Assembly: GCF_034044635.1 (NCBI RefSeq) | Contig: NZ_JAXCLX010000001.1 | Coordinates: 2,108,001 to 2,172,000 of the forward strand | Direction: 5' to 3' | Source of the DNA: Dongia rigui | GTDB lineage: Bacteria > Pseudomonadota > Alphaproteobacteria > Dongiales > Dongiaceae | Length of the DNA: 64,000 bases | Part shown: piece after piece, positions 1-64,000 of the stretch | Position numbering within the stretch: the stretch's first letter is position 1 | How the letters are laid out: each line of letters starts with the position of its first letter | Program-made: the position numbers and the translations under genes | Notes under the pieces: model-generated | Told to the model about the DNA's origin: nothing | Seen by the model: the letters and a program-made list of their open reading frames with translations, nothing else | Database searches by the model: none

Positions 1-692
1 CGGTCACCGGCCGTGGCGATGCGCGTATCCCGGTCGATACCCTTGGCGGCCAGGATCGCCGCGATCTGGTCGGCGCTCTTGATGCGTCCATCGGGGGTCA
101 GCAATTCCGGCGACAGGTCGCTTTCCACCAGCTGAAAATCACGCGCGCTGGCGCGGGTCGCGTCGAGCGACCAGGAATCATCATGCGCGATCTCGAAATT
201 GCCCAGGCCGAAGGGCGCCTGGACCGTCGGCAGGCCGGCGGCAAGCAGGGCCGGCAAGCCGCCATCCACCATGGCAATGCGCTGATGACCGAGCGAGCGC
301 AGGGCCAAGACGAGGGCCGCGTCTTCGCCTAAGCCATGGGCCGGGTCGCCCAGCACGATGACCGGTTCGCCGCGGTTGACGCCCAGATTGCGCAAGCGGT
401 CCGTTACCTCGGCATCGCTGCCGGCAAGATCGGCGGCACTCAGGATGCCGGCATTGCGGATCGGCGCCTGGGCGCGCAAAGCCGCATTGCGGGCGTCCAG
501 CACGATGGCGCCGTCGGCAATGACCGCACGGGCCTCATCGACGGAGAGCAGCCATTTGCGGTCGAAACCGATGACGTCGACCGCCTCGGCCGGGGCCGCG
601 GCGATGCCGGTCAGCGCTGCGATCGCGCCCACGGAAATTGGCGTCGCGGCCAGAAAAGCGGCAATAATCAGTGACTTAGGCTGAATAATCAT
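1..692 (-). CDS. Exported rhodanese-like (thiosulfate sulfurtransferase family) protein, 3' end cut by window edge
   Basis: About 230 codons are visible; the end lies outside the window. The protein starts MIIQPKSL and has an N-terminal hydrophobic signal sequence with a likely cleavage after AAAPAEA, so it should act in the periplasm. It then shows a rhodanese-like domain (VDEARAVIADGAIVLDAR, later MVDGGLPALLAAGLP) and the beginning of a second one after LLTPDGRIKSADQI, as in two-domain sulfurtransferases. The stretch where the second domain should carry the catalytic Cys reads RIATAGD, with no Cys seen before the sequence ends. The family transfers sulfane sulfur to thiol or cyanide acceptors. 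The assignment to the fold is fairly firm; activity is doubtful. Confidence 0.7.
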   Translation of the reverse strand, partial: MIIQPKSLIIAAFLAATPISVGAIAALTGIAAAPAEAVDVIGFDRKWLLSVDEARAVIADGAIVLDARNAALRAQAPIRNAGILSAADLAGSDAEVTDRLRNLGVNRGEPVIVLGDPAHGLGEDAALVLALRSLGHQRIAMVDGGLPALLAAGLPTVQAPFGLGNFEIAHDDSWSLDATRASARDFQLVESDLSPELLTPDGRIKSADQIAAILAAKGIDRDTRIATAGD

Positions 693-814
693 CCGTCCTC
701 ACAGATCGGCCTGCCAGTATCTGTCGACGACAATGTCAACGAGGCAGACCTATTCATCTCCCTTTAAACACTATTAGATCGATAGAGTAAAGAGAGAAAT
801 ACTTAAGCCCGTCT

Positions 815-1708
815 TTAGGGATTCTGGACTTCGGCCAGAATCCAGTCGCGGAAGGTCCGGGCCGGATGCGCCAGGCGCTCGCCGGCCCGCTCCACCAGGT
901 AGAAGGCCTCGCTGCTTTTGATCTTCGCTGCACAGGGGGCGACCAGCCGCTTTTCCGCCAGCAGCCGGTCGACGAAACAGGATCGCCCCAGCATGAAACC
1001 ACTGCCGGCGAGGGTCAGGTCCACGGCGAGGCTTGCCGTGTCGAAGACGACGGCCTCCGTCGCAGCACCCGCCGGGAAGCCGGCGCCGCGGAACCAGTCG
1101 GTCCAGCCTTCGGCGAAGCTTGCCACATGGATGAGGCGCTGCCGGCTAAAGGCTTCCGGCGGCAAGGGCCGCGGCAATCCTTCCGCCAGTTCCGGCGCGC
1201 AGACCGGAAACAGCCGGTCGCGCGTCAGCCGATAGGCGGTGAGCTGCGGCCAGGCGCCGATACCGCAACGGATCTCGAAATCCGCGTCGCGGTCGATCTC
1301 CAGCGGCGTCCACAGCGTGGTCAGAAGGCGCAGCCGCATATCCGGATGCTGATTGAGGAAACGCGGCAGGCGGGGCGCCAGCCACAAATGCGCAAAGCCG
1401 GCGGTGACGCGCACCGACACGTCTGCCGCCGACCGCCCATGGAAGATCTCATCCGTCCCCGCCCCCAGCCGGTCAAAGGCATCGCGGATGACGGTGAGGT
1501 AGGAAAGACCCGCCTCAGTGAGGCTCAGCCCCTGCGGCCGGCGCAGAAACAGGCTCTGCCCCAGATGCTCCTCCAGCGCCTTGACCTGCTGGCTGATGGC
1601 CGCCGCCGTGACGCCCAGCTCGTCGCCGGCCCGGGCAAAGGAAATGTGCCGGGCGGCGGCTTCAAAGGAGCGCAGCATCCCTAAGGGCGGCAGCTTACGG
1701 AACGTCAT
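815..1708 (-). CDS. LysR-family regulator, probable choline-sulfate utilization activator
   Basis: A 297-residue LysR-type regulator: an N-terminal winged helix-turn-helix (PLGMLRSFEAAARHISF, then ELGVTAAAISQQVKALE) followed by a periplasmic-binding-protein-like effector domain. It is of the GcvA-like subgroup. It is transcribed divergently from betC with only 114 bases between the start codons, and a LysR-type palindrome lies between them, so it very likely controls betC and itself. The ATG at 1708 is preferred; a GTG at 1717 would begin almost inside the operator. The pairing of such a regulator with choline-sulfatase is a known arrangement; the inducer is inferred. Confidence 0.85.
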   Translation of the reverse strand: MTFRKLPPLGMLRSFEAAARHISFARAGDELGVTAAAISQQVKALEEHLGQSLFLRRPQGLSLTEAGLSYLTVIRDAFDRLGAGTDEIFHGRSAADVSVRVTAGFAHLWLAPRLPRFLNQHPDMRLRLLTTLWTPLEIDRDADFEIRCGIGAWPQLTAYRLTRDRLFPVCAPELAEGLPRPLPPEAFSRQRLIHVASFAEGWTDWFRGAGFPAGAATEAVVFDTASLAVDLTLAGSGFMLGRSCFVDRLLAEKRLVAPCAAKIKSSEAFYLVERAGERLAHPARTFRDWILAEVQNP

Positions 1709-1718
1709 GGCGGTCACC

Positions 1719-1752
1719 AGGCTAAGACGAACTTAGCCTCTGACTCTATAAT
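1719..1752 (+). promoter_or_regulatory. LysR operator plus -10 box in the betC/LysR divergent promoter
   Basis: Positions 1719-1739 form a perfect inverted repeat, AGGCTAAG-ACGAA-CTTAGCCT, containing the LysR T-N11-A core (TAAG-N5-CTTA, 1724-1736). A perfect -10 hexamer TATAAT follows at 1747-1752 reading toward betC. The position expected for a -35 box falls inside the palindrome and does not resemble TTGACA, as expected for an activator-dependent promoter. The palindrome also sits just upstream of the regulator's own start, suggesting autoregulation. Confidence 0.65.
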
Positions 1753-1822
1753 TTCTGGTTTGAAGACGCCAGTTCCAAGGGTGACACTTGGTCTCAGCTC
1801 CAGGCGACAACGGGGAACCCAG

Positions 1823-3349
1823 ATGGCACAGCGCAAACCGAATTTCGTCATTTTCATGCTCGACCAATTGGCGCCGCAATTCATGCCGAGCTACGGCCAC
1901 CCCGTCGTGAAGATGCCGGCGATGCAGGCCTTCGCCGACAAATCGGCGGTGTTCGACGCCGCCTATTGCAACTATCCGCTCTGCGCCCCGGCCCGCTATT
2001 CCTTCATGTCGGGACGCCTTCCCACCAAGATCGGCGCCTGGGACAATGCCGCCGAATTCATGGCCGAGATCCCGACCTTCGCCCATCACCTCTCCGCGCT
2101 TGGCTACGACACCACCCTCTCCGGCAAGATGCATTTCTGCGGGCCGGATCAGCTCCACGGTTTCCACCGCCGCCTCACCACCGATGTCTATCCCTCCGAC
2201 TTCGCCTGGGTCCCAAATTGGGACCATCCGGAAATGAAGCTCGACTGGTTCCACAACATGGACGTGGTGCACGACGCCGGCATCTGCACGCGCTCGGCCT
2301 ATCTCGATTTCGATGACGAGGTCGTGTTCCTCGCCAAGCGCCATCTCTTCGACCTGGCGCGTAAAGGCGACGATCAGCCCTTCTGCCTCGTCGTGTCGCT
2401 GATCAGCCCGCACGATCCCTATCTGGCGCGGAAGGAACATTGGGACATGTATCGGCATGACGATATCGACATGCCGAAATTGAAGGCTGGTTCCGTGCCC
2501 TTGAACCCGCATGAACAGCGCATCTCCAACGGCATCGGCATGCTCGATCCGGCACCGACCGAAGATGCCATTCGCAATGCCCGCCATGCCTATTACGGCA
2601 CGGTCTCCTATATCGACGAGCGTTTCGCCGACATGATGCAGGCGCTCAAAGAAAGCGGCTTTGCCGACAACACCTACACCATCGTCACTGGCGATCATGG
2701 CGACATGCTGGGCGAGCGCGGGCTGTGGTTCAAGATGAACTGGTTCGAGAATTCGGCGCGCATCCCGATGATCATCAACGGCCCCGGCGTCAAGGCCGGG
2801 CGTGTCAAGGAAGCGGTCTCGCAGATCGACATTCTCCCCACCCTCCTCGACCTCGCCACCAGTGGCGCGCCACAGCATGAGGAAGTCGTGACCGAAGGCC
2901 GCTCGATGGTGCCGCACATCACCGGGGGCAAGGGCCATGACGAGGTGATCGGCGAATATATGGGCGAAGGTGCCAAGGCGCCCGGCGTCATGATCCGCCG
3001 TGGCAAAATGAAGTTCGTCCATTTCCAGTCCGACCCCGATCAGCTCTACGATCTCGAAGCCGATCCCTTGGAAGTGAAGAACCTCGCCGCCGATCCCGCT
3101 TATGCCGCACAGGTTGCCGCCTTGCGTGCCGAGATCGCGAAGGGCTGGGACATGGAAGGCATCCGCCAGCAGGTAGTGGCCAGCCAGCGCCGCCGGCGTT
3201 ACTTGAACGACATCCTCAGGAAACAGGGTGTGGCCTGGGACTACCAGCCGGTCTTCGACGCAAAGGGGCAGTATATCCGCAACACCGTGCCGATCTTCGA
3301 ACTGGAGATGCGCTCGCGCTTCCCGGTGGTGAAGAAGGCAGCGGAGTAG
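1823..3349 (+). CDS. betC: Choline-sulfatase
   Basis: A 508-residue type I sulfatase. The formylglycine signature C-x-P-x-R is CAPAR at residues 54-58 (context YPLCAPARYSFMSGR), where the Cys is converted to formylglycine. Metal-binding motifs include MLDQ near residue 12 and TGDHGDMLGERG in the middle. The length and the C-terminal region with many basic residues fit choline-sulfatase. It hydrolyses choline-O-sulfate to choline and sulfate, feeding glycine-betaine synthesis or carbon/sulfur supply. No signal peptide is seen, so it is cytoplasmic. The start is the ATG after GGGGAACCCAG; upstream in-frame TTG codons lie in the leader. No betA/betB or transporter is adjacent. Confidence 0.88.
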   Translation: MAQRKPNFVIFMLDQLAPQFMPSYGHPVVKMPAMQAFADKSAVFDAAYCNYPLCAPARYSFMSGRLPTKIGAWDNAAEFMAEIPTFAHHLSALGYDTTLSGKMHFCGPDQLHGFHRRLTTDVYPSDFAWVPNWDHPEMKLDWFHNMDVVHDAGICTRSAYLDFDDEVVFLAKRHLFDLARKGDDQPFCLVVSLISPHDPYLARKEHWDMYRHDDIDMPKLKAGSVPLNPHEQRISNGIGMLDPAPTEDAIRNARHAYYGTVSYIDERFADMMQALKESGFADNTYTIVTGDHGDMLGERGLWFKMNWFENSARIPMIINGPGVKAGRVKEAVSQIDILPTLLDLATSGAPQHEEVVTEGRSMVPHITGGKGHDEVIGEYMGEGAKAPGVMIRRGKMKFVHFQSDPDQLYDLEADPLEVKNLAADPAYAAQVAALRAEIAKGWDMEGIRQQVVASQRRRRYLNDILRKQGVAWDYQPVFDAKGQYIRNTVPIFELEMRSRFPVVKKAAE

Positions 3350-3353
3350 TGCT

Positions 3354-4310
3354 CTAGTCGATCTCGATCACGACCTTCCCCTGCGCGCGGCGCTGACGCA
3401 GTGCGTCATGCGCCGCATCCGCTTGTGCCAGCGTGTATCGCGTCGGGTCGACGCGCGGCAGCAGCTGGCCGTTCTCAGCGAGTACTGCGGCTTGGCGCAA
3501 AATGTCACCGTGATGCGGCCGGCCTTTGCCCGAGAGCAGCGGCAGCAAGGTGAAGACACCGGAATAGGTGGCGGCGCGGAATGACAGCGGCGCCAGGGCA
3601 TGACTGCTCCAGCCGAGGCAACTCACCACGCGGCCGGTATAGCTTTTGACGGCGCGGAAAGCGGCATCGAGCGACGCACCACCCACCGTGTCATAGACAA
3701 CATCGAAGCCTTCGCCGTCGGTGAACTTGGCGACATAAGCCTCGACCGGGCTGTCGCGGTCGGTCGCATAGACCTCGGCGCCCTTCGCCTTGGCCAGCTG
3801 CACGACCATGTGGCCGACACCGCCCGCGCCACCCAGGACCAGCACCTTCTCCCCCGGCTGCACATGCGCGCGGTCGACCAGGCCTTCCCAGGCGGTGATG
3901 AAGATGAGGGGCAAGGCCGCCGCTTCGCGAAAGCTGAGATTGGTGGGCTTCAGGGCCAGCAGATCAGCATCAGCCGCCACGTATTGGGCCAGCGTCCCCT
4001 GATGCCCGCCGACACCACCGACCATGCCGAAGACCTCGTCGCCATAGCGGAAGCCAGTGACGCCCGCACCCACGGCCTCGACCGTGCCGGCCATGTCGAG
4101 TCCCAGGATCGCCGGCAGCGGATGGCGGGCATGGGCTGCCTCTCCAGCGCGGATCTTGAGGTCCAGGGGGTTGACGCCGCTGGCCTTGATGCGGACCAGC
4201 ACCTCACCTGCCGCCACCACCGGTCGCGGGCGTTCGGTCAGCTGGAAGGGCGCATCCGGGCCCGTCGCTATCAGGGCGCGCATTGTTCGGGCGGTCATGT
4301 CTTGTGCCAT
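3354..4310 (-). CDS. Zinc-type alcohol dehydrogenase/quinone oxidoreductase-like MDR protein
   Basis: A 318-residue medium-chain dehydrogenase/reductase: an N-terminal GroES-like domain (GEVLVRIKASGVNPLDLKI, then GLDMAGTVEAVG) and a Rossmann domain with VLGGAGGVGHMVVQLA. The zinc-ligand cysteines of classical alcohol dehydrogenases are absent, which points to the NADPH:quinone-reductase-like subgroup. The start at 4310 is chosen because GGAGGA precedes it by a few bases; an in-frame ATG further upstream at 4373 lacks such a site. It is divergent from a LysR gene that may control it and converges on betC with 4 bases between the stops. The substrate cannot be read from sequence. Confidence 0.85.
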   Translation of the reverse strand: MAQDMTARTMRALIATGPDAPFQLTERPRPVVAAGEVLVRIKASGVNPLDLKIRAGEAAHARHPLPAILGLDMAGTVEAVGAGVTGFRYGDEVFGMVGGVGGHQGTLAQYVAADADLLALKPTNLSFREAAALPLIFITAWEGLVDRAHVQPGEKVLVLGGAGGVGHMVVQLAKAKGAEVYATDRDSPVEAYVAKFTDGEGFDVVYDTVGGASLDAAFRAVKSYTGRVVSCLGWSSHALAPLSFRAATYSGVFTLLPLLSGKGRPHHGDILRQAAVLAENGQLLPRVDPTRYTLAQADAAHDALRQRRAQGKVVIEID

Positions 4311-4390
4311 CTCGTCCTCCATCGCGGGGTCCATGGACAAAGGATGGGGCGTACGAATTCGTTTGGCGATCAACGATAATGTTCAAATGC

Positions 4391-4406
4391 CATGCAGAAA
4401 TGCATG
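4391..4406. promoter_or_regulatory. Inverted repeat in the oxidoreductase/LysR intergenic region
   Basis: CATGCA-GAAA-TGCATG is a perfect 6-base inverted repeat with a 4-base centre, lying between the divergent starts at 4310 and 4428. It could be the operator for the adjacent LysR protein, although the spacing gives T-N10-A rather than the usual T-N11-A. Functional assignment is inference from position. Confidence 0.35.
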
Positions 4407-4427
4407 AATAAGGTTAAGCTCCAATCC

Positions 4428-5288
4428 ATGAACCAGCCGATGGATTGGAGCGATCTCAAGGTTTTCCTCGCCATTGCCCGGGCGGGCACCCTGGCGGGAG
4501 CGGCCAAGGCCATCGGCCAGACGCAGCCCACGATGGGGCGCCGGCTGCGGGCGCTGGAGGGCGCCCTGGGCCAGATACTGTTTCAGCGCAGCACCGGCGG
4601 CTTCGTCCTCACCGATGCAGGCCAGGCCATTCTGGCCCATGCCGAACGGATGGAAGAGGAGGCGCTGGCCGTCACCCGCGCCACCGCCGATGGTGGCCTG
4701 AGCGGCGAGATCCGCCTGGCGTCTTCCGACTGGTTCGGCGCCCATGTCCTGGCCCCATTGCTTGCCCGCTTCACCCAAGCGCATCCCGGCATCACGGTGG
4801 AGCTGCTGACCGACCAGCGCCGCTATAGCCTGGCGCGGCGCGAAGCGGATCTCGCCTTCCGCATCGCGCGGTTCGATGAGCCGGACGTGATCCAGCGCAA
4901 GGCGCTCACCATGGGCTATGCGCTCTATGGTCCGCGTGGCGCGGCACCTGTGTCGTTACGCGATGGTGCTGGTGTCAGCCTGGTGACGATGGACGAAGCC
5001 TTCAGCGATCTGCCCGACCGCGCCTGGCTGCGCCGCGTCCTGCCGAAGGCGCGCATCGCCTTGCGCAGCAACAACCGCGATGTTCAGGCACAGGCTTGTC
5101 TTGCCGGCGCAGGGCTTGCCGTCCTGCCGCGTCTGCTGGGTGATCGTGTTTCCGCCCTGCAAGCGCTCGACCTCGGCGAGGCGCCGCCCTCACGCGATGT
5201 CTGGGTCGGCTATCACCGCGACCTCAAACGCGTGGCACGTCTGCGCACGCTGCTCGATTTCCTGCTGGAGCACTTTGCGGTCTCTTGA
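4428..5288 (+). CDS. LysR-family transcriptional regulator
   Basis: A 286-residue LysR-type regulator starting MNQPMDWSDLK: the wHTH covers residues 1-65 (VFLAIARAGTLAGAAKAIG, then QTQPTMGRRLRALE), followed by the effector-binding domain (GEIRLASSDWFG through the C-terminus). Several in-frame ATGs exist (4392, 4404, 4428, 4440); 4428 gives the family-typical short N-terminus. It is divergent from the MDR oxidoreductase, the usual arrangement of a LysR regulator and its target. Its stop codon TGA overlaps the -35 box of the next operon. The inducer is unknown. Confidence 0.8.
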   Translation: MNQPMDWSDLKVFLAIARAGTLAGAAKAIGQTQPTMGRRLRALEGALGQILFQRSTGGFVLTDAGQAILAHAERMEEEALAVTRATADGGLSGEIRLASSDWFGAHVLAPLLARFTQAHPGITVELLTDQRRYSLARREADLAFRIARFDEPDVIQRKALTMGYALYGPRGAAPVSLRDGAGVSLVTMDEAFSDLPDRAWLRRVLPKARIALRSNNRDVQAQACLAGAGLAVLPRLLGDRVSALQALDLGEAPPSRDVWVGYHRDLKRVARLRTLLDFLLEHFAVS

Positions 5289-5329
5289 CAAGCGCATAAT
5301 ACATTCATATATTCGAATATATGAATGTA
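5285..5329 (+). promoter_or_regulatory. Promoter with superimposed 30-bp operator and leaderless start of the ArsR operon
   Basis: A -35 TTGACA at 5285-5290 and a -10 TATATT at 5308-5313 are separated by exactly 17 bases. A perfect palindrome spans 5300-5329: the left half is TACATTCATATATTC and the right half is its reverse complement. The palindrome covers the -10 box, the expected transcription start (about 5320-5321) and the ATG at 5321. There is therefore no room for a ribosome-binding site, and the transcript should be leaderless. An AT-rich palindrome over the promoter is typical of BigR/SqrR-type ArsR repressors. Confidence 0.75.
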
Positions 5330-5653
5330 AAAGCCGCACACCTCACCGAGGCGGACGATCTTCTTGCCAAGGCGGCGGAAGCGGCGTCTTTCCTGCGCGG
5401 TCTCGCGCATGAACACAGGCTTGCCATTCTGTGTACCCTGGCGGCTGGACCGCTCTGTGTCGGCGATATCGGCGCGGCACTCGGCATGGCCCAGCCCAAG
5501 GTGTCGCAGCATCTGATGCGCCTCCGCGCCGAGGGGCTGGTGGCGACCGAGCGTGATGGCACCAGCATCTATTACCGCATCGCCAGCAAGCCGGCATTGG
5601 AGATCGCGGGCGTGCTCAAGAAGACCTTCTGCCCGCCCAAGAAGCGGCGCTGA
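5321..5653 (+). CDS. ArsR-family repressor, BigR/SqrR-like sulfide sensor
   Basis: A 110-residue winged-helix ArsR protein (FLRGLAHEHRLAILCTL, recognition helix MAQPKVSQHLMRLR, wing ATERDGTSIYYRIAS). Cys38 in helix 2 (AILCTL) and Cys104 near the C-terminus (KTFCPP) match the spacing of the two redox cysteines of BigR and SqrR, which form a disulfide or polysulfide link on exposure to reactive sulfur and release DNA. A third Cys, Cys46, is extra. It is the first gene of an operon with two YeeE/YedE proteins and a flavin reductase, supporting a sulfur role. The start overlaps the operator and the mRNA appears leaderless. A metal-sensing role is the main alternative. Confidence 0.85.
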   Translation: MNVKAAHLTEADDLLAKAAEAASFLRGLAHEHRLAILCTLAAGPLCVGDIGAALGMAQPKVSQHLMRLRAEGLVATERDGTSIYYRIASKPALEIAGVLKKTFCPPKKRR

Positions 5654-5675
5654 TCGGTCGGGAAAGGATCGCCAT

Positions 5676-6104
5676 ATGGATTGGAACGCATTCAGCCCGA
5701 TCACGGCACTGGCAGGCGGTGCCCTTATTGGTCTGGCCGCACTCATCCTGATGGCGGGAATCGGCCGCATTGCCGGCATCAGCGGCATTATCGGCAGCCT
5801 CATCAGCCAGCCGCGCGCCGATTTCGGCTGGCGCCTGCTGTTCCTCGTCGGCATGGCTCTTGGCGCTTTCAACATGGCCAAGACGCTGGGTGGCTTCGCC
5901 CCTTCCACCAGCGCCAATCTGCCGGGACTCATCGTCGCCGGCTTGCTGGTTGGCTATGGCACGCGGCTGGGTTCCGGCTGCACCAGCGGCCATGGCATTT
6001 GCGGATTGGCGCGGCTGTCACCGCGGTCCCTGGCGGCGGTCGCCGTCTTCATGGCCGCGGGCATGCTGACGACCTTTGTCATGCGCCACGTCGTGGGGGG
6101 CTGA
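5676..6104 (+). CDS. YeeE/YedE-family membrane protein, N-terminal half
   Basis: A 142-residue integral membrane protein of the YeeE/YedE (DUF395, sulfur transport) family, with about four hydrophobic segments. It carries the conserved motif GSGCTSGHGICG with Cys102 and Cys109. Full-size members such as the thiosulfate importer TsuA relay thiosulfate across the membrane through conserved cysteines; here the protein is a half and the next gene is the other half. GGAAAGGA precedes the ATG at 5676; the gene starts 22 bases after the ArsR stop. Likely function: uptake or export of thiosulfate or another small sulfur species; direction not determinable. Confidence 0.85.
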   Translation: MDWNAFSPITALAGGALIGLAALILMAGIGRIAGISGIIGSLISQPRADFGWRLLFLVGMALGAFNMAKTLGGFAPSTSANLPGLIVAGLLVGYGTRLGSGCTSGHGICGLARLSPRSLAAVAVFMAAGMLTTFVMRHVVGG

Positions 6105-6107
6105 CCC

Positions 6108-6548
6108 ATGCTGTCGCGTCTTCTGATCGGGTCGATTGCCGGCGGTCTCTTCGGTGCCGGGTTGGTCTTGTCCGGCATGGCCAATCCGACGAAGGTTCTG
6201 GCCTTCCTCGATCTCGCGGCCATCGGCCAGGGCGGCTGGGACCCGAGCCTTGCCTTCGTCATGGCCGGCGCGTTGATCGTCACGGTGCCGGGTTTTGCCT
6301 GGCTACGCCGCCGGGCCAAACCGATGGCGGCTGAACGTTTTCATCTTCCACCCGTGCAAGCGATTGACCGCCGCCTGCTCCTGGGGTCGGCCATCTTCGG
6401 TGTCGGCTGGGGCCTTGCCGGCATCTGCCCCGGCCCTGCCGTGACTTTGCTGGCGTTGGGCGGGGTGAATGGCTGGATTTTCTTTGCGGCGCTGCTCGCC
6501 GGCATGTTCTTGTTCGAGAAACTCTCCCACCGTCCAGAGACCAACTGA
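6108..6548 (+). CDS. YeeE/YedE-family membrane protein, C-terminal half
   Basis: A 146-residue partner of the preceding gene, starting 3 bases after its stop. Motifs are LVLSGMANPTKVLAFLD near the N-terminus and GWGLAGICPGPA around residues 100-111 with Cys107, both typical of the second half of YeeE/YedE proteins. It has about four membrane segments. The two halves presumably assemble into one pore for a sulfur compound. The stop codon overlaps the start of the flavin reductase (TGATG), indicating translational coupling. Confidence 0.85.
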   Translation: MLSRLLIGSIAGGLFGAGLVLSGMANPTKVLAFLDLAAIGQGGWDPSLAFVMAGALIVTVPGFAWLRRRAKPMAAERFHLPPVQAIDRRLLLGSAIFGVGWGLAGICPGPAVTLLALGGVNGWIFFAALLAGMFLFEKLSHRPETN

Positions 6549-7183
6549 TGTTCTATGAACCCCGCCTCGGCAATAGCGGCCTTGCCATCGACCCCTTGAA
6601 GGCGCTGGTCGTGCCGCGGCCGATCGGCTGGATCTCCAGTGTCGATCTGGAGGGCTGCGTCAATCTTGCGCCGTTCAGCTTCTTCAACCTGGTGGCGGAC
6701 AGCCCGCCCATCGTCATGTTCGCCCCCAGCGGCACCAAGGCCGATGGCAGCCGCAAGGATTCGCTCAACAATGCCGAGGCGGTCGGTGCCTTCGTCGTCA
6801 ATCTCGCGACCTATGATTTGCGCGACGAGATGAACGCCACGTCGGCGCGCCTGCCTGCCGGCGAAAGCGAGGCAGAAGCGGCGGGGCTCGAAATGGTGCC
6901 GTCCAGCATCGTGGCGCCGCCCCGCGTCAAAGCCTCGCCGGTGGCGCTGGAATGCCGCTATCTGCAAAGCGTCGTGCTGCCGACGCTTGATCCGGCGCAG
7001 CCCAACACGGTCGTCTTCGGCGATGTGGTGGGGGTCCATATCGATGAGGGGCTCATCGTCGATGGCCGCGTCGACATCACGCGCGCGCGGCCGATCGCGC
7101 GCATGGGCTACTCCCTCTATGCCGTGATCGACCAGACCTTCCGCATGTCGCGGCCGGCCAGCGCAGACGGCCGGCTGGATTGA
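6548..7183 (+). CDS. Flavin reductase-like FMN-binding protein
   Basis: A 211-residue protein of the flavin reductase/DIM6-NTAB family with the FMN-binding split-barrel fold: VVPRPIGWISSVD at residues 22-34, then NLAPFSFFNLVADSPPIV. Such proteins supply reduced flavin or act as FMN-dependent oxidoreductases. It overlaps the stop of the upstream YeeE/YedE gene by one base and is the last gene of the sulfide-type operon, so it may act in oxidising or reducing a sulfur compound; this role is inference. No signal peptide. Confidence 0.83.
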   Translation: MFYEPRLGNSGLAIDPLKALVVPRPIGWISSVDLEGCVNLAPFSFFNLVADSPPIVMFAPSGTKADGSRKDSLNNAEAVGAFVVNLATYDLRDEMNATSARLPAGESEAEAAGLEMVPSSIVAPPRVKASPVALECRYLQSVVLPTLDPAQPNTVVFGDVVGVHIDEGLIVDGRVDITRARPIARMGYSLYAVIDQTFRMSRPASADGRLD

Positions 7184-7187
7184 CGCG

Positions 7188-8045
7188 CTACCAGCACAAA
7201 TAAGGCAGGGCGTAATCGGGGCGCGGACCGCCGCGCGACAATTCCTTCAATGCCACGGCGTCGACCTTGTCGTCCTTCAACAAGGCGGCGTGGTGGATGC
7301 CCCCGCCGATCAGCAGCGATCTGGCGCCGATCCCGGCGGCACCGGCCACATCTGTCCGCAAGGCATCGCCGATGCCGACCAGCCGCGCTGGTGCGACCTT
7401 GAAATCATTGAGCACGCGGCGATAGATGCCGGCATGGGGCTTGCCTTCAATGAGGATGCGCCCATCCATTTCGAAATAGGCTTCGGCAATGGCACCGGCG
7501 CAGATTTCGGCAATGCGCCCGCGATGCACGATGAGGTCCGGATTGGCGCAGACCAGGGTGAGATCGCGCGCGCGTGCCGCTTTCAACACATTGGTGAAAT
7601 CCGCGACCTTCACCTCGGGGCTCGCCACACCCAGCACCAGCAGGAAGTCGGCGGCGGCGATATCCTGCGTCAGGTCTAGATCGAGGCCGTCGGTGAAAGT
7701 CGTGTCCTGCGGCCCGATGATCTGATAGGCCCTGCGCCCCAGGCTGTCATAACCGGCGGCGTCGCACCTGGCGAGGTGGCCCCAGACTTCCTCGCCCGAG
7801 GTATAGAAGCCGGCATAGAGATCGTCGCTGATGCCCATCTCGCGCAGACGCGGCCGCACCGTTTCGATGCGGCGCGGCGCGTTGGAGACGAGGGCCACGG
7901 GAATGTTCCGGCTTTTGAGGCCGCGCAAGGCCTCGATGGCGGCGGGATAGGCCTTGATGCCGTCATGCATGCAGCCCCACAGATCCATCACCACAAGGTC
8001 GATGTCGTCGGCGATGGCAGAAAGGCCGTTCGGGAATTGAGTCAT
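7188..8045 (-). CDS. HAD-superfamily class IIA hydrolase
   Basis: A 285-residue HAD phosphatase of the subclass IIA with motif I as VVMDLWGCMHDG, motif II as VALVSNAPR (residues about 50-58), the Lys motif in LIEGKPHAGIYRRVL and motif IV GIGDALRTDVAGAAGIGA. It resembles the NagD/pyridoxal-phosphatase branch of the family and should dephosphorylate a small cytosolic metabolite; the substrate is unknown. The start is 16 bases after the stop of the upstream EAL gene, so the two are likely cotranscribed. The ribosome-binding site is weak (AAAGACAAAG). Confidence 0.82.
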   Translation of the reverse strand: MTQFPNGLSAIADDIDLVVMDLWGCMHDGIKAYPAAIEALRGLKSRNIPVALVSNAPRRIETVRPRLREMGISDDLYAGFYTSGEEVWGHLARCDAAGYDSLGRRAYQIIGPQDTTFTDGLDLDLTQDIAAADFLLVLGVASPEVKVADFTNVLKAARARDLTLVCANPDLIVHRGRIAEICAGAIAEAYFEMDGRILIEGKPHAGIYRRVLNDFKVAPARLVGIGDALRTDVAGAAGIGARSLLIGGGIHHAALLKDDKVDAVALKELSRGGPRPDYALPYLCW

Positions 8046-8061
8046 GTCGTCTTTGTCTTTG

Positions 8062-9399
8062 TCAGGTGAGGGCGGCAGTTTCGGCGCGGGCAATGCGCGG
8101 CTCGCCGAACAGATAGCCCTGGCCGAAATCGAGATGCATGTCGAGAAGCTCGAGCAGCATCGGTTCGGATTCGATGTGGTCGGCGATGAGGTCGATGGCA
8201 AAGGAATCCAGCATGCGCTTGAACTCCTGCGGATCGTCGCCCAATGCGCCAGCACGGGCGGCGGCGATCAGGCGCTCGGCCTCGACCTTCATGAAGCGGA
8301 AATGGTGGCTGGAAAGCTGCGACGGGTTGAGGTCGAAATGCGTCACCTGGTCCAGGCTGAAGCGATAGCCGAGCTGGGCCAGCCGCTCCAGGTCGCGCAG
8401 CAGGGCGTCATCGGCCGTCTCCATCGTGCGCTGCGAGAACTCAAAGACGATGGCCGGTGCAAGCTCGGCATTCTGCGCCATCATGTTGATGAACTCGCGG
8501 AAGAAGTCGCGATCGGCCAAGGTGTGGATGGAAATATTGATGAAGAAGCCGATGCCGGCATTGCCTTTGCGAATGCGGCGCAGGATCTGGATGCAGCGGA
8601 ACAGCTGCATGTTGTCGATCGCCGTCACCAGGCCGTGGCGCTCGGCGATGTCGATATACTGTTCCGGCGTCAGCACGCGGCCATCGCTGATGCGCACGCG
8701 CGAGAAGCATTCGAAGAAGCGGCGCTTCCTCTGCGGCAGGGTGACGATGGGCTGCAAGGCAAGCTCGACCCCGTTCTCACGCAACCCCTCGCGCAGCGCA
8801 TCAAGGATCTCGTCTGCGGCAAGGTCATAGGCAACCGGCGGCATCGGCAGGCTGCCGCCGGGGCCGCCACCGGTCGCGGGCGCCGAGATTATTTCAGGGG
8901 CGGGCTTCGGCGCGACCGGCCTCGGTGCCGCAGGTTTCTCGGCGATTTTCTCGGCGGCTGTTTCCGTGGCTGGGCTGGCCGCCGGCATCGCCTTGGATGC
9001 TGCCTTGGCGCCGGCGGTGCGGGCGCCATAAAGCTGCTCGATCAGCTTTTGCAGCACTTTCACTTCGTTGACGACGTTGCCCACGTCCTGGGCCGGGGCG
9101 CTGGCGATGTTGGCGAGTGTCGCGCGAAGCTGCAGCATGTCGTCTTCGAGCTTGCGCTGATCCTTCAACACATCGGCCAGCAGCCGGTTGAGTTCAGCCA
9201 GTGACTGGGCCTGCTGCTGAGAGCGGGCCTTGCCCAGCATCGCCTGTTGCAGCAACCCGCCCGCCATGACGATGAAGCAGCCGGCGATATAGGCCAGGAT
9301 GCGCGAGACACTGGGGACGAATGACGGCAGCCAGAAGGCTACCAGGACGGCGCCCAGGGAATACAGCAGGAAGACGAGGACATGGGCGCGCTGGGTCAT
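8062..9399 (-). CDS. Membrane-anchored protein with degenerate EAL domain
   Basis: A 445-residue protein: two membrane segments at residues 7-25 and 34-52, a coiled-coil-like stretch at 55-125, an Ala/Pro-rich linker at 128-185, then an EAL-like domain at 190-440. The EAL signature reads FECFSRVR (E230 kept, L lost), the DDFG motif reads LDQVTHFD, and the region of the catalytic glutamate is IADHIESE. Asn in INIS and Lys in RFMKVEAE remain. Loss of part of the metal site suggests that it does not hydrolyse cyclic di-GMP and may act as a receptor or scaffold. It precedes the HAD gene in a likely operon. Confidence 0.8.
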   Translation of the reverse strand: MTQRAHVLVFLLYSLGAVLVAFWLPSFVPSVSRILAYIAGCFIVMAGGLLQQAMLGKARSQQQAQSLAELNRLLADVLKDQRKLEDDMLQLRATLANIASAPAQDVGNVVNEVKVLQKLIEQLYGARTAGAKAASKAMPAASPATETAAEKIAEKPAAPRPVAPKPAPEIISAPATGGGPGGSLPMPPVAYDLAADEILDALREGLRENGVELALQPIVTLPQRKRRFFECFSRVRISDGRVLTPEQYIDIAERHGLVTAIDNMQLFRCIQILRRIRKGNAGIGFFINISIHTLADRDFFREFINMMAQNAELAPAIVFEFSQRTMETADDALLRDLERLAQLGYRFSLDQVTHFDLNPSQLSSHHFRFMKVEAERLIAAARAGALGDDPQEFKRMLDSFAIDLIADHIESEPMLLELLDMHLDFGQGYLFGEPRIARAETAALT

Positions 9400-9457
9400 G
9401 GTCTAGCCCTAGCAAATCCTTGGTTAAGAGCGTGTTAAGGCCGTAATGGGGCGCATC

Positions 9458-10516
9458 CTAGCGGTGATCGGCGCCGACCGCATCCCTCACATGGGTAAAA
9501 CCGTCGGCAGCGAGCAAGGCCGGCAGCTTCGCCACGATGCGCGCGGCAAGGCCCGGGCCTTCATAGACCAGGGCGGAATAGAGCTGCACCAGCGATGCGC
9601 CGGCGCGGATCTTGGCATAGGCATCGCGGGCATCGCTGATGCCGCCGACGCCGATGAGCGGCAGCCGGCCTTGCGTCAGCTTGAACATGCGCCCCAGAAG
9701 AACCGTCGATGGGCCAAGAAGCGGCGCCCCGGAAAGGCCGCCGGTTTCCCTGGCCGCCAGCGTCTCCTGCAGCGGTGGCCGCGCGATGGTGGTGTTGCTG
9801 ATGATGAGCCCGTCGAGTTTCTCAGCCAGCGCCACCTCGGCGATGTCGCGCTGATCGTCCTCGGTGAGGTCGGGGGCGATCTTCAGCAGCAGCGGCGGCC
9901 TGGCGGCCAGGCGATCGCGCGCTGCGCGCGTGCGCTGGATGAGTTCGGCCAGGGGTTCCTTGCCCTGGAGGGCGCGCAACCCCGGCGTATTGGGCGAGGA
10001 GACATTGATGACGAGATAATCGGCAAGGTCGCCAAGCCGCGCCACACCCAATTCATAATCGGCGGCGGCGTCGGCGGTCTCCTTGTTCTTGCCGAGATTG
10101 ACGCCGACGATGCCCCGGGCAGGGTCGCGTGCCGCCAATCGCGCGGCCACCGCATCCATGCCGTCATTGTTGAAGCCCATGCGGTTGATGACGGCGCGGT
10201 CCGCCGGAAGGCGGAACAAGCGAGGCTTCGGGTTGCCGGCCTGCGGGCGCGGTGTCACCGAGCCGATCTCGACAAAGCCGAAGCCGAGACCCAGCGCGCC
10301 GCGATAGCATTCGGCGTTCTTGTCGAAGCCGGCGGCAAGGCCCAGGGGGTTCGGGAACTCAAGCGACCAAAGGCGCTGCCCCAAGGCGGGATGCGCTTTC
10401 ACCACCGTCCCCGACATGGTGCCGAGCGCGCGCACCGCCAGGCGATGTGCCTTCTCGGCATCGAGGCGAAACAGGGCCGGACGTAACAACGGATAGATCA
10501 AGTCGGGGCTCATCAT
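9458..10516 (-). CDS. pyrD: Dihydroorotate dehydrogenase (quinone), class 2
   Basis: A 352-residue class 2 dihydroorotate dehydrogenase, oxidising dihydroorotate to orotate in pyrimidine synthesis with quinone as acceptor, at the inner face of the membrane. The N-terminal helix pair typical of class 2 is present (PLLRPALFRLDAEKAHRLAV), followed by the FMN barrel: GLAAGFDKNAE, MGFNNDG, the catalytic serine loop VINVSSPNTPGLR, and LIGVGGISDA near the end. The start is one of two adjacent ATG codons (10516 or 10513). An in-frame start 48 codons upstream would add a tail unlike the family. A stand-alone gene here. Confidence 0.93.
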   Translation of the reverse strand: MMSPDLIYPLLRPALFRLDAEKAHRLAVRALGTMSGTVVKAHPALGQRLWSLEFPNPLGLAAGFDKNAECYRGALGLGFGFVEIGSVTPRPQAGNPKPRLFRLPADRAVINRMGFNNDGMDAVAARLAARDPARGIVGVNLGKNKETADAAADYELGVARLGDLADYLVINVSSPNTPGLRALQGKEPLAELIQRTRAARDRLAARPPLLLKIAPDLTEDDQRDIAEVALAEKLDGLIISNTTIARPPLQETLAARETGGLSGAPLLGPSTVLLGRMFKLTQGRLPLIGVGGISDARDAYAKIRAGASLVQLYSALVYEGPGLAARIVAKLPALLAADGFTHVRDAVGADHR

Positions 10517-10966
10517 GCTGCTGCCCGACCTAGCCAATGCGGCGCCATTGGGCAAGGGGTTGGGGAGAGCCTTGCCGCCGTGGCGGCGAGGGGGAAGACC
10601 TGGTTCGAGGAATATTCCCTGCCGGACAGGAGATTTTTCACGTAATGCGGAAAGTTCCAAACTTCACTGAAAGTGGCGGAAACTAAACGAATTCTACTAT
10701 TAAAGAGGTGATTCACGGCTTTCTTTCTTACCCTAAAGTATAGGGTGCTCTAATCCTAATACTTTAAATCAGCTGTTCTTTCCGTGGGTTTCCTGGGTTA
10801 AAATGATGACGATCATGACTGATGGTGCGGCCTTCGGGGGGAGGAAGCACAGATGTCGGAAGATGATCCTGGACCTGACGGTCCGGCACCGAATTAGGAA
10901 AGGAACGCTTCGTCCTGGGGCTGCGGCAAGCGCGTCGTATTGGCTTGAACTTTAGGAGAAGCGATC
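10517..10966. other. 450-base intergenic region upstream of the S24-like regulator
   Basis: The region separates the divergent pyrD and the S24-like regulator and is AT-richer than its surroundings. It holds an inverted repeat ACCCTA-AAGTA-TAGGGT at 10730-10746, which could be an operator for the downstream repressor, and a 14-codon open reading frame with a strong ribosome-binding site (listed separately). No further gene is seen. Confidence 0.5.
10853..10897 (+). CDS. Putative 14-residue leader peptide
   Basis: An ATG at 10853 is preceded by GGGGGGAGGAAGCACAG, one of the strongest Shine-Dalgarno sequences in the window, and encodes MSEDDPGPDGPAPN before a TAG. It lies 69 bases upstream of the start of the S24-like regulator, on the same strand. 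It is acidic and proline-rich with no codon run suggestive of amino-acid attenuation. It may be a translated leader or the remnant of a longer gene; evidence is only the ribosome-binding site and position. Confidence 0.35.
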   Translation: MSEDDPGPDGPAPN

Positions 10967-11680
10967 GTGTCAGTTCCCATGTTGCAGCATGCCGACGTTT
11001 GGCGTGGTATTGATCGACTGGCCGCCAAACATGGGCTATCCGCCTCGGGTCTCGCGCGTCGCGCAGGCCTTGATCCCACCGCCTTCAATCCATCCAAGCG
11101 CATCACGCGCGAAGGCCGGCCACGTTGGCCCAGCACTGAATCGCTGTCGAAGATCCTCACCGTCACCGGCGAGCCCTTCGTCGATTTCGTGCTGCTGACA
11201 GGCGCCGCCAACGGCGAAGCCCACAGCAACGGCCATGGTGGTGCCGGCGGTTACGACCAGGCCATCAGCGGTGGCCGTGTCGTCGCCAAGGGTGCCAGCC
11301 GCACCATTCCCGTCATCACGCTTGACCGCCTGGCGGCTGGCGATTGCTTCGACCATGGCGGTGCGCCGATCGGCAGCGATTGGGGCCATCTGGAATTTGC
11401 CGGTGCCACGAAGGATTGCTTCGGTGTCGAGATTACCGGCGCCGATTTCGACCCGATCTACCGCGACGGCGACACGCTGGTGGCGACACGCGGGGTCGAA
11501 ATCCGCCGCGGTGACCGCATCATCATCGGCACCACCGCCGGCACCGTCCTGGTGCGCAAGGTGGTGCGCCATGACGCCGACGGCTATTACCTGGAAGCGA
11601 TCCGCCAGCCCGCCCAGCAGCAATTCGTGCCGCAGGACCAGGTTCGCTTCATCGCCCGCATCCAGTGGGTCACGCAGTAA
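10967..11680 (+). CDS. HTH regulator with peptidase S24-like domain lacking catalytic serine
   Basis: A 237-residue protein: an N-terminal helix-turn-helix (residues 10-75, HGLSASGLARRAGLDPTAF), a Gly/Ser/His-rich linker (80-105) and a LexA/CI-like S24 domain (115-237). In S24 peptidases the nucleophile lies in G-x-SM-x-P; here that stretch is ITGADFDPIYRDGD at 156-169, with Asp160 in place of Ser. Lys198 (VRKVV) of the dyad remains. Self-cleavage is therefore unlikely, and regulation would be by ligand or partner. The start is GTG with AGGAG 7-8 bases upstream. A terminator follows. Target genes are unknown. Confidence 0.83.
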   Translation: MSVPMLQHADVWRGIDRLAAKHGLSASGLARRAGLDPTAFNPSKRITREGRPRWPSTESLSKILTVTGEPFVDFVLLTGAANGEAHSNGHGGAGGYDQAISGGRVVAKGASRTIPVITLDRLAAGDCFDHGGAPIGSDWGHLEFAGATKDCFGVEITGADFDPIYRDGDTLVATRGVEIRRGDRIIIGTTAGTVLVRKVVRHDADGYYLEAIRQPAQQQFVPQDQVRFIARIQWVTQ

Positions 11681-11706
11681 GCTGTTGATCTAACAAACGT
11701 AATACC

Positions 11707-11738
11707 AAGCCCCCGGCCGGAAATTCCGCCGGGGGCTT
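11707..11738 (+). terminator. Rho-independent terminator after the S24-like regulator
   Basis: A perfect 10-bp stem AAGCCCCCGG / CCGGGGGCTT with a 12-base interior begins 26 bases after the regulator stop. The T-run after it is short (CTTTG), so termination may be partial. Confidence 0.6.
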
Positions 11739-11793
11739 GACTTTGTCCTGATTGTTCTCTAAATGTTCTATCTCGATCCGACGGAGAACTCTG

Positions 11794-12231
11794 ATGCCGC
11801 GTACAGCAAGATGGAATGAATTGCCCGAAGCCGATGCGGCGTCGGTTCAGGCCAGCTTCGACTTCCTGCCGGAAGAGATGCGCACCCGTAACCGATTCGG
11901 CAGTGGCGACCAGGCGGCATGGGCCCAGCGGCGGGCCCAGCTCAAGCTGGTCGACCGTCAGGTCATCACCACCGGTTCCCGCCTTGCCGCTGCAAGGCTG
12001 CGCGAGATTCTGCGTCCCGCCGAACCTTCTGCCCCTGAACAGTCGGCAGCTGAGGCAGCAACGGCGACAACGGAATCGCAGCGGCTGCAGCAGCAGCGCG
12101 CCGATTTGCGGGCACTGGGCGCCGCCTTGTTCTATTTCCGCGACGAACCCTCGGCCGTCACGGCGGATGAAGGTGACGCGCGCCAGCAGCGCCTGCATCC
12201 GCGGCCCCTGCCGGCACGCTATTTCGCCTGA
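11794..12231 (+). CDS. Uncharacterized 145-residue protein
   Basis: Starts MPRTARWNELPEAD with GGAGA 7 bases upstream of the ATG. The composition is Ala/Arg/Gln-rich. A predicted helical segment runs over WAQRRAQLKLVDRQ and RLAAARLREILRP, then a low-complexity Pro/Ala/Thr/Glu stretch at about residues 85-110, then RADLRALGAALFYFRDEP. No recognised domain, signal peptide or membrane segment. It stands alone between the regulator terminator and the aminotransferase gene. Codon use looks like that of the neighbours, so it is probably a real lineage-specific gene; no function can be proposed. Confidence 0.55.
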   Translation: MPRTARWNELPEADAASVQASFDFLPEEMRTRNRFGSGDQAAWAQRRAQLKLVDRQVITTGSRLAAARLREILRPAEPSAPEQSAAEAATATTESQRLQQQRADLRALGAALFYFRDEPSAVTADEGDARQQRLHPRPLPARYFA

Positions 12232-12433
12232 TCCGTGCCGGCGGCCGCAGCGGCGTGACGCAGCCTGTTGCATCTCGCACCTGCCACGAGGCTTGCACCC
12301 CATCCAAAAGCGTCCTAGCGTTTCACTCTGGTATACGCTGATCTTTATGACAGCTGGCCGCATGACCGCCTGTGCCGACGCAGTTCGCGTCTGAAGCCGG
12401 CGGGCAGATCGGCATTCACGAGTGAGGCCCGCC

Positions 12434-13288
12434 ATGGAACAGTGGCATTTTATTGACGGCAAATGGGTCACCGGCAATCCGCCGCTGATGCGCGCATTCG
12501 ATCATGCGACCTGGTTGATGGGCGGCATCTTCGATGGCGCGCGCGCATTTGATGGCGTGACGCCCGATCTTGACCTGCATTGCCGCCGTGCCGTGCGTTC
12601 CGCCAGCAATGTCGGCCTCCGCTCGCCTTTATCCGCCGGCGAGATCGAAGAGATCTGCCGTGACGGCATCGCGCGCTTTCCGCGTGGCAGCCATTTGTAC
12701 TTGCGTCCCTTCATGTGGTCCGAGGATGGCTGGATGGCGCCGGACCCGGCGTCGACGCGCATCTGCATTTCCGTCGTGCTGACGCCGCTCCCCGATCCCA
12801 CCAAGGGCGGCAGTGCCATGATCTCGAAATGGCGCCGCCCGTCGCCCGAAATGGCGCCGACCGATGCCAAGGCGGTCTGCCTCTACGCACAAGCCGGCCG
12901 TGCCTCCGGCGAAGCCCGCGCCAAGGGCTTCGACGAAGCGGTCATGCTCGACCCGCTCGGCAATATCGCCGAATTCGCCTCCGCCAATCTGTGGATCGTG
13001 AAGGACGGTGCCGCCATCACACCCGCCGCCAGCGGCTGTTTCTTGAACGGCATCACGCGCCAGCGCCTCATCCGCCTGTTCAATGCGGCGAAGATCCCCG
13101 TCTATGAAAAGACACTGACGCCCAAGGACATTCTCGAATGCGACGAGCTGTTCTCATCGGGGAATTTCGGCAAGGTCATGCCGATGACCCAGATCGAGGA
13201 CAGGAAGCTCGAGATCGGGCCGATCTGCCGCCGCGCCCGCGAGCTCTACATGGACTTCGCCCATGGCAGCCTGCGCTCGGCAGCGTAA
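12434..13288 (+). CDS. Class IV aminotransferase, branched-chain type
   Basis: A 284-residue PLP enzyme of fold type IV, close to branched-chain amino-acid aminotransferases. Visible landmarks are YLRPFMWSEDGWM, the region with the PLP lysine in TDAKAVCLYAQAGRASGEAR, and the conserved E-x-ASANLW segment (IAEFASANLWIVKDG) followed by FLNGITRQRLI. It transfers the amino group between glutamate and a branched-chain or related keto acid. The leuD and leuB genes are in the same window but 9 kb away. The ATG at 12434 is chosen over a GTG at 12422, because GTGAGG lies at ribosome-binding distance. D-amino-acid aminotransferase or aminodeoxychorismate lyase are less likely alternatives. Confidence 0.83.
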   Translation: MEQWHFIDGKWVTGNPPLMRAFDHATWLMGGIFDGARAFDGVTPDLDLHCRRAVRSASNVGLRSPLSAGEIEEICRDGIARFPRGSHLYLRPFMWSEDGWMAPDPASTRICISVVLTPLPDPTKGGSAMISKWRRPSPEMAPTDAKAVCLYAQAGRASGEARAKGFDEAVMLDPLGNIAEFASANLWIVKDGAAITPAASGCFLNGITRQRLIRLFNAAKIPVYEKTLTPKDILECDELFSSGNFGKVMPMTQIEDRKLEIGPICRRARELYMDFAHGSLRSAA

Positions 13289-13328
13289 GGCACAAAGATC
13301 AGCCCTGATCGATCAAAATTGAGTTCGC

Positions 13329-13697
13329 ATGTTTGATCACGTCGTCTTCGGCGTCCGCGATTTTGCCGCCAGCAAGGCCTTCTACCTTAACGCGCTCGCG
13401 CCGCTGGGGCTGAAAATCGTCCAGGAAAATGCGCTCGGCGTGGAAATGAGTGCCGACGGCAAATCGTCTCTATGCCTGTTCCAGACTGCCGAGAAGCCGG
13501 CCCATCTGCATTTGGCCTTCGTCGCCGAGACTCGTGACCAGGTGAATGACTTCCATCGCGCCGCACTGACGGCCGGCGGGACAGACAACGGTGCGCCGGG
13601 CCTTCGCCCTCTCTATCACGCTCATTATTATGCGGCCTTCGTCCTCGATCCGGACGGGCACAACATCGAGGTGGTGTGCCACCACCCCGATGCGTGA
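13329..13697 (+). CDS. VOC-family (glyoxalase/bleomycin-resistance-like) protein
   Basis: A 122-residue vicinal-oxygen-chelate fold protein: MFDHVVFGVRDFAASKAFYLNAL at the N-terminus and AAFVLDPDGHNIEVVCH at the C-terminus, with candidate metal ligands His4, His in HLHLAF and Glu in NIEVV. Such proteins are metal-dependent lyases, isomerases, dioxygenases or binding proteins. It lies 40 bases after the aminotransferase gene and may be cotranscribed. The substrate is not determinable. Confidence 0.8.
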   Translation: MFDHVVFGVRDFAASKAFYLNALAPLGLKIVQENALGVEMSADGKSSLCLFQTAEKPAHLHLAFVAETRDQVNDFHRAALTAGGTDNGAPGLRPLYHAHYYAAFVLDPDGHNIEVVCHHPDA

Positions 13698-13716
13698 TCT
13701 TCGCGTGACGGTCTGT

Positions 13717-14130
13717 TTACAGCGTGATGTGACGGGCGCGGGCGCCGCGTTCGATGGCGGCGGCGACCAGCTTGCCGATCTTCAGCTCATAGCGCAGCAA
13801 ATCGAGAAGGCGGGCTTCTTCCTGCGTCACGGTGCTGTCGGCGGCAGCGACATCGCAAGCCAGCGCATAAGCCGTCTCGCGCAGCTTTTCAGGCAGGGTG
13901 TCGACGATCTTCTTCAAGACCGCATCGAGCCCCTCCTTGCCGTTGAGGATATCGACGCAGGCGGCAGCAGTCTTGGCGATCTGCGCGCGGTCGAAATCGC
14001 GGAAGACGGGCAGATGGCCGATCATGTCGCCGATCGACGACATTTCCGCATCCGACATGTCGCGATCGGCCGCGGCCATCAGCACCATGGTGTAGATGAG
14101 GGCGGAATGATGGTTCTGCACGGCGGCCAT
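13717..14130 (-). CDS. TerB-family protein
   Basis: A 137-residue helical protein with the TerB/DjlA-type fold: LIYTMVLMAAADRDMSDAEMSSIGDMI in the first half and TAYALACDVAAADSTVTQEEARLLDLL in the second, the typical duplicated acidic metal-binding helical pattern (A-A-D-x-x-x-x-x-E). Despite the tellurite-resistance name, stand-alone TerB proteins usually act as membrane-associated stress or scaffold proteins. No other ter genes are nearby. It is convergent with the VOC gene. Confidence 0.78.
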   Translation of the reverse strand: MAAVQNHHSALIYTMVLMAAADRDMSDAEMSSIGDMIGHLPVFRDFDRAQIAKTAAACVDILNGKEGLDAVLKKIVDTLPEKLRETAYALACDVAAADSTVTQEEARLLDLLRYELKIGKLVAAAIERGARARHITL

Positions 14131-14204
14131 TGCTTGGGAATCCCTGTTAACAGATGAAAAAGGTTACCTGACGAAAAATCGCCCGAACAATAGCGGCGGG
14201 GGCG

Positions 14205-17030
14205 TTATGGCTCAACCCCAGACCTTGGCCCGGAAATCGCTGCTCGAACAGTCGCTTTATTAACGTTTTCAGCCAAAAACGCGGCCGTTTGCTCGATGAC
14301 GGCCTTGAGGCCGATGCGTTCCACGGCGACATCGGGGGGAAAGGCGGTGAGAAGGCGCGACGGCATCGCCTTATCCAGGAGGACGAAAACGCCATGGTCG
14401 TCGGCGCGGCGGATGAGGCGGCCGAAGGCCTGCTTCAGCTTCAACCGCGTCAACTGGTCCTCGTAAGCCGTGCCGCCGAAAGCCGATTTACGCGCGCGGT
14501 GGAGGAGATCCGGGCGCGGCCAGGGGACGCGGTCGAAGACGATGAGGCGCAGCGCATTTCCCGGCACATCGACACCGTCGCGCACCGCATCGGTCCCCAG
14601 CAGGCAGGCATCGACATCGCCGCGGAAGATATCGATGAGGGTGGCGTTGTCCATGGCGTCGACATGCTGGGCAAGGAGATTGAGCCCGTGCTCCTCCAGT
14701 GCCGGGGCAATGCGCCGATGTACTTCGCGCAAGCGCTGGATGGCGGTGAAGAGGCCGAGCGCGCCACCGCCAGCCGCCAGGAACAGCGTGCGATAGGCGG
14801 CAGCCACCTGAGAAAGATCTTCCTTGTCGAGATCGGTGACGATGAAAACGCGGGTCTGCCTGGCGTAATCGAAGGGCGAGGGCACGCGCAGGCGATAAGC
14901 TGGGAGGGGCATGTGCTTGGTGCCCGCCCGCGCTTCCGCGCCCATCCAGGCGAGATCCGATCCCGTGCCGTCGGTGAGCGTGGCGGATGTGACGACAACG
15001 CCATGCGCGGGCTTCATCACCGCATCGGCAAAAGGCTGCGTGGGGTCGAGGAAATGGCGATACATGCCGACATCGATTTCGCGCCCGTCATTGCGCTCCA
15101 GCCCGAACCAGTCGACGAAGACCGGTGCCGCGTCGGGATCCGGCAGCTGTTGATGGCTGAGCGCCTTCAGCATCGCGCGCCAGGCGCCCACTTCCATATC
15201 GCCGCGCCGCTGCAGCCCGCGCGCCATGGCATCAATGCGCTGGCGTTCGGCGCTCTCCAGATTCTCGGATTCGTCGTCGAGACGCCGCATCAGCTTGGCA
15301 GCCAGGGCCAGCATCGGCTCCATCAGCGCCCCCAATGCACGGTCAAGGCTGACGCTGGCCAAGGCGACATCGGGTTCCAGCGGCGCGCAGGCGCATTCCA
15401 GCGAATAGCCGCTGCGCGGCGCGCTGGAACGCGCCAATACTTGATGGCGCACGGCGTAGAGAAATTTCTCCGCCGCACCCGCCGCCTGGTTCTCGGCCAG
15501 GCGTTGCTGCCAGCCCTCGCTCACCAGACCGCGCGCCGCCTGCAGCACGGCATCCACCAGCGCCGGCATCTCGGCATCGTCCAGAATGAGATCGTCGAGG
15601 CGGCGCTTCAAACCGCGCGCGCGGCTCGACCTGCCGCCCTCGGCACCCAGCAGCCAGCGCCGCAGATCGGCCATTTCCTGGCCCGTCAGATGCGCGGCAA
15701 AGGCGCTGTCGGTGGCGCTGAAAAGATGATGACCCTCGTCAAACACATAGCGCGTCGGCAAACGCTGCTCGTCATTGCTGCTGCCGATCGCGGCCTGGAT
15801 CATCACCAGCGCATGATTGGCGATGACGATCTCCGCCTTCTTCGCGCGCCTTGCCGAGCGTTCGATGAAGCAGCGGGTGTAATGCGGACAGGCGGCATAG
15901 ATGCATTCGCCGCGCCGATCGGCCAAGGCAAAGGTGCGGCCCTGGCCGATGAGGTCGGGGAGCCAGCCTGGAAAATCACCGCCCACCATGTCGCCATCGC
16001 GCGTCACCATGGCCCAGCGCGCGACCAGGCCGAAGCCCACGGCATCGACCGGGCGGCTCGTGAGTTGCCCGCCCATTTCAGCGAGATTGAGCAGGCACAG
16101 GTAATTCTCGCGCCCCTTGCGGATGACGACCTTCTGCGCCTTCTGCGCTGGATTGGGATAGAGCCGGTCAAGCTCCTGATCGATCTGGTGCTGCAGATGC
16201 CGGGTGTAGGTGCTGATCCAGACCGGTCCCTGGTTACGCTGCGCCCAGAGGCTCGCCGGCGCGATATAGCCCAACGTCTTGCCCACCCCCGTGCCCGCCT
16301 CGGCCAGCACGACATTGGGCGCATCCTCCTCGGGGCGCGGGCAGAAGGCGGGGGTGAGGCCGGCGGCGAAATCCGCCTGCGCCGCGCGCTGCTCGGCCCC
16401 TTCGCCGATCAACTCAGCGAGGCGCCGCCGCGTCTCATCCGCCTGGATGGGGAGATGGTCCGGTTCCGGTGGCGGGGCGCCATCGCTCCATTCGGGGAGA
16501 TCGTCCCAGATGCCGATCCCGGGTGCCGCCGCCCCTTCGGCCTGAAAGTCGAGGGCCCGCAGCACGAATGGACCCCAGGCCCAGCCGGCGCGCGCCATCG
16601 CCCAGGCCAAACCCGTCGTTCGCCGCCGTTGCCGCGACTGCGCCATCAGTTCGGTGAGCAGCAGCCGCGCGCATTCATGCAGCAGTTTGGCTTCCGCCAC
16701 CGGGTCATGGTGCGGCGGCACGACCAGGCCCAGCGTTTCGGCAAGACCCTTGGGTGTCGGCAGCACAAAGCTCGCTGGCCGCACGAAGGCATAGAGTTCC
16801 AAGAGATCGAAGGCGAAGAAGCGCTCGACCCGCAGGCGGCGCGCGGTCGATGGCGCATGCACCAGCAGGGGCGCCTTGGCGCGGGCCGACAGGCCGGCCG
16901 TGCCGTGGCTGACCCGCTGTGCTGGTGCATCGCGATGATCCAGCCAGACCGCCTCGCCGTGATAGGCGACAAGGGCGGGCAATTCGGCAAGCTTGACGCT
17001 GCGCTGCGCTGGTGTACCGGTTTCGTTCAT
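14205..17030 (-). CDS. DinG/XPD-like superfamily 2 DNA helicase
   Basis: A 941-residue helicase. After a roughly 240-residue N-terminal extension it shows Walker A AEAGTGVGKTLGY, four Cys in the Fe-S domain (one in RENYLCLLN, then RGECIYAACPHYTRCF), the Walker B box as VFDEGHH (DEAH type), and C-terminal motifs including GLFTAIQRL, LLGTDAVRDGVDVPG and LKQAFGRLIRRADD. This is the XPD/DinG organisation of 5'-to-3' helicases used in repair and unwinding of R-loops or forks. The N-terminal extension, with ALVAYHGEAVWLDHRD, is not part of the helicase core. ATG at 17030 is used; a GTG lies directly upstream. Confidence 0.88.
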   Translation of the reverse strand: MNETGTPAQRSVKLAELPALVAYHGEAVWLDHRDAPAQRVSHGTAGLSARAKAPLLVHAPSTARRLRVERFFAFDLLELYAFVRPASFVLPTPKGLAETLGLVVPPHHDPVAEAKLLHECARLLLTELMAQSRQRRRTTGLAWAMARAGWAWGPFVLRALDFQAEGAAAPGIGIWDDLPEWSDGAPPPEPDHLPIQADETRRRLAELIGEGAEQRAAQADFAAGLTPAFCPRPEEDAPNVVLAEAGTGVGKTLGYIAPASLWAQRNQGPVWISTYTRHLQHQIDQELDRLYPNPAQKAQKVVIRKGRENYLCLLNLAEMGGQLTSRPVDAVGFGLVARWAMVTRDGDMVGGDFPGWLPDLIGQGRTFALADRRGECIYAACPHYTRCFIERSARRAKKAEIVIANHALVMIQAAIGSSNDEQRLPTRYVFDEGHHLFSATDSAFAAHLTGQEMADLRRWLLGAEGGRSSRARGLKRRLDDLILDDAEMPALVDAVLQAARGLVSEGWQQRLAENQAAGAAEKFLYAVRHQVLARSSAPRSGYSLECACAPLEPDVALASVSLDRALGALMEPMLALAAKLMRRLDDESENLESAERQRIDAMARGLQRRGDMEVGAWRAMLKALSHQQLPDPDAAPVFVDWFGLERNDGREIDVGMYRHFLDPTQPFADAVMKPAHGVVVTSATLTDGTGSDLAWMGAEARAGTKHMPLPAYRLRVPSPFDYARQTRVFIVTDLDKEDLSQVAAAYRTLFLAAGGGALGLFTAIQRLREVHRRIAPALEEHGLNLLAQHVDAMDNATLIDIFRGDVDACLLGTDAVRDGVDVPGNALRLIVFDRVPWPRPDLLHRARKSAFGGTAYEDQLTRLKLKQAFGRLIRRADDHGVFVLLDKAMPSRLLTAFPPDVAVERIGLKAVIEQTAAFLAENVNKATVRAAISGPRSGVEP

Positions 17031-17095
17031 CACGCTGCTTTATGGACCAGCAGCAGGTGGCGATCAACTAGGGATGGTCGGGGCTGAACGAGGCC

Positions 17096-18880
17096 TTAAG
17101 CTGACAGAATGCGCTGGCCGACGGTCCAGGGGCGGTCGAATTGCGGGCGGCCGTAATGATAGCCCTGCAGATAGTGGACGCCGGCCTGGATAAGAACCTG
17201 AGCATCGGCCTCGTTCTCGACGAATTCGGCGACCGTCTCCAGGCCGAAGGTGCCGGCAAGGCCCATCAGATTGCGGATGAAAAGCTGCTGGTCGACATTG
17301 TTGGCAAGGTTCCGCACGAACGAGCCGTCGATCTTCACCAGATCGACGGTGAGCGCTTTCAAATGCCGGAAGCTGGTAAAGCCGGCGCCGAAATCGTCGA
17401 TGGCAACGCGGCAGCCGACATCGCGCACGACGTTGACGAAGCGCGCCGATTCCTCGATGTCGTGAAGCGCCGCCGTCTCGGTGATTTCCACAATCAGGCG
17501 CGGGGCGATGGCGGGCGTTGATTTCACCGCGGCGATCAGCGCCCGCAGCCAGGATTGATCGGTGGCGGTAAGGCCGGAGATGTTGAGCGAGAGAACGGCC
17601 GCCGGATCCTTGCGCAATTCCTCGACCGTCATGTCGAGCACGTAGCGATCGAGGAGGCGCGTCATGCCCAGCTGCTCGACCACGGGAATGAAGGCGCCGG
17701 CGGGCAGAATCTCGCCCTTCAGGTCCTTCATGCGCAGCAGGCATTCGTATTTCGAGACCGTCATCGATTGGGCGTGGATGATCGGCTGGTAGGTGAAGAT
17801 CAGGCGCTGGTCGCGCATCGCCTGTTGGACCTGGGTGCCGATATCCATGGCGCGGCGATGCAGCAGGGTCTGCTGTTCAGACGGCCGATAGACATTATAG
17901 CAGCAGCGCCCGGCCTTCTTGGCGTAAGTGAGCGCCGATTCGGCCTTGGTCATCACCTCATAGGCGGTGTTGACGAGGCCCGGGAACAGCACGCAGCCGA
18001 TCGAAACGGTGATGGGGATCGACTGGCCGTCGATCTCGATCGCCTGTTCGCGCATCGACTGGATGATGCGATCCATGCAACCCACGACGCATTCCTCGGG
18101 GCAATTGGTCAGCAGCACGCCGAAGCGGTCGCCCCCTAGGCGTCCGATGACGTCGGAGGCGCGCAGCGTGCGGTCGAGCCTTTGCCCGATCGCCACCAGC
18201 ACGGCATCGCCGATCTCATAGCCATAGGCGTTGTTGACCATGGCGAGCTTGTCGACACCGATGACCAGGAAGGCACCGTCAACCTTGAAGCGCCGCGAGA
18301 AGGAGAGGGCGTGTTCCAACTCGTCGCGCAGGCGCGCGCGGTTGAAATGGCCGGTCAGCTCATCGTAATTGGCAATGCGCTCAAGGCGGGCTTCGTTCTG
18401 CTTCCTCTGCGTGATGATGCGCATGACGCCGGACATCGCGACCGGCATGCCATTGGCATCGATCTCGACCCGGCCGCGGTCATGCACCCAGATGACGACA
18501 CCCTGGCCGTTGCGCACACGGTATTCGCAATCGTAATTGTCGCCCTGGCTGAAATGGTCGGAGAGGGCCTTGAGGCGCCGGGGCAGATCTTCCGGATGGA
18601 TGCGGTTGTTGAAGCCATGACCGCTGGCGATCGCGTTTTCGCCTTCGCCCAACACTTCCTCGATCTCGCCTGCCCAATTGAGGCGGTCCGAGAGGATGTC
18701 CCATTTGTACAGGATATCGCCGGAAGCGCCGATGGCGTTCCGTACCCAATCCTGGGCTGATTCCGTGCCGGAATCGATGTGCGGCAAGCTCTGGGCCGTC
18801 TCCGGCGCCAGGGAAGTCAAACCTTGCTCGCTCCTCAAAGCCGTCACGAGCGCCCCTCTGTCGCCGTCACTCGGTACCAT
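17096..18880 (-). CDS. PAS-GGDEF-EAL protein, probable cyclic di-GMP phosphodiesterase
   Basis: A 594-residue cytosolic protein: a PAS domain at about 45-160, a GGDEF domain at 165-335 and an EAL domain at 345-590. The GGDEF active site is GGDRF (249-253), with the catalytic Glu replaced by Arg, so cyclase activity is unlikely. The EAL site is ECL (379-381) and keeps NIS, ITET, IDDFGAGF, VKIDGSFV and the EFVE segment, so it should be competent for c-di-GMP hydrolysis. The GGDEF may serve as a GTP-sensing regulator of the EAL domain, as in similar proteins. It lowers c-di-GMP and would favour motility over attachment. Confidence 0.85.
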   Translation of the reverse strand: MVPSDGDRGALVTALRSEQGLTSLAPETAQSLPHIDSGTESAQDWVRNAIGASGDILYKWDILSDRLNWAGEIEEVLGEGENAIASGHGFNNRIHPEDLPRRLKALSDHFSQGDNYDCEYRVRNGQGVVIWVHDRGRVEIDANGMPVAMSGVMRIITQRKQNEARLERIANYDELTGHFNRARLRDELEHALSFSRRFKVDGAFLVIGVDKLAMVNNAYGYEIGDAVLVAIGQRLDRTLRASDVIGRLGGDRFGVLLTNCPEECVVGCMDRIIQSMREQAIEIDGQSIPITVSIGCVLFPGLVNTAYEVMTKAESALTYAKKAGRCCYNVYRPSEQQTLLHRRAMDIGTQVQQAMRDQRLIFTYQPIIHAQSMTVSKYECLLRMKDLKGEILPAGAFIPVVEQLGMTRLLDRYVLDMTVEELRKDPAAVLSLNISGLTATDQSWLRALIAAVKSTPAIAPRLIVEITETAALHDIEESARFVNVVRDVGCRVAIDDFGAGFTSFRHLKALTVDLVKIDGSFVRNLANNVDQQLFIRNLMGLAGTFGLETVAEFVENEADAQVLIQAGVHYLQGYHYGRPQFDRPWTVGQRILSA

Positions 18881-19166
18881 CGGCCGACCCTAGCGCCAGA
18901 GTCTAAACAAAGTCCTAAAACCTGACTGATTGGGCATTTTTCCGGGCGAAGGGCATTTGCCGCAGGCGGCACAAGGCCGGCTCCGGCGGCTCCCCGGTCG
19001 GGTCGATCTAACATGGTAAATATCTGGTAAATTTAGTTAAATTCGTCACGGAGTCGCACGATGATGTGATCAGATTCTTTGTGCCGACCCTTGAAGCGGC
19101 TTGTCCCTCAATCCAATTTATCTAAAATTCTATCTATCTTCGACGAAGGGGGAAAGCTCCGTCCGC
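18881..19166. promoter_or_regulatory. AT-rich divergent intergenic region with helically phased repeats
   Basis: The region separates the PAS-GGDEF-EAL gene from a hypothetical gene on the other strand. TGGTAAAT occurs at 19014-19021 and again at 19025-19032, an 11-base period, followed by a third related unit TTAGTTAAAT. Such phased direct repeats often bind an activator, but no factor can be named. No gene is seen within it. Confidence 0.35.
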
Positions 19167-19661
19167 ATGGCCGAGATCGGTCCGCTGTTGCTGCCACCGC
19201 CCGCCGTCTATAGCGGCCGGTCAGTCGCGCCCGCGCGCGGCGCTTCGGGTGGCCGACAGAGCGGCGACGACAGCGCCTACCTCGCGACCGTCGATGCGAC
19301 GGCCGATGCCACTGGCGGCGGCGCCAAGGCCAAGCAGTTCCGCTTTCGCGTCCTCGATGGCGGGCGCAGCGACACGCTGGGCAATGCCGAACTGCCGGCA
19401 ACCAGCCGCCAGCCCGACGCGGCCGACGACACCAGCCGGGCAGCCCTTGGCCGCGAGGGCAATGCGGGTGGCGGGAAACAGCTCCCGCTCGGCACGTTTT
19501 CGGCGCCCTTTATGGCCCAGCTCATCGCCCAGGAACAGCTGCAGGCCGGCCTCCACGACCCGCCGATCAAGCAGGCCGACCGCGCCTATCGCCAGGCCGG
19601 CGGCGAACCGGCCCTCAACGACCCCGACAACAGCGTCGCCCGCTTCAAGATCGCGGTCTGA
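19167..19661 (+). CDS. Uncharacterized 164-residue protein
   Basis: Starts MAEIGPLLLPPPAVYSGRSV. The protein is Gly/Ala/Ser-rich and probably largely disordered up to about residue 105, with a more ordered end: LPLGTFSAPFMAQLIAQEQLQAGLHDPP and QADRAYRQAGGEPAL. There is no signal peptide or membrane segment. The start is uncertain, since the nearest purine-rich stretch (GGGGGA) lies about 14 bases upstream. It stands alone and ends just before a GC-rich repeat. The C-terminal AYRQAG pattern recalls short proteins of flagellar or secretion clusters, but nothing around it supports this. Confidence 0.5.
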   Translation: MAEIGPLLLPPPAVYSGRSVAPARGASGGRQSGDDSAYLATVDATADATGGGAKAKQFRFRVLDGGRSDTLGNAELPATSRQPDAADDTSRAALGREGNAGGGKQLPLGTFSAPFMAQLIAQEQLQAGLHDPPIKQADRAYRQAGGEPALNDPDNSVARFKIAV

Positions 19662-19668
19662 GTAAGCG

Positions 19669-19804
19669 CCCCTCACCCCAACCCCTCTCCCTGCCCGGAG
19701 GCGAAGGCCGACATTTGTCGGCGGTCGGGGCGAGGGGCTTATATGCAGGACTCGCTAGAAACTCCCTCGCCCCGCGCTTGCGGGGAGAGGGCCGGGGTGA
19801 GGGG
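19669..19804. repeat. GC-rich intergenic inverted repeat, copy 1
   Basis: The left arm (CCCCTCACCCCAACCCCTCT) begins 7 bases after the upstream stop and the right arm (CGGGGTGAGGGG at its end) closes the element. Inside are smaller hairpins, including GCCGAC-ATTT-GTCGGC at 19707-19722. The same arm sequence recurs at 22648, 23479 and 27712. The location just after coding regions suggests it also acts as a transcript end or mRNA stabiliser. Confidence 0.75.
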
Positions 19805-19885
19805 TCGTTCCGCCAATCGGGATAGGCGTCTGCGCAGTGAGGGGTGGTTCCGCGAATCACGCTGCCGCCTTACTCTCACTCCTCC

Positions 19886-20239
19886 ATGACACCTTTCGGA
19901 CAGAAGTTGCGCGAGCTCAGGCAGGCCCATGGCCGGCAGCTCAAAGACATGGCCAAGGCCTTGAAGGTCAGCTCGGCCTATCTTTCGGCGCTGGAACACG
20001 GTCACCGGGCGCGGCCCAAGACCGGCTTCGTGCAGCAGGTCGCCGCCTATTTCAACCTCGCCTGGGATGAAGTCGACGACCTGAAGGCGCTGGCCGATCT
20101 TTCCGACCCCAAGGTCAGCATCGATACCGGCGGCCTGTCGCCGCTGGCCACGGAACTGGCCAATCGCCTGGCCAAGCGAATCGGCGATCTCGATACGGCA
20201 ACGCTCGCCAGCCTCAACGAGCAATTGAAGCCGAAATAG
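19886..20239 (+). CDS. XRE-family HTH regulator
   Basis: A 117-residue protein with an N-terminal Cro/CI-type helix-turn-helix (residues 1-65: GQKLRELRQAHGRQLKDMAK, then VSSAYLSALEHGHRARP) and a short helical C-terminus. The motif GQKLRELR with Q-L-K-D-M-A is typical of stand-alone XRE regulators. No Shine-Dalgarno sequence precedes the ATG at 19886 (upstream bases are pyrimidine-rich, CTCACTCCTCC), so the message may be leaderless or poorly translated. It lies just after a repeat and ahead of ampG. The target is unknown. Confidence 0.75.
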   Translation: MTPFGQKLRELRQAHGRQLKDMAKALKVSSAYLSALEHGHRARPKTGFVQQVAAYFNLAWDEVDDLKALADLSDPKVSIDTGGLSPLATELANRLAKRIGDLDTATLASLNEQLKPK

Positions 20240-20306
20240 CTTTCATCCAGCATGCGAACCGGTCGAACCCCCGAGTCGTCGGCAACACTATTTCCAAGGT
20301 CAACAT

Positions 20307-21592
<1,286 letters not shown>

Positions 21593-21596
<4 letters not shown>

Positions 21597-21886
21597 AACC
21601 AATCGTCGCCATCACCTATTGCACGCAGTGCCGCTGGCTGCTGCGGGCCGGGTGGACGGCGCAGGAGCTGCTCGTGACCTTTGAGGACGAGCTGGGCGGT
21701 GTGACGCTTGTTCCAGGCACCGGCGGCATCTTCGAGGTGACGGTCGATGGCGCGCTGGTGTGGTCGCGTAAAGGCGAGGGCCGCTTTCCCGAACTCAAGG
21801 AATTGAAGCAGCGCGTCCGCGATATCGTGTCACCGGAGCGACCGCTGGGGCATTCAGACAAGTCCCATTCGGACACCGACGCGTGA
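21593..21886 (+). CDS. SelT/SelW/SelH (Rdx) family protein with CxxC
   Basis: A 97-residue thioredoxin-like protein starting MKPIVAITYCTQCRWLLRAGW. The CTQC motif at residues 10-13 replaces the CxxU of the selenoprotein W relatives. The conserved GTGGIFEVTVDG lies in the middle, and the C-terminus is a family-typical variable tail. Its start overlaps the stop of ampG by 4 bases (ATGA), indicating cotranslation. The family is thought to take part in thiol redox, but bacterial members lack a firm role. Confidence 0.85.
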
Positions 21887-22038
21887 CCTAACCGTGACCT
21901 GTCGCGCCGCTGACAATTTCGTGAGCGAGGTTCGTCGAATTTTCACGCCACTGCCCCATTTCCGCCCCGATTGAAGACGAGTCTGCGGGCCGTCGCGAAT
22001 CACGCGATGAACATGCCTACCAGGGAAGGGGATTTCCC

Positions 22039-22611
22039 ATGCAGCTCCTCCGTCAGACCTTCTTCTTCCTGCGCCATGGCGAGACCGATTGGAACCGCAT
22101 CGGCCTCGTGCAGGGCCAGGTCAACATGCCCTTGAACGGCACCGGCCTTGCCCAGGCGCGCGCCGCCCGCGAGATTCTGCGCGACCAGAATATCGGCACG
22201 ATCTGCACCAGCCCCTTGGACCGCGCGGCGCTGACCGCCGATATCGTTGCCACCGGTCTCCATATTCCGGTGAAGGAGATTGCAGCGCTGAAGGAATGCA
22301 GCTTCGGCGAGCGCGAAGGTCACCCCAAAGGCCCCTGGTACGACGCCTGGCGCCATGGCGAGACGCCGCGCGGGGCCGAACGCTTCAGCCATTTCATGGA
22401 ACGGGCGCTCGATGGCATCAACGAGGCCCTGCGCAACCCCGGCCCGGTCCTCATCGTCGCCCATGGCGGTATCTACTGGGCGATCGAGCGTTTTGCAGGG
22501 CTGGCGCGGCGCGAGCGCATCCCCAATGGCGTGCCGCTCTTCCACTGCCCCCCACCCAAGCCGCTCTTGCCCTGGCAGATGGCCAAGCTGGGCGGGTTTG
22601 CGGCAGCTTAG
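22039..22611 (+). CDS. Histidine phosphatase family protein
   Basis: A 190-residue phosphoglycerate-mutase-like protein. The catalytic RHGET (residues 12-16, FFLRHGETDWN), the second-Arg region TSPLDRAALTADIV, the catalytic acid in KECSFGEREGHPKG and the second His in VLIVAHGGIYWAI are all present. It should dephosphorylate a small phosphometabolite; the substrate is unknown. The ATG at 22039 is preceded by GGGAAGGGGATT. It is monocistronic and followed by a GC-rich repeat. Confidence 0.87.
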   Translation: MQLLRQTFFFLRHGETDWNRIGLVQGQVNMPLNGTGLAQARAAREILRDQNIGTICTSPLDRAALTADIVATGLHIPVKEIAALKECSFGEREGHPKGPWYDAWRHGETPRGAERFSHFMERALDGINEALRNPGPVLIVAHGGIYWAIERFAGLARRERIPNGVPLFHCPPPKPLLPWQMAKLGGFAAA

Positions 22612-22647
22612 TAAGTTAAATCAAATAGTTATAGTGTGGCAATGTTA

Positions 22648-22748
22648 ACCCTCTCCCCTCGTGGGAGAGGGCAGGGTGAGGGGTTCTATCATCCGGCCCG
22701 GTCCATCCACCCCTCACCCCAACCCCTCTCCCGCGAGGGGAGAGGGGT
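22648..22748. repeat. GC-rich intergenic repeat, copy 2
   Basis: Two hairpin units face each other. The first (22648-22684) is CCCTCTCCC-CTCGT-GGGAGAGGG followed by CAGGGTGAGGGG; the second (22710-22748) opens with CCCCTCACCCCAACCCCTCT and closes with GGGGAGAGGGG. The arms are those of the copies at 19669 and 27712. It lies between the histidine phosphatase and leuD. Confidence 0.75.
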
Positions 22749-22861
22749 TGAGCGGCCATCGCCTCGCCCCCCAATCTTGCACCCGCTTCCCCCACGTGAC
22801 ATAACACCCGCCGCCCGTTCCGGCATGTCGTCCGGGACCCCTGGGAACAAGTTGGCGGACC

Positions 22862-23473
22862 ATGGAAAAATTCACCAAGCTCAGCGGGATCGCAGCACCA
22901 ATGCCGATCCGCAATGTCGACACCGACATGATCATCCCGAAGCAGTTTCTCAAAACCATCAAGCGTACGGGTCTCGGCAAGAACCTGTTCGACGAGATGC
23001 GCTACACGCCCGATGGCAAAGAGATTCCGGACTTTGTCCTCAACAAGCCGCAATATCGCAAGGCGCAGATCCTGGTCGCCGGCGACAATTTCGGCTGCGG
23101 CTCGTCGCGCGAGCATGCCCCCTGGGCGCTCGCCGATTTCGGCATCCGCTGCATCATTTCGACGAGCTTTGCCGACATCTTCTATAACAACTGCTTCAAG
23201 AACGGCATCCTGCCGATCAAGGTGAGCAAGGAAGACGTTGCCAAGCTGATGGACGACGCCGAGCGCGGCGCCAATGCGGTGGTCTCGGTCGATCTGGAGA
23301 CGCAGGAGATCAAAGGCCCCGATGGCGGCACGATCAAGTTCGAGGTCGACGCCTTCCGCAAGCACTGCCTGCTCAATGGCCTCGACGATATCGGCCTCAC
23401 GCTGCAGAAGAAGGATGCCATGGAATCCTTCGAGACGAAGAACAAGCTCAGCCAGCCCTGGCTGTGGAACTGA
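22862..23473 (+). CDS. leuD: 3-isopropylmalate dehydratase, small subunit
   Basis: A 203-residue LeuD. Landmarks are [16 protein letters not shown] near the N-terminus and the swivel-domain motif [17 protein letters not shown] at residues about 76-92. With the Fe-S large subunit LeuC it isomerises 2- to 3-isopropylmalate in leucine biosynthesis. leuB follows after 200 bases of repeat sequence, so the two may form a leucine unit; leuC is not in this window. The ATG at 22862 is the natural start, although the ribosome-binding site is weak. Confidence 0.95.
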
Positions 23474-23478
23474 ATTAG

Positions 23479-23635
23479 CCCCCCCTCTCCCCCACCCTCC
23501 CCCACGTTGGGGGGAGGGAGTCCGGCCGAGTTCGCTACGCGCATCGCGTTCAAGCTGGTTCTGATCCCCTCCCCCCACCCGTCGACAGATGTCGACATTC
23601 GTCGACGGTGGGGGGAGGGTTAGGGAGAGGGGGCC
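23479..23635. repeat. GC-rich intergenic repeat, copy 3, with GTCGAC hairpin module
   Basis: A left hairpin (CCCTCCCCC-ACGTT-GGGGGGAGGG region, about 23496-23519) and a right hairpin (CCCCTCCCCCCACCC ... GGTGGGGGGAGGG) enclose unique sequence. The right loop carries GTCGAC-AGAT-GTCGAC-ATTC-GTCGACGG at 23581-23608, a version of the module in copies 4 and 5. It fills most of the leuD-leuB gap. Confidence 0.7.
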
Positions 23636-23671
23636 TTTCATTCGACCCGATCCCGACTTAGAGAAGCAGAC

Positions 23672-24787
23672 ATGTCCAGCAATTCGAAGAAGATCCTGAT
23701 CCTGGCCGGCGACGGCATCGGCCCTGAAGTCATGGGCGAAGTGAAGCGCACGCTCGGCTGGTTCGAGAAGCGCCGCGGCAGCGGCTTCGAAACGGAAGAC
23801 GGCCTGGTCGGCGGCTGCTCGTTCGACAAGCATGGGGTCCCCTTGACCGACGAAACGATGCAGAAGGCGATCGACGCCGATGCGGTGCTCCTCGGCGCCG
23901 TCGGTGGGCCTAAATGGGACAACCTGCCGTTCAAGGACAAGCCGGAACGCGGCCTGCTGCGCTTGCGCAAAGACATGGAGCTGTTCGCGAACCTGCGTCC
24001 GGCCCTCGTCTTCGATGCGCTCGCCGAAGCCTCGTCGCTGAAGACCGAGCTGGTCAAGGGCCTCGACATCATGATCGTGCGCGAGCTGACCGGCGGTGTC
24101 TATTTCGGCAGCCCCCGCGGCATCGAGACCCTGCCCAATGGCGAGCGTCGCGGCATCAACACCCAGGTCTATACGACCAGCGAGATCCAGCGCGTGGCGC
24201 GTGTGGCCTTTGAACTTGCCCGTAAGCGCGGCAACAAGCTGTGCTCGGTCGAAAAGGCCAATGTCATGGAATCCGGCGTGCTGTGGCGCGAGGAAGTGCA
24301 GAAGCTGGGCGACACGGAATACAAGGACGTGCAGCTTTCCCACATGTATGCCGACAACTGCGCCATGCAGCTGGTGCGCCAGCCCAAGCAGTTCGACGTC
24401 ATCGTCACCGACAATCTGTTCGGCGATCTCCTCTCCGATTGCGCGGCGATGCTCACCGGTTCCTTGGGCATGTTGCCCTCGGCCAGCCTCGGCGCAGCCG
24501 ATAAGGGCGGCAAGCGCAAGGCGCTTTACGAGCCGGTGCATGGGTCTGCCCCCGACATCGCCGGCCAGGGCAAGGCCAATCCGCTCGCTTGCCTGCTCTC
24601 GCTCTCGATGATGCTGCGCTATTCCTTCGACCAGGGCGAAGATGCCGACCTTCTCGAGAAAGCCGCCAACAACGTCGTCGCCAAGGGCTTCCGTACCGGC
24701 GACATCATGGCGCCGGGCTGCACGCTGGTCGGTACCAAGGAGATGGGCGACGAGATCCTCAAGGAACTCGACCGCCTCGCGGCTTGA
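23672..24787 (+). CDS. leuB: 3-isopropylmalate dehydrogenase
   Basis: A 371-residue LeuB, the NAD-dependent oxidative decarboxylase giving 2-ketoisocaproate for leucine. Visible motifs are [11 protein letters not shown] at the N-terminus, the substrate-binding [13 protein letters not shown] and [10 protein letters not shown], metal-ligand aspartates in [16 protein letters not shown], and the NAD-binding [20 protein letters not shown]. The length is typical. It follows leuD across a repeat and ends at a strong terminator. Confidence 0.96.
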
Positions 24788-24814
24788 ACCCTTAAGATCC
24801 GTTCCAAGTGTGAA

Positions 24815-24848
24815 AAAAACGCCGGAGGCCCACGCCGCCGGCGTTTTT
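24815..24848 (+). terminator. Rho-independent terminator after leuB
   Basis: AAAAACGCCGG pairs with CCGGCGTTTTT around a 12-base interior, ending in a T-run, 28 bases after the leuB stop. Confidence 0.85.
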
Positions 24849-24962
24849 CATTTGTCCTTGCACGTGCGTCATTCCAAGGCTCATCATCTTGTTCTGACGG
24901 AACCACCGCCCCATCTTAAAGGTTGAGAGCTGACACGCCTCATGGCCGGCCGCATGACCGGA

Positions 24963-24976
24963 TTGATCTTGATCAA
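24963..24976 (+). promoter_or_regulatory. FNR/FixK-type box upstream of the universal stress protein gene
   Basis: TTGAT-CTTG-ATCAA is a perfect match to the consensus TTGAT-N4-ATCAA bound by FNR, ANR and FixK. Its centre is about 73 bases upstream of the USP start, leaving room for a class II promoter and a short leader, with a -10-like TATCTG at 25011. It implies induction of the downstream gene at low oxygen. Confidence 0.7.
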
Positions 24977-25042
24977 CCCGGCCAGCCTGGGCCGACGCCA
25001 CACTGATCGTTATCTGCAGCAGAAATTCCGGGAGTCACCGCC

Positions 25043-25924
25043 ATGGCTATTCGACATATCCTCGTGCCGCTGTTCGGTTATGACGGCGACCGCACCTCGC
25101 TCGACGCCGCCCTGGTCGTCGCCAAGCGACACGGCGCCCACATTGCCGTGCTGCATGTCGAGACGGACCCGCTGGAACAGACGCCGCTGATGGTCGATGT
25201 CGGCGTCGCCATCACCGAACTGGTCGAAGCGGCCGAGCGCCATGCCGCGCACCGCGCCAAGAATGCGGCGAAGACCTTCGCCGATTGGCAAGCTGCGAGC
25301 GGCACGCCGATCGACGGTGCGCCCAGCGTGCGGCCCGCCGTCACCACCGCCTATCTTAATGTGAAGGGCAATGAGGAAGACCTGATCAGCCGCTATGGCC
25401 GGCTGACGGATCTCGTCGTGCTGGCGCGCCCGAAGAAGAACGAGGCGGCCGATCTCATCGCCGTGCGTATCGAGGATGTGTTGTTTGGTGCCGGCCGGCC
25501 GGTCCTGTTGGTGCCCAACGGCATGTCGGCCGAAGCACTGTCGCATATCGAGGACGGCCCGGCGCTGGTCGCCTGGAACGGCAGCATCGAGGCGACGCGC
25601 GCTGTCACTGCTGGCCTCGATCTCATCAAGGCCATGGGCAAAGTCCGCGTCCTCTCCATCAAGGAAGGCAAGCGCGACCCGCATCCCTCGGGCGATCTCA
25701 CCCACTTCCTGGCCTGGCACGGCATTTCGGCCAGTGTGGGCGAAGCACCGACCGATACCCATAAGGCGACCGCCGACCATTTCCTCAGCGCTGCGCGCGA
25801 CGCCAAGGCGACGCTCATCGTCATGGGCGCCTATAGCCATGGCCGCCTGCGCCAGCTAGTCTTGGGCGGTGTCACCAGCCACATGATCGATGCCGCTGAT
25901 TTGCCCGTGCTCATGGCGCACTAG
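25043..25924 (+). CDS. Tandem universal stress protein
   Basis: A 293-residue protein of two UspA-like domains (1-150 and 155-293). The first begins MAIRHILVPLFGYDGDRTSLDAAL; the second ends with LIVMGAYSHGRLRQLVLGGVTSHMI, containing the ATP-binding G-x2-G-x9-G-like loop (GAYSHGRLRQLVLGG), while the first lacks a complete loop. Such proteins support survival under stress and in oxygen-limited growth. The FNR box upstream fits that role. GGGAGTCACCGCC precedes the ATG. Cytoplasmic and monocistronic. Confidence 0.87.
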   Translation: MAIRHILVPLFGYDGDRTSLDAALVVAKRHGAHIAVLHVETDPLEQTPLMVDVGVAITELVEAAERHAAHRAKNAAKTFADWQAASGTPIDGAPSVRPAVTTAYLNVKGNEEDLISRYGRLTDLVVLARPKKNEAADLIAVRIEDVLFGAGRPVLLVPNGMSAEALSHIEDGPALVAWNGSIEATRAVTAGLDLIKAMGKVRVLSIKEGKRDPHPSGDLTHFLAWHGISASVGEAPTDTHKATADHFLSAARDAKATLIVMGAYSHGRLRQLVLGGVTSHMIDAADLPVLMAH

Positions 25925-25957
25925 GTCTTGATGGCGCATTGAACGGATGAGGGAAGA

Positions 25958-26263
25958 TTGGGGGCGATTGGGAAATCCATCGTTCTGTCGGCACTCCTGG
26001 TGGCAGGCGCCAGTCTGCCGGCCAGGGCCAATTGCCCCTGTCCCAAATCGCAGATGATCGAGCTCTATGGTTCGGTTTCGATGTATCCCAAGCAGTTGCC
26101 AGGCCCACGCCTCCACCAGCCGCAGCGGGTCCACGTCAAGCCAACCGTGCCGGTAACGACGCTCCCCAGCATGGCAGATGTGGCCAAGGCGATGCCGACG
26201 CCGACACTCGACAAGATGGCGAACCCGCTCCTCTGGGACCCCGTCTTCGTCTCTCGGCAATAA
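25958..26263 (+). CDS. Small exported protein of unknown function
   Basis: About 101 residues from a TTG start at 25958 (ribosome-binding site GAGGGA just upstream). The N-terminus has a clear signal sequence, AIGKSIVLSALLVAGASLPARA, followed by NCPCPKSQMIELYG with a CxC pair after the presumed cleavage. The mature part is Pro/Val-rich (HVKPTVPVTTLP) and about 80 residues. No family is recognised. The TTG start is the main uncertainty; the signal peptide makes a real gene likely. Confidence 0.5.
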   Translation: MGAIGKSIVLSALLVAGASLPARANCPCPKSQMIELYGSVSMYPKQLPGPRLHQPQRVHVKPTVPVTTLPSMADVAKAMPTPTLDKMANPLLWDPVFVSRQ

Positions 26264-26313
26264 AATTGCGCGACTTCCCGAGGCTTTGCGCCAGGCCTGT
26301 GGCGACATGCCTC

Positions 26314-26341
26314 TCGACAAATCCCGCCAGTCCGGTATAAA
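26314..26341 (+). promoter_or_regulatory. Sigma-70-type promoter of a short transcription unit
   Basis: TCGACA (26314-26319) and TATAAA (26336-26341) are separated by 16 bases. A terminator at 26562-26594 closes a unit of about 245 bases, so this promoter is unlikely to serve asd. Confidence 0.5.
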
Positions 26342-26436
26342 AAGCGCCGTTTCGACGGTCCGGCCATCGTTTTGGCGGTCCGTCATTTTGGACAAGGCTG
26401 ATGGCGATGCGCGCTTTTGCGTATGACGAGGCGAAG

Positions 26437-26532
26437 ATGACGGGGACGGCTCTGCCGGCCGCCATGCTCGCCTGCGCCGTTGCCACCACCAAAACCGCCA
26501 CTAAGACCACCGGTAAAACCACCGGCGTCTGA
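26437..26532 (+). CDS. Putative 31-residue peptide
   Basis: ATG at 26437 with GAGGCGAAG directly upstream encodes MTGTALPAAMLACAVATTKT followed by a Thr/Lys-rich tail (ATKTTGKTTGV). An upstream in-frame ATG at 26401 would give 43 residues. The hydrophobic start with LPAAMLAC could be a short signal or lipoprotein-like segment. The promoter before it and the terminator after it support a discrete transcript, which may instead be a small RNA. Translation is unproven. Confidence 0.35.
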   Translation: MTGTALPAAMLACAVATTKTATKTTGKTTGV

Positions 26533-26561
26533 ACGCGGCCATTGGGTTTCCATCCCAGGAC

Positions 26562-26594
26562 AAAGGCCGCAGCAGATGCGGCCTTTTTGTTTTT
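26562..26594 (+). terminator. Rho-independent terminator upstream of asd
   Basis: AAAGGCCGC-AGCAGAT-GCGGCCTTT followed by TTGTTTTT: a perfect 9-bp stem with a T-rich tail. It lies between the 31-codon frame and asd. Confidence 0.85.
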
Positions 26595-26668
26595 GGGCGT
26601 TTGTTAATCGGTTTCCCGCACCAATATCGGTCACGGGCGCCACGTGTGAAGAGAGAAGTGAGGACATC

Positions 26669-27697
26669 ATGGGTTATCGCGTAGCCGTGGTCGGCGCCAC
26701 GGGCAATGTCGGGCGGGAGATGCTGCAGATCCTGGCCGAACGCCAGTTCCCGGTTTCAGAGGTCATCGCCCTCGCGTCGGATCGCTCGGCGGGGTCGGAA
26801 ATCTCCTTCGGCGAAGACGACGTCTTGAAAGTGCGCTCGCTCGACAAGTTCGACTTCAAGGGCACTGACATCGTCCTCTCCTCGGCCGGCGCCAAGATCT
26901 CGGCCGCCTTCGCGCCGAAGGCTGCTGCCGCGGGTGCCGTCATCGTCGACAACACCAGCCATTTCCGCATGGACCCGGACGTGCCCCTCGTGGTGCCGGA
27001 AGTGAACCCGCAGGCGATCGCCGGCTATACCAAGAAGAACATCATCGCCAATCCGAACTGCTCGACCATCCAGATGGTCGTGGCGTTGAAGCCGCTCCAT
27101 GATATCGCCAAGATCAGCCGCGTCGTCGTCTCGACCTATCAATCGGTGTCGGGTGCGGGCAAGGAAGGCATGGACGAGCTCTTCAACCAGACGCGCGGCG
27201 TCTATATGAACCAGTCGCCGGAACGTACCAAGTTCACCAAGCAGATCGCCTTCAACGTCATTCCGCATATCGACGTCTTCATGCAGGATGGCTTCACCAA
27301 GGAAGAGTGGAAGATGACGGTCGAGACCAAGAAGATTCTCGATCCCAATATCAACGTGGTGGCGACCTGCGTGCGCGTGCCGGTCTTCATTGCCCATTCG
27401 GAAGCCGTGAACATCGAGTTTGAAAGCGAGATCTCGGTCGAACAAGTGCGTGCCGCCCTGCGCTCGGCCAAGGGCATCACCGTCGTCGACCACCGCGCTG
27501 ATGAAGGCTATGTGACGCCGCTCGAAGTGGCCGGCGAAGACAACGTCTTCGTCAGCCGCATCCGCAAGGACCCGACCGTGAAGCACGGCATCACCATGTG
27601 GATCGTCGGCGACAACCTGCGCAAGGGCGCTGCCTTGAACGCCGTCCAGATCGCCGAAGTGCTGGCGCAGGACTATCTGAAGCAGAAGGCCGCGTAA
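26669..27697 (+). CDS. asd: Aspartate-semialdehyde dehydrogenase
   Basis: A 342-residue Asd reducing aspartyl phosphate to the semialdehyde for lysine/DAP, threonine and methionine synthesis. The NADP-binding VAVVGATGNVGREML is at the N-terminus, the catalytic Cys in IANPNCSTIQM near residue 132, and the substrate-binding VSTYQSVSGAGKEGMDEL and VDHRADEGYVTP follow. The start at 26669 has GTGAGGACATC upstream and gives the normal length; upstream in-frame codons are not conserved in the family. A repeat follows the stop. Confidence 0.96.
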   Translation: MGYRVAVVGATGNVGREMLQILAERQFPVSEVIALASDRSAGSEISFGEDDVLKVRSLDKFDFKGTDIVLSSAGAKISAAFAPKAAAAGAVIVDNTSHFRMDPDVPLVVPEVNPQAIAGYTKKNIIANPNCSTIQMVVALKPLHDIAKISRVVVSTYQSVSGAGKEGMDELFNQTRGVYMNQSPERTKFTKQIAFNVIPHIDVFMQDGFTKEEWKMTVETKKILDPNINVVATCVRVPVFIAHSEAVNIEFESEISVEQVRAALRSAKGITVVDHRADEGYVTPLEVAGEDNVFVSRIRKDPTVKHGITMWIVGDNLRKGAALNAVQIAEVLAQDYLKQKAA

Positions 27698-27711
27698 GCG
27701 CCGGGTTTCGG

Positions 27712-27843
27712 CCCCTCACCCCAACCCCTCTCCCCACCCAGCCGACGAAGGTCGGCATTCGCCGACGGTGGGGCGAGGGGGTTTTGATCTCACTCAATCG
27801 ACCTCCCTCACCCCGCTGGCGGGGAGAGGGCTGGGGTGAGGAG
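27712..27843. repeat. GC-rich intergenic repeat, copy 4, with GCCGAC hairpin module
   Basis: It opens with CCCCTCACCCCAACCCCTCT and closes with GAGAGGGCTGGGGTGAGG, as in copy 1. The inner module at 27741-27768 reads GCCGACGAAG-GTCGGCATTC-GCCGACGG and differs by three bases from the isolated copy at 40821. It lies between asd and the GNAT gene. Confidence 0.75.
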
Positions 27844-27870
27844 TGCTTCAAAAGGCTAGGCGTCATTAAA

Positions 27871-28335
27871 ATGCCCGTCACCTTGCGCGCCGCAACCGCC
27901 GCCGATCACGCCGCCATCCGCGCCCTCGATCCGCGCCTCATCGCCGAAGCCGCGTTACCAGGTGCCACGCGCGAAGACTTCCGGCACTTCCAACGCAACG
28001 TCACCGAAGCAGCCCTCACCGACACAAATCCGAAGAGCCGCCTCATCGTCGCTGCAGACGAAAGCGGCGCAATCCTTGGCTACATGCACGTCAAGCCCAC
28101 GCTTGACGATGTGCGCGGCTGCGAATCCGGATATCTCAGCATTATCGCGGTAGCAGAGAGTGCCGTCGGCCAAGGTGTCGGCAGCATGTTGATGAAGGCG
28201 GCAGAAGATTGGGCGCGCGGGCACGGCTATCCCTCACTGCTGCTTGATGTGTTTGCCAGCAATGCCACGGCGCGCCGCTTCTATGCCAGAGCCGGTTTCG
28301 CGGAAGACAGTGTGCGGCTTCGCCGCCCGCTCTAG
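27871..28335 (+). CDS. GNAT-family N-acetyltransferase
   Basis: A 154-residue GNAT acetyltransferase. Motif A is SIIAVAESAVGQGVGSMLMKAAEDWA around residues 90-115 with the acetyl-CoA loop (Q/R-x-x-G-x-G as VGQGVG), and the C-terminal NATARRFYARAGFAED is the usual B motif. The acceptor is unknown. There is no Shine-Dalgarno sequence before the ATG at 27871. Its stop overlaps by 4 bases the stop of the convergent membrane-protein gene. Confidence 0.82.
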   Translation: MPVTLRAATAADHAAIRALDPRLIAEAALPGATREDFRHFQRNVTEAALTDTNPKSRLIVAADESGAILGYMHVKPTLDDVRGCESGYLSIIAVAESAVGQGVGSMLMKAAEDWARGHGYPSLLLDVFASNATARRFYARAGFAEDSVRLRRPL

Positions 28336-28829
28336 CGCGCGAGAAGGCGCCGGCCGACTGCCAGCACGAGGTGGAGCATTGTCGCGGCGGCCAGGATCGC
28401 CGCAAAGAAAAATGCGACGCACCGCAGAAAGAAGCCGGCACATACCCAGAGAAGGCCCCCAGCGTCGCCAAGAGTCCCCTGGCCGTGGCGCCACGCGGCA
28501 TAGGTGGCGACAGCGGCAATCGCCAAGGAAGCGGCAATGCTTATCACCACCGCCCGGGGCAACCATCGTTGTGCCGGAGCGTGCCTTGTTCGCTGTCCGC
28601 GCCACCGCGCCCAGATCGCCAGCGCCGCTTCGATGCTGAGCGGCAGAACGAGCAGCACGGCCATGTTCTCAATAAGGAACAGCGCGCTATAGCCGAGATC
28701 GAGTTGCATCGTACCGAGATCAATGAACTCCCCTTCGGGGTTATGCTGGACGCCGATGTGGAACAGCAGCAGAGCGACCAAAAAGCTGACTGCCAGATAG
28801 AAGCCTATTCGCCCTGACGCCTGATTCAT
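28332..28829 (-). CDS. Small four-helix membrane protein, coupled partner of the lysozyme-like gene
   Basis: A 165-residue integral membrane protein with four predicted segments (FYLAVSFLVALLLFHIGV; ALFLIENMAVLLVLPLSIEAA; AVVISIAASLAIAAVATYA; CAGFFLRCVAFFFAAILAAA). No family is recognised. Its ATG overlaps the TGA of the upstream lysozyme-like gene (ATGA at 28826-28829), so the two are translationally coupled. A small membrane protein directly after a peptidoglycan-hydrolase-like gene is the arrangement of an immunity protein. An accessory membrane factor is the alternative. Confidence 0.6.
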   Translation of the reverse strand: MNQASGRIGFYLAVSFLVALLLFHIGVQHNPEGEFIDLGTMQLDLGYSALFLIENMAVLLVLPLSIEAALAIWARWRGQRTRHAPAQRWLPRAVVISIAASLAIAAVATYAAWRHGQGTLGDAGGLLWVCAGFFLRCVAFFFAAILAAATMLHLVLAVGRRLLAR

Positions 28830-30052
28830 GGCTTTGGTGTCCTCGATGGCCATCCGACAAGCGGTGCATTCTTCTTGCGCCACATTTTCTCATCGAAGAT
28901 CCGCGCGACCCTGGCGCCATAATTGGAAACGCTCTCGGCGCGATGGCTATTGTAGAGCGAAGCGATATGAGAGACCGGCGCATTTTTGGGCAGATTGTTC
29001 ATGATCGCGCGCAGCATTCTGGCGCCGGCTCGGATATTGGTCATCGGATCGGCAAGACCATCGCGGTCACCCACAAAATCGCCCCAATATGCGACGTTCA
29101 CGTTCATCGGCAGAATCGACTTGTTTTCGCCGCCGATCCAGGGCCGCAGCTTATCGTAGTAGCCATGCGTCGTTTCCATATACATGATTGCGCGAATAAG
29201 GTCGGGATCTACCTGGAACTCCTCGCCGGCAGCTTCGATCATGGCATCGTATTTGGCAATCTCTGGCGAGTGGCTGGCTTCATAGAATGGCATGTCACCA
29301 TCGGCATCGGGATTGTCCTTCACCTCAAACCGGCAGCCGCCGTTGGCCTTGATGCAGGCAGCGCGCCCATCAGAATCTGATACGACCGGAATCGGTGTCA
29401 CGCGGCGCAACCGCTCCTGCTCGCGATAGAAGCGCTCGGTCTCCTTTTCGAGACTCTCGGCGTTATCATTTGCAATGCGCGGCGTGTGGCCACCATCTGC
29501 CACCGAGGGGCGCTTCAGCGGGGCCTGATCAGCGATACCGAGCGGGTCGCCCGGATGGACCTTGCCGGGGTCGACGCCGGATTGCCCATAGCGGCGGGCG
29601 AGGGCAGCGCGTTCCTCGGCGGCGTTCAAATCATTTGCTGGGCGTCCGGTTTGTGGTGTGCCGAGGGGATGCGTCAGCGGCACCGCGGCGATGTCGACCA
29701 GCTCCTCGATCGTCGGTGTCGCCGCAGCCACATCATTTTTGCCGGTGCGTTCAGCGACATAGGCGTCGGCGATGGCCTTTGCCTGTGCCGGTGTCGCCGT
29801 CACCGCTGGCGACCAATCGTAGAGCCTGCCGCCAACCTCGAACTGGTTGTCCTTGGACTTGATCCCGGCCTTTTGGAATGTCGCTTGGTCCGATTGCGGC
29901 GCCGGATGCGCCTCGGTCCAGCGGACAGGGTTTACGCCTTGGACATGCAGATGCTGCGCGAGCTTGGCCTTTTCCTGCAGCGCCTCGGTTCTGCTGTCGG
30001 CGGGCGAGGTCGCGACTTCGAAGTCGATACGTTTCTTTGCGGGCGGACGCAT
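28826..30052 (-). CDS. Lysozyme/transglycosylase-like protein without signal peptide, possible antibacterial effector
   Basis: A 408-residue protein starting MRPPAKKRIDFEV (GGAGG 7 bases before the ATG). The N-terminal 210 residues are polar and Ala/Pro-rich with no recognised domain; the C-terminal region, about 265-390, looks like a soluble lytic transglycosylase/lysozyme fold: FQVDPDLIRAIMYMETTHGYYD with candidate catalytic Glu293, then NIRAGARMLRAIM and HIASLYNSHRAESVSNYGARVARIF. It lacks a signal peptide although its target would be peptidoglycan, as in type VI effectors. The coupled membrane gene could be the immunity protein. No secretion genes are nearby. A phage-derived or cell-wall remodelling enzyme is possible. 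Confidence 0.65.
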   Translation of the reverse strand: MRPPAKKRIDFEVATSPADSRTEALQEKAKLAQHLHVQGVNPVRWTEAHPAPQSDQATFQKAGIKSKDNQFEVGGRLYDWSPAVTATPAQAKAIADAYVAERTGKNDVAAATPTIEELVDIAAVPLTHPLGTPQTGRPANDLNAAEERAALARRYGQSGVDPGKVHPGDPLGIADQAPLKRPSVADGGHTPRIANDNAESLEKETERFYREQERLRRVTPIPVVSDSDGRAACIKANGGCRFEVKDNPDADGDMPFYEASHSPEIAKYDAMIEAAGEEFQVDPDLIRAIMYMETTHGYYDKLRPWIGGENKSILPMNVNVAYWGDFVGDRDGLADPMTNIRAGARMLRAIMNNLPKNAPVSHIASLYNSHRAESVSNYGARVARIFDEKMWRKKNAPLVGWPSRTPKP

Positions 30053-30070
30053 GGGCAGGCCTCCAAAGTG

Positions 30071-30100
30071 TTTACGCTTATACGCATAATACAGCGTAAA
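30071..30100 (-). promoter_or_regulatory. Inverted repeat at the promoter of the lysozyme-like gene
   Basis: TTTACGCT (30071-30078) and AGCGTAAA (30093-30100) are perfect 8-base arms with 14 bases between them, ending 18 bases before the start codon. On the gene's strand the centre contains TATTAT, a possible -10 box. The position fits an operator that represses the pair. Confidence 0.45.
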
Positions 30101-30197
30101 TGGACATTTTGGAAGCAAAAAGTTCTATCTTCGTTCTTTTTTCACCGCAGCGATTTCCGTCGTTGCTAACGCCCTTCAAAAATCTGTGGACCGAAAA

Positions 30198-31043
30198 TCA
30201 GCGCGCCAGCGCCGCAGCCCATTTGTCCTGGGTCTCGATGATCTTGAGCTCGTCCGAGTTCGTGGCGGCGGTCTCGGTGACGATATAGCTCATGCCCAGC
30301 ACCGCGGCGTCGATGGCGGCTTTGAGATCCTGGTCGCGCAAATAGCGGGCGGTGAAGAGCGCGGCGAAGGCGTCACCCGTGCCCGAGGCAAAGAGCGGCA
30401 GGCGCCGTGTCACCGCCATCGAGATGGTGCCGGAATCGCCGGGCGATTGGCGGGCCAGCGCAATGACGGCGAGTTCCTCCGGGTGGTCGGGGTCGGGAAT
30501 GCCGGTGCCGATGATGGCGCGGGCCTTGGTGCGCTTGGCCAAGGCGTGCAACGCATCGACCGCCTGCGCGCGGCTGTTCACCTCAAGCCCGGTGAGATGG
30601 CCCAGCTCATAGACATTGGGCGAGAGCACATCGGCGATGGGGACGAGGATGGTGGAGAGCGCCAGCGCCAGTTCCGGCTTCACATACATTGCGCCCTGGT
30701 CGCCGATCACCGGATCGAAGATGTAGATGGCGCGGGGGTTGAGCGCCTTCACCTCGGCCACCACTTCGGCCACAAGGGCGGCGGTCTCAGGCGCACCCAG
30801 ATAGCCGGTCAGCACGGCATTGGCCTTCCCCAGCACGCCGAGCTTCCTCACCCCGTCGATGAGTTCGCGCACCTGGGCTGCTTCCAGCACCCGCCCCGTC
30901 ACCGTCTTATGGGCGAGGTGGTTCGAAAACAGCACCGTCGGTGCCGCCCAGACCGGGTGGCCCATCCGCTCCAAAATGAAGCGCGAGGCCTGGTGGCCGA
31001 CATGGCCGTAAACGACCTCGGACTGGATGGACAGGATGGGCAT
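30198..31043 (-). CDS. pdxY: Pyridoxal kinase
   Basis: A 281-residue ribokinase-fold kinase phosphorylating pyridoxal in the vitamin B6 salvage pathway. Landmarks are MPILSIQSEVVYGHVGHQAS (typical PdxY start with the substrate Ser and Val-Gly-His), PVIGDQGAMYV, LSPNVYELGHLTG and the anion-hole motif FASGTGDAFAALF near residue 220. PdxK is the closest alternative; the sequence pattern favours PdxY. Stand-alone gene on the minus strand. Confidence 0.9.
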   Translation of the reverse strand: MPILSIQSEVVYGHVGHQASRFILERMGHPVWAAPTVLFSNHLAHKTVTGRVLEAAQVRELIDGVRKLGVLGKANAVLTGYLGAPETAALVAEVVAEVKALNPRAIYIFDPVIGDQGAMYVKPELALALSTILVPIADVLSPNVYELGHLTGLEVNSRAQAVDALHALAKRTKARAIIGTGIPDPDHPEELAVIALARQSPGDSGTISMAVTRRLPLFASGTGDAFAALFTARYLRDQDLKAAIDAAVLGMSYIVTETAATNSDELKIIETQDKWAAALAR

Positions 31044-31166
31044 GATGCGGCGGACTCTGATGTGGCGTTTCTGGCGTGACGTTAAGGTGTGAAATCGGGC
31101 CTGAGCCTAGGCAAACGGCCTAAGGCGCGCAATGCCGATCATGTCTCGATACGGCTTGGAGCAGTC

Positions 31167-31916
31167 CTACCGCCCGCCGCTCACATCCAGCAGCGCGCCG
31201 GTGACATAGGAGGATTCGCCCGAGAGCAGCCACAGGACGGCATTGGCAACTTCGTCCGCCGTGCCGGGGCGAGCGAGCGGCACATTGACGGCGAGGCGAA
31301 AGGCGCGGTCGGGTTCGCCGCCGCTGGCATGGATCTCGGTGTCGATGAGGCCGGGGCGGATCGCATTGACGCGGATGCCGACAGGTGCCAACTCCTTGGA
31401 GAGGCCGATGGTCATGGTGTCGATGGCGCCCTTGGAGCCGGCATAATCGACATATTCATTGGGCGAACCGAGACGGGCGGCGGCTGAGGAAAGATTGACC
31501 AGCGCGCCACCTGTTCCGCCGCGATCCGTCCCCATGCGCCGCGCCGCTTCTCGCGCCACCAGATAGGCGCCGGTCACATTGACCGCGAACATGCGCGTCA
31601 GGCGCTCGACGCTCATATCGGCGACCTTCGAGGCTGGTGCCACGATCCCGGCATTGTTGACGACACCGGTGATGGCGCCGAAGGCCTTGGTGGTCGCATC
31701 GAACATGGCGATGACGTCCCGCTCATGGGCGACATCGCCCTGGATGGCGACGGCCTTGCCGCCCGCCGCCTCGACTGCCTTCACCGTCTCGGCTGCCGCC
31801 GCCGCATTGCCCGCATAGTTGACGCCAACCGACCAGCCGCGCTTGCCGCACTGGATGGCCACAGCGCGCCCGATGCCGCGCGATGCGCCGGTGATGAGGA
31901 TGGTCCTGGTCATCAT
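31167..31916 (-). CDS. Short-chain dehydrogenase/reductase
   Basis: A 249-residue classical SDR: cofactor motif TGASRGIGRAVA at residues 9-20, NNAG at the end of strand 4, catalytic Ser in NLSSAAARLG and Y-x-x-x-K as YAGSK. Sequence similarity in outline is to FabG-like glucose/3-oxoacyl reductases; the NADP-type N-terminus fits. GGGGACAG precedes the double ATG at 31916/31913. The substrate is unknown. Confidence 0.85.
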   Translation of the reverse strand: MMTRTILITGASRGIGRAVAIQCGKRGWSVGVNYAGNAAAAAETVKAVEAAGGKAVAIQGDVAHERDVIAMFDATTKAFGAITGVVNNAGIVAPASKVADMSVERLTRMFAVNVTGAYLVAREAARRMGTDRGGTGGALVNLSSAAARLGSPNEYVDYAGSKGAIDTMTIGLSKELAPVGIRVNAIRPGLIDTEIHASGGEPDRAFRLAVNVPLARPGTADEVANAVLWLLSGESSYVTGALLDVSGGR

Positions 31917-32121
31917 CTGTCCCCGTCTTGTTTGATCGAAGGCACTGTCGCGGCTTTGCGAGGCTAAGGCAATGTGGGCAGCGTCGGCGAAATCGCATTC
32001 GGCCTATGCAGCTTCGGATGGCTGGCAGCGCTGACAGATATCCTTGTGCGGGGGCCAGATTGCACGGTTCATCCTGCTATGTCATACCGCTGGCATGTCG
32101 CTGATGAATAAGAGGCCGCCC

Positions 32122-33183
32122 ATGCCGACACCCAAAACAAACCCAGGCAATTTCTTCGAGGATTTCCGCCTGGGCCAGGAGATCCTGCATGCCGTGCCGC
32201 GCACGGCCACCGAAGGGGATGTGGCGCTTTACATCGGCCTCACCGGATCTCGCTTTGCCTTGCCGTCATCGGACAGTTTTGCCCAGAGCATCGGCCTTGC
32301 CGGTGCCCCCATCGATGATCTGCTGGCCTTTCATCTCATCTTTGGCCGCACGGTTGCCGACATCTCTTTGAATGCCGTTGCAAACCTGGGTTACGCGGTG
32401 GGGAAGTTCGGCGTGCCGCTTTATCCCGGCGACACCATCATCGCGCAGTCGAAGGTGATCGGCCTCAAGGAGAATTCAAACCACGAGACCGGCATCGTCT
32501 ATGTGCATTCCGTGGGGCGCAACCAGGCGGGCGAGGTGGTGCTCGATTACGTGCGCTGGGTGATGGTCAAAAAGCGCGACAAGCATGCGCCGACGCCCGA
32601 GACGCATGTTCCGCAGCTGCCGGCCGCCCTCGATGTCGGTGAATTTGAAGTGCCGGCCGAGCTGGATCTCTCCAATTACGACGACGAACTCGCCGGCTCG
32701 CCGTTCCTCTGGGACGATTACGCGGTGGGCGAAAAGATCGACCATGTCGACGGCATGACGCTGGAAGAATCCGACCACATGACGGCGACGCGTCTTTATC
32801 AGAACAACGCCAAGGTGCATTTCAACCAGCACACGGAAGGGCAGGGGCGTTTCGGCCGCCGCCTCATCTATGGCGGGCACATCATCAGCCTGGCGCGGGC
32901 CTTGAGCTTCAATGGCCTCGCCAATGCGTTTCGCATCGCCGCCATCAATGGTGGGCGCCATGTGAACCCCAGTTTCGCCGGCGACACGATCTATGCCTGG
33001 TCCGAGGTGCTGGAAAAGATCGAGATCCCTGGCCGAAAGGACATAGGTGCTTTGCGTCTTAAGACGATCGCCACCAAGGATGACCCTTGCGCGGCCTTTC
33101 CGGGTCCGGATTCGACAGGAAAATATCCCGAAAGCGTCGTCCTGGACCTCGACTATACCGTTTTGATGAAACGACGCGGCTAG
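32122..33183 (+). CDS. MaoC-domain dehydratase, probable mesaconyl-CoA hydratase
   Basis: A 353-residue protein with two hot-dog (MaoC-like) domains: NFFEDFRLGQEILHAVPRTATEGDVALY at the start and DDYAVGEKIDHVDGMTLEESDHMTATRLYQNNAKVHFN after residue 195, with the hydratase-type catalytic Asp/His region NAKVHFN. Double-MaoC proteins of this size act as mesaconyl-CoA (2-methylfumaryl-CoA) hydratase in the ethylmalonyl-CoA or methylaspartate pathways. AAGAGG precedes the ATG at 32122; earlier in-frame ATGs lack it. It lies upstream of sdhCDAB, but a promoter between them suggests separate units. No other ethylmalonyl-CoA genes are seen. Confidence 0.72.
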   Translation: MPTPKTNPGNFFEDFRLGQEILHAVPRTATEGDVALYIGLTGSRFALPSSDSFAQSIGLAGAPIDDLLAFHLIFGRTVADISLNAVANLGYAVGKFGVPLYPGDTIIAQSKVIGLKENSNHETGIVYVHSVGRNQAGEVVLDYVRWVMVKKRDKHAPTPETHVPQLPAALDVGEFEVPAELDLSNYDDELAGSPFLWDDYAVGEKIDHVDGMTLEESDHMTATRLYQNNAKVHFNQHTEGQGRFGRRLIYGGHIISLARALSFNGLANAFRIAAINGGRHVNPSFAGDTIYAWSEVLEKIEIPGRKDIGALRLKTIATKDDPCAAFPGPDSTGKYPESVVLDLDYTVLMKRRG

Positions 33184-33214
33184 ACGCGAATCGGTCGCTA
33201 TCGGTTTGCTTTCG

Positions 33215-33243
33215 TTGACGGTGTGGTAACAATTAAGTATCAA
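33215..33243 (+). promoter_or_regulatory. Sigma-70-type promoter for sdhCDAB
   Basis: TTGACG (33215-33220) and TATCAA (33238-33243) are separated by exactly 17 bases. It lies downstream of the MaoC gene and would give a leader of about 165 bases before sdhC. Confidence 0.5.
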
Positions 33244-33364
33244 GATCACGCTTTCTGCTGCAGTGCAGAAGCACATGGCGCCGTTCGCGCGGCGTCCAGA
33301 CCCAGGGAACCTGTCCCGAAGAATCTGTTGGGGAGAGTTGGGCGGGTTCCTCTAGGCAAACCAG

Positions 33365-33395
33365 CTTGCGCTTTGCTGCGTAAAAGCAGCGCAAG
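33365..33395 (+). other. Hairpin in the sdh leader
   Basis: CTTGC pairs with GCAAG (33391-33395) and GCTGC with GCAGC, with a GCTTT bulge on the left and a GTAAAA loop. It lies 20 bases upstream of sdhC and could affect translation or RNA stability. Confidence 0.4.
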
Positions 33396-33415
33396 ATATC
33401 GGACGGGAACACATC

Positions 33416-33850
33416 ATGGCAGAAAGCCAGTCCTCGGGCGCACAGACTCACTCTCAGAAGCGCCATCCACGACCACTCAGCCCACATCTGCAGGTCTATA
33501 AGCCGCAGCTTACCTCGGCCACGTCGATCTTTCATCGTTTCTCCGGCATCGGTCTCGCGGTCGGTGTGCTTTATCTGGTGTGCTGGCTGATCGCCGCCGC
33601 GCAAGGTGCCGATAGCTTCGATCGCCTGCAGGATTTCAACGGCAGCCTCATTGGGCGCCTGCTGCTTTTCGGCTGGTCGGCAGCGTTTTTCTATCATCTC
33701 CTCAATGGCATTCGGCATCTCGCCTGGGATGCCGGCTTCGGCTTCGAACTGCCGACCGCCTACAAATCGGGTTACGCCGTCATCATCGGCACTGTGATCT
33801 TCACTATCGCCGCCTGGGTCATCGGCTATTTCCAGATGGGAGCGTTCTGA
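33416..33850 (+). CDS. sdhC: Succinate dehydrogenase cytochrome b556 subunit
   Basis: A 144-residue membrane anchor of complex II. The conserved ATSIFHRFSGIGLA motif (HRFSG at about residues 42-46) and the heme-ligand region FFYHLLNGIRHLAWDAG are present, with three membrane segments. Its N-terminus MAESQSSGAQTHSQKRHPRPLSPHLQVY matches the family. Stop and sdhD start overlap (TGATG). Confidence 0.95.
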   Translation: MAESQSSGAQTHSQKRHPRPLSPHLQVYKPQLTSATSIFHRFSGIGLAVGVLYLVCWLIAAAQGADSFDRLQDFNGSLIGRLLLFGWSAAFFYHLLNGIRHLAWDAGFGFELPTAYKSGYAVIIGTVIFTIAAWVIGYFQMGAF

Positions 33851-34245
33851 TGGCTGGCAATCCGAACTCGCTCCGCTCGCGCTTAGGACAAGCGCGGGGC
33901 CTCGGCTCAGCCCATGAAGGTGTGCATCACTGGTGGGGGCAGCGCATGTCGGCGCTGGCGCTCATACCTTTAAGCCTGTGGCTGGTCGCCTCGCTGGTCT
34001 GCATGGCCGGCGCCGATTACGCGGTGGTCAGTCAATGGCTCTCCAGTCCGGTGACGCTGGGCGGATTGGGTCTTACCATTCTCATCACCGTCTATCACGC
34101 CGTCTTGGGCCTGCAGGTCGTGGTCGAGGATTACATCCATGGTCAGCCGACCAAGCTCATTCTCCTCATTCTGTTGCCGATGAGTGGCGTGGCGCTGGTT
34201 GTCACGGCGATCGTCTCGCTGTTGATGATCGCCTTCGCCGGTTAA
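33850..34245 (+). CDS. sdhD: Succinate dehydrogenase hydrophobic anchor subunit
   Basis: A 131-residue anchor protein with three membrane segments. GLGSAHEGVHHWWGQRMSALALIPLSLWLV and the heme-ligand segment TVYHAVLGLQVVVEDYIHG are typical of alphaproteobacterial SdhD. With SdhC it binds heme b and ubiquinone. It overlaps the sdhC stop by one base. Confidence 0.94.
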   Translation: MAGNPNSLRSRLGQARGLGSAHEGVHHWWGQRMSALALIPLSLWLVASLVCMAGADYAVVSQWLSSPVTLGGLGLTILITVYHAVLGLQVVVEDYIHGQPTKLILLILLPMSGVALVVTAIVSLLMIAFAG

Positions 34246-34272
34246 GCCGATTTTTTGAAAAAGTGAAACATC

Positions 34273-36096
34273 ATGGCTGAAACAGTAAGCGGCGCGCCCA
34301 AGATCAACGGAACCGCCTATCCATTCGTCGATCATGTCTATGACGTGGTGGTCGTTGGCGCCGGCGGTGCCGGCCTTCGTGCGACCTTCGGCATGGCCGA
34401 AAAAGGCCTGAAAACGGCCTGTATCTCGAAAGTCTATCCGACGCGTTCCCATACCGTGGCGGCGCAGGGCGGCATCTCCGCCTCGCTCGGCAATATGGGT
34501 CCGGACGATTGGCGCTGGCACATGTACGACACGGTCAAGGGTTCCGATTGGCTCGGCGACCAGGACGCCATCGAATATATGTGCCGCGAAGCGGTGCCGG
34601 CGATCATCGAGCTCGAGCATTACGGCGTGCCCTTCAGCCGCACCGAGGCCGGCAAGATCTATCAGCGCCCCTTCGGCGGCATGACCACCGAATATGGCAA
34701 GGGCATCGCGCAGCGCACCTGCGCCGCCGCCGACCGCACCGGCCACGCCATCCTGCACACGCTCTACCAGCAGGCACTCAAACACCGCGCCGAATTCTTC
34801 GTCGAATATTTCGCCCTCGACCTCATCATGGATGAGGAAGGCGCCTGTGTTGGTGTCGTCGCCTGGAACCTCGATGACGGCACCATTCACCGCTTCCATG
34901 CCAAGATCGTCGTGTTGGCGACCGGCGGCTATGGCCGCGTCTTCTTCTCGGCGACCTCGGCCCATACCTGCACCGGCGACGGCAATGCCATGGCGCTCCG
35001 CGCCGGCCTGCCGCTCCAGGACATGGAATTCATCCAGTTCCACCCGACCGGCATTTACGGCGCCGGCTGCCTCATCACAGAAGGTGTCCGCGGCGAAGGC
35101 GGCTATCTCACCAATTCGGCGGGCGAGCGTTTCATGGAACGCTATGCACCGTCGGCCAAGGATCTGGCGTCCCGCGACGTTGTCTCCCGCGCCATGACGA
35201 TGGAAATCCGCGAAGGCCGCGGTGTGGGCGCCCATAAGGACCACATCCATCTCCACATCGAGCATCTCGATCCGAAGATCATCCACGAACGCCTGCCCGG
35301 CATCGCCGAAACGGCGCGCATCTTCGCCGGCGTCGACGTGACGCGTGAACCGATCCCGGTGCTGCCGACCTGCCATTACAACATGGGCGGTGTCCCCACC
35401 AATTATCGCACCGAAGTCGTCACCAAGAAGGATGGCAACCCGGACGCAGTTGTTCCCGGCCTGATGGCGATCGGCGAGGCGGCCTGCGTCTCCGTGCACG
35501 GCGCCAATCGCCTGGGTTCCAATTCGCTGCTCGACCTCGTCGTCTTCGGCCGCTCGGCCGCCATTCGCGCCACCGAAATCATCGGCAAGGGTGAGAAGCA
35601 TCGCAACCTGCCGAAGGATGCCGGCGACAAGGCGATCGAGCGTCTCGACCGCCTGCGCCATGCCAAGGGTGACATCCCGACGGCGAAACTGCGCCTCGAC
35701 ATGCAGAAGATCATGCAGAATGATTGCGCGGTCTACCGCACGGGCAAGACCCTCAAAGAGGGCGTCGACAAGATCCGCGACGTCTATGGCCAGCGCCACC
35801 GGGTGAAGGTCGATGACCGCTCGCTGATCTGGAACAGCGATCTTGTTGAAACACTGGAACTCGACAATCTGATGTATCAGGCGGTGGTGTCGATCGAATC
35901 GGCCCTCAACCGCGAGGAAAGCCGCGGCGCCCAGGCGCGCGAGGATTTCCCGAACCGCGACGATGAAAAGTGGATGAAGCACACGATTTCGTGGATCGAC
36001 GAAGCCGGCAAGGTGACGCTCGATTACCGCCCCGTCCACATGACGACCTTGAGCAATGACGTTCAGGTCTTCCCGCCCAAAGCCCGCGTGTACTAA
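34273..36096 (+). CDS. sdhA: Succinate dehydrogenase flavoprotein subunit
   Basis: A 607-residue FAD subunit oxidising succinate to fumarate. The FAD-binding motif [20 protein letters not shown] is at about residues 19-38, the FAD-attachment histidine in [11 protein letters not shown], substrate residues in [12 protein letters not shown], and [19 protein letters not shown] near the end. Length and N-terminus fit the family. Confidence 0.97.
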
Positions 36097-36107
36097 GGAC
36101 CGCCATC

Positions 36108-36884
36108 ATGGCCGAACTGACACTGCCAGCGAATTCGAAACCCACCACCGGCAAAACCTGGAAGGCGCCGGCGGGGGCCAAGAACATCAAGGTCTTCAAG
36201 ATCTATCGCTGGGACCCCGATACCGGCGCCAATCCCCGCATCGACTCCTACGAAGTCGACATGGACACCTGCGGCCCGATGATTTTGGACGCGATCATCA
36301 AGATCAAGAACGAGATCGATTCGACGCTGACCTTCCGCCGCTCCTGCCGCGAAGGTGTCTGCGGCTCCTGCGCCATGAACATCGACGGCACCAATACGCT
36401 CGCCTGCACGAAATTCACGGCCGAGGTGAAGGGCGATGTGAAGATCTATCCGCTGCCGCACATGCCGGTGGTGAAGGATCTTGTGCCCGACCTCACCCAC
36501 ATCTTCGCGCAGTACGAAACGATCGAGCCGTGGCTGAAGTCCGACACACCGCCGCAGACGCGCGAGCGCCTGCAATCGCCGGAGGAGCGCGCCAAGCTCG
36601 ACGGGTTGTGGGAATGCATCCTCTGTTTCTCCTGCTCCACCTCCTGCCCCAGCTATTGGTGGAACGGCGATCGCTATCTGGGTCCAGCCATCCTGCTGCA
36701 GGCCTATCGCTGGATCGCCGACACGCGCGATGAAGCCACGGGTGAGCGTCTCGACCAGCTCGAAGATCCGTTCCGCCTCTATCGCTGCCACACCATCATG
36801 AACTGCACCAAGACCTGCCCGAAGGGCCTCAATCCTGCCAAGGCGATCGGTGAGATCAAGAAGCTGATGGTCGAGCGGCGCTAA
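36108..36884 (+). CDS. sdhB: Succinate dehydrogenase iron-sulfur subunit
   Basis: A 258-residue Fe-S subunit: the [2Fe-2S] cysteines in [22 protein letters not shown], the [4Fe-4S]/[3Fe-4S] cysteines in [16 protein letters not shown] and [22 protein letters not shown]. It passes electrons from SdhA to quinone. Its stop overlaps by 4 bases the stop of the convergent cyclase gene. Confidence 0.97.
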
Positions 36885-38050
36885 AGCCCGAACACATCCA
36901 TCTCAGCCAAACCTCGCAACGCCTGCGGCCCCAAGGGTCGCAGGCGTTTCGCGTTTGGCGGCAGCAAGCGTGCCAGGTCGGCTGAAATGAGGATCGGCTC
37001 GCCCAGCTGGCCGCAGAGCGGTTCCAGGCGCGCCACCTCATTGACGGCGCGACCGATGACGGTGAAGTCGAGGCGCCGCGCCGTGCCGATATTGCCGTAG
37101 GACACGCGCCCGACATGGAGCGCGATGTCGAGCTTCAGCGGCAGCTGCGCTTGGGCCAGCAGGCGCTGCGCCTCCTCGGCCGCGCCGACCGCACCCATTG
37201 CCACGTCACCGTCGTCCCGCCCTTGATCCAGCAGGAAGACGGCCAGCACACCATCGCCGATGAATTTGAGGATCTCGCCGCCATGGCCCTCGATGGCGGC
37301 ACCGACGCAGTCGAAGGAACGGTTGAGCGTGTCGAGCGTCGCGTCGATCGGCTGCTCCGCGCTGTAGCGTGTGAAGCCGGTGAGGTCAGCGAACATCAGC
37401 ACGGCGCGGGTCTCGGTGACACTGCCGCGCGTGACGGCGCCGCGTAAGACCCGCTGCCCGGCATCCTCGCCGACATAGGCGGACAGGATGCTGCAGGCGC
37501 TGTCGACAATCACCAATGATTTGACCGCCGCCGCCAATGCCTGCACATGGGGCCCCAGAAACGCCAATTGGGCTTCGCTGAAACCCGCCGGGTCCCTGGT
37601 CGACCAGGCAGAGACCATGCCCATGCCGCCGCCTTCGACATGCTCGGCGTCCCAATGGAACAGATGGGCATAGGCCACCCAATCGGCGAAGCCCTGCGCC
37701 TTCAATTCGGCAAACAAGGCGTAGTCATCCTCGGCCAGCGGCTCGGCAAGGCGGCGGCGCATGACGCCCAGATGCGTGCGGATCATCATGGCGAGCGGCC
37801 CTTGCCGCCAGGCCAGATTCGATTCACCATGAGGAAAGGTGGCGAGCTGGCCACCTTGCTCTCGCTCCCAGGTCAGCGATTGCGCGCGGATCGAGGGATC
37901 GAGTGCCGCCGTCGCAATCACCACGCGATCGATCTTGCAGCCCCTCGCGTTGATCTCGGTGCAGAAGCCGTCGACCAAGTCTTTGAGCGGCATGCCGCGA
38001 AGGCTCGCCTCGGCAAGCCAGGCGAAGAGGCCGGATGCTGCGGGATCCAA
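36881..38050 (-). CDS. Class III adenylate cyclase with N-terminal sensor-like region
   Basis: A 389-residue protein. The cyclase domain occupies about 210-389: metal Asp in [15 protein letters not shown], the second Asp in [12 protein letters not shown], substrate-specifying Lys (LKF) and Asp ([17 protein letters not shown]), and the transition-state Asn/Arg in AVNEVARL. The Lys/Asp pair indicates ATP as substrate. The first 200 residues form an unassigned domain rich in Trp ([18 protein letters not shown]) found before such cyclases in alphaproteobacteria. The start is a TTG with AGGAG 6 bases upstream, 2 bases after the stop of the pentapeptide-repeat gene, so the two are translationally coupled. 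Confidence 0.82.
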
Positions 38051-38052
38051 TT

Positions 38053-39096
38053 TCAGCTCCTGAGACCCTTGGTGGAGATCGGCAGGCCCGGAATGGCGCC
38101 GACCTTGGCCTCGCTGGTTTCCAGCCCGCGCTGATGTGCGTCGCTGAGATCCGCGCCGCGCAGATCGGCGCCACTTACATCCGCTTCCGTCAAATTGGCG
38201 CCTTTGAGGTCGGTGGCCAGCAGCCAGGCGCGCTTCAGATTGGCGCGGGTGAGACGGCAGCCGACCAGCCGCGCCGCCGCGAGATTGGTGCGGCTGAGGT
38301 CGAGGCCGGAAAGGTCGAAGCCCTCCAGTTCCAGCCGCTGTCCCGCCTGCCCCAGCGAGTTGACCCAGCGCGCATGCTGGCCCAAGCGCTCGCTGACCTC
38401 ATCCTGCGACAGGCGCGGGGCGGAACCCACGGGCAACTGCGCCGCTCGCACCTGGTCGCGGGTCGACTGGTCGACCGAGGCGTGGCTGAAATCGGCATTC
38501 TCCAATTCCGCCTGGTTAAGGCGAATGGCCTGCAGCTCGGCAGCGGCGAAAATGGAACGCCTGAGATCGGCACCGGAAAAATCCGTCTCCAGCAAATAGG
38601 CACCGGAAAAATCAACGCTGACCAGCTTGGCGTCCTTGAAGACGGTCTGGGCGAGCTTGGCACCACGGAAGCGGCAGGCCGGTGCCTCGTCCCAATTGGC
38701 ATCCTTGCCGGTACGCTGGCTGAAATCCTGGCGCAAGTCTGCGGCCGCCAAGGCTGTGCGCGTCATGTCGCTGCCATGGAACACCGCGCCGCGCATATCC
38801 GCGCGTTCGAAATTGGCGCCGGTCATGTCGGCTTCGTCGAAGACCGAACCAGTCAGGATGGCGCCGCGAAAGGAGGTGCCGCGCAGGACCGAGCGTTCCA
38901 AATTGCACCGCACCATATAGGCGTCGGTGAAATCCATATGGCTGAGGTCGAGCTGGGAGAGATTGCATTCGCTCAGCATCATGCGCTGGCCGTTGACGCG
39001 ACCCAGCCGCCAGTTGCGATGCACATCGGCCAGCCGTCGCAGCGCCCCGGCATTGAGCGTCAGTTTTTTGAGAACCTTGGGCGCCTGCGGGTCCAT
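38053..39096 (-). CDS. Pentapeptide-repeat protein
   Basis: A 347-residue protein of A(D/N)LxX repeats forming a right-handed quadrilateral helix. One block runs from about residue 40 to 200 (for example CNLSQLDLSHMDFTDAYMV, ADMTGANFERADMRGAVF), and a second from 265 to 330 (LDLSRTNLAAARL, DLKGANLTEADVSGADLRG), separated by a non-repeat segment rich in Gln/Ser (RDQVRAAQLPVGSAPRLSQDE). Roles of such proteins range from DNA-mimic gyrase protection to membrane scaffolds. It is cotranscribed with the adenylate cyclase gene immediately downstream. Confidence 0.85.
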   Translation of the reverse strand: MDPQAPKVLKKLTLNAGALRRLADVHRNWRLGRVNGQRMMLSECNLSQLDLSHMDFTDAYMVRCNLERSVLRGTSFRGAILTGSVFDEADMTGANFERADMRGAVFHGSDMTRTALAAADLRQDFSQRTGKDANWDEAPACRFRGAKLAQTVFKDAKLVSVDFSGAYLLETDFSGADLRRSIFAAAELQAIRLNQAELENADFSHASVDQSTRDQVRAAQLPVGSAPRLSQDEVSERLGQHARWVNSLGQAGQRLELEGFDLSGLDLSRTNLAAARLVGCRLTRANLKRAWLLATDLKGANLTEADVSGADLRGADLSDAHQRGLETSEAKVGAIPGLPISTKGLRS

Positions 39097-39271
39097 TCCG
39101 CACCAACCTCGCGACTCGGGGGCCCCTATGGTGCCGCCCAGCCCCGTAGGTCACAAGCAGGATGTTATTGGGGCCGGCGTCACCTTTGCAATTAATCATT
39201 GCTTTATTGTACGGGATGCCAAAGCTTGGATGAATTCGCACTTTCGAACCAGACCTCGAAGGAGTGCTCCG

Positions 39272-40498
39272 GTGACGTCCGACGATTTGGTGACAGCTAC
39301 AAAGCAATCACACGCGCTATTTCAGGCGCGGCTTGATAGAGAGGGCATACGGCCCTCATTGCTGGGAATGCCTGATCCAAAGTCAGACGAACTGGCGCCC
39401 ATCGATCAGCAACTAAGGAGCTTGAAATTGTTCGACGAAGCTCAGGGCTGCTGGATCTGGGCGCGTGGAATTACGCGCCAAGTACAATCTGACTGGCTCA
39501 CGAAGTATCTATTCGGATTTGGATATTTTGACGGAGACGAAGAAATCCTGCGTCGCGTTCTAAGCGTGCGAGAGATGCTAGGTACAAGAACCGCTCCGTT
39601 AATATTTTGGACGCTTGTTTGGGGTGCGTCAGTTAGAAAAGAAATTCAAGTAGCTGAAGGCATCGCCCTCTTTCCTTTCGAAGAGACTAAGTTCGCATCG
39701 CCAAATGATTCAGAGCGATGGCGGTTACCAAATTTACAGCCGGTGCTCGGTGCTTACACATCGAATGTCTCTGAACAGCCAGCGCTAGTCATTGCTCAGA
39801 AAGCGCTCACATTTCCCTTTCTAACAAAGGATCGGATAGATCAGGAGCTTGCTTTCTATGATGTCGTGAGGCGCAACGACATAGTGTGTAAAGGGATCGT
39901 AGTGTTTGGTACCGGCGGCCCAATTGTCGATATCTCGTGGGCAGAGTATGAGAGCTTAAATCTTGAGTCGTTCATGTACGACATCAAGCGAGCATGGCGA
40001 ATGCCAGAAATTGTGCCGTCCAAAGTTAGTATACTTGAGATCAGTGAAAATCACTTTTCTACGGCCATGGCTTCTTTGCTTATCAAAAAGGACCAATGGC
40101 AGAACAAGCTGCTAAAATCTATGGAGCGCTTTGAGGTTAGCGTTTCTAGGCGAAATATTGGGGATCAAGCTGTCGATCTTTGTATAGCTTTTGAACAACT
40201 AATGGGGACCGAAACTGGACCTAAATCAGGCCCTGTTTCTCTGAGGTGCGCTGGATTGATGGGCGGAACCGCTAAGCAACGACTCCGCGTTCGGGATATA
40301 ATCGAAGCCTTATACAAATTGCGGAACAAGGTCGTTCATGGCGGCGAATTGCCGCAAAGCGTGAAGACTAGAACCCAAGGCGCAATTTCAGCACAGATAG
40401 TAGTCCAAGCGGCGATTGTGATTTTTCGGGAGGTATGTCGAAAGATGCTAGATTTTGACTTCTCTCCGGATTGGTATCGAATTGAGCTTCAACAATGA
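39272..40498 (+). CDS. HEPN (ApeA-like) protein, probable defence or stress gene
   Basis: A 408-residue protein. The C-terminal HEPN-like segment contains VDLCIAFEQLMG and, after SLRCAGLMGG, the motif LRNKVVHGG at 350-358 (R351-N-x3-H356), the Rx4-6H signature of HEPN ribonucleases. The N-terminal 200 residues (RQVQSDWLTKYLFGFGYFDG, ISWAEYESLNLESFM) have no assigned domain, as in ApeA-type proteins. AAGGAG lies 7-8 bases upstream of the GTG at 39272; an in-frame ATG at 39230 is possible. Codon use and base composition are distinctly AT-richer than in the neighbours, suggesting recent transfer. ApeA proteins protect against phages in known cases; here this is inference. Confidence 0.65.
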   Translation: MTSDDLVTATKQSHALFQARLDREGIRPSLLGMPDPKSDELAPIDQQLRSLKLFDEAQGCWIWARGITRQVQSDWLTKYLFGFGYFDGDEEILRRVLSVREMLGTRTAPLIFWTLVWGASVRKEIQVAEGIALFPFEETKFASPNDSERWRLPNLQPVLGAYTSNVSEQPALVIAQKALTFPFLTKDRIDQELAFYDVVRRNDIVCKGIVVFGTGGPIVDISWAEYESLNLESFMYDIKRAWRMPEIVPSKVSILEISENHFSTAMASLLIKKDQWQNKLLKSMERFEVSVSRRNIGDQAVDLCIAFEQLMGTETGPKSGPVSLRCAGLMGGTAKQRLRVRDIIEALYKLRNKVVHGGELPQSVKTRTQGAISAQIVVQAAIVIFREVCRKMLDFDFSPDWYRIELQQ

Positions 40499-40900
40499 GG
40501 CAGATCAAGTGTAAAACGACTCCCTGCGGCGGCGTGACAAGCCTTTTGCCTGGCGCGTAACGACTCGCCAGATATGCCGACTTGACCAATCACCGCGCTT
40601 CGCTAAATTTGCTTCATGACCTGGCGCCAAAATAGCGCATATATCGCGCGAATTACCACCCCGGCCTGATCCGTTCAGGCCGGGCCTGTTGCTGCGCCCG
40701 AGAAGTCTCGTTCCGATCTTTTCCAGATCCTGATCGATCCTTCGCTGCTGGCGCGTTCACCGCACAATTTCTTTGCCGTGCTGCATTGAGCGGACATGAG
40801 TTTCCGAACGTGCCATTCCCGCCGACGCATGTCGGCATTCGCCGACGGGCGCGGGGATGGCAATCATGAGCCGTCGTGCCGCGCCGAAAGGTCATGATCG
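40499..40900. other. 402-base intergenic region with a hairpin
   Basis: It holds a perfect 10-bp hairpin CCCGGCCTGA / TCAGGCCGGG with a 5-base loop at 40660-40684, without a T-run, and the isolated repeat module at 40821-40848. No gene is seen. The hairpin could mark the end of the HEPN transcript. Confidence 0.5.
40821..40848. repeat. Isolated copy of the GCCGAC hairpin module
   Basis: GCCGACGCAT-GTCGGCATTC-GCCGACGG matches the module inside the repeat at 27741-27768 except for three bases, but here it stands alone, outside the larger CCCCTCACCCC element. It can fold as GCCGAC/GTCGGC. Confidence 0.7.
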
Positions 40901-41419
40901 ATGTTTACCGAAACCACCTTGCGCGCCAGCCCGCGCGCATCCCTCTCGACCACCCCGGAACGAAAGAACCCGGCCGATCTCCGCGCCGAGTTGCAGCTGT
41001 TTTTCAAGGCCTATGATTCCGCCTGCCTCGACTTCGATGCCGATGCCGTTGTGGCTCTCTATGATCTCCCTTGCCTCGTTTCCGGCATGCATGGTCATGG
41101 CAGCTTTTCCGCGCGCGGCGAACTGCGGGCGCATTTCGCCAAGGTCTTTGCGGCCTATCGCCAGCAGGGTCTGATGAGCGCCAGCCTGGCCTCGCTTACC
41201 ATCAACGCGCTGTCTGGTGACTTCGCGCGGGCGGAGGCCGTGTGGTCGTTCAGCAATGCGCGGGGTGCGGATGCAGCCAGCCTCGCCAGCGCCTACACCT
41301 TGCGGCGAACGACATGGCCGGCAGGCGCACGCTGGCGCGTTGTGCACGCCCTGGCGCTTGATGAGGCGGAAAATCTCAGGCCCGCCAAGCGCCGGTTGCT
41401 GTCGCTGGCCCAGCGCTAG
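40901..41419 (+). CDS. NTF2/SnoaL-like small protein
   Basis: A 172-residue protein. After a 25-residue polar N-terminus, LRAELQLFFKAYDSACLDFDADAVVALYDLPCLVSG and RGELRAHFAKVFAAYRQQGLM outline the cone-shaped NTF2/SnoaL fold; the rest forms the sheet (SFSNARG, YTLRRTTWPAGARWRVVHALAL). Such proteins bind or isomerise small molecules; the ligand is unknown. The ATG at 40901 has AAGG 9 bases upstream. The stop overlaps that of the convergent hydrolase. Confidence 0.68.
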   Translation: MFTETTLRASPRASLSTTPERKNPADLRAELQLFFKAYDSACLDFDADAVVALYDLPCLVSGMHGHGSFSARGELRAHFAKVFAAYRQQGLMSASLASLTINALSGDFARAEAVWSFSNARGADAASLASAYTLRRTTWPAGARWRVVHALALDEAENLRPAKRRLLSLAQR

Positions 41420-41949
41420 CGGCTGAGATCGTCGAGCAGCAGGCGCCCAAGCGGCCAGTGACCGAAGCCGGCCGCGCTGTTGATATGCCCGGCGGCGCCG
41501 ATGTCGACGAAGCGACTGCCCCAGGCGACGGCAAAGGCTTCGGCACGGTCCCTAGTGACATAGGGATCGTCGCTGCTCGCCACCACGACACTGGGGAAGG
41601 GCAGGGTCTGCATTGGCATTGGGCGAAAGTCGCGTGTCTCCGGCGGCGTGTGGGTATCCGAATCGACATCGGCTGGCGCCACCAGCAGCGCGCTGGCGAC
41701 CGGCCGCTCATGCTGAGCCGCCCAATGCGCGACCAGCGCGCAAGAAAGGCTATGCGCGACGATGACCGGTGCCTTTGCACAGGCGGCGATGACGGCATCG
41801 AGACGCAGCAGCCAATCGGCAAAGTCCGGCTGGTCCCAATCAGCCTGCTCGACGGCGACGATCCGGTCGGGCATCTCCGCTTGCCACAGGCGCTGCCAAT
41901 GCTGCGGGCCCGAATTGCCAAGGCCCGGGACGATGACGATCGGCCGCAT
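41416..41949 (-). CDS. RBBP9/YdeN-family alpha/beta hydrolase
   Basis: A 177-residue small hydrolase. The motif PIVIVPGLGNSGPQHWQRLWQ at the start, the nucleophile in APVIVAHSLSCALVAHW (Ser of H-S-L-S, near residue 68), the acidic residue in VVASSDDPYV and the His in IGAAGHINSAAGFGHWP match the RBBP9/YdeN family of serine esterases of unclear substrate. GGAAAG precedes the ATG. It overlaps by one base the stop of the Nudix gene and is the last gene of the gltD transcription unit. Confidence 0.85.
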   Translation of the reverse strand: MRPIVIVPGLGNSGPQHWQRLWQAEMPDRIVAVEQADWDQPDFADWLLRLDAVIAACAKAPVIVAHSLSCALVAHWAAQHERPVASALLVAPADVDSDTHTPPETRDFRPMPMQTLPFPSVVVASSDDPYVTRDRAEAFAVAWGSRFVDIGAAGHINSAAGFGHWPLGRLLLDDLSR

Positions 41950-42422
41950 CACATCACTTTCCGGAAATCGGCGGGCGTGCAGTCGACGAAATCGTGCCAG
42001 ATATCGCCTATGGCACGGCGCTGCCCGGCAAAGCTGAACAGGGCCGACGCCCGGTCGCGCGAGCACCATTCAAAGGCGTCACTGCCGTGATCGAGCACCA
42101 CCGGCACCTCCTGCGGCACGAAGGCGACGAAGATCGGCATCAGCTCCATGACGTTGTCTGGCGCGAAATAGAAGGTCTCGGTCAAGCCGCAGGTGAACAG
42201 ATCCGTGACCTGGATGCCGGTCTCTTCGGCGATCTCGCGAATGATCGCCTCGGTTGCCGTCTCGCCCGGCTCGATGCTGCCGGTCACCAAACCCCAGGCG
42301 CCGCCGGCAACGTCACCGGCACGGCGCAGGGCCAGCACCCTGGCGCTGGTGCCGGTGCCGGCGATGATCGCTGCCGCCACCGCCCGGCAGCGCAAGGGCA
42401 CGTCGCCATAGCGATTACCCAT
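41949..42422 (-). CDS. Nudix hydrolase
   Basis: A 157-residue Nudix protein with the full Nudix box G-x5-E-x7-REIAEETGI (starting GSIEPGE near residue 48). It should cleave a nucleoside diphosphate linked to another moiety; the substrate is unknown. It starts only 5 bases after the gltB stop and overlaps the hydrolase gene after it, so it appears to belong to the gltDB operon. The ATG at 42422 gives the expected short N-terminus. Confidence 0.87.
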   Translation of the reverse strand: MGNRYGDVPLRCRAVAAAIIAGTGTSARVLALRRAGDVAGGAWGLVTGSIEPGETATEAIIREIAEETGIQVTDLFTCGLTETFYFAPDNVMELMPIFVAFVPQEVPVVLDHGSDAFEWCSRDRASALFSFAGQRRAIGDIWHDFVDCTPADFRKVM

Positions 42423-42427
42423 GCGGC

Positions 42428-45400
42428 TTACTTCGCCTTCTTGGCCGTGGGCTTGGCCGGCTGATCGGTCAGCGGATGTTCCAGCTTGTCCAGCATCTCT
42501 TTGGGGGCAATCTGCCAGAACTTCTTCTTCTCCTCTGCCCAGTCGTTGAGGATGCTGCCGGCCCATTTCGACTGGGTCTCGGTCGCATGCTCTTCGATAA
42601 GCGACTTCAGGCGGCTCTCCCAATAGGCACTTTCCAGGCGCTGGCTCACCACACTGTCGCCATTGATGCGAAGGGGGAAACGGCCATCCTCATCATAGAC
42701 GAAGGCCATGCCGCCGGACATGCCGGCGGCAAAATTGTCGCCGACGGGGCCGAGGATCACCGCTGTACCACCTGTCATGTATTCGCAGCCATTGGAGCCG
42801 CAGCCCTCGATGACGACATCGGCGCCGGAATTCCGGACGGCGAAACGCTCGCCTGCTTGACCAGCGGCAAAGAGCTTGCCGGCCGTAGCACCATAAAGAA
42901 CCGTGTTGCCGATGATGGTGTTGCGGTTGCTCTCGAGCGGCGAGGAGGGCAGGGTGCGCACCACGATGGTGCCGCCGGAGAGGCCCTTGCCGACATAATC
43001 ATTGGCATCGCCAAAGACCTCGAGCTTCAGTCCCTGCACCGCGAAGGCGCCCAGCGATTGGCCGGCTGACCCACGCAGGCGCACGGTCAGATGGTTGGGC
43101 TTCAACCCCGCCATGCCGAAACGCTTGGTGATATGCGATGAGAGACGCGTGCCGATGGCGCGGTACGTGTTGCGGATATTGTACTGGAGCTGCATCTTCT
43201 CGCCGGCCTGGAACAAGGCCGCCGCATCCGTCACCATGCGGGCGTCGAGCGTATCCGGCACCTCGTTGCGGCCTTCCAGCGTGCAATAGCGCGCCTCGTT
43301 TCCGGGGTCGGCCTGGCTGAGGATGGGATTGAGATCGAGGTCGTCGAGATCGGCAGCGCCGCGGCTCACCTGTTCGATCAGTTCCGTCCGGCCGATCACC
43401 TCATTCAATGTCTTGACGCCGAGCTGCGCCAGAACCTCGCGCACTTCCTCGGCGATGAAGCTGAAGAGGTTGACGACCTTCTCCGGCGTGCCGGTGAATT
43501 TCTCGCGCAGCGCATGGTCCTGCGTGCAGACACCCACGGGGCAGGTATTGGAATGGCATTGCCGCACCATGATGCAGCCCATGGCGACGAGCGAGGCGGT
43601 GCCGATGCCGAATTCCTCGGCACCCAGGATCGCGGCGATGACGACGTCGCGGCCGGTCTTGATGCCGCCATCGGTTCTGAGCTTCACGCGGTGCCGTAGA
43701 CGGTTGAGCGTCAGCACCTGGTGCACTTCCGCCAAACCCATCTCCCACGGGATGCCGGCATATTTGATGCTGGTATGGGGCGAGGCGCCGGTGCCGCCGA
43801 CATGGCCGGAAACCAGGATGACGTCGGCCTTGGCCTTGGCGACACCGGCCGCAATCGTGCCGATGCCGGAACGCGCCACCAGTTTCACGCAGACCTTGGC
43901 TGCGGGGTTGATCTGCTTCAGATCATAAATGAGCTGCGCCAGATCCTCGATCGAATAGATGTCATGGTGCGGCGGCGGCGAGATCAGCGAGACGCCGGGT
44001 GTTGCATGGCGCAGCTTCGCGATCTCGATCGTCACCTTGAAGGCCGGCAGCTGGCCGCCTTCGCCGGGCTTGGCGCCCTGCGCCACCTTGATCTCGATCT
44101 CGCGGCAATTGACCAGATATTCCGCCGTCACGCCGAAGCGGCCCGACGCGATCTGCTTGATCGCCGAATTGGCGTTGTCGCCATTGGCCTGCGGGCGGAA
44201 GCGCAAGGGATCTTCGCCGCCCTCGCCGGAATCGGATTTGGCGCCGATGCGGTTCATGGCGATGTTGAGCGTGCCATGGGCTTCCGGCCCCAACGCACCC
44301 AGGCTCATGCCGGGCGTCACAAAACGCTTGCGGATTTCGGTGATGCTTTCGACCTCGTCGGTCGAAATCGGCGTCGTGCCCGGCACGAAATCGAGAAGGT
44401 CGCGGATGGCCACGGGCGGCAGCTTGGCCACAGCTTCCGAATAGCGCTTGAAGGCCTGATAGGATTCGGTGGCGACGGCCGATTGCAGCGTGTGAATGAG
44501 TTCCGGCGCCCAGGCATGGGTCTCGCCGGATTTGCGGAACTTGTAGAAGCCACCGACCGGCAACGCCACGACGCTCTCGTTCCAGGCGCGCTTATGAAGA
44601 TCGACGACACGGTGCTGGATGCCGGTCATGCCGATGCCGGAGATGCGGCTGGGCATCGACGGGAAATACTCGGCAACGAGCGTACGCGACAGACCCAGCG
44701 CCTCGAAATTGGCGCCGCCGCGATAGGAGGAGATGACCGAGATGCCCATCTTCGACATGACCTTCAAGAGGCCCTGGTCGACGGCGCTGCGGTAATTATC
44801 GAGGCAATCTTCCAGCGCCATTTCGCCGAAAAGGCCGCGCCGCCGCCGGTCCTCGATCGCCGCCTCGGCGACATAGGCGTTGACCGTGGTGGCGCCGACA
44901 CCGATGAGGACCGCGAAATGATGCACGTCGAGGCATTCGCCCGAGCGCACATTGAGGCTGGTGAAGGTGCGGAGCTGCTGGCGCAGCAGATGCACATGCA
45001 CCGCACCCGTCGCCAGAATGGTCGGAATGGCGGCGCGGGTGGCGCTCACATGCTCGTCGGAGAGGATCAGATGCGTCGCGCCGCCACGCACGGCATCCTC
45101 GGCCTGGCGGCGCACCAGCTGGATCGCTTCCCGCAGCGCATTGTCGTTGCCGGTGACATCGAAGGTGCAGTCGATCTCGGCCACACTCTCGCCCATATAG
45201 GCGCGCATCGCCTGGAACTCGGCAGTGGTGAGAACCGGTGAATCCAGCTGCAGCAGGCGGCACTGGCTTTCGTCCTGGTCGAGCACGTTGCCAAGATTGC
45301 CGAGGCGCGTTTTGAGGCTCATCACCCGCTTCTCGCGAAGTGAGTCGATCGGCGGGTTGGTCACCTGGCTGAAATTCTGGCGGAAGAACTGATGGAGACC

Positions 45401-46960
45401 CCGGTAGCGATCGGAAAGGACGGCCAAGGGCGTGTCGTCGCCCATCGAGACGACGGCTTCCTTGGCCTCGTCGACCATCGGCTGCAGCACGACTTCCATG
45501 TCTTCCATGGTGAGGCCGGCTGCAACCTGGCGGCGGCGCAGATAATCCTTCTCGAAGATCGCTGGCTCGCCGCGCGTCTTCTTGATGAGGTCATCGATGA
45601 CGGTGATGTTCTTGACCCAGGCCGAGAAATCGGCGGTCGCCGCCAGTTTGTCGAGGATCGAGTTGTTGTCGTAGAGACGACCTTCCGAAAGATCGAGGGC
45701 CAGCATCTGCCCTGGCCCCAGGCGGCCCTTGGTCTTGAGGCGCGTCTCATCAAGCCGCACCATGCCGGTCTCGGAACCGGCCACCAGGATGCCATCCTCG
45801 GTGATCGCATAGCGCAAGGGTCGCAGGCCGTTTCGGTCGAGGCCAGCCACGACCCAGGTGCCGGCGAAGCCGCAGATGGCCGCCGGCCCGTCCCAGGGCT
45901 CCATCACCGAATTGCAGTAGCTGAACATGTCCTTGATGTTCTGCGGCATGGTCACGCGCCCGTCCCAGACATCGGGGATGAGCAGGCTTTTCACCATGGG
46001 CAGCGGCCGCTCATGGGTGGTCAAGATTTCGAACACATTGTCGAGCTGCGCCGAATCCGATCCGCCCGCCTGGATGACGGGCTTCAGATCGTTCATGCGG
46101 TCGCCATAGACGCTGGAATAGAGCCGCGTCTCATGGGCGCTCATCCAGTTGACATTGCCTTTCAGCGTGTTGATCTCGCCATTGTGGGCGATGACGCGGA
46201 AGGGCTGGGCAAGCGACCAGGTCGGGAAGGTGTTGGTCGAATAGCGCTGGTGATAGATGGCAAAGTTCGAGACGAAGCGCTCGTCGAGAAGATCGGGATA
46301 GAACGATGTCAACTGTTCGGCGAGGAACATGCCCTTATAGATGACCGAGCGGCAGGAGAGGGAGCAGATGTAAAGCTCCGGCACCTGGGAAGCGACGGCC
46401 GCCCGCTCGATGCGGCGGCGAATGACATAAAGATCGGTCTCGAAATCTTCTTCCGATACGCCGCGCGAATTGGCGATCATGATCTGCTCGATCTCAGGCC
46501 GCGTCGCATTGGCCTTCTCGCCGATGATCGAGATGTCGATTGGCACCTGGCGCCAGCCATAGATGGTGTAGCCGGCATTGAGGATTTCCTGCTCGACGAT
46601 GACGCGGCAGCTTTCTTGTTTGCCCAGATCGTTGCGCGGCAGGAAGATCTGCCCGACCGCAAACTTGCCCGGCTGCAAGGTCTGCCCAGCGCGGCGGATG
46701 AAATCCTCGAAAAAGGCATGCGGGATCTGCACATGAATGCCGGCACCGTCGCCGGTCTTCCCGTCGGCATCGACGGCACCGCGGTGCCACACGGCTTTCA
46801 GCGCCTCGATACCCATCAAGACCACTTCGCGCCGCGGCTTGCCGTCGAGGGCTGCGATGAGGCCGACGCCGCAGGCATCGCCTTCATCGGCCGGGTCATA
46901 CATGCCGTTGGCGTGAAGATGCGCGGCGTTCTTCTGGAAGAGTTCGATTTCCTGCGACAT
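42428..46960 (-). CDS. gltB: Glutamate synthase (NADPH), large subunit
   Basis: A 1510-residue GOGAT large subunit. The N-terminal amidotransferase Cys30 follows a 29-residue propeptide (DEGDACGVGLIAAL), then the FMN synthase barrel and the [3Fe-4S] cysteines in CIMVRQCHSNTCPVGVC, then the C-terminal beta-helix with repeated Gly-rich turns. It moves the amide of glutamine through an internal tunnel to 2-oxoglutarate. The start at 46960 (MSQEIELFQKN) is 11 bases after the gltD stop; in-frame sequence upstream belongs to gltD. Confidence 0.97.
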   Translation of the reverse strand: MSQEIELFQKNAAHLHANGMYDPADEGDACGVGLIAALDGKPRREVVLMGIEALKAVWHRGAVDADGKTGDGAGIHVQIPHAFFEDFIRRAGQTLQPGKFAVGQIFLPRNDLGKQESCRVIVEQEILNAGYTIYGWRQVPIDISIIGEKANATRPEIEQIMIANSRGVSEEDFETDLYVIRRRIERAAVASQVPELYICSLSCRSVIYKGMFLAEQLTSFYPDLLDERFVSNFAIYHQRYSTNTFPTWSLAQPFRVIAHNGEINTLKGNVNWMSAHETRLYSSVYGDRMNDLKPVIQAGGSDSAQLDNVFEILTTHERPLPMVKSLLIPDVWDGRVTMPQNIKDMFSYCNSVMEPWDGPAAICGFAGTWVVAGLDRNGLRPLRYAITEDGILVAGSETGMVRLDETRLKTKGRLGPGQMLALDLSEGRLYDNNSILDKLAATADFSAWVKNITVIDDLIKKTRGEPAIFEKDYLRRRQVAAGLTMEDMEVVLQPMVDEAKEAVVSMGDDTPLAVLSDRYRGLHQFFRQNFSQVTNPPIDSLREKRVMSLKTRLGNLGNVLDQDESQCRLLQLDSPVLTTAEFQAMRAYMGESVAEIDCTFDVTGNDNALREAIQLVRRQAEDAVRGGATHLILSDEHVSATRAAIPTILATGAVHVHLLRQQLRTFTSLNVRSGECLDVHHFAVLIGVGATTVNAYVAEAAIEDRRRRGLFGEMALEDCLDNYRSAVDQGLLKVMSKMGISVISSYRGGANFEALGLSRTLVAEYFPSMPSRISGIGMTGIQHRVVDLHKRAWNESVVALPVGGFYKFRKSGETHAWAPELIHTLQSAVATESYQAFKRYSEAVAKLPPVAIRDLLDFVPGTTPISTDEVESITEIRKRFVTPGMSLGALGPEAHGTLNIAMNRIGAKSDSGEGGEDPLRFRPQANGDNANSAIKQIASGRFGVTAEYLVNCREIEIKVAQGAKPGEGGQLPAFKVTIEIAKLRHATPGVSLISPPPHHDIYSIEDLAQLIYDLKQINPAAKVCVKLVARSGIGTIAAGVAKAKADVILVSGHVGGTGASPHTSIKYAGIPWEMGLAEVHQVLTLNRLRHRVKLRTDGGIKTGRDVVIAAILGAEEFGIGTASLVAMGCIMVRQCHSNTCPVGVCTQDHALREKFTGTPEKVVNLFSFIAEEVREVLAQLGVKTLNEVIGRTELIEQVSRGAADLDDLDLNPILSQADPGNEARYCTLEGRNEVPDTLDARMVTDAAALFQAGEKMQLQYNIRNTYRAIGTRLSSHITKRFGMAGLKPNHLTVRLRGSAGQSLGAFAVQGLKLEVFGDANDYVGKGLSGGTIVVRTLPSSPLESNRNTIIGNTVLYGATAGKLFAAGQAGERFAVRNSGADVVIEGCGSNGCEYMTGGTAVILGPVGDNFAAGMSGGMAFVYDEDGRFPLRINGDSVVSQRLESAYWESRLKSLIEEHATETQSKWAGSILNDWAEEKKKFWQIAPKEMLDKLEHPLTDQPAKPTAKKAK

Positions 46961-46971
46961 GGCTTTCGTCC

Positions 46972-48414
46972 TTACTCCGCCGCGACCTTGCGCGCGTTTT
47001 CCCTCAGATATGCCTCGATCCCGGCGGCGGCGTCGCGGCCATCGCGGATCGCCCAGACCACCAGTGAGGCACCGCGCACGATATCGCCGGCAGCGAACAC
47101 GCCGGGGATGGTGGTGGTGAGGTTGCGCCAGTTGATGCGCACCGTGTTGGCCTTGGTGACCGAGAGGGCCGGGGCTTTGAGGCGCTGCGGCAGGTCTTCC
47201 GGCTCGAAGCCCAAGGCTTTCACCACCAGATCGGCCGGCATGTCGAAGGCCGAGCCGTCGATGACGCGTGGTGTCTGCCGGCCGGTGGCATCGGCCATAC
47301 CGAGATGAATGCGCTCGGCACGCACCGCCTTCACCTTGCCGACCTCGTCGTCGAGGAACGCGGCCGGCGCCGACTGCCAGATGAATTCGACGCCCTCTTC
47401 CTCGGCGTTCTGCACCTCGCGCTGCGAGCCCGGCATGTTGGCGCGGTCGCGGCGGTAAAGGCACTTCACCGATTTGGCGCCCTGGCGAATGGCTGTGCGC
47501 ACGCAATCCATCGCCGTATCGCCGCCGCCGATGACGACCACATTCTTGCCCTTGGCATTGAGCTCGCCGCTGGCGATCTCGGCCACCTGATCGCCGAGGC
47601 CGTCGCGGTTGGCGGCGGTCAGGTATTGCAACGCCGGCACGATGCCCTTCGCCCCGGAACCGGGGGCAGCAAGATCACGCGCCTTATAGACGCCGGTTGC
47701 GATCAGCACCGCGTCATGCCGGGCGCGCAGATCGTCGAGGCTGATGTCGCGGCCGATCTCGACACCCAGCTCGAACTTGATGCCGCTTTCGCGCAGCAGC
47801 CTTTCGCGCCGCGCCACCACCTGCTTGTCGAGCTTGAAATTGGGAATGCCGTAGATGAGCAGGCCGCCGACGCGGTCATAGCGGTCATAGATCGTGACCT
47901 GATAGCCCTTGCGGCGCAAAGCCTCGCCGGCGGCAAGGCCTGCGGGACCGGCGCCGATGATGCCGACGCTCTGCGCCAGTTCGTGGCTGGGCTTCACCGG
48001 CTGCACCCAGCCCATTTCGAAGGCGGTGTCGGTCACATGCTTTTCGATGGCGCCGATGGTGACCGTGCCGTGGCCGGACTGCTCGATGACGCAGTTCCCC
48101 TCGCACAAACGGTCCTGCGGGCAGATGCGGCCGCAGATCTCGGGGAAGGTGTTGGTGGCGGCCGAGATCTCATAGGCCTCCTCCAGGCGCCCCTCGGCGG
48201 TCAGTTTCAGCCAGTCCGGGATGTTGTTGTTGAGCGGGCAATGCACCTGGCAGAAGGGCACGCCGCATTGCGAGCAGCGGCTGGCCTGGGTTTGGGCAAA
48301 GCGGGCGGCGAAATCGGCATAGATCTCGGCAAAATCGGTGCGGCGCTCGTCGGCTTTGCGCTTATCCGGCATGGCGCGGGCGACGGACACGAATTTCAGC
48401 AATTTTTCCGCCAT
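46972..48414 (-). CDS. gltD: Glutamate synthase (NADPH), small subunit
   Basis: A 480-residue flavoprotein supplying electrons from NADPH to GltB. The N-terminal Fe-S cysteines are in RCSQCGVPFCQVHCPLNNNIPDW and CGRICPQDRLCEGNC; the FAD motif is VGIIGAGPAGLAAGEAL and the NADPH motif VVVIGGGDTAMDC; GVFAAGDIVRG closes the FAD domain. GAGGAAGCC precedes the ATG at 48414. It is transcribed ahead of gltB, the order known from Azospirillum-type operons. Confidence 0.96.
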   Translation of the reverse strand: MAEKLLKFVSVARAMPDKRKADERRTDFAEIYADFAARFAQTQASRCSQCGVPFCQVHCPLNNNIPDWLKLTAEGRLEEAYEISAATNTFPEICGRICPQDRLCEGNCVIEQSGHGTVTIGAIEKHVTDTAFEMGWVQPVKPSHELAQSVGIIGAGPAGLAAGEALRRKGYQVTIYDRYDRVGGLLIYGIPNFKLDKQVVARRERLLRESGIKFELGVEIGRDISLDDLRARHDAVLIATGVYKARDLAAPGSGAKGIVPALQYLTAANRDGLGDQVAEIASGELNAKGKNVVVIGGGDTAMDCVRTAIRQGAKSVKCLYRRDRANMPGSQREVQNAEEEGVEFIWQSAPAAFLDDEVGKVKAVRAERIHLGMADATGRQTPRVIDGSAFDMPADLVVKALGFEPEDLPQRLKAPALSVTKANTVRINWRNLTTTIPGVFAAGDIVRGASLVVWAIRDGRDAAAGIEAYLRENARKVAAE

Positions 48415-48734
48415 GGCTTCCTCTGCTTTGGCTCGCCGATTTGGCCCCGGATCGGGGCGAATGGCCCGACACATTAGCAGGCTCTTTTGTCAGATCAATG
48501 AAGATTTGACCAGTTAAGACAGGTAAGCTGACTTATAATTCGTCCGAGAGGTCAAGAATAGCCTCGGAGGACTCCTGTCGGGTGGTTTGCGCCGGATAAT
48601 AGGTCCGATATGTGACTAATTATCCAATCGGCAGCTTTTCCGCCCCATGCTATAAGCCAACGCACTGATTCACTTGAGACTCTGAGAAAAGCGGCCGGTT
48701 GGCCGCGCCGAAGCCGCCAGGGGATGGTTGCCGC
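48415..48734. other. 320-base divergent promoter region between gltD and uppP
   Basis: AT-richer than the genes. TATAAT occurs at 48534-48539 on the + strand and TTGACC at 48506-48511, but their spacing (22 bases) is too wide for one promoter. No gene, NtrC-like or sigma-54 site could be assigned with confidence. Confidence 0.4.
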
Positions 48735-49556
48735 GTGCCGAACATCGACATCCTTGTCCTCGCCATCGTGCAGGGCATCACGGAATTCCTGCCCATCTCC
48801 TCGTCCGGCCATCTCATCCTTGTGCCGAAGCTGTTCTGCTGGCCGGATCAGGGCCTGACCCTCGATGTCGCGGCCCATGTCGGTACGCTGGTCGCCGTGC
48901 TGATCTATTTCTGGCGCGATGTCGGCAACATGGCCGGCGGCCTGGCGAAACTCGCCCGTGGCAAGCGCGACAACCGCGCCCGCATGGTCTGGCTGCTCCT
49001 GGTCGCCTCCGTCCCCGCCCTGGCCATCGGCTTCGCCCTCGATAAATGGGCCGGCGATGCCTTGCGGGACGATCGCATCATCGCCGCAACACTGATCGGG
49101 TTCGGCATCCTGCTCTACATCGCCGACCGTGTCGGCCTCACCGTGCGCCGCATCGAACACATGACCGCCGGATCGGCCCTGGCGATCGGGTTTTTCCAAT
49201 GCCTCGCCTTCGTGCCCGGCACCAGCCGCTCGGGCATCACCATGACCATGGCAAGGATCCTGGGTTACGAGCGCAAGGAAGCGGCGCGGTTTTCCTTCCT
49301 GCTGTCCATCCCGACCATTGCGGCGGCCGGCCTCTATAAAGGCATCGAACTGGTGCGCTCCGGCAATTTTGCCGAAATGGAGCGGGCCGTGATGATGGCG
49401 GGCTTCTCTGCCGTCACCGGCTTCCTCGCCATCGCCTTCATGATGTACTGGCTGCGTCGTGCCAGCTTCGCTCCCTTCGTCGTCTATCGCATCGCGCTGG
49501 GTGGCGTGTTGTTGTGGGCGATCTATGGCGGCGGCTGGCAGAGCGTCTGTTCCTAA
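48735..49556 (+). CDS. uppP: Undecaprenyl-diphosphatase
   Basis: A 273-residue polytopic membrane phosphatase (BacA/UppP) that recycles the C55 lipid carrier for cell-wall and polysaccharide synthesis. The active-site motifs are ITEFLPISSSGHLIL near residue 20 and FVPGTSRSGITM in the middle. The start is taken at GTG 48735 (VPNIDILVLAIVQG); upstream in-frame TTG at 48699 has no ribosome-binding site. Divergent from gltD. A membrane glycosyltransferase-like gene follows. Confidence 0.92.
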   Translation: MPNIDILVLAIVQGITEFLPISSSGHLILVPKLFCWPDQGLTLDVAAHVGTLVAVLIYFWRDVGNMAGGLAKLARGKRDNRARMVWLLLVASVPALAIGFALDKWAGDALRDDRIIAATLIGFGILLYIADRVGLTVRRIEHMTAGSALAIGFFQCLAFVPGTSRSGITMTMARILGYERKEAARFSFLLSIPTIAAAGLYKGIELVRSGNFAEMERAVMMAGFSAVTGFLAIAFMMYWLRRASFAPFVVYRIALGGVLLWAIYGGGWQSVCS

Positions 49557-49576
49557 GAAACTGCGGTATCTGCCTC

Positions 49577-50821
49577 ATGACCATGCCGTCACACACCCAT
49601 TCGCGCCTCGCCCTGCTATCTGAGGTTGAAGATAACGGACGCACAATCGGCCCGCTTGCATTTGCCAACATCCTCGTCGTCATTGCCTTGATCGCGCAAT
49701 GGACCTATGCGGCGGTGACCGGGGATCTCCATTTTCGCGGCCACATGATCGGCCTCGATTTCGTCAACACCTGGCTGGGGGCCAAACTGGCCTGGGCGGG
49801 CGATGTCGCGCCGCTGTTCGATTTCAATGCCTATAACGCGTTGCTGCGCGATCTTTTTGGCGCCGACTTCCCCGCGCATATGTGGTCATACCCGCCGCAT
49901 CTTCTGCCGCTGGTGGCGGTCTTCGGGACGATGCCTTATGCGCTGGCCTATGCGCTGTGGTGTTTCCTCACCTGGCTGATTGCGCTGGCCGGCGGCCGGG
50001 CGCTGGGCTTTCGCGGCGTCGATCTGCTGCTGCTCCTAACATCCCCCGCCATCGCCATGAACATCATCGCCGGACAGACGGGTGCGCTGGCCAGCGGCTG
50101 CCTGATGCTGGCCTTGGGCCTCTCGGCGCGACGCCCGCTCGCAGCGGGCCTTGCCGCAGCGGTGCTGACGGTAAAGCCGCAACTCGGCCTGCTGCTGCCG
50201 GTCGAATGGCTGCTCCGTCGCCGCGTGCCCGCCATCCTTGCCGCCATGCTTGGCACGGTGCTGCTGGTCGGCATCAGTCTCATCTTTCCGGGATTGGCGG
50301 CCTGGCAGGGCTTCCTCGATGTCACGATGCCGGCGATGCAGACGGTCATGCTGTCCGGCGACCTGACGGCCGCCAAGCTCATGCAGCCGAACTGGTCCAG
50401 CGCGCTGCAACTCCTTGGTCTGGCGCGCGGCCTGGCGGTCACCGTGCAATGGCTGGTGGCACTTGTCTTCGTCGCCTGGTGGCTGCGCACGAGCGCGAGG
50501 CTTGGCAGGATCGCAGATGACGGGGAACGCGCGCGGCTGCGGACGGCGTCGCTTCTGATCGTCAGCGCGCTGGTAACGCCCTACATCCACAATTACGATT
50601 TGGTGCTGGTGGTCCCCGTCGTGCTCTGGGCCTGGCGCGATCCAGCGGTACTGGCGCTGCCGCATCGGTACCGGCGCTTGCTGCTCATCCTGGTCTGGCT
50701 GCTGCCGTGGATCATGATACCGCTCCATGAAGCGCGCATCATCCTGGCGCCGGTCGCCACGACGCTGCTGGCCGCCCTGCTGCTGCGCCAGGCCAACCGC
50801 CGCCTTGCCGGCGGCCGATGA
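49577..50821 (+). CDS. GT87-like polytopic membrane glycosyltransferase (DUF2029)
   Basis: A 414-residue membrane protein with about ten hydrophobic segments. The first loop holds IGLDFVNTWLGAKLAWAGDVAPLFD, resembling the Asp-containing catalytic loop of GT-C enzymes using polyprenyl-phosphate sugars (GT87/DUF2029), and LTVKPQLGLLLPVEWLLRRR follows. It lies 20 bases after uppP, which recycles polyprenyl phosphate, so a functional link is plausible. The acceptor is unknown. Start ATG at 49577; a second ATG lies two codons on. Confidence 0.75.
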   Translation: MTMPSHTHSRLALLSEVEDNGRTIGPLAFANILVVIALIAQWTYAAVTGDLHFRGHMIGLDFVNTWLGAKLAWAGDVAPLFDFNAYNALLRDLFGADFPAHMWSYPPHLLPLVAVFGTMPYALAYALWCFLTWLIALAGGRALGFRGVDLLLLLTSPAIAMNIIAGQTGALASGCLMLALGLSARRPLAAGLAAAVLTVKPQLGLLLPVEWLLRRRVPAILAAMLGTVLLVGISLIFPGLAAWQGFLDVTMPAMQTVMLSGDLTAAKLMQPNWSSALQLLGLARGLAVTVQWLVALVFVAWWLRTSARLGRIADDGERARLRTASLLIVSALVTPYIHNYDLVLVVPVVLWAWRDPAVLALPHRYRRLLLILVWLLPWIMIPLHEARIILAPVATTLLAALLLRQANRRLAGGR

Positions 50822-50986
50822 ATTTCGCTGATAGATTCTTTTGAACCGGGTGCAGGGGTAAGGCGACAGAGATTCCGGCAGCCGAGTCCGGCCGGCCGTC
50901 CCCTGTGCTAGGGCGGCTGCCTCGGGTGTCGCCGCCGGATCCCCAAGGTTCGGCAGCGGCGCCCGATTTCTATTGCGCAGCCCGCT

Positions 50987-51721
50987 CTATTGCGCAGCCT
51001 TGGCGCGGCTGCGAACCAGCCCCATCCAATTGTCATAGAGCTGCCTGGCGGCGCGGTTGAAGTCCGGCATCAGGCCGGCTGCTTCATCGCGCAGGCGTGG
51101 CAGGGCGCCGCTGCCCAACGTTGCATCCAGCGAACAGGCATAGGCCGGGACATCGCCCCATTCCGGTACCGTGCGGCTCGTGAGCTCGACATGATATTGC
51201 AGGCCATAGGCGTGCCGACCAATGCGCATCGCCTGGTGCGGACAAACGGGCGATGACGCCAGCACGACGGCGCCTGGCGGCAAGGCCTGCACCTCGGCGC
51301 CGTGCCATTGCAGCGCCTTCTGCACGGGCGCCATGCCGGCAAAGATCGGATCGGCGCGGCCCTGCGCCGTCAGTTCGACATCAAGGATCCCAACCTCCGG
51401 CGCCGTCATCTTGCTGACGCTGCCGCCCAACGCGGCACCCAACAGCTGATGACCCAGGCACAGGCCCAGATACGGCATGTTGCGCGCCTCTACCGCTTCG
51501 CGGATGGCGGCCTTCTCGGCGACCAGCCAGGGATGCTGCTCTTCCTCCCACACATCCATCGGCCCACCCATGACCCAGAGCGCGTCATAGCGGTCGAGCG
51601 GCGGAATGCGCGCGCCCTCATCCAACTCGATGGCGTCATAGGCGATGCCATCGGCCGTGAGGAAATCGCGCAAGATGCCCGGATGTTCGCAGGCGATGTG
51701 TTGGAAGACCAGGAACCGCAT
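50987..51721 (-). CDS. Class I glutamine amidotransferase-like protein
   Basis: A 244-residue GATase1 domain protein: nucleophile Cys in LGLCLGHQLLGAALGG (about residue 88), His and Glu in GLQYHVE. The N-terminus MRFLVFQHIACEHPGILRDFL and the loop DALWVMGGPMDVWEEE match the YfeJ/GMP-synthase-like branch of stand-alone GATases. It may be a glutamine amidotransferase component or a gamma-glutamyl hydrolase. It lies after the NDUFA9-like gene on the minus strand, 27 bases on. Confidence 0.83.
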   Translation of the reverse strand: MRFLVFQHIACEHPGILRDFLTADGIAYDAIELDEGARIPPLDRYDALWVMGGPMDVWEEEQHPWLVAEKAAIREAVEARNMPYLGLCLGHQLLGAALGGSVSKMTAPEVGILDVELTAQGRADPIFAGMAPVQKALQWHGAEVQALPPGAVVLASSPVCPHQAMRIGRHAYGLQYHVELTSRTVPEWGDVPAYACSLDATLGSGALPRLRDEAAGLMPDFNRAARQLYDNWMGLVRSRAKAAQ

Positions 51722-51748
51722 GCTGAACCTCCGCGTGGGGGTGGTGGA

Positions 51749-52690
51749 TCAAGCCTTGTTGTAAAAGCCCAGCGGCCGGTACTGATCGAGATAACTGGGC
51801 AGCACCGATTCCAACGTCGTCGGCGTGATGCCGAGATCAGGGAGGCCAGGCGTGTTCGCCGTCGCCACATTGTCGCGCTTCAACAACCGCACCTGATCGA
51901 CCGTGAGCGGTGGAATGGGCAGCAATTGCAGGAACGTGGCATTGAGCGAGGCAAGTGCAAAGGGCAGCGGCAACAGCAGGCGGCAGCGGCCGATTTCCTT
52001 CAGCAACAACTCCATCAACGCGCGGAAGGTATAGACGCGGGGACCGGCGAGTTCATAGGTCTTACCTGCCGTGCCGGCATCCTGCAGCGCCGTCTCGACG
52101 GCCGTCGCGACATCGCCGACGAAGACCGGCTGGAACCTGGTGTGGCCGCCGCCGATCAGCGGCAAGGCCGGCGACATCATCGCCATGCGCGCAAAGCGGT
52201 TGAAGAAATCATCCTCGGCACCGAACACGATCGAGGGGCGCAAGATAGTGGCGCCGGGGAAGGCCAGATTCACCGCCTGCTCGCCAGCCGCCTTCGAGCG
52301 GGCATAGAGCGCATCCGATTTCGAATCGGCGCCGATCGCCGATATCTGAATGAAGCGCGTGGCGCCGGCAGCCTTGGCCGCCGCCGCAACCCGCGCGGGA
52401 CCTTTGGCCTGAACGGAATCGAAGCTCTGCCTGCCCGATTGATAAAGAATGCCGACCAGATTGACGACGGCATCGGCACCGGCAACGGCCGCCGCCACTG
52501 AACGGTCGTCGCGGATATTGGCGGCGATCGGCGTCACCTGGCCCACATCGCCGCTGGTCTTCAAGAACAAGGCTTCGTTCGGGCGGCGCACCGCGACCCG
52601 CACCTGCCAGCCGGCGCGCGCCAGCCGCTGCACCACATAACGGCCGATGAAGCCCGAGCCGCCGAAAACGGTTACCAGACCGCGTGCCAT
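51749..52690 (-). CDS. NDUFA9-like atypical short-chain dehydrogenase
   Basis: A 313-residue extended/atypical SDR with the NAD(P) motif VTVFGGSGFIGRYVVQRLARAG at residues 7-28 and conserved DAVVNLVGILYQSG, RFIQISAIGADSKSDALYARSKAAGE (Y-x-x-x-K) and FPGATILRPSIVFGAED. The pattern matches the complex I NDUFA9-like subfamily of alphaproteobacteria, which may support complex I assembly or quinone synthesis. AGGATC precedes the ATG at 52690. Confidence 0.82.
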   Translation of the reverse strand: MARGLVTVFGGSGFIGRYVVQRLARAGWQVRVAVRRPNEALFLKTSGDVGQVTPIAANIRDDRSVAAAVAGADAVVNLVGILYQSGRQSFDSVQAKGPARVAAAAKAAGATRFIQISAIGADSKSDALYARSKAAGEQAVNLAFPGATILRPSIVFGAEDDFFNRFARMAMMSPALPLIGGGHTRFQPVFVGDVATAVETALQDAGTAGKTYELAGPRVYTFRALMELLLKEIGRCRLLLPLPFALASLNATFLQLLPIPPLTVDQVRLLKRDNVATANTPGLPDLGITPTTLESVLPSYLDQYRPLGFYNKA

Positions 52691-52896
52691 GATCCTCACC
52701 CTCACTGCCACTGCCGATCATTTGCCGGCGAGATCACCTAAAATAGGGATCGGCGCGGCAATTTGGCAATGAAATCGGGCGTCTGGTGGCCTCGGTCCGC
52801 CCCTTTGACTCCATTGTGAAAAAGTCCGCGCAAAGGGTCAGATCGGGGTTGACTTTCAGTCGCCCCTGACGAGAATGCGCGGGCTTTCGGCCCCCT

Positions 52897-52981
52897 GCCC
52901 AGGTGGCGGAATTGGTAGACGCGCAGGTTTCAGGTACCTGTGGGGCAACCCGTGGAAGTTCGAGTCTTCTCCTGGGCACCA
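52897..52981 (+). tRNA. tRNA-Leu (anticodon CAG)
   Basis: The acceptor stem GCCCAGG / CCTGGGC, D-arm with GGCGGAATTGGTAGACGC, anticodon stem CAGGT/ACCTG with loop TTCAGGT (anticodon CAG at 52931-52933), a long variable arm (GTGGGGCAACCC) as in class II tRNAs, and the T-arm with GTTCGAGTC are all seen. The CCA end is encoded. The tRNA reads CUG leucine codons, the commonest Leu codon in this GC-rich genome. rnd follows after 103 bases. Confidence 0.97.
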
Positions 52982-53084
52982 AACTCCAGCTTCAAGTTGG
53001 GGGCTCATTCTCCCTTGCCGGAGCCTTGGCCCCCGCTGAGCGGGAGGCGCCGAAGCCACGGCTGGTTGGCTTAGGGAGGCGCAT

Positions 53085-53708
53085 GTGACATTCCATCTGC
53101 ATCAGGGTGATTTGCCCGAAGGCCTCGATTTCGGGGCCAGTGTCGCGATCGACACCGAAACGATGGGCCTCAATCCCCATCGCGACCGGCTGTGCCTGGT
53201 CCAACTCTCCTCGGGCAACGGCATCTGCCATCTGGTCCAGATTCCGCTGTGCCGACCCGACCGACCGCACCGCGCGCCGCGCTTGCAGGCGCTGCTCGAA
53301 GACCCGGCGGTGCTGAAGATCTTCCATTTCGCCCGCTTCGATCTCGGCGTGCTGTGGCATTACCTCGGCATCAACTGCCAGCCCGTCTATTGCACCAAGA
53401 TTGCCGCCAAGCTGACCCGCACCTTCACCGACCGGCACGGCCTCAAGGATTTGTGCAAGGAACTGCTCGGTGTCGAGATCTCCAAGCAGCAGCAATCCTC
53501 GGATTGGGGCGCCCCGCAGCTCAATGACGAGCAGCTGAAATACGCGGCTTCCGACGTGCTGCATCTCCATCGCCTGAAGGAGAAGTTCGACGAGATCCTG
53601 GCGCGCGAGGGGCGGACCGAGCTTGCCCGCGCGTGCTATGATTTCCTCCCCGCCCGCGCCAAGCTCGACCTTCTCGGCTACGAAGACCCGGACATCTTCG
53701 CCCATTGA
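53085..53708 (+). CDS. rnd: Ribonuclease D (short form)
   Basis: A 207-residue 3'-5' exoribonuclease domain of the DEDDy type: DTETMGL near residue 23, the second Asp in FHFARFDLGVL, and YAASDVLHL with Tyr and Asp. The HRDC domains of long RNase D forms are missing, as is usual for short alphaproteobacterial versions. It trims tRNA 3' ends. The start is GTG with GGGAGG 6 bases upstream; the out-of-frame ATG before it meets a stop. It lies just after tRNA-Leu. Confidence 0.9.
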   Translation: MTFHLHQGDLPEGLDFGASVAIDTETMGLNPHRDRLCLVQLSSGNGICHLVQIPLCRPDRPHRAPRLQALLEDPAVLKIFHFARFDLGVLWHYLGINCQPVYCTKIAAKLTRTFTDRHGLKDLCKELLGVEISKQQQSSDWGAPQLNDEQLKYAASDVLHLHRLKEKFDEILAREGRTELARACYDFLPARAKLDLLGYEDPDIFAH

Positions 53709-53917
53709 CCGCTGGAAGGGTGCCTTCCCGGCGCTAACCCCTTGTCCCAATTGGGGGCTTTTCCTTGACAGGATTCCCGGGGCCTTCTAGTTAGGGCTGT
53801 CCTGGTGCTCCTGGTGGATTCGCCCCACATTTGGCGCTAGTTTGATGACCCGACAGTAAATTCCTTGCATTCCCAGTTCCTGATTCTGACCATTTTTGAA
53901 TGGGTTCGGTGCCCAGA

Positions 53918-54940
53918 ATGAGCCAAGCGAGCGCCCCCACGCGGACACCCGCCACACTGCCCCAGAAGCCACATGGCGATGGCCTGGTGGCGGCACTGAC
54001 GGTGCTGCGCCAGGAACGGGACGCGCTGGCCGAGCTGCTGGCCACGTTCGAGGCCGGCGAGGGGCGTGCGCTGGTCGCCAAGGCCCTCGATATCCTCCAT
54101 GCCGTGACCGGCCGGGTCATCATCACCGGCATGGGCAAGTCCGGCCATGTCGCGCGCAAGATCGCCGCTACCATGGCCTCGACCGGCACGCCGGCGCAAT
54201 TCGTCCACCCGGCCGAAGCCAGCCATGGCGACATGGGCATGGTGACCGAGGCCGATGCGGTCGTGGCGCTCTCCAATTCCGGCGAGACGGCCGAGCTTGC
54301 CGACCTCATCACCTATTCGCGCCGCTGGCATATTCCGCTCATCGCCATCACCAGCCGCCGCCAATCGACGCTGGGCAACGCCGCCGACGTGACGCTGGCC
54401 CTGCCCGCGACCGGCGAGGCGGGTGCCCTTGGTTTGGCGCCGACCTCGTCCACCACGATGATGCTGGCCGTGGGCGATGCGCTGGCCTTGGGCCTTTTGG
54501 AAGCCAAGGGTTTCTCGGCCGAGGATTTCCATCGCTTCCATCCGGGCGGCAAGCTGGGGCAGAAGCTGCTCCGTGTCGTCGATCTCATGCATACCGAGGC
54601 AGAGATGCCGCTGGTGGGTGAGGCGACGCCGATGTCGCTGGCGCTCATCGAAATGACCAGCAAGACCTTCGGCTGCGTCGGTGTGGCGGATGCGTCGGGC
54701 GCGCTCGTCGGCATCATCACCGACGGCGATTTGCGCCGGCATATGGGGGCGGATCTCCTGGGGCAGAAGGTTGCTGCCGTCATGACGGCGCGGCCGCTGA
54801 CCATTAGCGCACAAGCGCTGGCCGCCGAAGCCGTGCGCATCATGAATGAAAAGTCGATCACGTCGCTCTTCGTCGTCGACGGGGCAAAGCCTGCCGGCAT
54901 CATCCGGCTGCATGATTGCCTCCGCGCCGGCGTGGCATAA
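53918..54940 (+). CDS. kdsD: Arabinose-5-phosphate isomerase (KpsF/GutQ family)
   Basis: A 340-residue enzyme with a SIS sugar-isomerase domain (VIITGMGKSGHVARKIAATMASTG, VALSNSGETAELADLI) and two CBS domains (VDLMHTEAEMPLVGEATP and VAAVMTARPLTIS). It makes D-arabinose 5-phosphate, the first step to Kdo of the LPS inner core. A second ATG at 53900 lies upstream; the one at 53918 (MSQASAPT) is chosen on length. A -35-like TTGACA at 53765 suggests a promoter. The lpt genes follow directly, in keeping with LPS assembly. Confidence 0.9.
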   Translation: MSQASAPTRTPATLPQKPHGDGLVAALTVLRQERDALAELLATFEAGEGRALVAKALDILHAVTGRVIITGMGKSGHVARKIAATMASTGTPAQFVHPAEASHGDMGMVTEADAVVALSNSGETAELADLITYSRRWHIPLIAITSRRQSTLGNAADVTLALPATGEAGALGLAPTSSTTMMLAVGDALALGLLEAKGFSAEDFHRFHPGGKLGQKLLRVVDLMHTEAEMPLVGEATPMSLALIEMTSKTFGCVGVADASGALVGIITDGDLRRHMGADLLGQKVAAVMTARPLTISAQALAAEAVRIMNEKSITSLFVVDGAKPAGIIRLHDCLRAGVA

Positions 54941-54949
54941 GGCAGCGAC

Positions 54950-55630
54950 ATGGCAGTGCGCGATTTCATGGACAAGTTGAGGGCGCCCAAGAGCCTGGTG
55001 GGTCCGGCGGTCTCCGACCCGCGCGCCATCTTCAATCGCCGCCGCAGTCGCCTTGCCTGGCTGAAATTCGCTCTGCCGCTGGTGGCCATCGGCATCATCG
55101 GCGTGCTGACCTACCTCAATTACAAGCATCAAAGCGACACGGTGGTCAGCATCCCCGTGGTCGAGGACATGCCAAAGCTCGATGTCGGCATGAAGGTCAA
55201 CGGCATCGCCTTCGAAGGCAAGAGCAAGAGCGACCGGCCGTTCTCGGTGACGGCGCTCAGCGCCAGCGAAGCCAAGAGCAACAAGGACCTCATCGATCTC
55301 GAGGAACCGCAGGCAGAAATCGAACTCTCGGCGCAGACATGGATCGCCGTCACGGCCGAGCATGGGGTCTACGACCGCAAGCTCGACAAGGTCGATCTCA
55401 GCGGCGCGGTGACGGTCTATCACGACAACGGCCTCACCTTCTCGACCGAGCAGGCGGCGATGGATCTGCACACCAACACGGCCTCCGGCACCATGCCCGT
55501 GACGGGCAAGGACGAGACGCGCGAGCTTTCGGCCGAAGGTTTCGAAATGCTCGATGACGGCGCGACCGTGCTCTTCAAGGGCCGTTCGTATCTGAAGATC
55601 AGCCCTAAGGGGAAGGGAAGCGGGGAATGA
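54950..55630 (+). CDS. lptC: LPS export system protein LptC
   Basis: A 226-residue bitopic membrane protein (one segment, about residues 35-60: AWLKFALPLVAIGIIGVLTYLNY) with a periplasmic beta-jellyroll domain (LDVGMKVNGIAFEGKSKSD and HGVYDRKLDKVDLSGAVTVYHDNG). It links LptB2FG to LptA in moving LPS to the outer membrane. It overlaps lptA by 4 bases (ATGA). Confidence 0.88.
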   Translation: MAVRDFMDKLRAPKSLVGPAVSDPRAIFNRRRSRLAWLKFALPLVAIGIIGVLTYLNYKHQSDTVVSIPVVEDMPKLDVGMKVNGIAFEGKSKSDRPFSVTALSASEAKSNKDLIDLEEPQAEIELSAQTWIAVTAEHGVYDRKLDKVDLSGAVTVYHDNGLTFSTEQAAMDLHTNTASGTMPVTGKDETRELSAEGFEMLDDGATVLFKGRSYLKISPKGKGSGE

Positions 55631-56544
55631 AGCGGCTCGCCATGAACGATGCACCGCATGCGCGCTTGAAGACGGCGCTGATGGCGAAGGCCCGTTTGCT
55701 GGGCGCGGCGGTGCTGCTGCCGACGGTTCTCGCGGCCACCTCTGTTGCCGCTCAGGAAGCGACCACCGACGTCGCCCAGGACGCATCTGCCGCAGCCCCG
55801 GTCAGCGCCAGTGGGGGTATGGATTTTGGCGACGACACCCAGCCCTTCGAACTCGGGGCCGACCAGGGCATCGAATGGCGCAGCAAGGAAAAGACCTATA
55901 CTGCCCGCGGCAACGCGGTCGCCAAGCAGGGCAATTCCTCAATCGGCGCCGACACGCTGGTCTTTTATACCGGCAGCGATGACAGCTCGTTCGACCGTAT
56001 CCTCGCCACGGGCAGCGTCAAGGTGACCTCGGGCAGTTCCGTCGGTTACGGCGACAAGGGCGACTACAACGCCACCGAAAAGCTGCTGCTTCTCACCGGC
56101 AGCAATCTCAAGATCACCAGCGACAATGACGTGGTGACGGCGCGCGACCGCATCGAATACTGGACCGGGCGCAACGCCATCACTGCGATCGGCAACGCCG
56201 TGGTGGTGCGCGAGGACACGCGCATCCACGGCGACAAGGCGACGCTCTATTTCGCTAATGATGCCGAGGGCAAAAGCAAGCTCAGCCAGATCGAGGCGGA
56301 CGGCAAGGTCAAGGTCCTCAACAACGGCCAGACCATCTATGCCAACCATTTCGCCTATAATCCGGATACCGATATCGCGCTGATGACGGGCGACGTGCGC
56401 ATCGTCGACGGACAGAACGAATATCGCGGCCAGCGCGCCGAGATCGACAACAAGCGCAAGATCAGCCGGATCCTCGGCGGCGGCGAACGCGTCCATACCT
56501 TCATCAAGCCGAAGAAAAATGCCGCGAGTACAGCCACCCCATGA
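55627..56544 (+). CDS. lptA: Periplasmic LPS transport protein LptA
   Basis: A 305-residue OstA-like protein, longer than E. coli LptA. It has an N-terminal signal sequence ending in [19 protein letters not shown] and a beta-jellyroll of repeated strands ([61 protein letters not shown]). It bridges inner and outer membranes. The start overlaps the lptC stop and its stop overlaps the lptB start (ATGA), indicating tight coupling. Confidence 0.88.
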
Positions 56545-57386
56545 GCGACGGCGCGGAAAATACGGACCGGGACGAGACACCGGCGGTGGAAGCGGCCCCG
56601 GCCGCACCCGTCAATGGGCATGCGACGTTCATGGTCAACGGCACGGCAATCGATCCCACCGTCGTCCAGGGCCTCTGCGCCTATCACCTGGGCAAGCGCT
56701 ACAAGAAGAAACCCGTGTTGCGCGATGTTTCCGTGGGCGTCCAGCGTGGCGAGGCAGTCGGGCTCCTTGGGCCCAATGGCGCCGGCAAGACGACCTGCTT
56801 CTACATCATCACGGGCCTTATCCGCGCCGATGCCGGCGCCATCTTCCTCGATGGCCAGGAAGTGACCGACCAGCCGATGTTTGAGCGCGCGCGCGGCGGT
56901 ATCGGCTACCTGCCGCAGGAAGCCTCGATCTTCCGCGGCATGTCGGTCGAAGACAACATCATGGCCGTGCTCGAAGTGGTCGACAACGAAGCGGCCTCGC
57001 GCGTGGCGCGGCTCGACCAGCTGCTGTCCGACTTCTCGATCTCGCATCTCCGCAAGGTGCCGGCGATGGCGCTTTCCGGCGGGGAACGCCGCCGCGTGGA
57101 AATCGCCCGGGCGCTGGCGACCCGGCCCAGCTATATCCTGCTCGACGAACCGCTGGCGGGCATCGACCCCATCGCCGTCAACGACATCCGCGACATCATC
57201 TCGCACCTCAAGGATCGCGGCATCGGCGTGCTGATTACCGATCACAACGTGCGCGACACGCTGGAAATCGTCGATCGTGCCTATATCCTGCACGAGGGCG
57301 AGGTTTTGCGGGAAGGCAGCCCCGCCGACATCGTCTCCGACGAGGACGTTCGGCGCGTTTATCTTGGAGAAAGATTCTCGCTGTAG
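56541..57386 (+). CDS. lptB: LPS export ABC transporter ATPase LptB
   Basis: A 281-residue ABC ATPase: Walker [10 protein letters not shown] at 77-85, signature LSGGERRR, Walker [14 protein letters not shown]-loop [11 protein letters not shown] and the LptB C-terminal segment [12 protein letters not shown]. The first 43 residues ([19 protein letters not shown], Pro/Ala/Glu-rich) are an extension not seen in the E. coli protein. It energises LPS extraction with LptFG, which are not in the window. Confidence 0.95.
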
Positions 57387-57398
57387 TACGCTCGGCTT

Positions 57399-58979
57399 AT
57401 GGCGATTTCGCAGCGCTTGGATTTGCGCCAGGCCCAGAGCCTGGTCATGACGCCGCAGCTCCAGCAGGCGATCAAGCTGCTTGAGCTTTCCAATCAGGAA
57501 CTGACGGCCTATGTCGAGCAGGAACTGGAGCAGAACCCGCTGCTCGAGCGCGGCGAGGACGAGCGCGCGGTCGGCGGCGAAGAAGGCGGCCGTCTTGCCA
57601 GCATGGAAGCGATGGCGAGCGAGCCGGTCGAGGCGCCAGGCAACGACCGGGTCGTTGACAGCAGCGACTATGTGCAGAGCGAAACCATGGGCGATGAGCG
57701 CCAATCGCCGCTCGATACCGATTACGACAATCTCTACAACACTGCCGAGGATCGCTCGGCCGAGCGCGGCACCGAGACGGCGGGTGCCGCCGACAGTGGT
57801 TTCGGCGATGCCTGGACCACGGCCGGCGGCGGTGGCGGCCGCACCGATTTTTCCGATTCCGAATTCGGCATCGAACAGACGCTGAGCAAGCCGGAGACGC
57901 TGCGCGAGCATCTCGAACGCCAGCTCTATCTCGACATCCACGAACCGACCGAACGCATCATCGGCCTGCAGCTCATCGACATGCTCGATGATGCCGGCTA
58001 TCTCGTCGGCGATCTTCCATCACTTGCCGAGCGCCTGGGCACGACGATCGAGCAGATCGAGGCGGTGCTGAAACGGCTGCAGCAATTCGACCCCTGCGGC
58101 GTCTTTGCGCGCAGCCTTGCCGAATGCCTGGCGCTGCAATTGAAGGAGCGCAACCGCCTTGACCCCGCGATGCAGGCGCTGCTCGACAATCTCGAACTGC
58201 TGGCCAAGCACGATCGGCACCAGCTGATGAAGCTCTGCGGCATCGATGCCGAGGATCTGGCTGACATGGTGAGCGAGATCCGCGCCCTCAACCCCAAGCC
58301 CGGCGCCAGTTTCGAACAGGCCGATGTGCAGGCGATCGTGCCGGACATCATGGTCTGGCGGCGCCAGGACGGGTCGTGGTCGGTCGAACTCAATGCCGAG
58401 CAGCTGCCGCGCCTGCTGGTCAACCAGCAATACCATGCGCGCGTGCTCCCCAAGGCGCAAAGCAAGGCGGAGAAGGACTATCTCAACGAACGCCTTGCCA
58501 CCGCGAACTGGCTGGTGAAGACGCTGCATCAGCGCGCCACCACGATCCTCAAAGTGGCCACCGAAATCGTGCGTCAGCAGGAAGCCTTCTTCCTCAACGG
58601 CGTGCAGCATCTGAAGCCGCTCATCCGGCGCGACATCGCCGAGGCGATCGGCATGCATGAGAGTACGGTCAGCCGCGTCACGACCAACAAGTTCATGGCA
58701 ACACAGCGCGGTGTGTTCGAATTGCGGTATTTCTTCACAGCCGCCATTCAGGGGTCGGATGGCCAGGCAGCGCATTCGGCCGAGGCGGTGCGCCAGCGCA
58801 TCAAGGAATTGATCGATGCGGAAGGTCCGGCCGACATTCTCTCCGATGACCGGCTGGTCACCATCCTCCAAGGGCAGGGTGTCGATATCGCCCGTCGAAC
58901 CGTTGCCAAGTATCGGGAATCGCTCAGAATTTCTTCGTCCGTGCAACGTCGCCGCGAGAAGGCCTTGCGTTCGGCCTGA
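57399..58979 (+). CDS. rpoN: RNA polymerase sigma-54 factor
   Basis: A 526-residue RpoN. Region I at the N-terminus (RLDLRQAQSLVMTPQLQQAIKLLELSNQEL), a long acidic region II (about 55-150, Glu/Asp-rich), the core-binding domain (LREHLERQLYLDIH) and the C-terminal DNA-binding part ending in the RpoN box ARRTVAKYRESL. It directs transcription from -24/-12 promoters with activators such as NtrC, and links the block to nitrogen control. It starts 12 bases after lptB, with no obvious Shine-Dalgarno sequence. Confidence 0.95.
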   Translation: MAISQRLDLRQAQSLVMTPQLQQAIKLLELSNQELTAYVEQELEQNPLLERGEDERAVGGEEGGRLASMEAMASEPVEAPGNDRVVDSSDYVQSETMGDERQSPLDTDYDNLYNTAEDRSAERGTETAGAADSGFGDAWTTAGGGGGRTDFSDSEFGIEQTLSKPETLREHLERQLYLDIHEPTERIIGLQLIDMLDDAGYLVGDLPSLAERLGTTIEQIEAVLKRLQQFDPCGVFARSLAECLALQLKERNRLDPAMQALLDNLELLAKHDRHQLMKLCGIDAEDLADMVSEIRALNPKPGASFEQADVQAIVPDIMVWRRQDGSWSVELNAEQLPRLLVNQQYHARVLPKAQSKAEKDYLNERLATANWLVKTLHQRATTILKVATEIVRQQEAFFLNGVQHLKPLIRRDIAEAIGMHESTVSRVTTNKFMATQRGVFELRYFFTAAIQGSDGQAAHSAEAVRQRIKELIDAEGPADILSDDRLVTILQGQGVDIARRTVAKYRESLRISSSVQRRREKALRSA

Positions 58980-59120
58980 TAGGGGCCACATCATGAATGT
59001 GAGGGGATGTGCCGTCGCCCGATCGCAGCGATTCCTTAACGTCCCACAGTGTATAGGGAGGTGTTAACGCCGGTAGGATGAGGTCCTGATTACCCGGTCC
59101 TCGCCCAGCCTCTCTAGCCG

Positions 59121-59148
59121 TTGACATCGCCAGGAAGGTCGCTATGGT
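59121..59148 (+). promoter_or_regulatory. Sigma-70-type promoter for hpf-ptsN
   Basis: TTGACA (59121-59126) and TATGGT (59143-59148) with a 16-base spacer, in the 351-base gap between rpoN and hpf (58980-59330), which otherwise shows no gene. The leader would be about 175 bases. Confidence 0.5.
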
Positions 59149-59330
59149 CCGGCCGCGCCGCCGGGTCCCCCATGGAGACCGGCGGCGTGACGCTTCTAGG
59201 GATCCCGGGTCGTGGATCTTCATTGGTTGGTCAGCGCTGCGCGATTGAAGCGGCAGACCGGCCGGAGCGTCTAAGGGTTCGATGGCGTCGGATTGATCCA
59301 GCCATCGCACCATGTTTGCAGGAACACGCC

Positions 59331-59927
59331 ATGAACCTGACAGTCAAAGGTAAGAACATCGATGTCGGCGATGCGTTGAAGACGCGCGCTGCTGAAAGTC
59401 TCGATCATATCTTCGGGAAGTACTTCTCGAATCCGATCGAAGCCACTGTCACGATGTCCCGCGAAGCGCATCTCTTCATGTCGCAGATCTCCGTCCATGT
59501 CGGCCGGGGCATCATGCTGCAGTCGGAAGGCGAAGCGGAAACGGCGAATGCCGCCTATGACACCGCGGCCGAGACGCTGGCCAAGCGCCTGCGCCGGTAC
59601 AAGCGGCGCCTGCGCGACCATCATCGTGCCGGCACGGAAGATCGGCGGTCCCAATATTATGTGCTGGCCCAGGAACCTGAAGAGGCCGAAGAGCCGGAAC
59701 ATGTGAACGGTTCGGGCGAGGCGCATCACCCGGTGGTGGTAGCGGAAATGCAGACCAACATTCCGACTCTCACGGTCGGCGAAGCGGTCATGCGCCTCGA
59801 CCTCGCCAATCAGCAGGCCATGATGTTTCTCAACCGCGCTCATGGCGGGTTGAACATGGTCTATCGACGCAATGACGGCAATATCGGCTGGGTCGATCCC
59901 GGCCTCGAAGCCGCGACGCGCCAGTAG
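59331..59927 (+). CDS. hpf: Ribosome hibernation promoting factor, long form
   Basis: A 198-residue long HPF: an N-terminal RaiA/YfiA-like domain (MNLTVKGKNIDVGDALKTRAAESLDHIFGKYF, AETLAKRLRRYKRRLRDHH) and a C-terminal dimerisation domain (IPTLTVGEAVMRLDLANQQAMMFLNRAHGGLNMVYRRNDGNIGWVDP) that joins two ribosomes into 100S particles. AGGAA precedes the ATG at 59331. Position between rpoN and ptsN is the known alphaproteobacterial order. Confidence 0.93.
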   Translation: MNLTVKGKNIDVGDALKTRAAESLDHIFGKYFSNPIEATVTMSREAHLFMSQISVHVGRGIMLQSEGEAETANAAYDTAAETLAKRLRRYKRRLRDHHRAGTEDRRSQYYVLAQEPEEAEEPEHVNGSGEAHHPVVVAEMQTNIPTLTVGEAVMRLDLANQQAMMFLNRAHGGLNMVYRRNDGNIGWVDPGLEAATRQ

Positions 59928-59992
59928 TCGCGTTTTATCTTGGTGCCATCGGCTGGGCTTCCGGCCGATGGCATCTCTTGAGGCAAGACAAA

Positions 59993-60460
59993 ATGGAAAT
60001 CGAAGATCTCCTCGCAAACCCGGCCCATGTGCTGGCGAAGTTGAAGGCCGGAAACAAGAAGCAGGCATTGCAGGACATGGCTCGGCGCGCTGCCGAGCTC
60101 TCTGGACTGCATGAGCGCGCCATCTTCGATGTGCTGCTGGAGCGCGAGCGTCTGGGCACCACCGGCGTCGGCAACGGCATCGCCATTCCGCATGGCAAAT
60201 TGCCTGAGGCCAAGAAGATGTTCGGTCTATTCGGCCGCCTCGAAACACCGATCGATTTCGATGCCATCGACGAGCAGCCGGTCGATCTCATTTTCCTGCT
60301 GCTGGCACCCGAAGGCGCCGGTGCCGATCACTTGAAGGCGCTGGCCCGCGTCTCGCGCCTGCTGCGCGACCGGGCTATCTGTGAAAAGCTGCGCGGTACC
60401 GATCAGGCCGATGCGATCTATGCGCTTCTCACCGACGGGGCGCATTCGCACGCCGCCTGA
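59993..60460 (+). CDS. ptsN: Nitrogen-PTS EIIA component
   Basis: A 155-residue EIIA-Ntr. The phospho-accepting His is in GNGIAIPHGKLPEAKKMFGLFGRL near residue 66; the N-terminus MEIEDLLANPAHVLAKL and VDLIFLLLAPEGAGADHLKALARVSRLLRD are characteristic. It is part of the PTS-Ntr phosphorelay affecting nitrogen, potassium and carbon control. The ATG at 59993 is preferred to a TTG at 59978. A terminator follows. Confidence 0.93.
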   Translation: MEIEDLLANPAHVLAKLKAGNKKQALQDMARRAAELSGLHERAIFDVLLERERLGTTGVGNGIAIPHGKLPEAKKMFGLFGRLETPIDFDAIDEQPVDLIFLLLAPEGAGADHLKALARVSRLLRDRAICEKLRGTDQADAIYALLTDGAHSHAA

Positions 60461-60483
60461 CGTCGCGTGGCATGCACCAACGA

Positions 60484-60513
60484 AAAACGCCCCGCTTTCA
60501 CGCGGGGCGTTTT
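60484..60513. terminator. Bidirectional rho-independent terminator between ptsN and the DUF1150 gene
   Basis: AAAACGCCCCGC pairs perfectly with GCGGGGCGTTTT around a 6-base loop, with A- and T-runs on both flanks. It can serve ptsN and the convergent hsp20-DUF1150 unit. Confidence 0.88.
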
Positions 60514-60538
60514 CTATTTCCAAGGACGATGCGCTGGT

Positions 60539-60772
60539 TCAGTGAAGGGTGACCGGGGCCAACCCGTTCTCCCAGGCAGCGGCGACCGCCGCATCGCGAT
60601 CCGGCATGACGGCCAGCTGCTGGCCATTGGCGGCGAAGATGCCGAACGCCGTCGCGCCATCCACGTCGACATCGCGCACATAGGCGACATCGTTGAGGCC
60701 CAGCGCCAGCAATTGCTGGCGGGTGATTTCATGGGCGTCGATGATCTCGGTCTTCGTGGTGCTCTTGGCCAT
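60539..60772 (-). CDS. DUF1150-family small protein
   Basis: A 77-residue protein, MAKSTTKTEIIDAHEITRQQ and on to TAFGIFAANGQQLAVMPDRDAAVAAAWENGL. DUF1150 proteins are found after hsp20 in many alphaproteobacteria. The start is 2 bases after the hsp20 stop, so the two are translationally coupled. The function is unknown; a role in protein quality control is inferred from neighbourhood. Confidence 0.87.
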   Translation of the reverse strand: MAKSTTKTEIIDAHEITRQQLLALGLNDVAYVRDVDVDGATAFGIFAANGQQLAVMPDRDAAVAAAWENGLAPVTLH

Positions 60773-60774
60773 GA

Positions 60775-61272
60775 TTACTGCTCCTGCTTCACGGTACGCC
60801 CAACATCGTGGCGACCGGATTCCTTGTGCGTATCGATGCTGACCCGGGCCTCGTTCTCGGCACTGCCCTTGCGAATGGGCACGGTGCGGATTTGTGTCTC
60901 GACCCTGGGCCGGTCGAGATCGATCGACAGCAACCCGTTGTCGAGTGTGGCACCGGCAACCTCGATACCCTCGGCCAGAATGAAACTGCGCTGAAACTGG
61001 CGAGCGGCGATGCCGCGATAGAGGTAGACCCGCGCCGGATCGTCCTTCTGCTTGCCGCGAATGGTGAGCTGGTTGTCCTCGAGCTGGATATCGAGATCAT
61101 CGAGCGTGAAGCCGGCGACCGCCAGCGTGATGCGCAGCCGATAATCGCTGACCTGCTCGATATTGTAAGGCGGATAGCCTTCGGCACCGGCCTTGGCGAC
61201 TCGGTCGAGCGTGCGCTCGAACTGGTCGAAGCCCAAGAGGAGCGGGCTGTTGAAGAGGGACAGGCGCGACAT
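60775..61272 (-). CDS. Small heat-shock protein Hsp20 (IbpA-like)
   Basis: A 165-residue alpha-crystallin domain protein (about residues 38-135: YPPYNIEQVSDYRLRITLAVAGFTLDDLDI, RGIAARQFQRSFILAEGIEV, NGLLSIDLDRP) with a short N-terminus MSRLSLFNSPLLLGFDQFERTLDRV typical of bacterial IbpA-like proteins. It binds unfolding proteins under heat without ATP. The ATG has a strong AAGGAGGA site which is folded in a ROSE-type hairpin (listed). An RpoH-type promoter lies upstream and DUF1150 downstream. Confidence 0.93.
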   Translation of the reverse strand: MSRLSLFNSPLLLGFDQFERTLDRVAKAGAEGYPPYNIEQVSDYRLRITLAVAGFTLDDLDIQLEDNQLTIRGKQKDDPARVYLYRGIAARQFQRSFILAEGIEVAGATLDNGLLSIDLDRPRVETQIRTVPIRKGSAENEARVSIDTHKESGRHDVGRTVKQEQ

Positions 61273-61273
61273 G

Positions 61274-61293
61274 GCTCCTCCTTTCGAGCGAGC
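61274..61293 (-). ncRNA. ROSE-like RNA thermometer hairpin over the hsp20 ribosome-binding site
   Basis: In the mRNA, GCUC-G-CUC pairs with GAG-GAGC around the loop GAAAG: seven base pairs with one bulged G. The right arm and loop contain the Shine-Dalgarno GGAGGA, three bases before the AUG. The left arm contains U-C-G-C-U, the ROSE signature UYGCU, pairing with AGGA with the G unpaired, as in ROSE elements of rhizobial small heat-shock genes. Melting with heat would expose the site. Confidence 0.7.
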
Positions 61294-61408
61294 GGTACTG
61301 CTTCAGCTTATCCGGCACCCGTCATCGGCTTGCCGGTCTTCGGCCCCGACCGTGGAAAACGCGCCTTTGTGGGCTCAATTTCCCCCGGTCATCCGGGCAC
61401 CTTGCTAG

Positions 61409-61439
61409 ATGAGATAGTAATCTAGGTTAAGAAATCAAG
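61409..61439 (-). promoter_or_regulatory. RpoH (heat-shock) promoter of hsp20
   Basis: On the minus strand CTTG (61436-61439) is followed after exactly 17 bases by ACTATCTCAT (61409-61418), matching the alphaproteobacterial sigma-32 pattern CTTG-N17-CYTATNTNNG at most positions. The implied leader is about 130 bases, room for a ROSE element. Confidence 0.6.
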
Positions 61440-61520
61440 TCAGGGTTATGACGGAACCGGCTTGCGCCGCTGCTCGGCCGCGCTAAACTATTCAGGGGAC
61501 AAGAAAATCGGGGGAATTAC

Positions 61521-62063
61521 ATGATCGTGACTGAATCGCGTCGCCGCCTTTTGCGCCACCTCGCCGGTTTCGCGGCCCTGACGGCTTCAGCGCCGCTCCT
61601 CGGCGCCTGTGCCGGCCCCGGCGGCGGGGCAGGCTCCGATAGCGGCCAGGGCCTGCTCAAAATCGAGGAAACGCCGGCGACCCAGGCCACCAAGGACCTC
61701 TGGGCCGCCGCGCAATCTGGTGACGTTGCTGCCACCAAGGCGGCCCTCGCGGCCGGTGCCGATATCGAGGGCATCGACTTCTCCGAAAACCACAATGGCC
61801 GCCGGGCGCTCAATTATGCCGCCCTCAACGACCATGCCGAAGTGATCGAAGTCCTGCTGGCGGCCGGTGCCAATATCGAATCCGAAAATCGCACGCGCTT
61901 CCACCCGCTTCACCATGCGGCCGAAGCGGGATCGATCAACGCCATCAAGGTGCTGCTGAAGCACGGCGCCAACAAGCGCGCCAAGATGTATCGCGGCGGG
62001 ATCCCCCAGCAGATCGCCGAGTTCAAGGGCCATCGCGAGGCCGCCTTGCTGCTGGTCCCCTGA
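61521..62063 (+). CDS. Ankyrin-repeat lipoprotein with twin-arginine signal
   Basis: A 180-residue protein. The signal carries SRRRLLRHLAGFAAL (twin Arg) and the lipobox LLGAC with Cys30, so it is probably a Tat-exported lipoprotein. After a Gly/Ser linker, three ankyrin repeats run from about 58 to 175: DLWAAAQSGDVAATKAALAAGADI, ALNYAALNDHAEVIEVLLAAGANI, PLHHAAEAGSINAIKVLLKHGANK. Ankyrin repeats bind proteins; the partner is unknown. GGGGGAATTAC precedes the ATG. Confidence 0.85.
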   Translation: MIVTESRRRLLRHLAGFAALTASAPLLGACAGPGGGAGSDSGQGLLKIEETPATQATKDLWAAAQSGDVAATKAALAAGADIEGIDFSENHNGRRALNYAALNDHAEVIEVLLAAGANIESENRTRFHPLHHAAEAGSINAIKVLLKHGANKRAKMYRGGIPQQIAEFKGHREAALLLVP

Positions 62064-62358
62064 TGCGGGGCAGTCAGCTCCCGACGCCACCGTGGGGGCC
62101 CAGCAGACCAGCCCCGCCCATGGTCTAAAGGCGCAGCCAGACTTGGCTGTGAGGGGTGCGACGTTAGGGCGCGAAGTGGATTTATTCCTGGGAACCACAC
62201 GCAGAGTGTGAAGTCAGCTGGGCCTAGCGGACCAGATGCCTAGAACAGGCACCTAACCCTCAAGTCTTATTAACCTTGTATTATATAGTGTTACCTAACC
62301 TCGGTGACTGTGCTGGGCGCGCTGCTGCGCCTGCCTGTTGCCGAAGGGAACCAGCATC
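62064..62358. other. Intergenic region upstream of the chemoreceptor gene
   Basis: About 295 bases. The last 80 are AT-richer, with TATTATATAGT around 62279-62289 that could include a -10 element. No gene or strong hairpin is seen. Confidence 0.35.
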
Positions 62359-64000
62359 ATGCGCTTCAAGGATTTTCGTATTGCGACACGCCTCGCCCTC
62401 GTCGTGTTGGCGGCCATCGTCGGCATGCTGGCGATCGGCGCCCACGGCGCCTTCGACCTCAAGTCGACACTGCTCGAAGATCGCAAGATCAAAACCCGGC
62501 ACGTCGTCGAAGTCGCCTATGGCTTGGTCGATCATTTCGCCAAGCAGGCGCAGGCTGGCACGATGTCCGAGGATGAAGCCAAGCAGCGCGCCATGGCCGC
62601 TCTCGAAGGCCTGCGCTATGACGAAAAGGAGTATTTCTGGATCAACGATATGACGCCGCGCATGCTGATGCATCCCATCAGCAAGAAGTTGATGGCGATG
62701 CCCAACCTCAACGACGTCAAGGATCCGACCGGCAAGGCGATCTTCCTCGAGATGCTCAGCGTCACCAAAGCACAGGGCGCGGGCTTCGTCGATTATCTGT
62801 GGCCGCAGCCGGGATCCGATCAGCCGGTCCCGAAAATTTCCTATGTGAAGAGTTTTGCGCCCTGGGGCTGGATCATCGGCTCGGGCATCTATGTCGATGA
62901 CGTCAACAGCATCTTCTATGACCAGATGATGCAGCAGGGTCTGGTCATCCTCGCCATCCTGATTGTTGCCGTCCTCATCAGCTTCTTCATCGCCCGCAGC
63001 ATTTCGCGGCCACTGGCGCGGACCACCGCTGCGATGATGCGCCTTGCCGAAGGCGACAAGACGGTCGCGGTCGAAGGCGCCGATAACAAGGCGGAAATGG
63101 GTGCACTGGCCCGGGCCCTGTCGGTGTTCAAGGACAACGCGCTGGAAATGGACCGCCTTGCTGCCGAACGCGCGGCGCAGGAGGAGCGCGCGCGCGAAGA
63201 AAAGCGCCAAGCCATGCTGGCGCTCGCGGACAATTTCGAAAGCTCTGTGCAGGGTGTGGTCAACCAGGTCTCCGGTGCCTCGGTCGAGTTGCAGGCGTCG
63301 GCGCAATCCATGGCCGGCAATACCGAGCAGACGACCGGCCGCGCGTCGATCGTGGCGACCGCCTCCGAACAGGCGTTCAGCAATGTGCAATCGGTGGCGG
63401 CAGCGACCGAGGAGCTCAGCGCCTCGATCACCGAAATCAGCCAGCAGGTCGCACAATCGACCACCATCGCCTCGCAGGCCGTGGCCGAAGCCAAGCAGAC
63501 GGACCAGACCATCAACGGTCTTGCCGAAGCCAGCCAGCGCATCGGCGATGTCGCCAATCTCATTCGCGATATCGCCAACCAGACCAATCTGCTGGCGCTC
63601 AACGCCACCATCGAAGCCGCGCGCGCGGGTGAGGCGGGCAAGGGCTTTGCCGTGGTGGCATCCGAGGTGAAGAACTTGGCCAGCCAGACCGCCAAAGCCA
63701 CCGAGGAAATTACCGGCCAGATCAACAGCATCCAAAGTGCGACCGGCCTCGCTGTCGACGCCATCCGCGGCATCACCAACACGATCAGCCGCATCGATCA
63801 GATCGCTGCGACCATTGCGGCGGCGGTCGAAGAACAGGGTGCTGCCACGCGCGAAATCTCCCGCTCGATCCAACAGGCGGCGGACGGCACCCGCGACGTC
63901 TCGCAGAACATCGCCGGCGTCTCCGACGCCCTGACCGAATCCGGGCGGCTTGCTGACGGGCTCCTCGGTGCCGCCTCCGACCTCTCGCGCCAGGCCGATG
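62359..64000 (+). CDS. Methyl-accepting chemotaxis protein with single Cache sensor (3' end outside window)
   Basis: 547 codons are visible and the frame is open to the window end. Starting [19 protein letters not shown], it has a first membrane segment at about 11-32, a periplasmic single-Cache (sCache_2-like) domain at about 35-185 ([34 protein letters not shown]), a second segment at 195-213, a HAMP domain ([20 protein letters not shown]) and a signalling coiled coil with the conserved tip [21 protein letters not shown]. It passes a small-molecule (probably carboxylate-like) signal to CheA. A receptor-coupled motility role fits the EAL proteins in the window. ATG at 62359. Confidence 0.92.

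Follow-up and report, generated by a model that had tools for sequence, protein, structure and literature searches.

The 5' UTR of the hsp20-larA gene pair of Dongia rigui is, judged from its sequence and its conservation, very likely a ROSE-type RNA thermometer, a translation switch that heat would open. The window (the whole 64,000-nucleotide stretch of D. rigui DNA that was analysed) carries a predicted ROSE-type hairpin over the Shine-Dalgarno (SD) sequence of hsp20 together with an RpoH-type promoter, a combination that is well supported by the comparison of orthologous loci. The features of the locus, from the promoter downstream, are as follows, with bulged bases in brackets.

61412 to 61439, minus strand: RpoH (sigma-32)-type promoter, CTTG-N17-ACTATCT, read from the sequence and conserved upstream of orthologues.
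61312 to 61336, minus strand: upstream hairpin, CCGGCA-AG-CCGAUGACGG-G-UGCCGG, from the minimum-free-energy (MFE) fold, with an equivalent hairpin in relatives.
61274 to 61293, minus strand: ROSE-type SD hairpin, GCUC[G]CUC-GAAAG-GAGGAGC, read from the sequence, found in the MFE fold, conserved and covarying in orthologues.
60775 to 61272, minus strand: hsp20 gene, Hsp20 small heat-shock protein (PF00011, E 3.9e-16).
60539 to 60772, minus strand: DUF1150 gene, likely LarA (Lon activator) orthologue (PF06620, E 1.8e-12).

By gene content and order, we identify the hsp20-DUF1150 pair as the shsp2-larA operon of Alphaproteobacteria. The DUF1150 gene lies directly downstream of hsp20, beginning 2 nt past its stop codon and preceded by an AGGAG of its own, and encodes a protein that ends in PVTLH. 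Through this operon partner the hsp20 gene (60775-61272) is assigned to the orthologue group of Caulobacter sHSP2; the closest records by protein similarity to the window's Hsp20 are from Dongia and other Rhodospirillales. A DUF1150/LarA-like ORF follows hsp20 in 100 of the 103 loci examined, and 94 of these 100 downstream proteins have a C-terminal H, mostly in a VSVH-like ending, which fits the C-terminal degron of LarA (PMC10665427). In Caulobacter, LarA binds and activates Lon via this degron, and sigma-32 controls shsp2-larA directly (PMC10665427). As a separate observation, a Guanidine-II riboswitch match (L004 334-378) lies close to hsp20 in a congener, with 32.7 bits against a cut-off of 32.

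Immediately before its start codon the hsp20 mRNA reads GCUCGCUCGAAAGGAGGAGCC-AUG. The arm GCUC[G]CUC pairs with GAGGAGC across a GAAAG loop (61293-61274), leaving G61289 bulged; UCGCU is thereby set against AGGA, which is the ROSE core, and the SD sequence GGAGG is sequestered. This hairpin, first noticed in a sequence-only reading of the window, is present in the MFE folds of both the whole 5' UTR and the local segment. The UTR has the hallmarks of the ROSE-like class: U(U/C)GCU imperfectly paired with the SD and one bulged G in the stem, a downstream heat-shock gene, and two to four hairpins, predicted and covarying, of which the 3'-most contains the SD. The stability of the local segment is ordinary for its composition (z = +0.5 versus shuffles), and the bare pattern YTYGCTY-N2-9-RAGGRR occurs in the window's genome at chance frequency (29 matches versus 35 for the reversed control), so that the case rests on position and conservation.

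The orthologue set was drawn from 116 relatives and the genome collection, and the DNA before each start codon yielded 143 distinct upstream regions. In 121 of these, U(U/C)GCU precedes AGG(A/G) with suitable spacing, an arrangement seen in 8% of dinucleotide shuffles of the same DNA in which the SD was kept. The core motif is absent from 22 of the 143, in some of them because the start codon has probably been misassigned. The pairing, whose conservation in relatives the sequence-only reading had asked for, is kept: among 122 motif-bearing orthologues the closing pair (C-G in 105, G-C in 9, A-U in 1 and U-G in 5) is formed in 121, where 1000 shuffles reach 107 at most, although the register was chosen for best pairing, which slightly inflates the raw count but not the co-occurrence of G and C. 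In several lineages CUCGCUC/GAGGAG has become GUCGCUU/AAGGAC, both flanking pairs switching together, and the loops, 4 to 19 nt long, have no conserved sequence. The predicted design of the SD hairpin is thus conserved in more than 100 related bacteria.

The CTTG-N17 heat-shock promoter proposed in the same reading also holds. Its boxes, CTTG at 61439-61436 and ACTATCT at 61418-61412, are separated by 17 nt and predict a transcript start near 61405. Upstream of the orthologues, CTTGA is found in 120 of 143 regions (12.6 expected from shuffles) and typically has a -10 sequence such as CCCATAT or ACTATTT 16-17 nt further on. A CTTG(A) -35 box, a spacer of about 17 nt and a C-rich/TAT -10 box before a heat-shock gene are what is expected of an RpoH promoter, and hairpin and promoter signals occur together in 104 of 122 cases.

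Nearest-neighbour energies at 37 C place the SD hairpin at -8.6 kcal/mol, next to -8.7 for the canonical ROSE hairpin of the paralogous hsp20 gene. Removal of the bulged G would bring the window's hairpin to -12.4 kcal/mol, a gain of 3.8 kcal/mol, and the medians for the orthologous SD hairpins are -5.3 with the bulge and -9.0 without. We infer that the hairpin represses hsp20 and is opened by heat. In the mechanism that we propose, RpoH would transcribe hsp20-larA upon heat or protein-folding stress; as long as the cell is cool, CUCGCUC would mask the SD in a short hairpin that is destabilised by its one bulged G and sits behind a more stable hairpin of the same bulged-G design; upon warming, the SD hairpin would open, the ribosome would bind and Hsp20 would be made. 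LarA synthesis probably follows hsp20 translation by coupling, or uses its own SD.

The strongest competing explanation, which we nevertheless regard as unlikely, is that the hairpin is real and represses but is no thermometer: initiation would be constantly low and heat induction would come wholly through RpoH, in line with the sigma-32 control documented for the Caulobacter operon (PMC10665427). The stem is G+C-rich, and the accessibility of the SD computed from the partition function is nearly flat, at about 0.18 between 20 and 55 C, which would suit such a constant brake; the canonical ROSE element of the paralogue is equally flat. What argues for a thermometer is the bulged G, for which simple repression has no need but which is kept in the 122 motif-bearing orthologues, where its loss would add about 3.7 kcal/mol (median). 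In ROSE elements that have been tested, heat induction is reduced or lost when the equivalent G is deleted (PMC3669281, PMC11342760). Our literature search found no experiment on the hsp20-larA UTR or on orthologous UTRs.

The bulged G is not confined to the SD hairpin. Most of the UTRs have a second hairpin just 5' of it, built as stem, Y[G]CC, loop, GGR, stem; this Y[G]CC:GGR hairpin is found in 107 of 122 orthologue UTRs, versus about 8 in mononucleotide shuffles, and 32 of the 122 have two (0.2 in the shuffles). In a scan of the same UTRs for single-base 5' bulges flanked by five outer pairs, only G was in excess (110 of 122 versus 35 in shuffles), with A, C and T at or near the shuffled level. 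The stems of the upstream hairpins vary in sequence between orthologues yet still pair. In a sister species the counterpart of the window's upstream hairpin reads CCGGUA-C[G]CC...GGG-UGCCGG, the bulged-G form; the hairpin of the window has the same place and stem, but an A.G mismatch replaces the sister's C-G pair beside the bulge, a position held by a Y-R pair in the relatives. For the 5'-most hairpin, hairpin I, no clean form was resolved within the window's genus.

We give very little weight to the idea that the conserved hairpins are instead bound by a regulatory protein or small RNA that controls the operon. The fixed Y[G]CC:GGR core of the upstream hairpin, so often duplicated, does resemble a recognition module; the stems, however, vary freely with pairing kept, the loops are not conserved and the last hairpin always contains the SD. 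Canonical ROSE elements, which function without protein, have the same two-hairpin design.

We built a covariance model of the two hairpins, R1, from 18 sequences picked for having both; the seed was laid out with uniform spacing, since MAFFT alignments of whole UTRs or of the bare hairpin misplaced some SD arms. In this alignment 97.8% of cells are paired, 31 cells are double-changed versus 6.6 in shuffles, and the covariation score is 0.42, against 0.05-0.11 for structures slid by 1-3 columns; given how the seed was picked, these values measure covariation given the fold and not how frequent the fold is. Across the genomes of the 116 relatives, 24 of the 25 best R1 matches lie directly 5' of hsp20 orthologues, at least six of the 24 coming from seed genomes. 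The remaining match (in G090) was set aside as chance, as it adjoins a MerR-like gene with no hsp20 or other heat-shock gene nearby. R1 found no match at E <= 1 in the window's own genome, owing to the divergent upstream hairpin; within the window, its top match is the SD hairpin, partial and weak (13.2 bits, E 0.35). That a purine-rich SD merely happens to lie beside a pyrimidine-rich stretch in G+C-rich DNA, as the chance frequency of the bare pattern and the unremarkable local stability would allow, is an explanation that we regard as virtually dead, since it is already refuted by conservation across families (121 of 143 against 8%), by covariation and by model matches specific to hsp20.

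The comparative evidence therefore upholds the core of the earlier interpretation, a ROSE-type SD hairpin with an RpoH-type promoter, but not the novelty that it attached to a location outside the rhizobia. ROSE-type thermometers are known from diverse alpha- and gammaproteobacteria (PMC4166951), Caulobacter is named among the organisms with classical ROSE elements (PMC3669281), and a sigma-32 promoter and a ROSE element act on one sHSP gene, ibpA, in Pseudomonas (PMC3669281); the novelty claim is unsupported for this reason. As far as the literature examined shows, what is new is a conserved element at the shsp2-larA operon, absent from Rfam and with a repeated bulged-G plan. A literature search for shsp2-larA or LarA together with RNA thermometers or translational control returned nothing on the subject.

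These observations would extend ROSE-type control to the shsp2-larA operon in much of Alphaproteobacteria, a set of elements missed by current Rfam models. They suggest that temperature may directly affect how efficiently a Lon activator, toxic in excess, is translated: should larA, 2 nt downstream, be coupled to hsp20 in its translation, the thermometer would gate this activator as well. What the 5' hairpins do in ROSE elements has been described as incompletely understood (PMC3669281), a question on which the bulged-G design common to the upstream hairpins bears. A tentative idea, which we hold to be possible but doubtful, is that the element is built from repeats of one bulged-G hairpin module, of which the one or two extra upstream copies (one in canonical ROSE) cooperate with the SD hairpin by stacking, by folding jointly or by adding a second step of sensing, the thermometer thereby tuning the chaperone and, via LarA, Lon. 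In the literature examined, neither a thermometer before larA nor what the upstream copies do appears to have been described.

The Rfam models did not bear out the suggestion that a covariance search for ROSE might recover the element. RF00435 (ROSE; family cut-off 45 bits) gave nothing at E <= 10 in the region 60500-61700, nor at the orthologous elements, including 18 orthologue loci; scanning 20 loci with Rfam likewise returned no ROSE match to this kind of element. RF01832 (ROSE_2; cut-off 65 bits) matched neither the window's element, nor its genome, nor the orthologues; its scattered weak matches in relatives are not located at orthologous genes. The negative result over the element reflects its difference from the Rfam models: by a definition based on motif and plan we class it as ROSE-type, and as a member of neither Rfam family. 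One weak RF00435 match in the same genome (27 bits, G000:C2:124494-124579) was rejected as chance, there being no heat-shock gene at that place.

The genome's other hsp20 gene has an RF00435 match of 27.4 bits, below the cut-off (L002 1379-1477; G000:C1:1019471-1019569). This second element is a canonical ROSE, with a UUGCU:AGGA SD hairpin and a bulged-G first hairpin, and the canonical elements of many relatives likewise score below 45 bits; in four relatives RF00435 matches exceed the cut-off, in front of either small ORFs or genes of the other sHSP class. The first hairpin of canonical RF00435 elements (L032-L051) nearly always has a bulged G like that of the SD hairpin, and R1 matches several canonical elements weakly (16-21 bits). 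The bulged-G first hairpin, the UUGCU:AGGA pairing and these cross-matches indicate that the two kinds of element share a plan.

Two short ROSE elements, at about 1501-1574 in L035 and about 1501-1573 in L046 score 46.5 and 32.6 bits. The small ORFs behind them, about 61-68 aa long, lack a Pfam match and have a common ending, WPRVFP(G/Q)L; these are possibly unannotated heat-controlled small proteins. In L046, a glycosyltransferase gene divergent to the small ORF has its own ROSE-like SD hairpin (1280-1328, minus strand; R1, 23.7 bits), and the two may form a divergent thermometer pair.

Set beside known systems, the element shares with ROSE_2 (RF01832, E. coli ibpA) the general ROSE logic, while that model has no match here or at the orthologues. 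The likeness to ROSE proper (RF00435, e.g. Bradyrhizobium hspA) is closer, as both precede a small heat-shock gene, both have a U(U/C)GCU:AGGA last hairpin with one bulged G, and the first hairpin of the canonical elements in these genomes is also of the bulged-G kind; however, the window's SD hairpin is short and does not include the AUG, the Rfam model misses it, and it serves another sHSP paralogue, the one with larA, rather than the RF00435-bearing class of the same genomes. With Caulobacter crescentus shsp2-larA it has in common the gene pair, the sigma-32 control and a LarA C-terminus ending in H, whereas an RNA thermometer or translational control is absent from the description of that operon (PMC10665427). 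In architecture it resembles the short ROSE-like element of Pseudomonas ibpA: two hairpins, the first GC-rich and stable, under a sigma-32 promoter, the short second hairpin holding the SD, with G-C pairs on either side of U(U/C)GCU and the AUG unpaired (PMC3669281). It differs from the latter in sequence, in the length of the UTR (about 130 nt versus about 60), in its operon with larA, and in that elements of the window's type sometimes have three bulged-G hairpins in a row.
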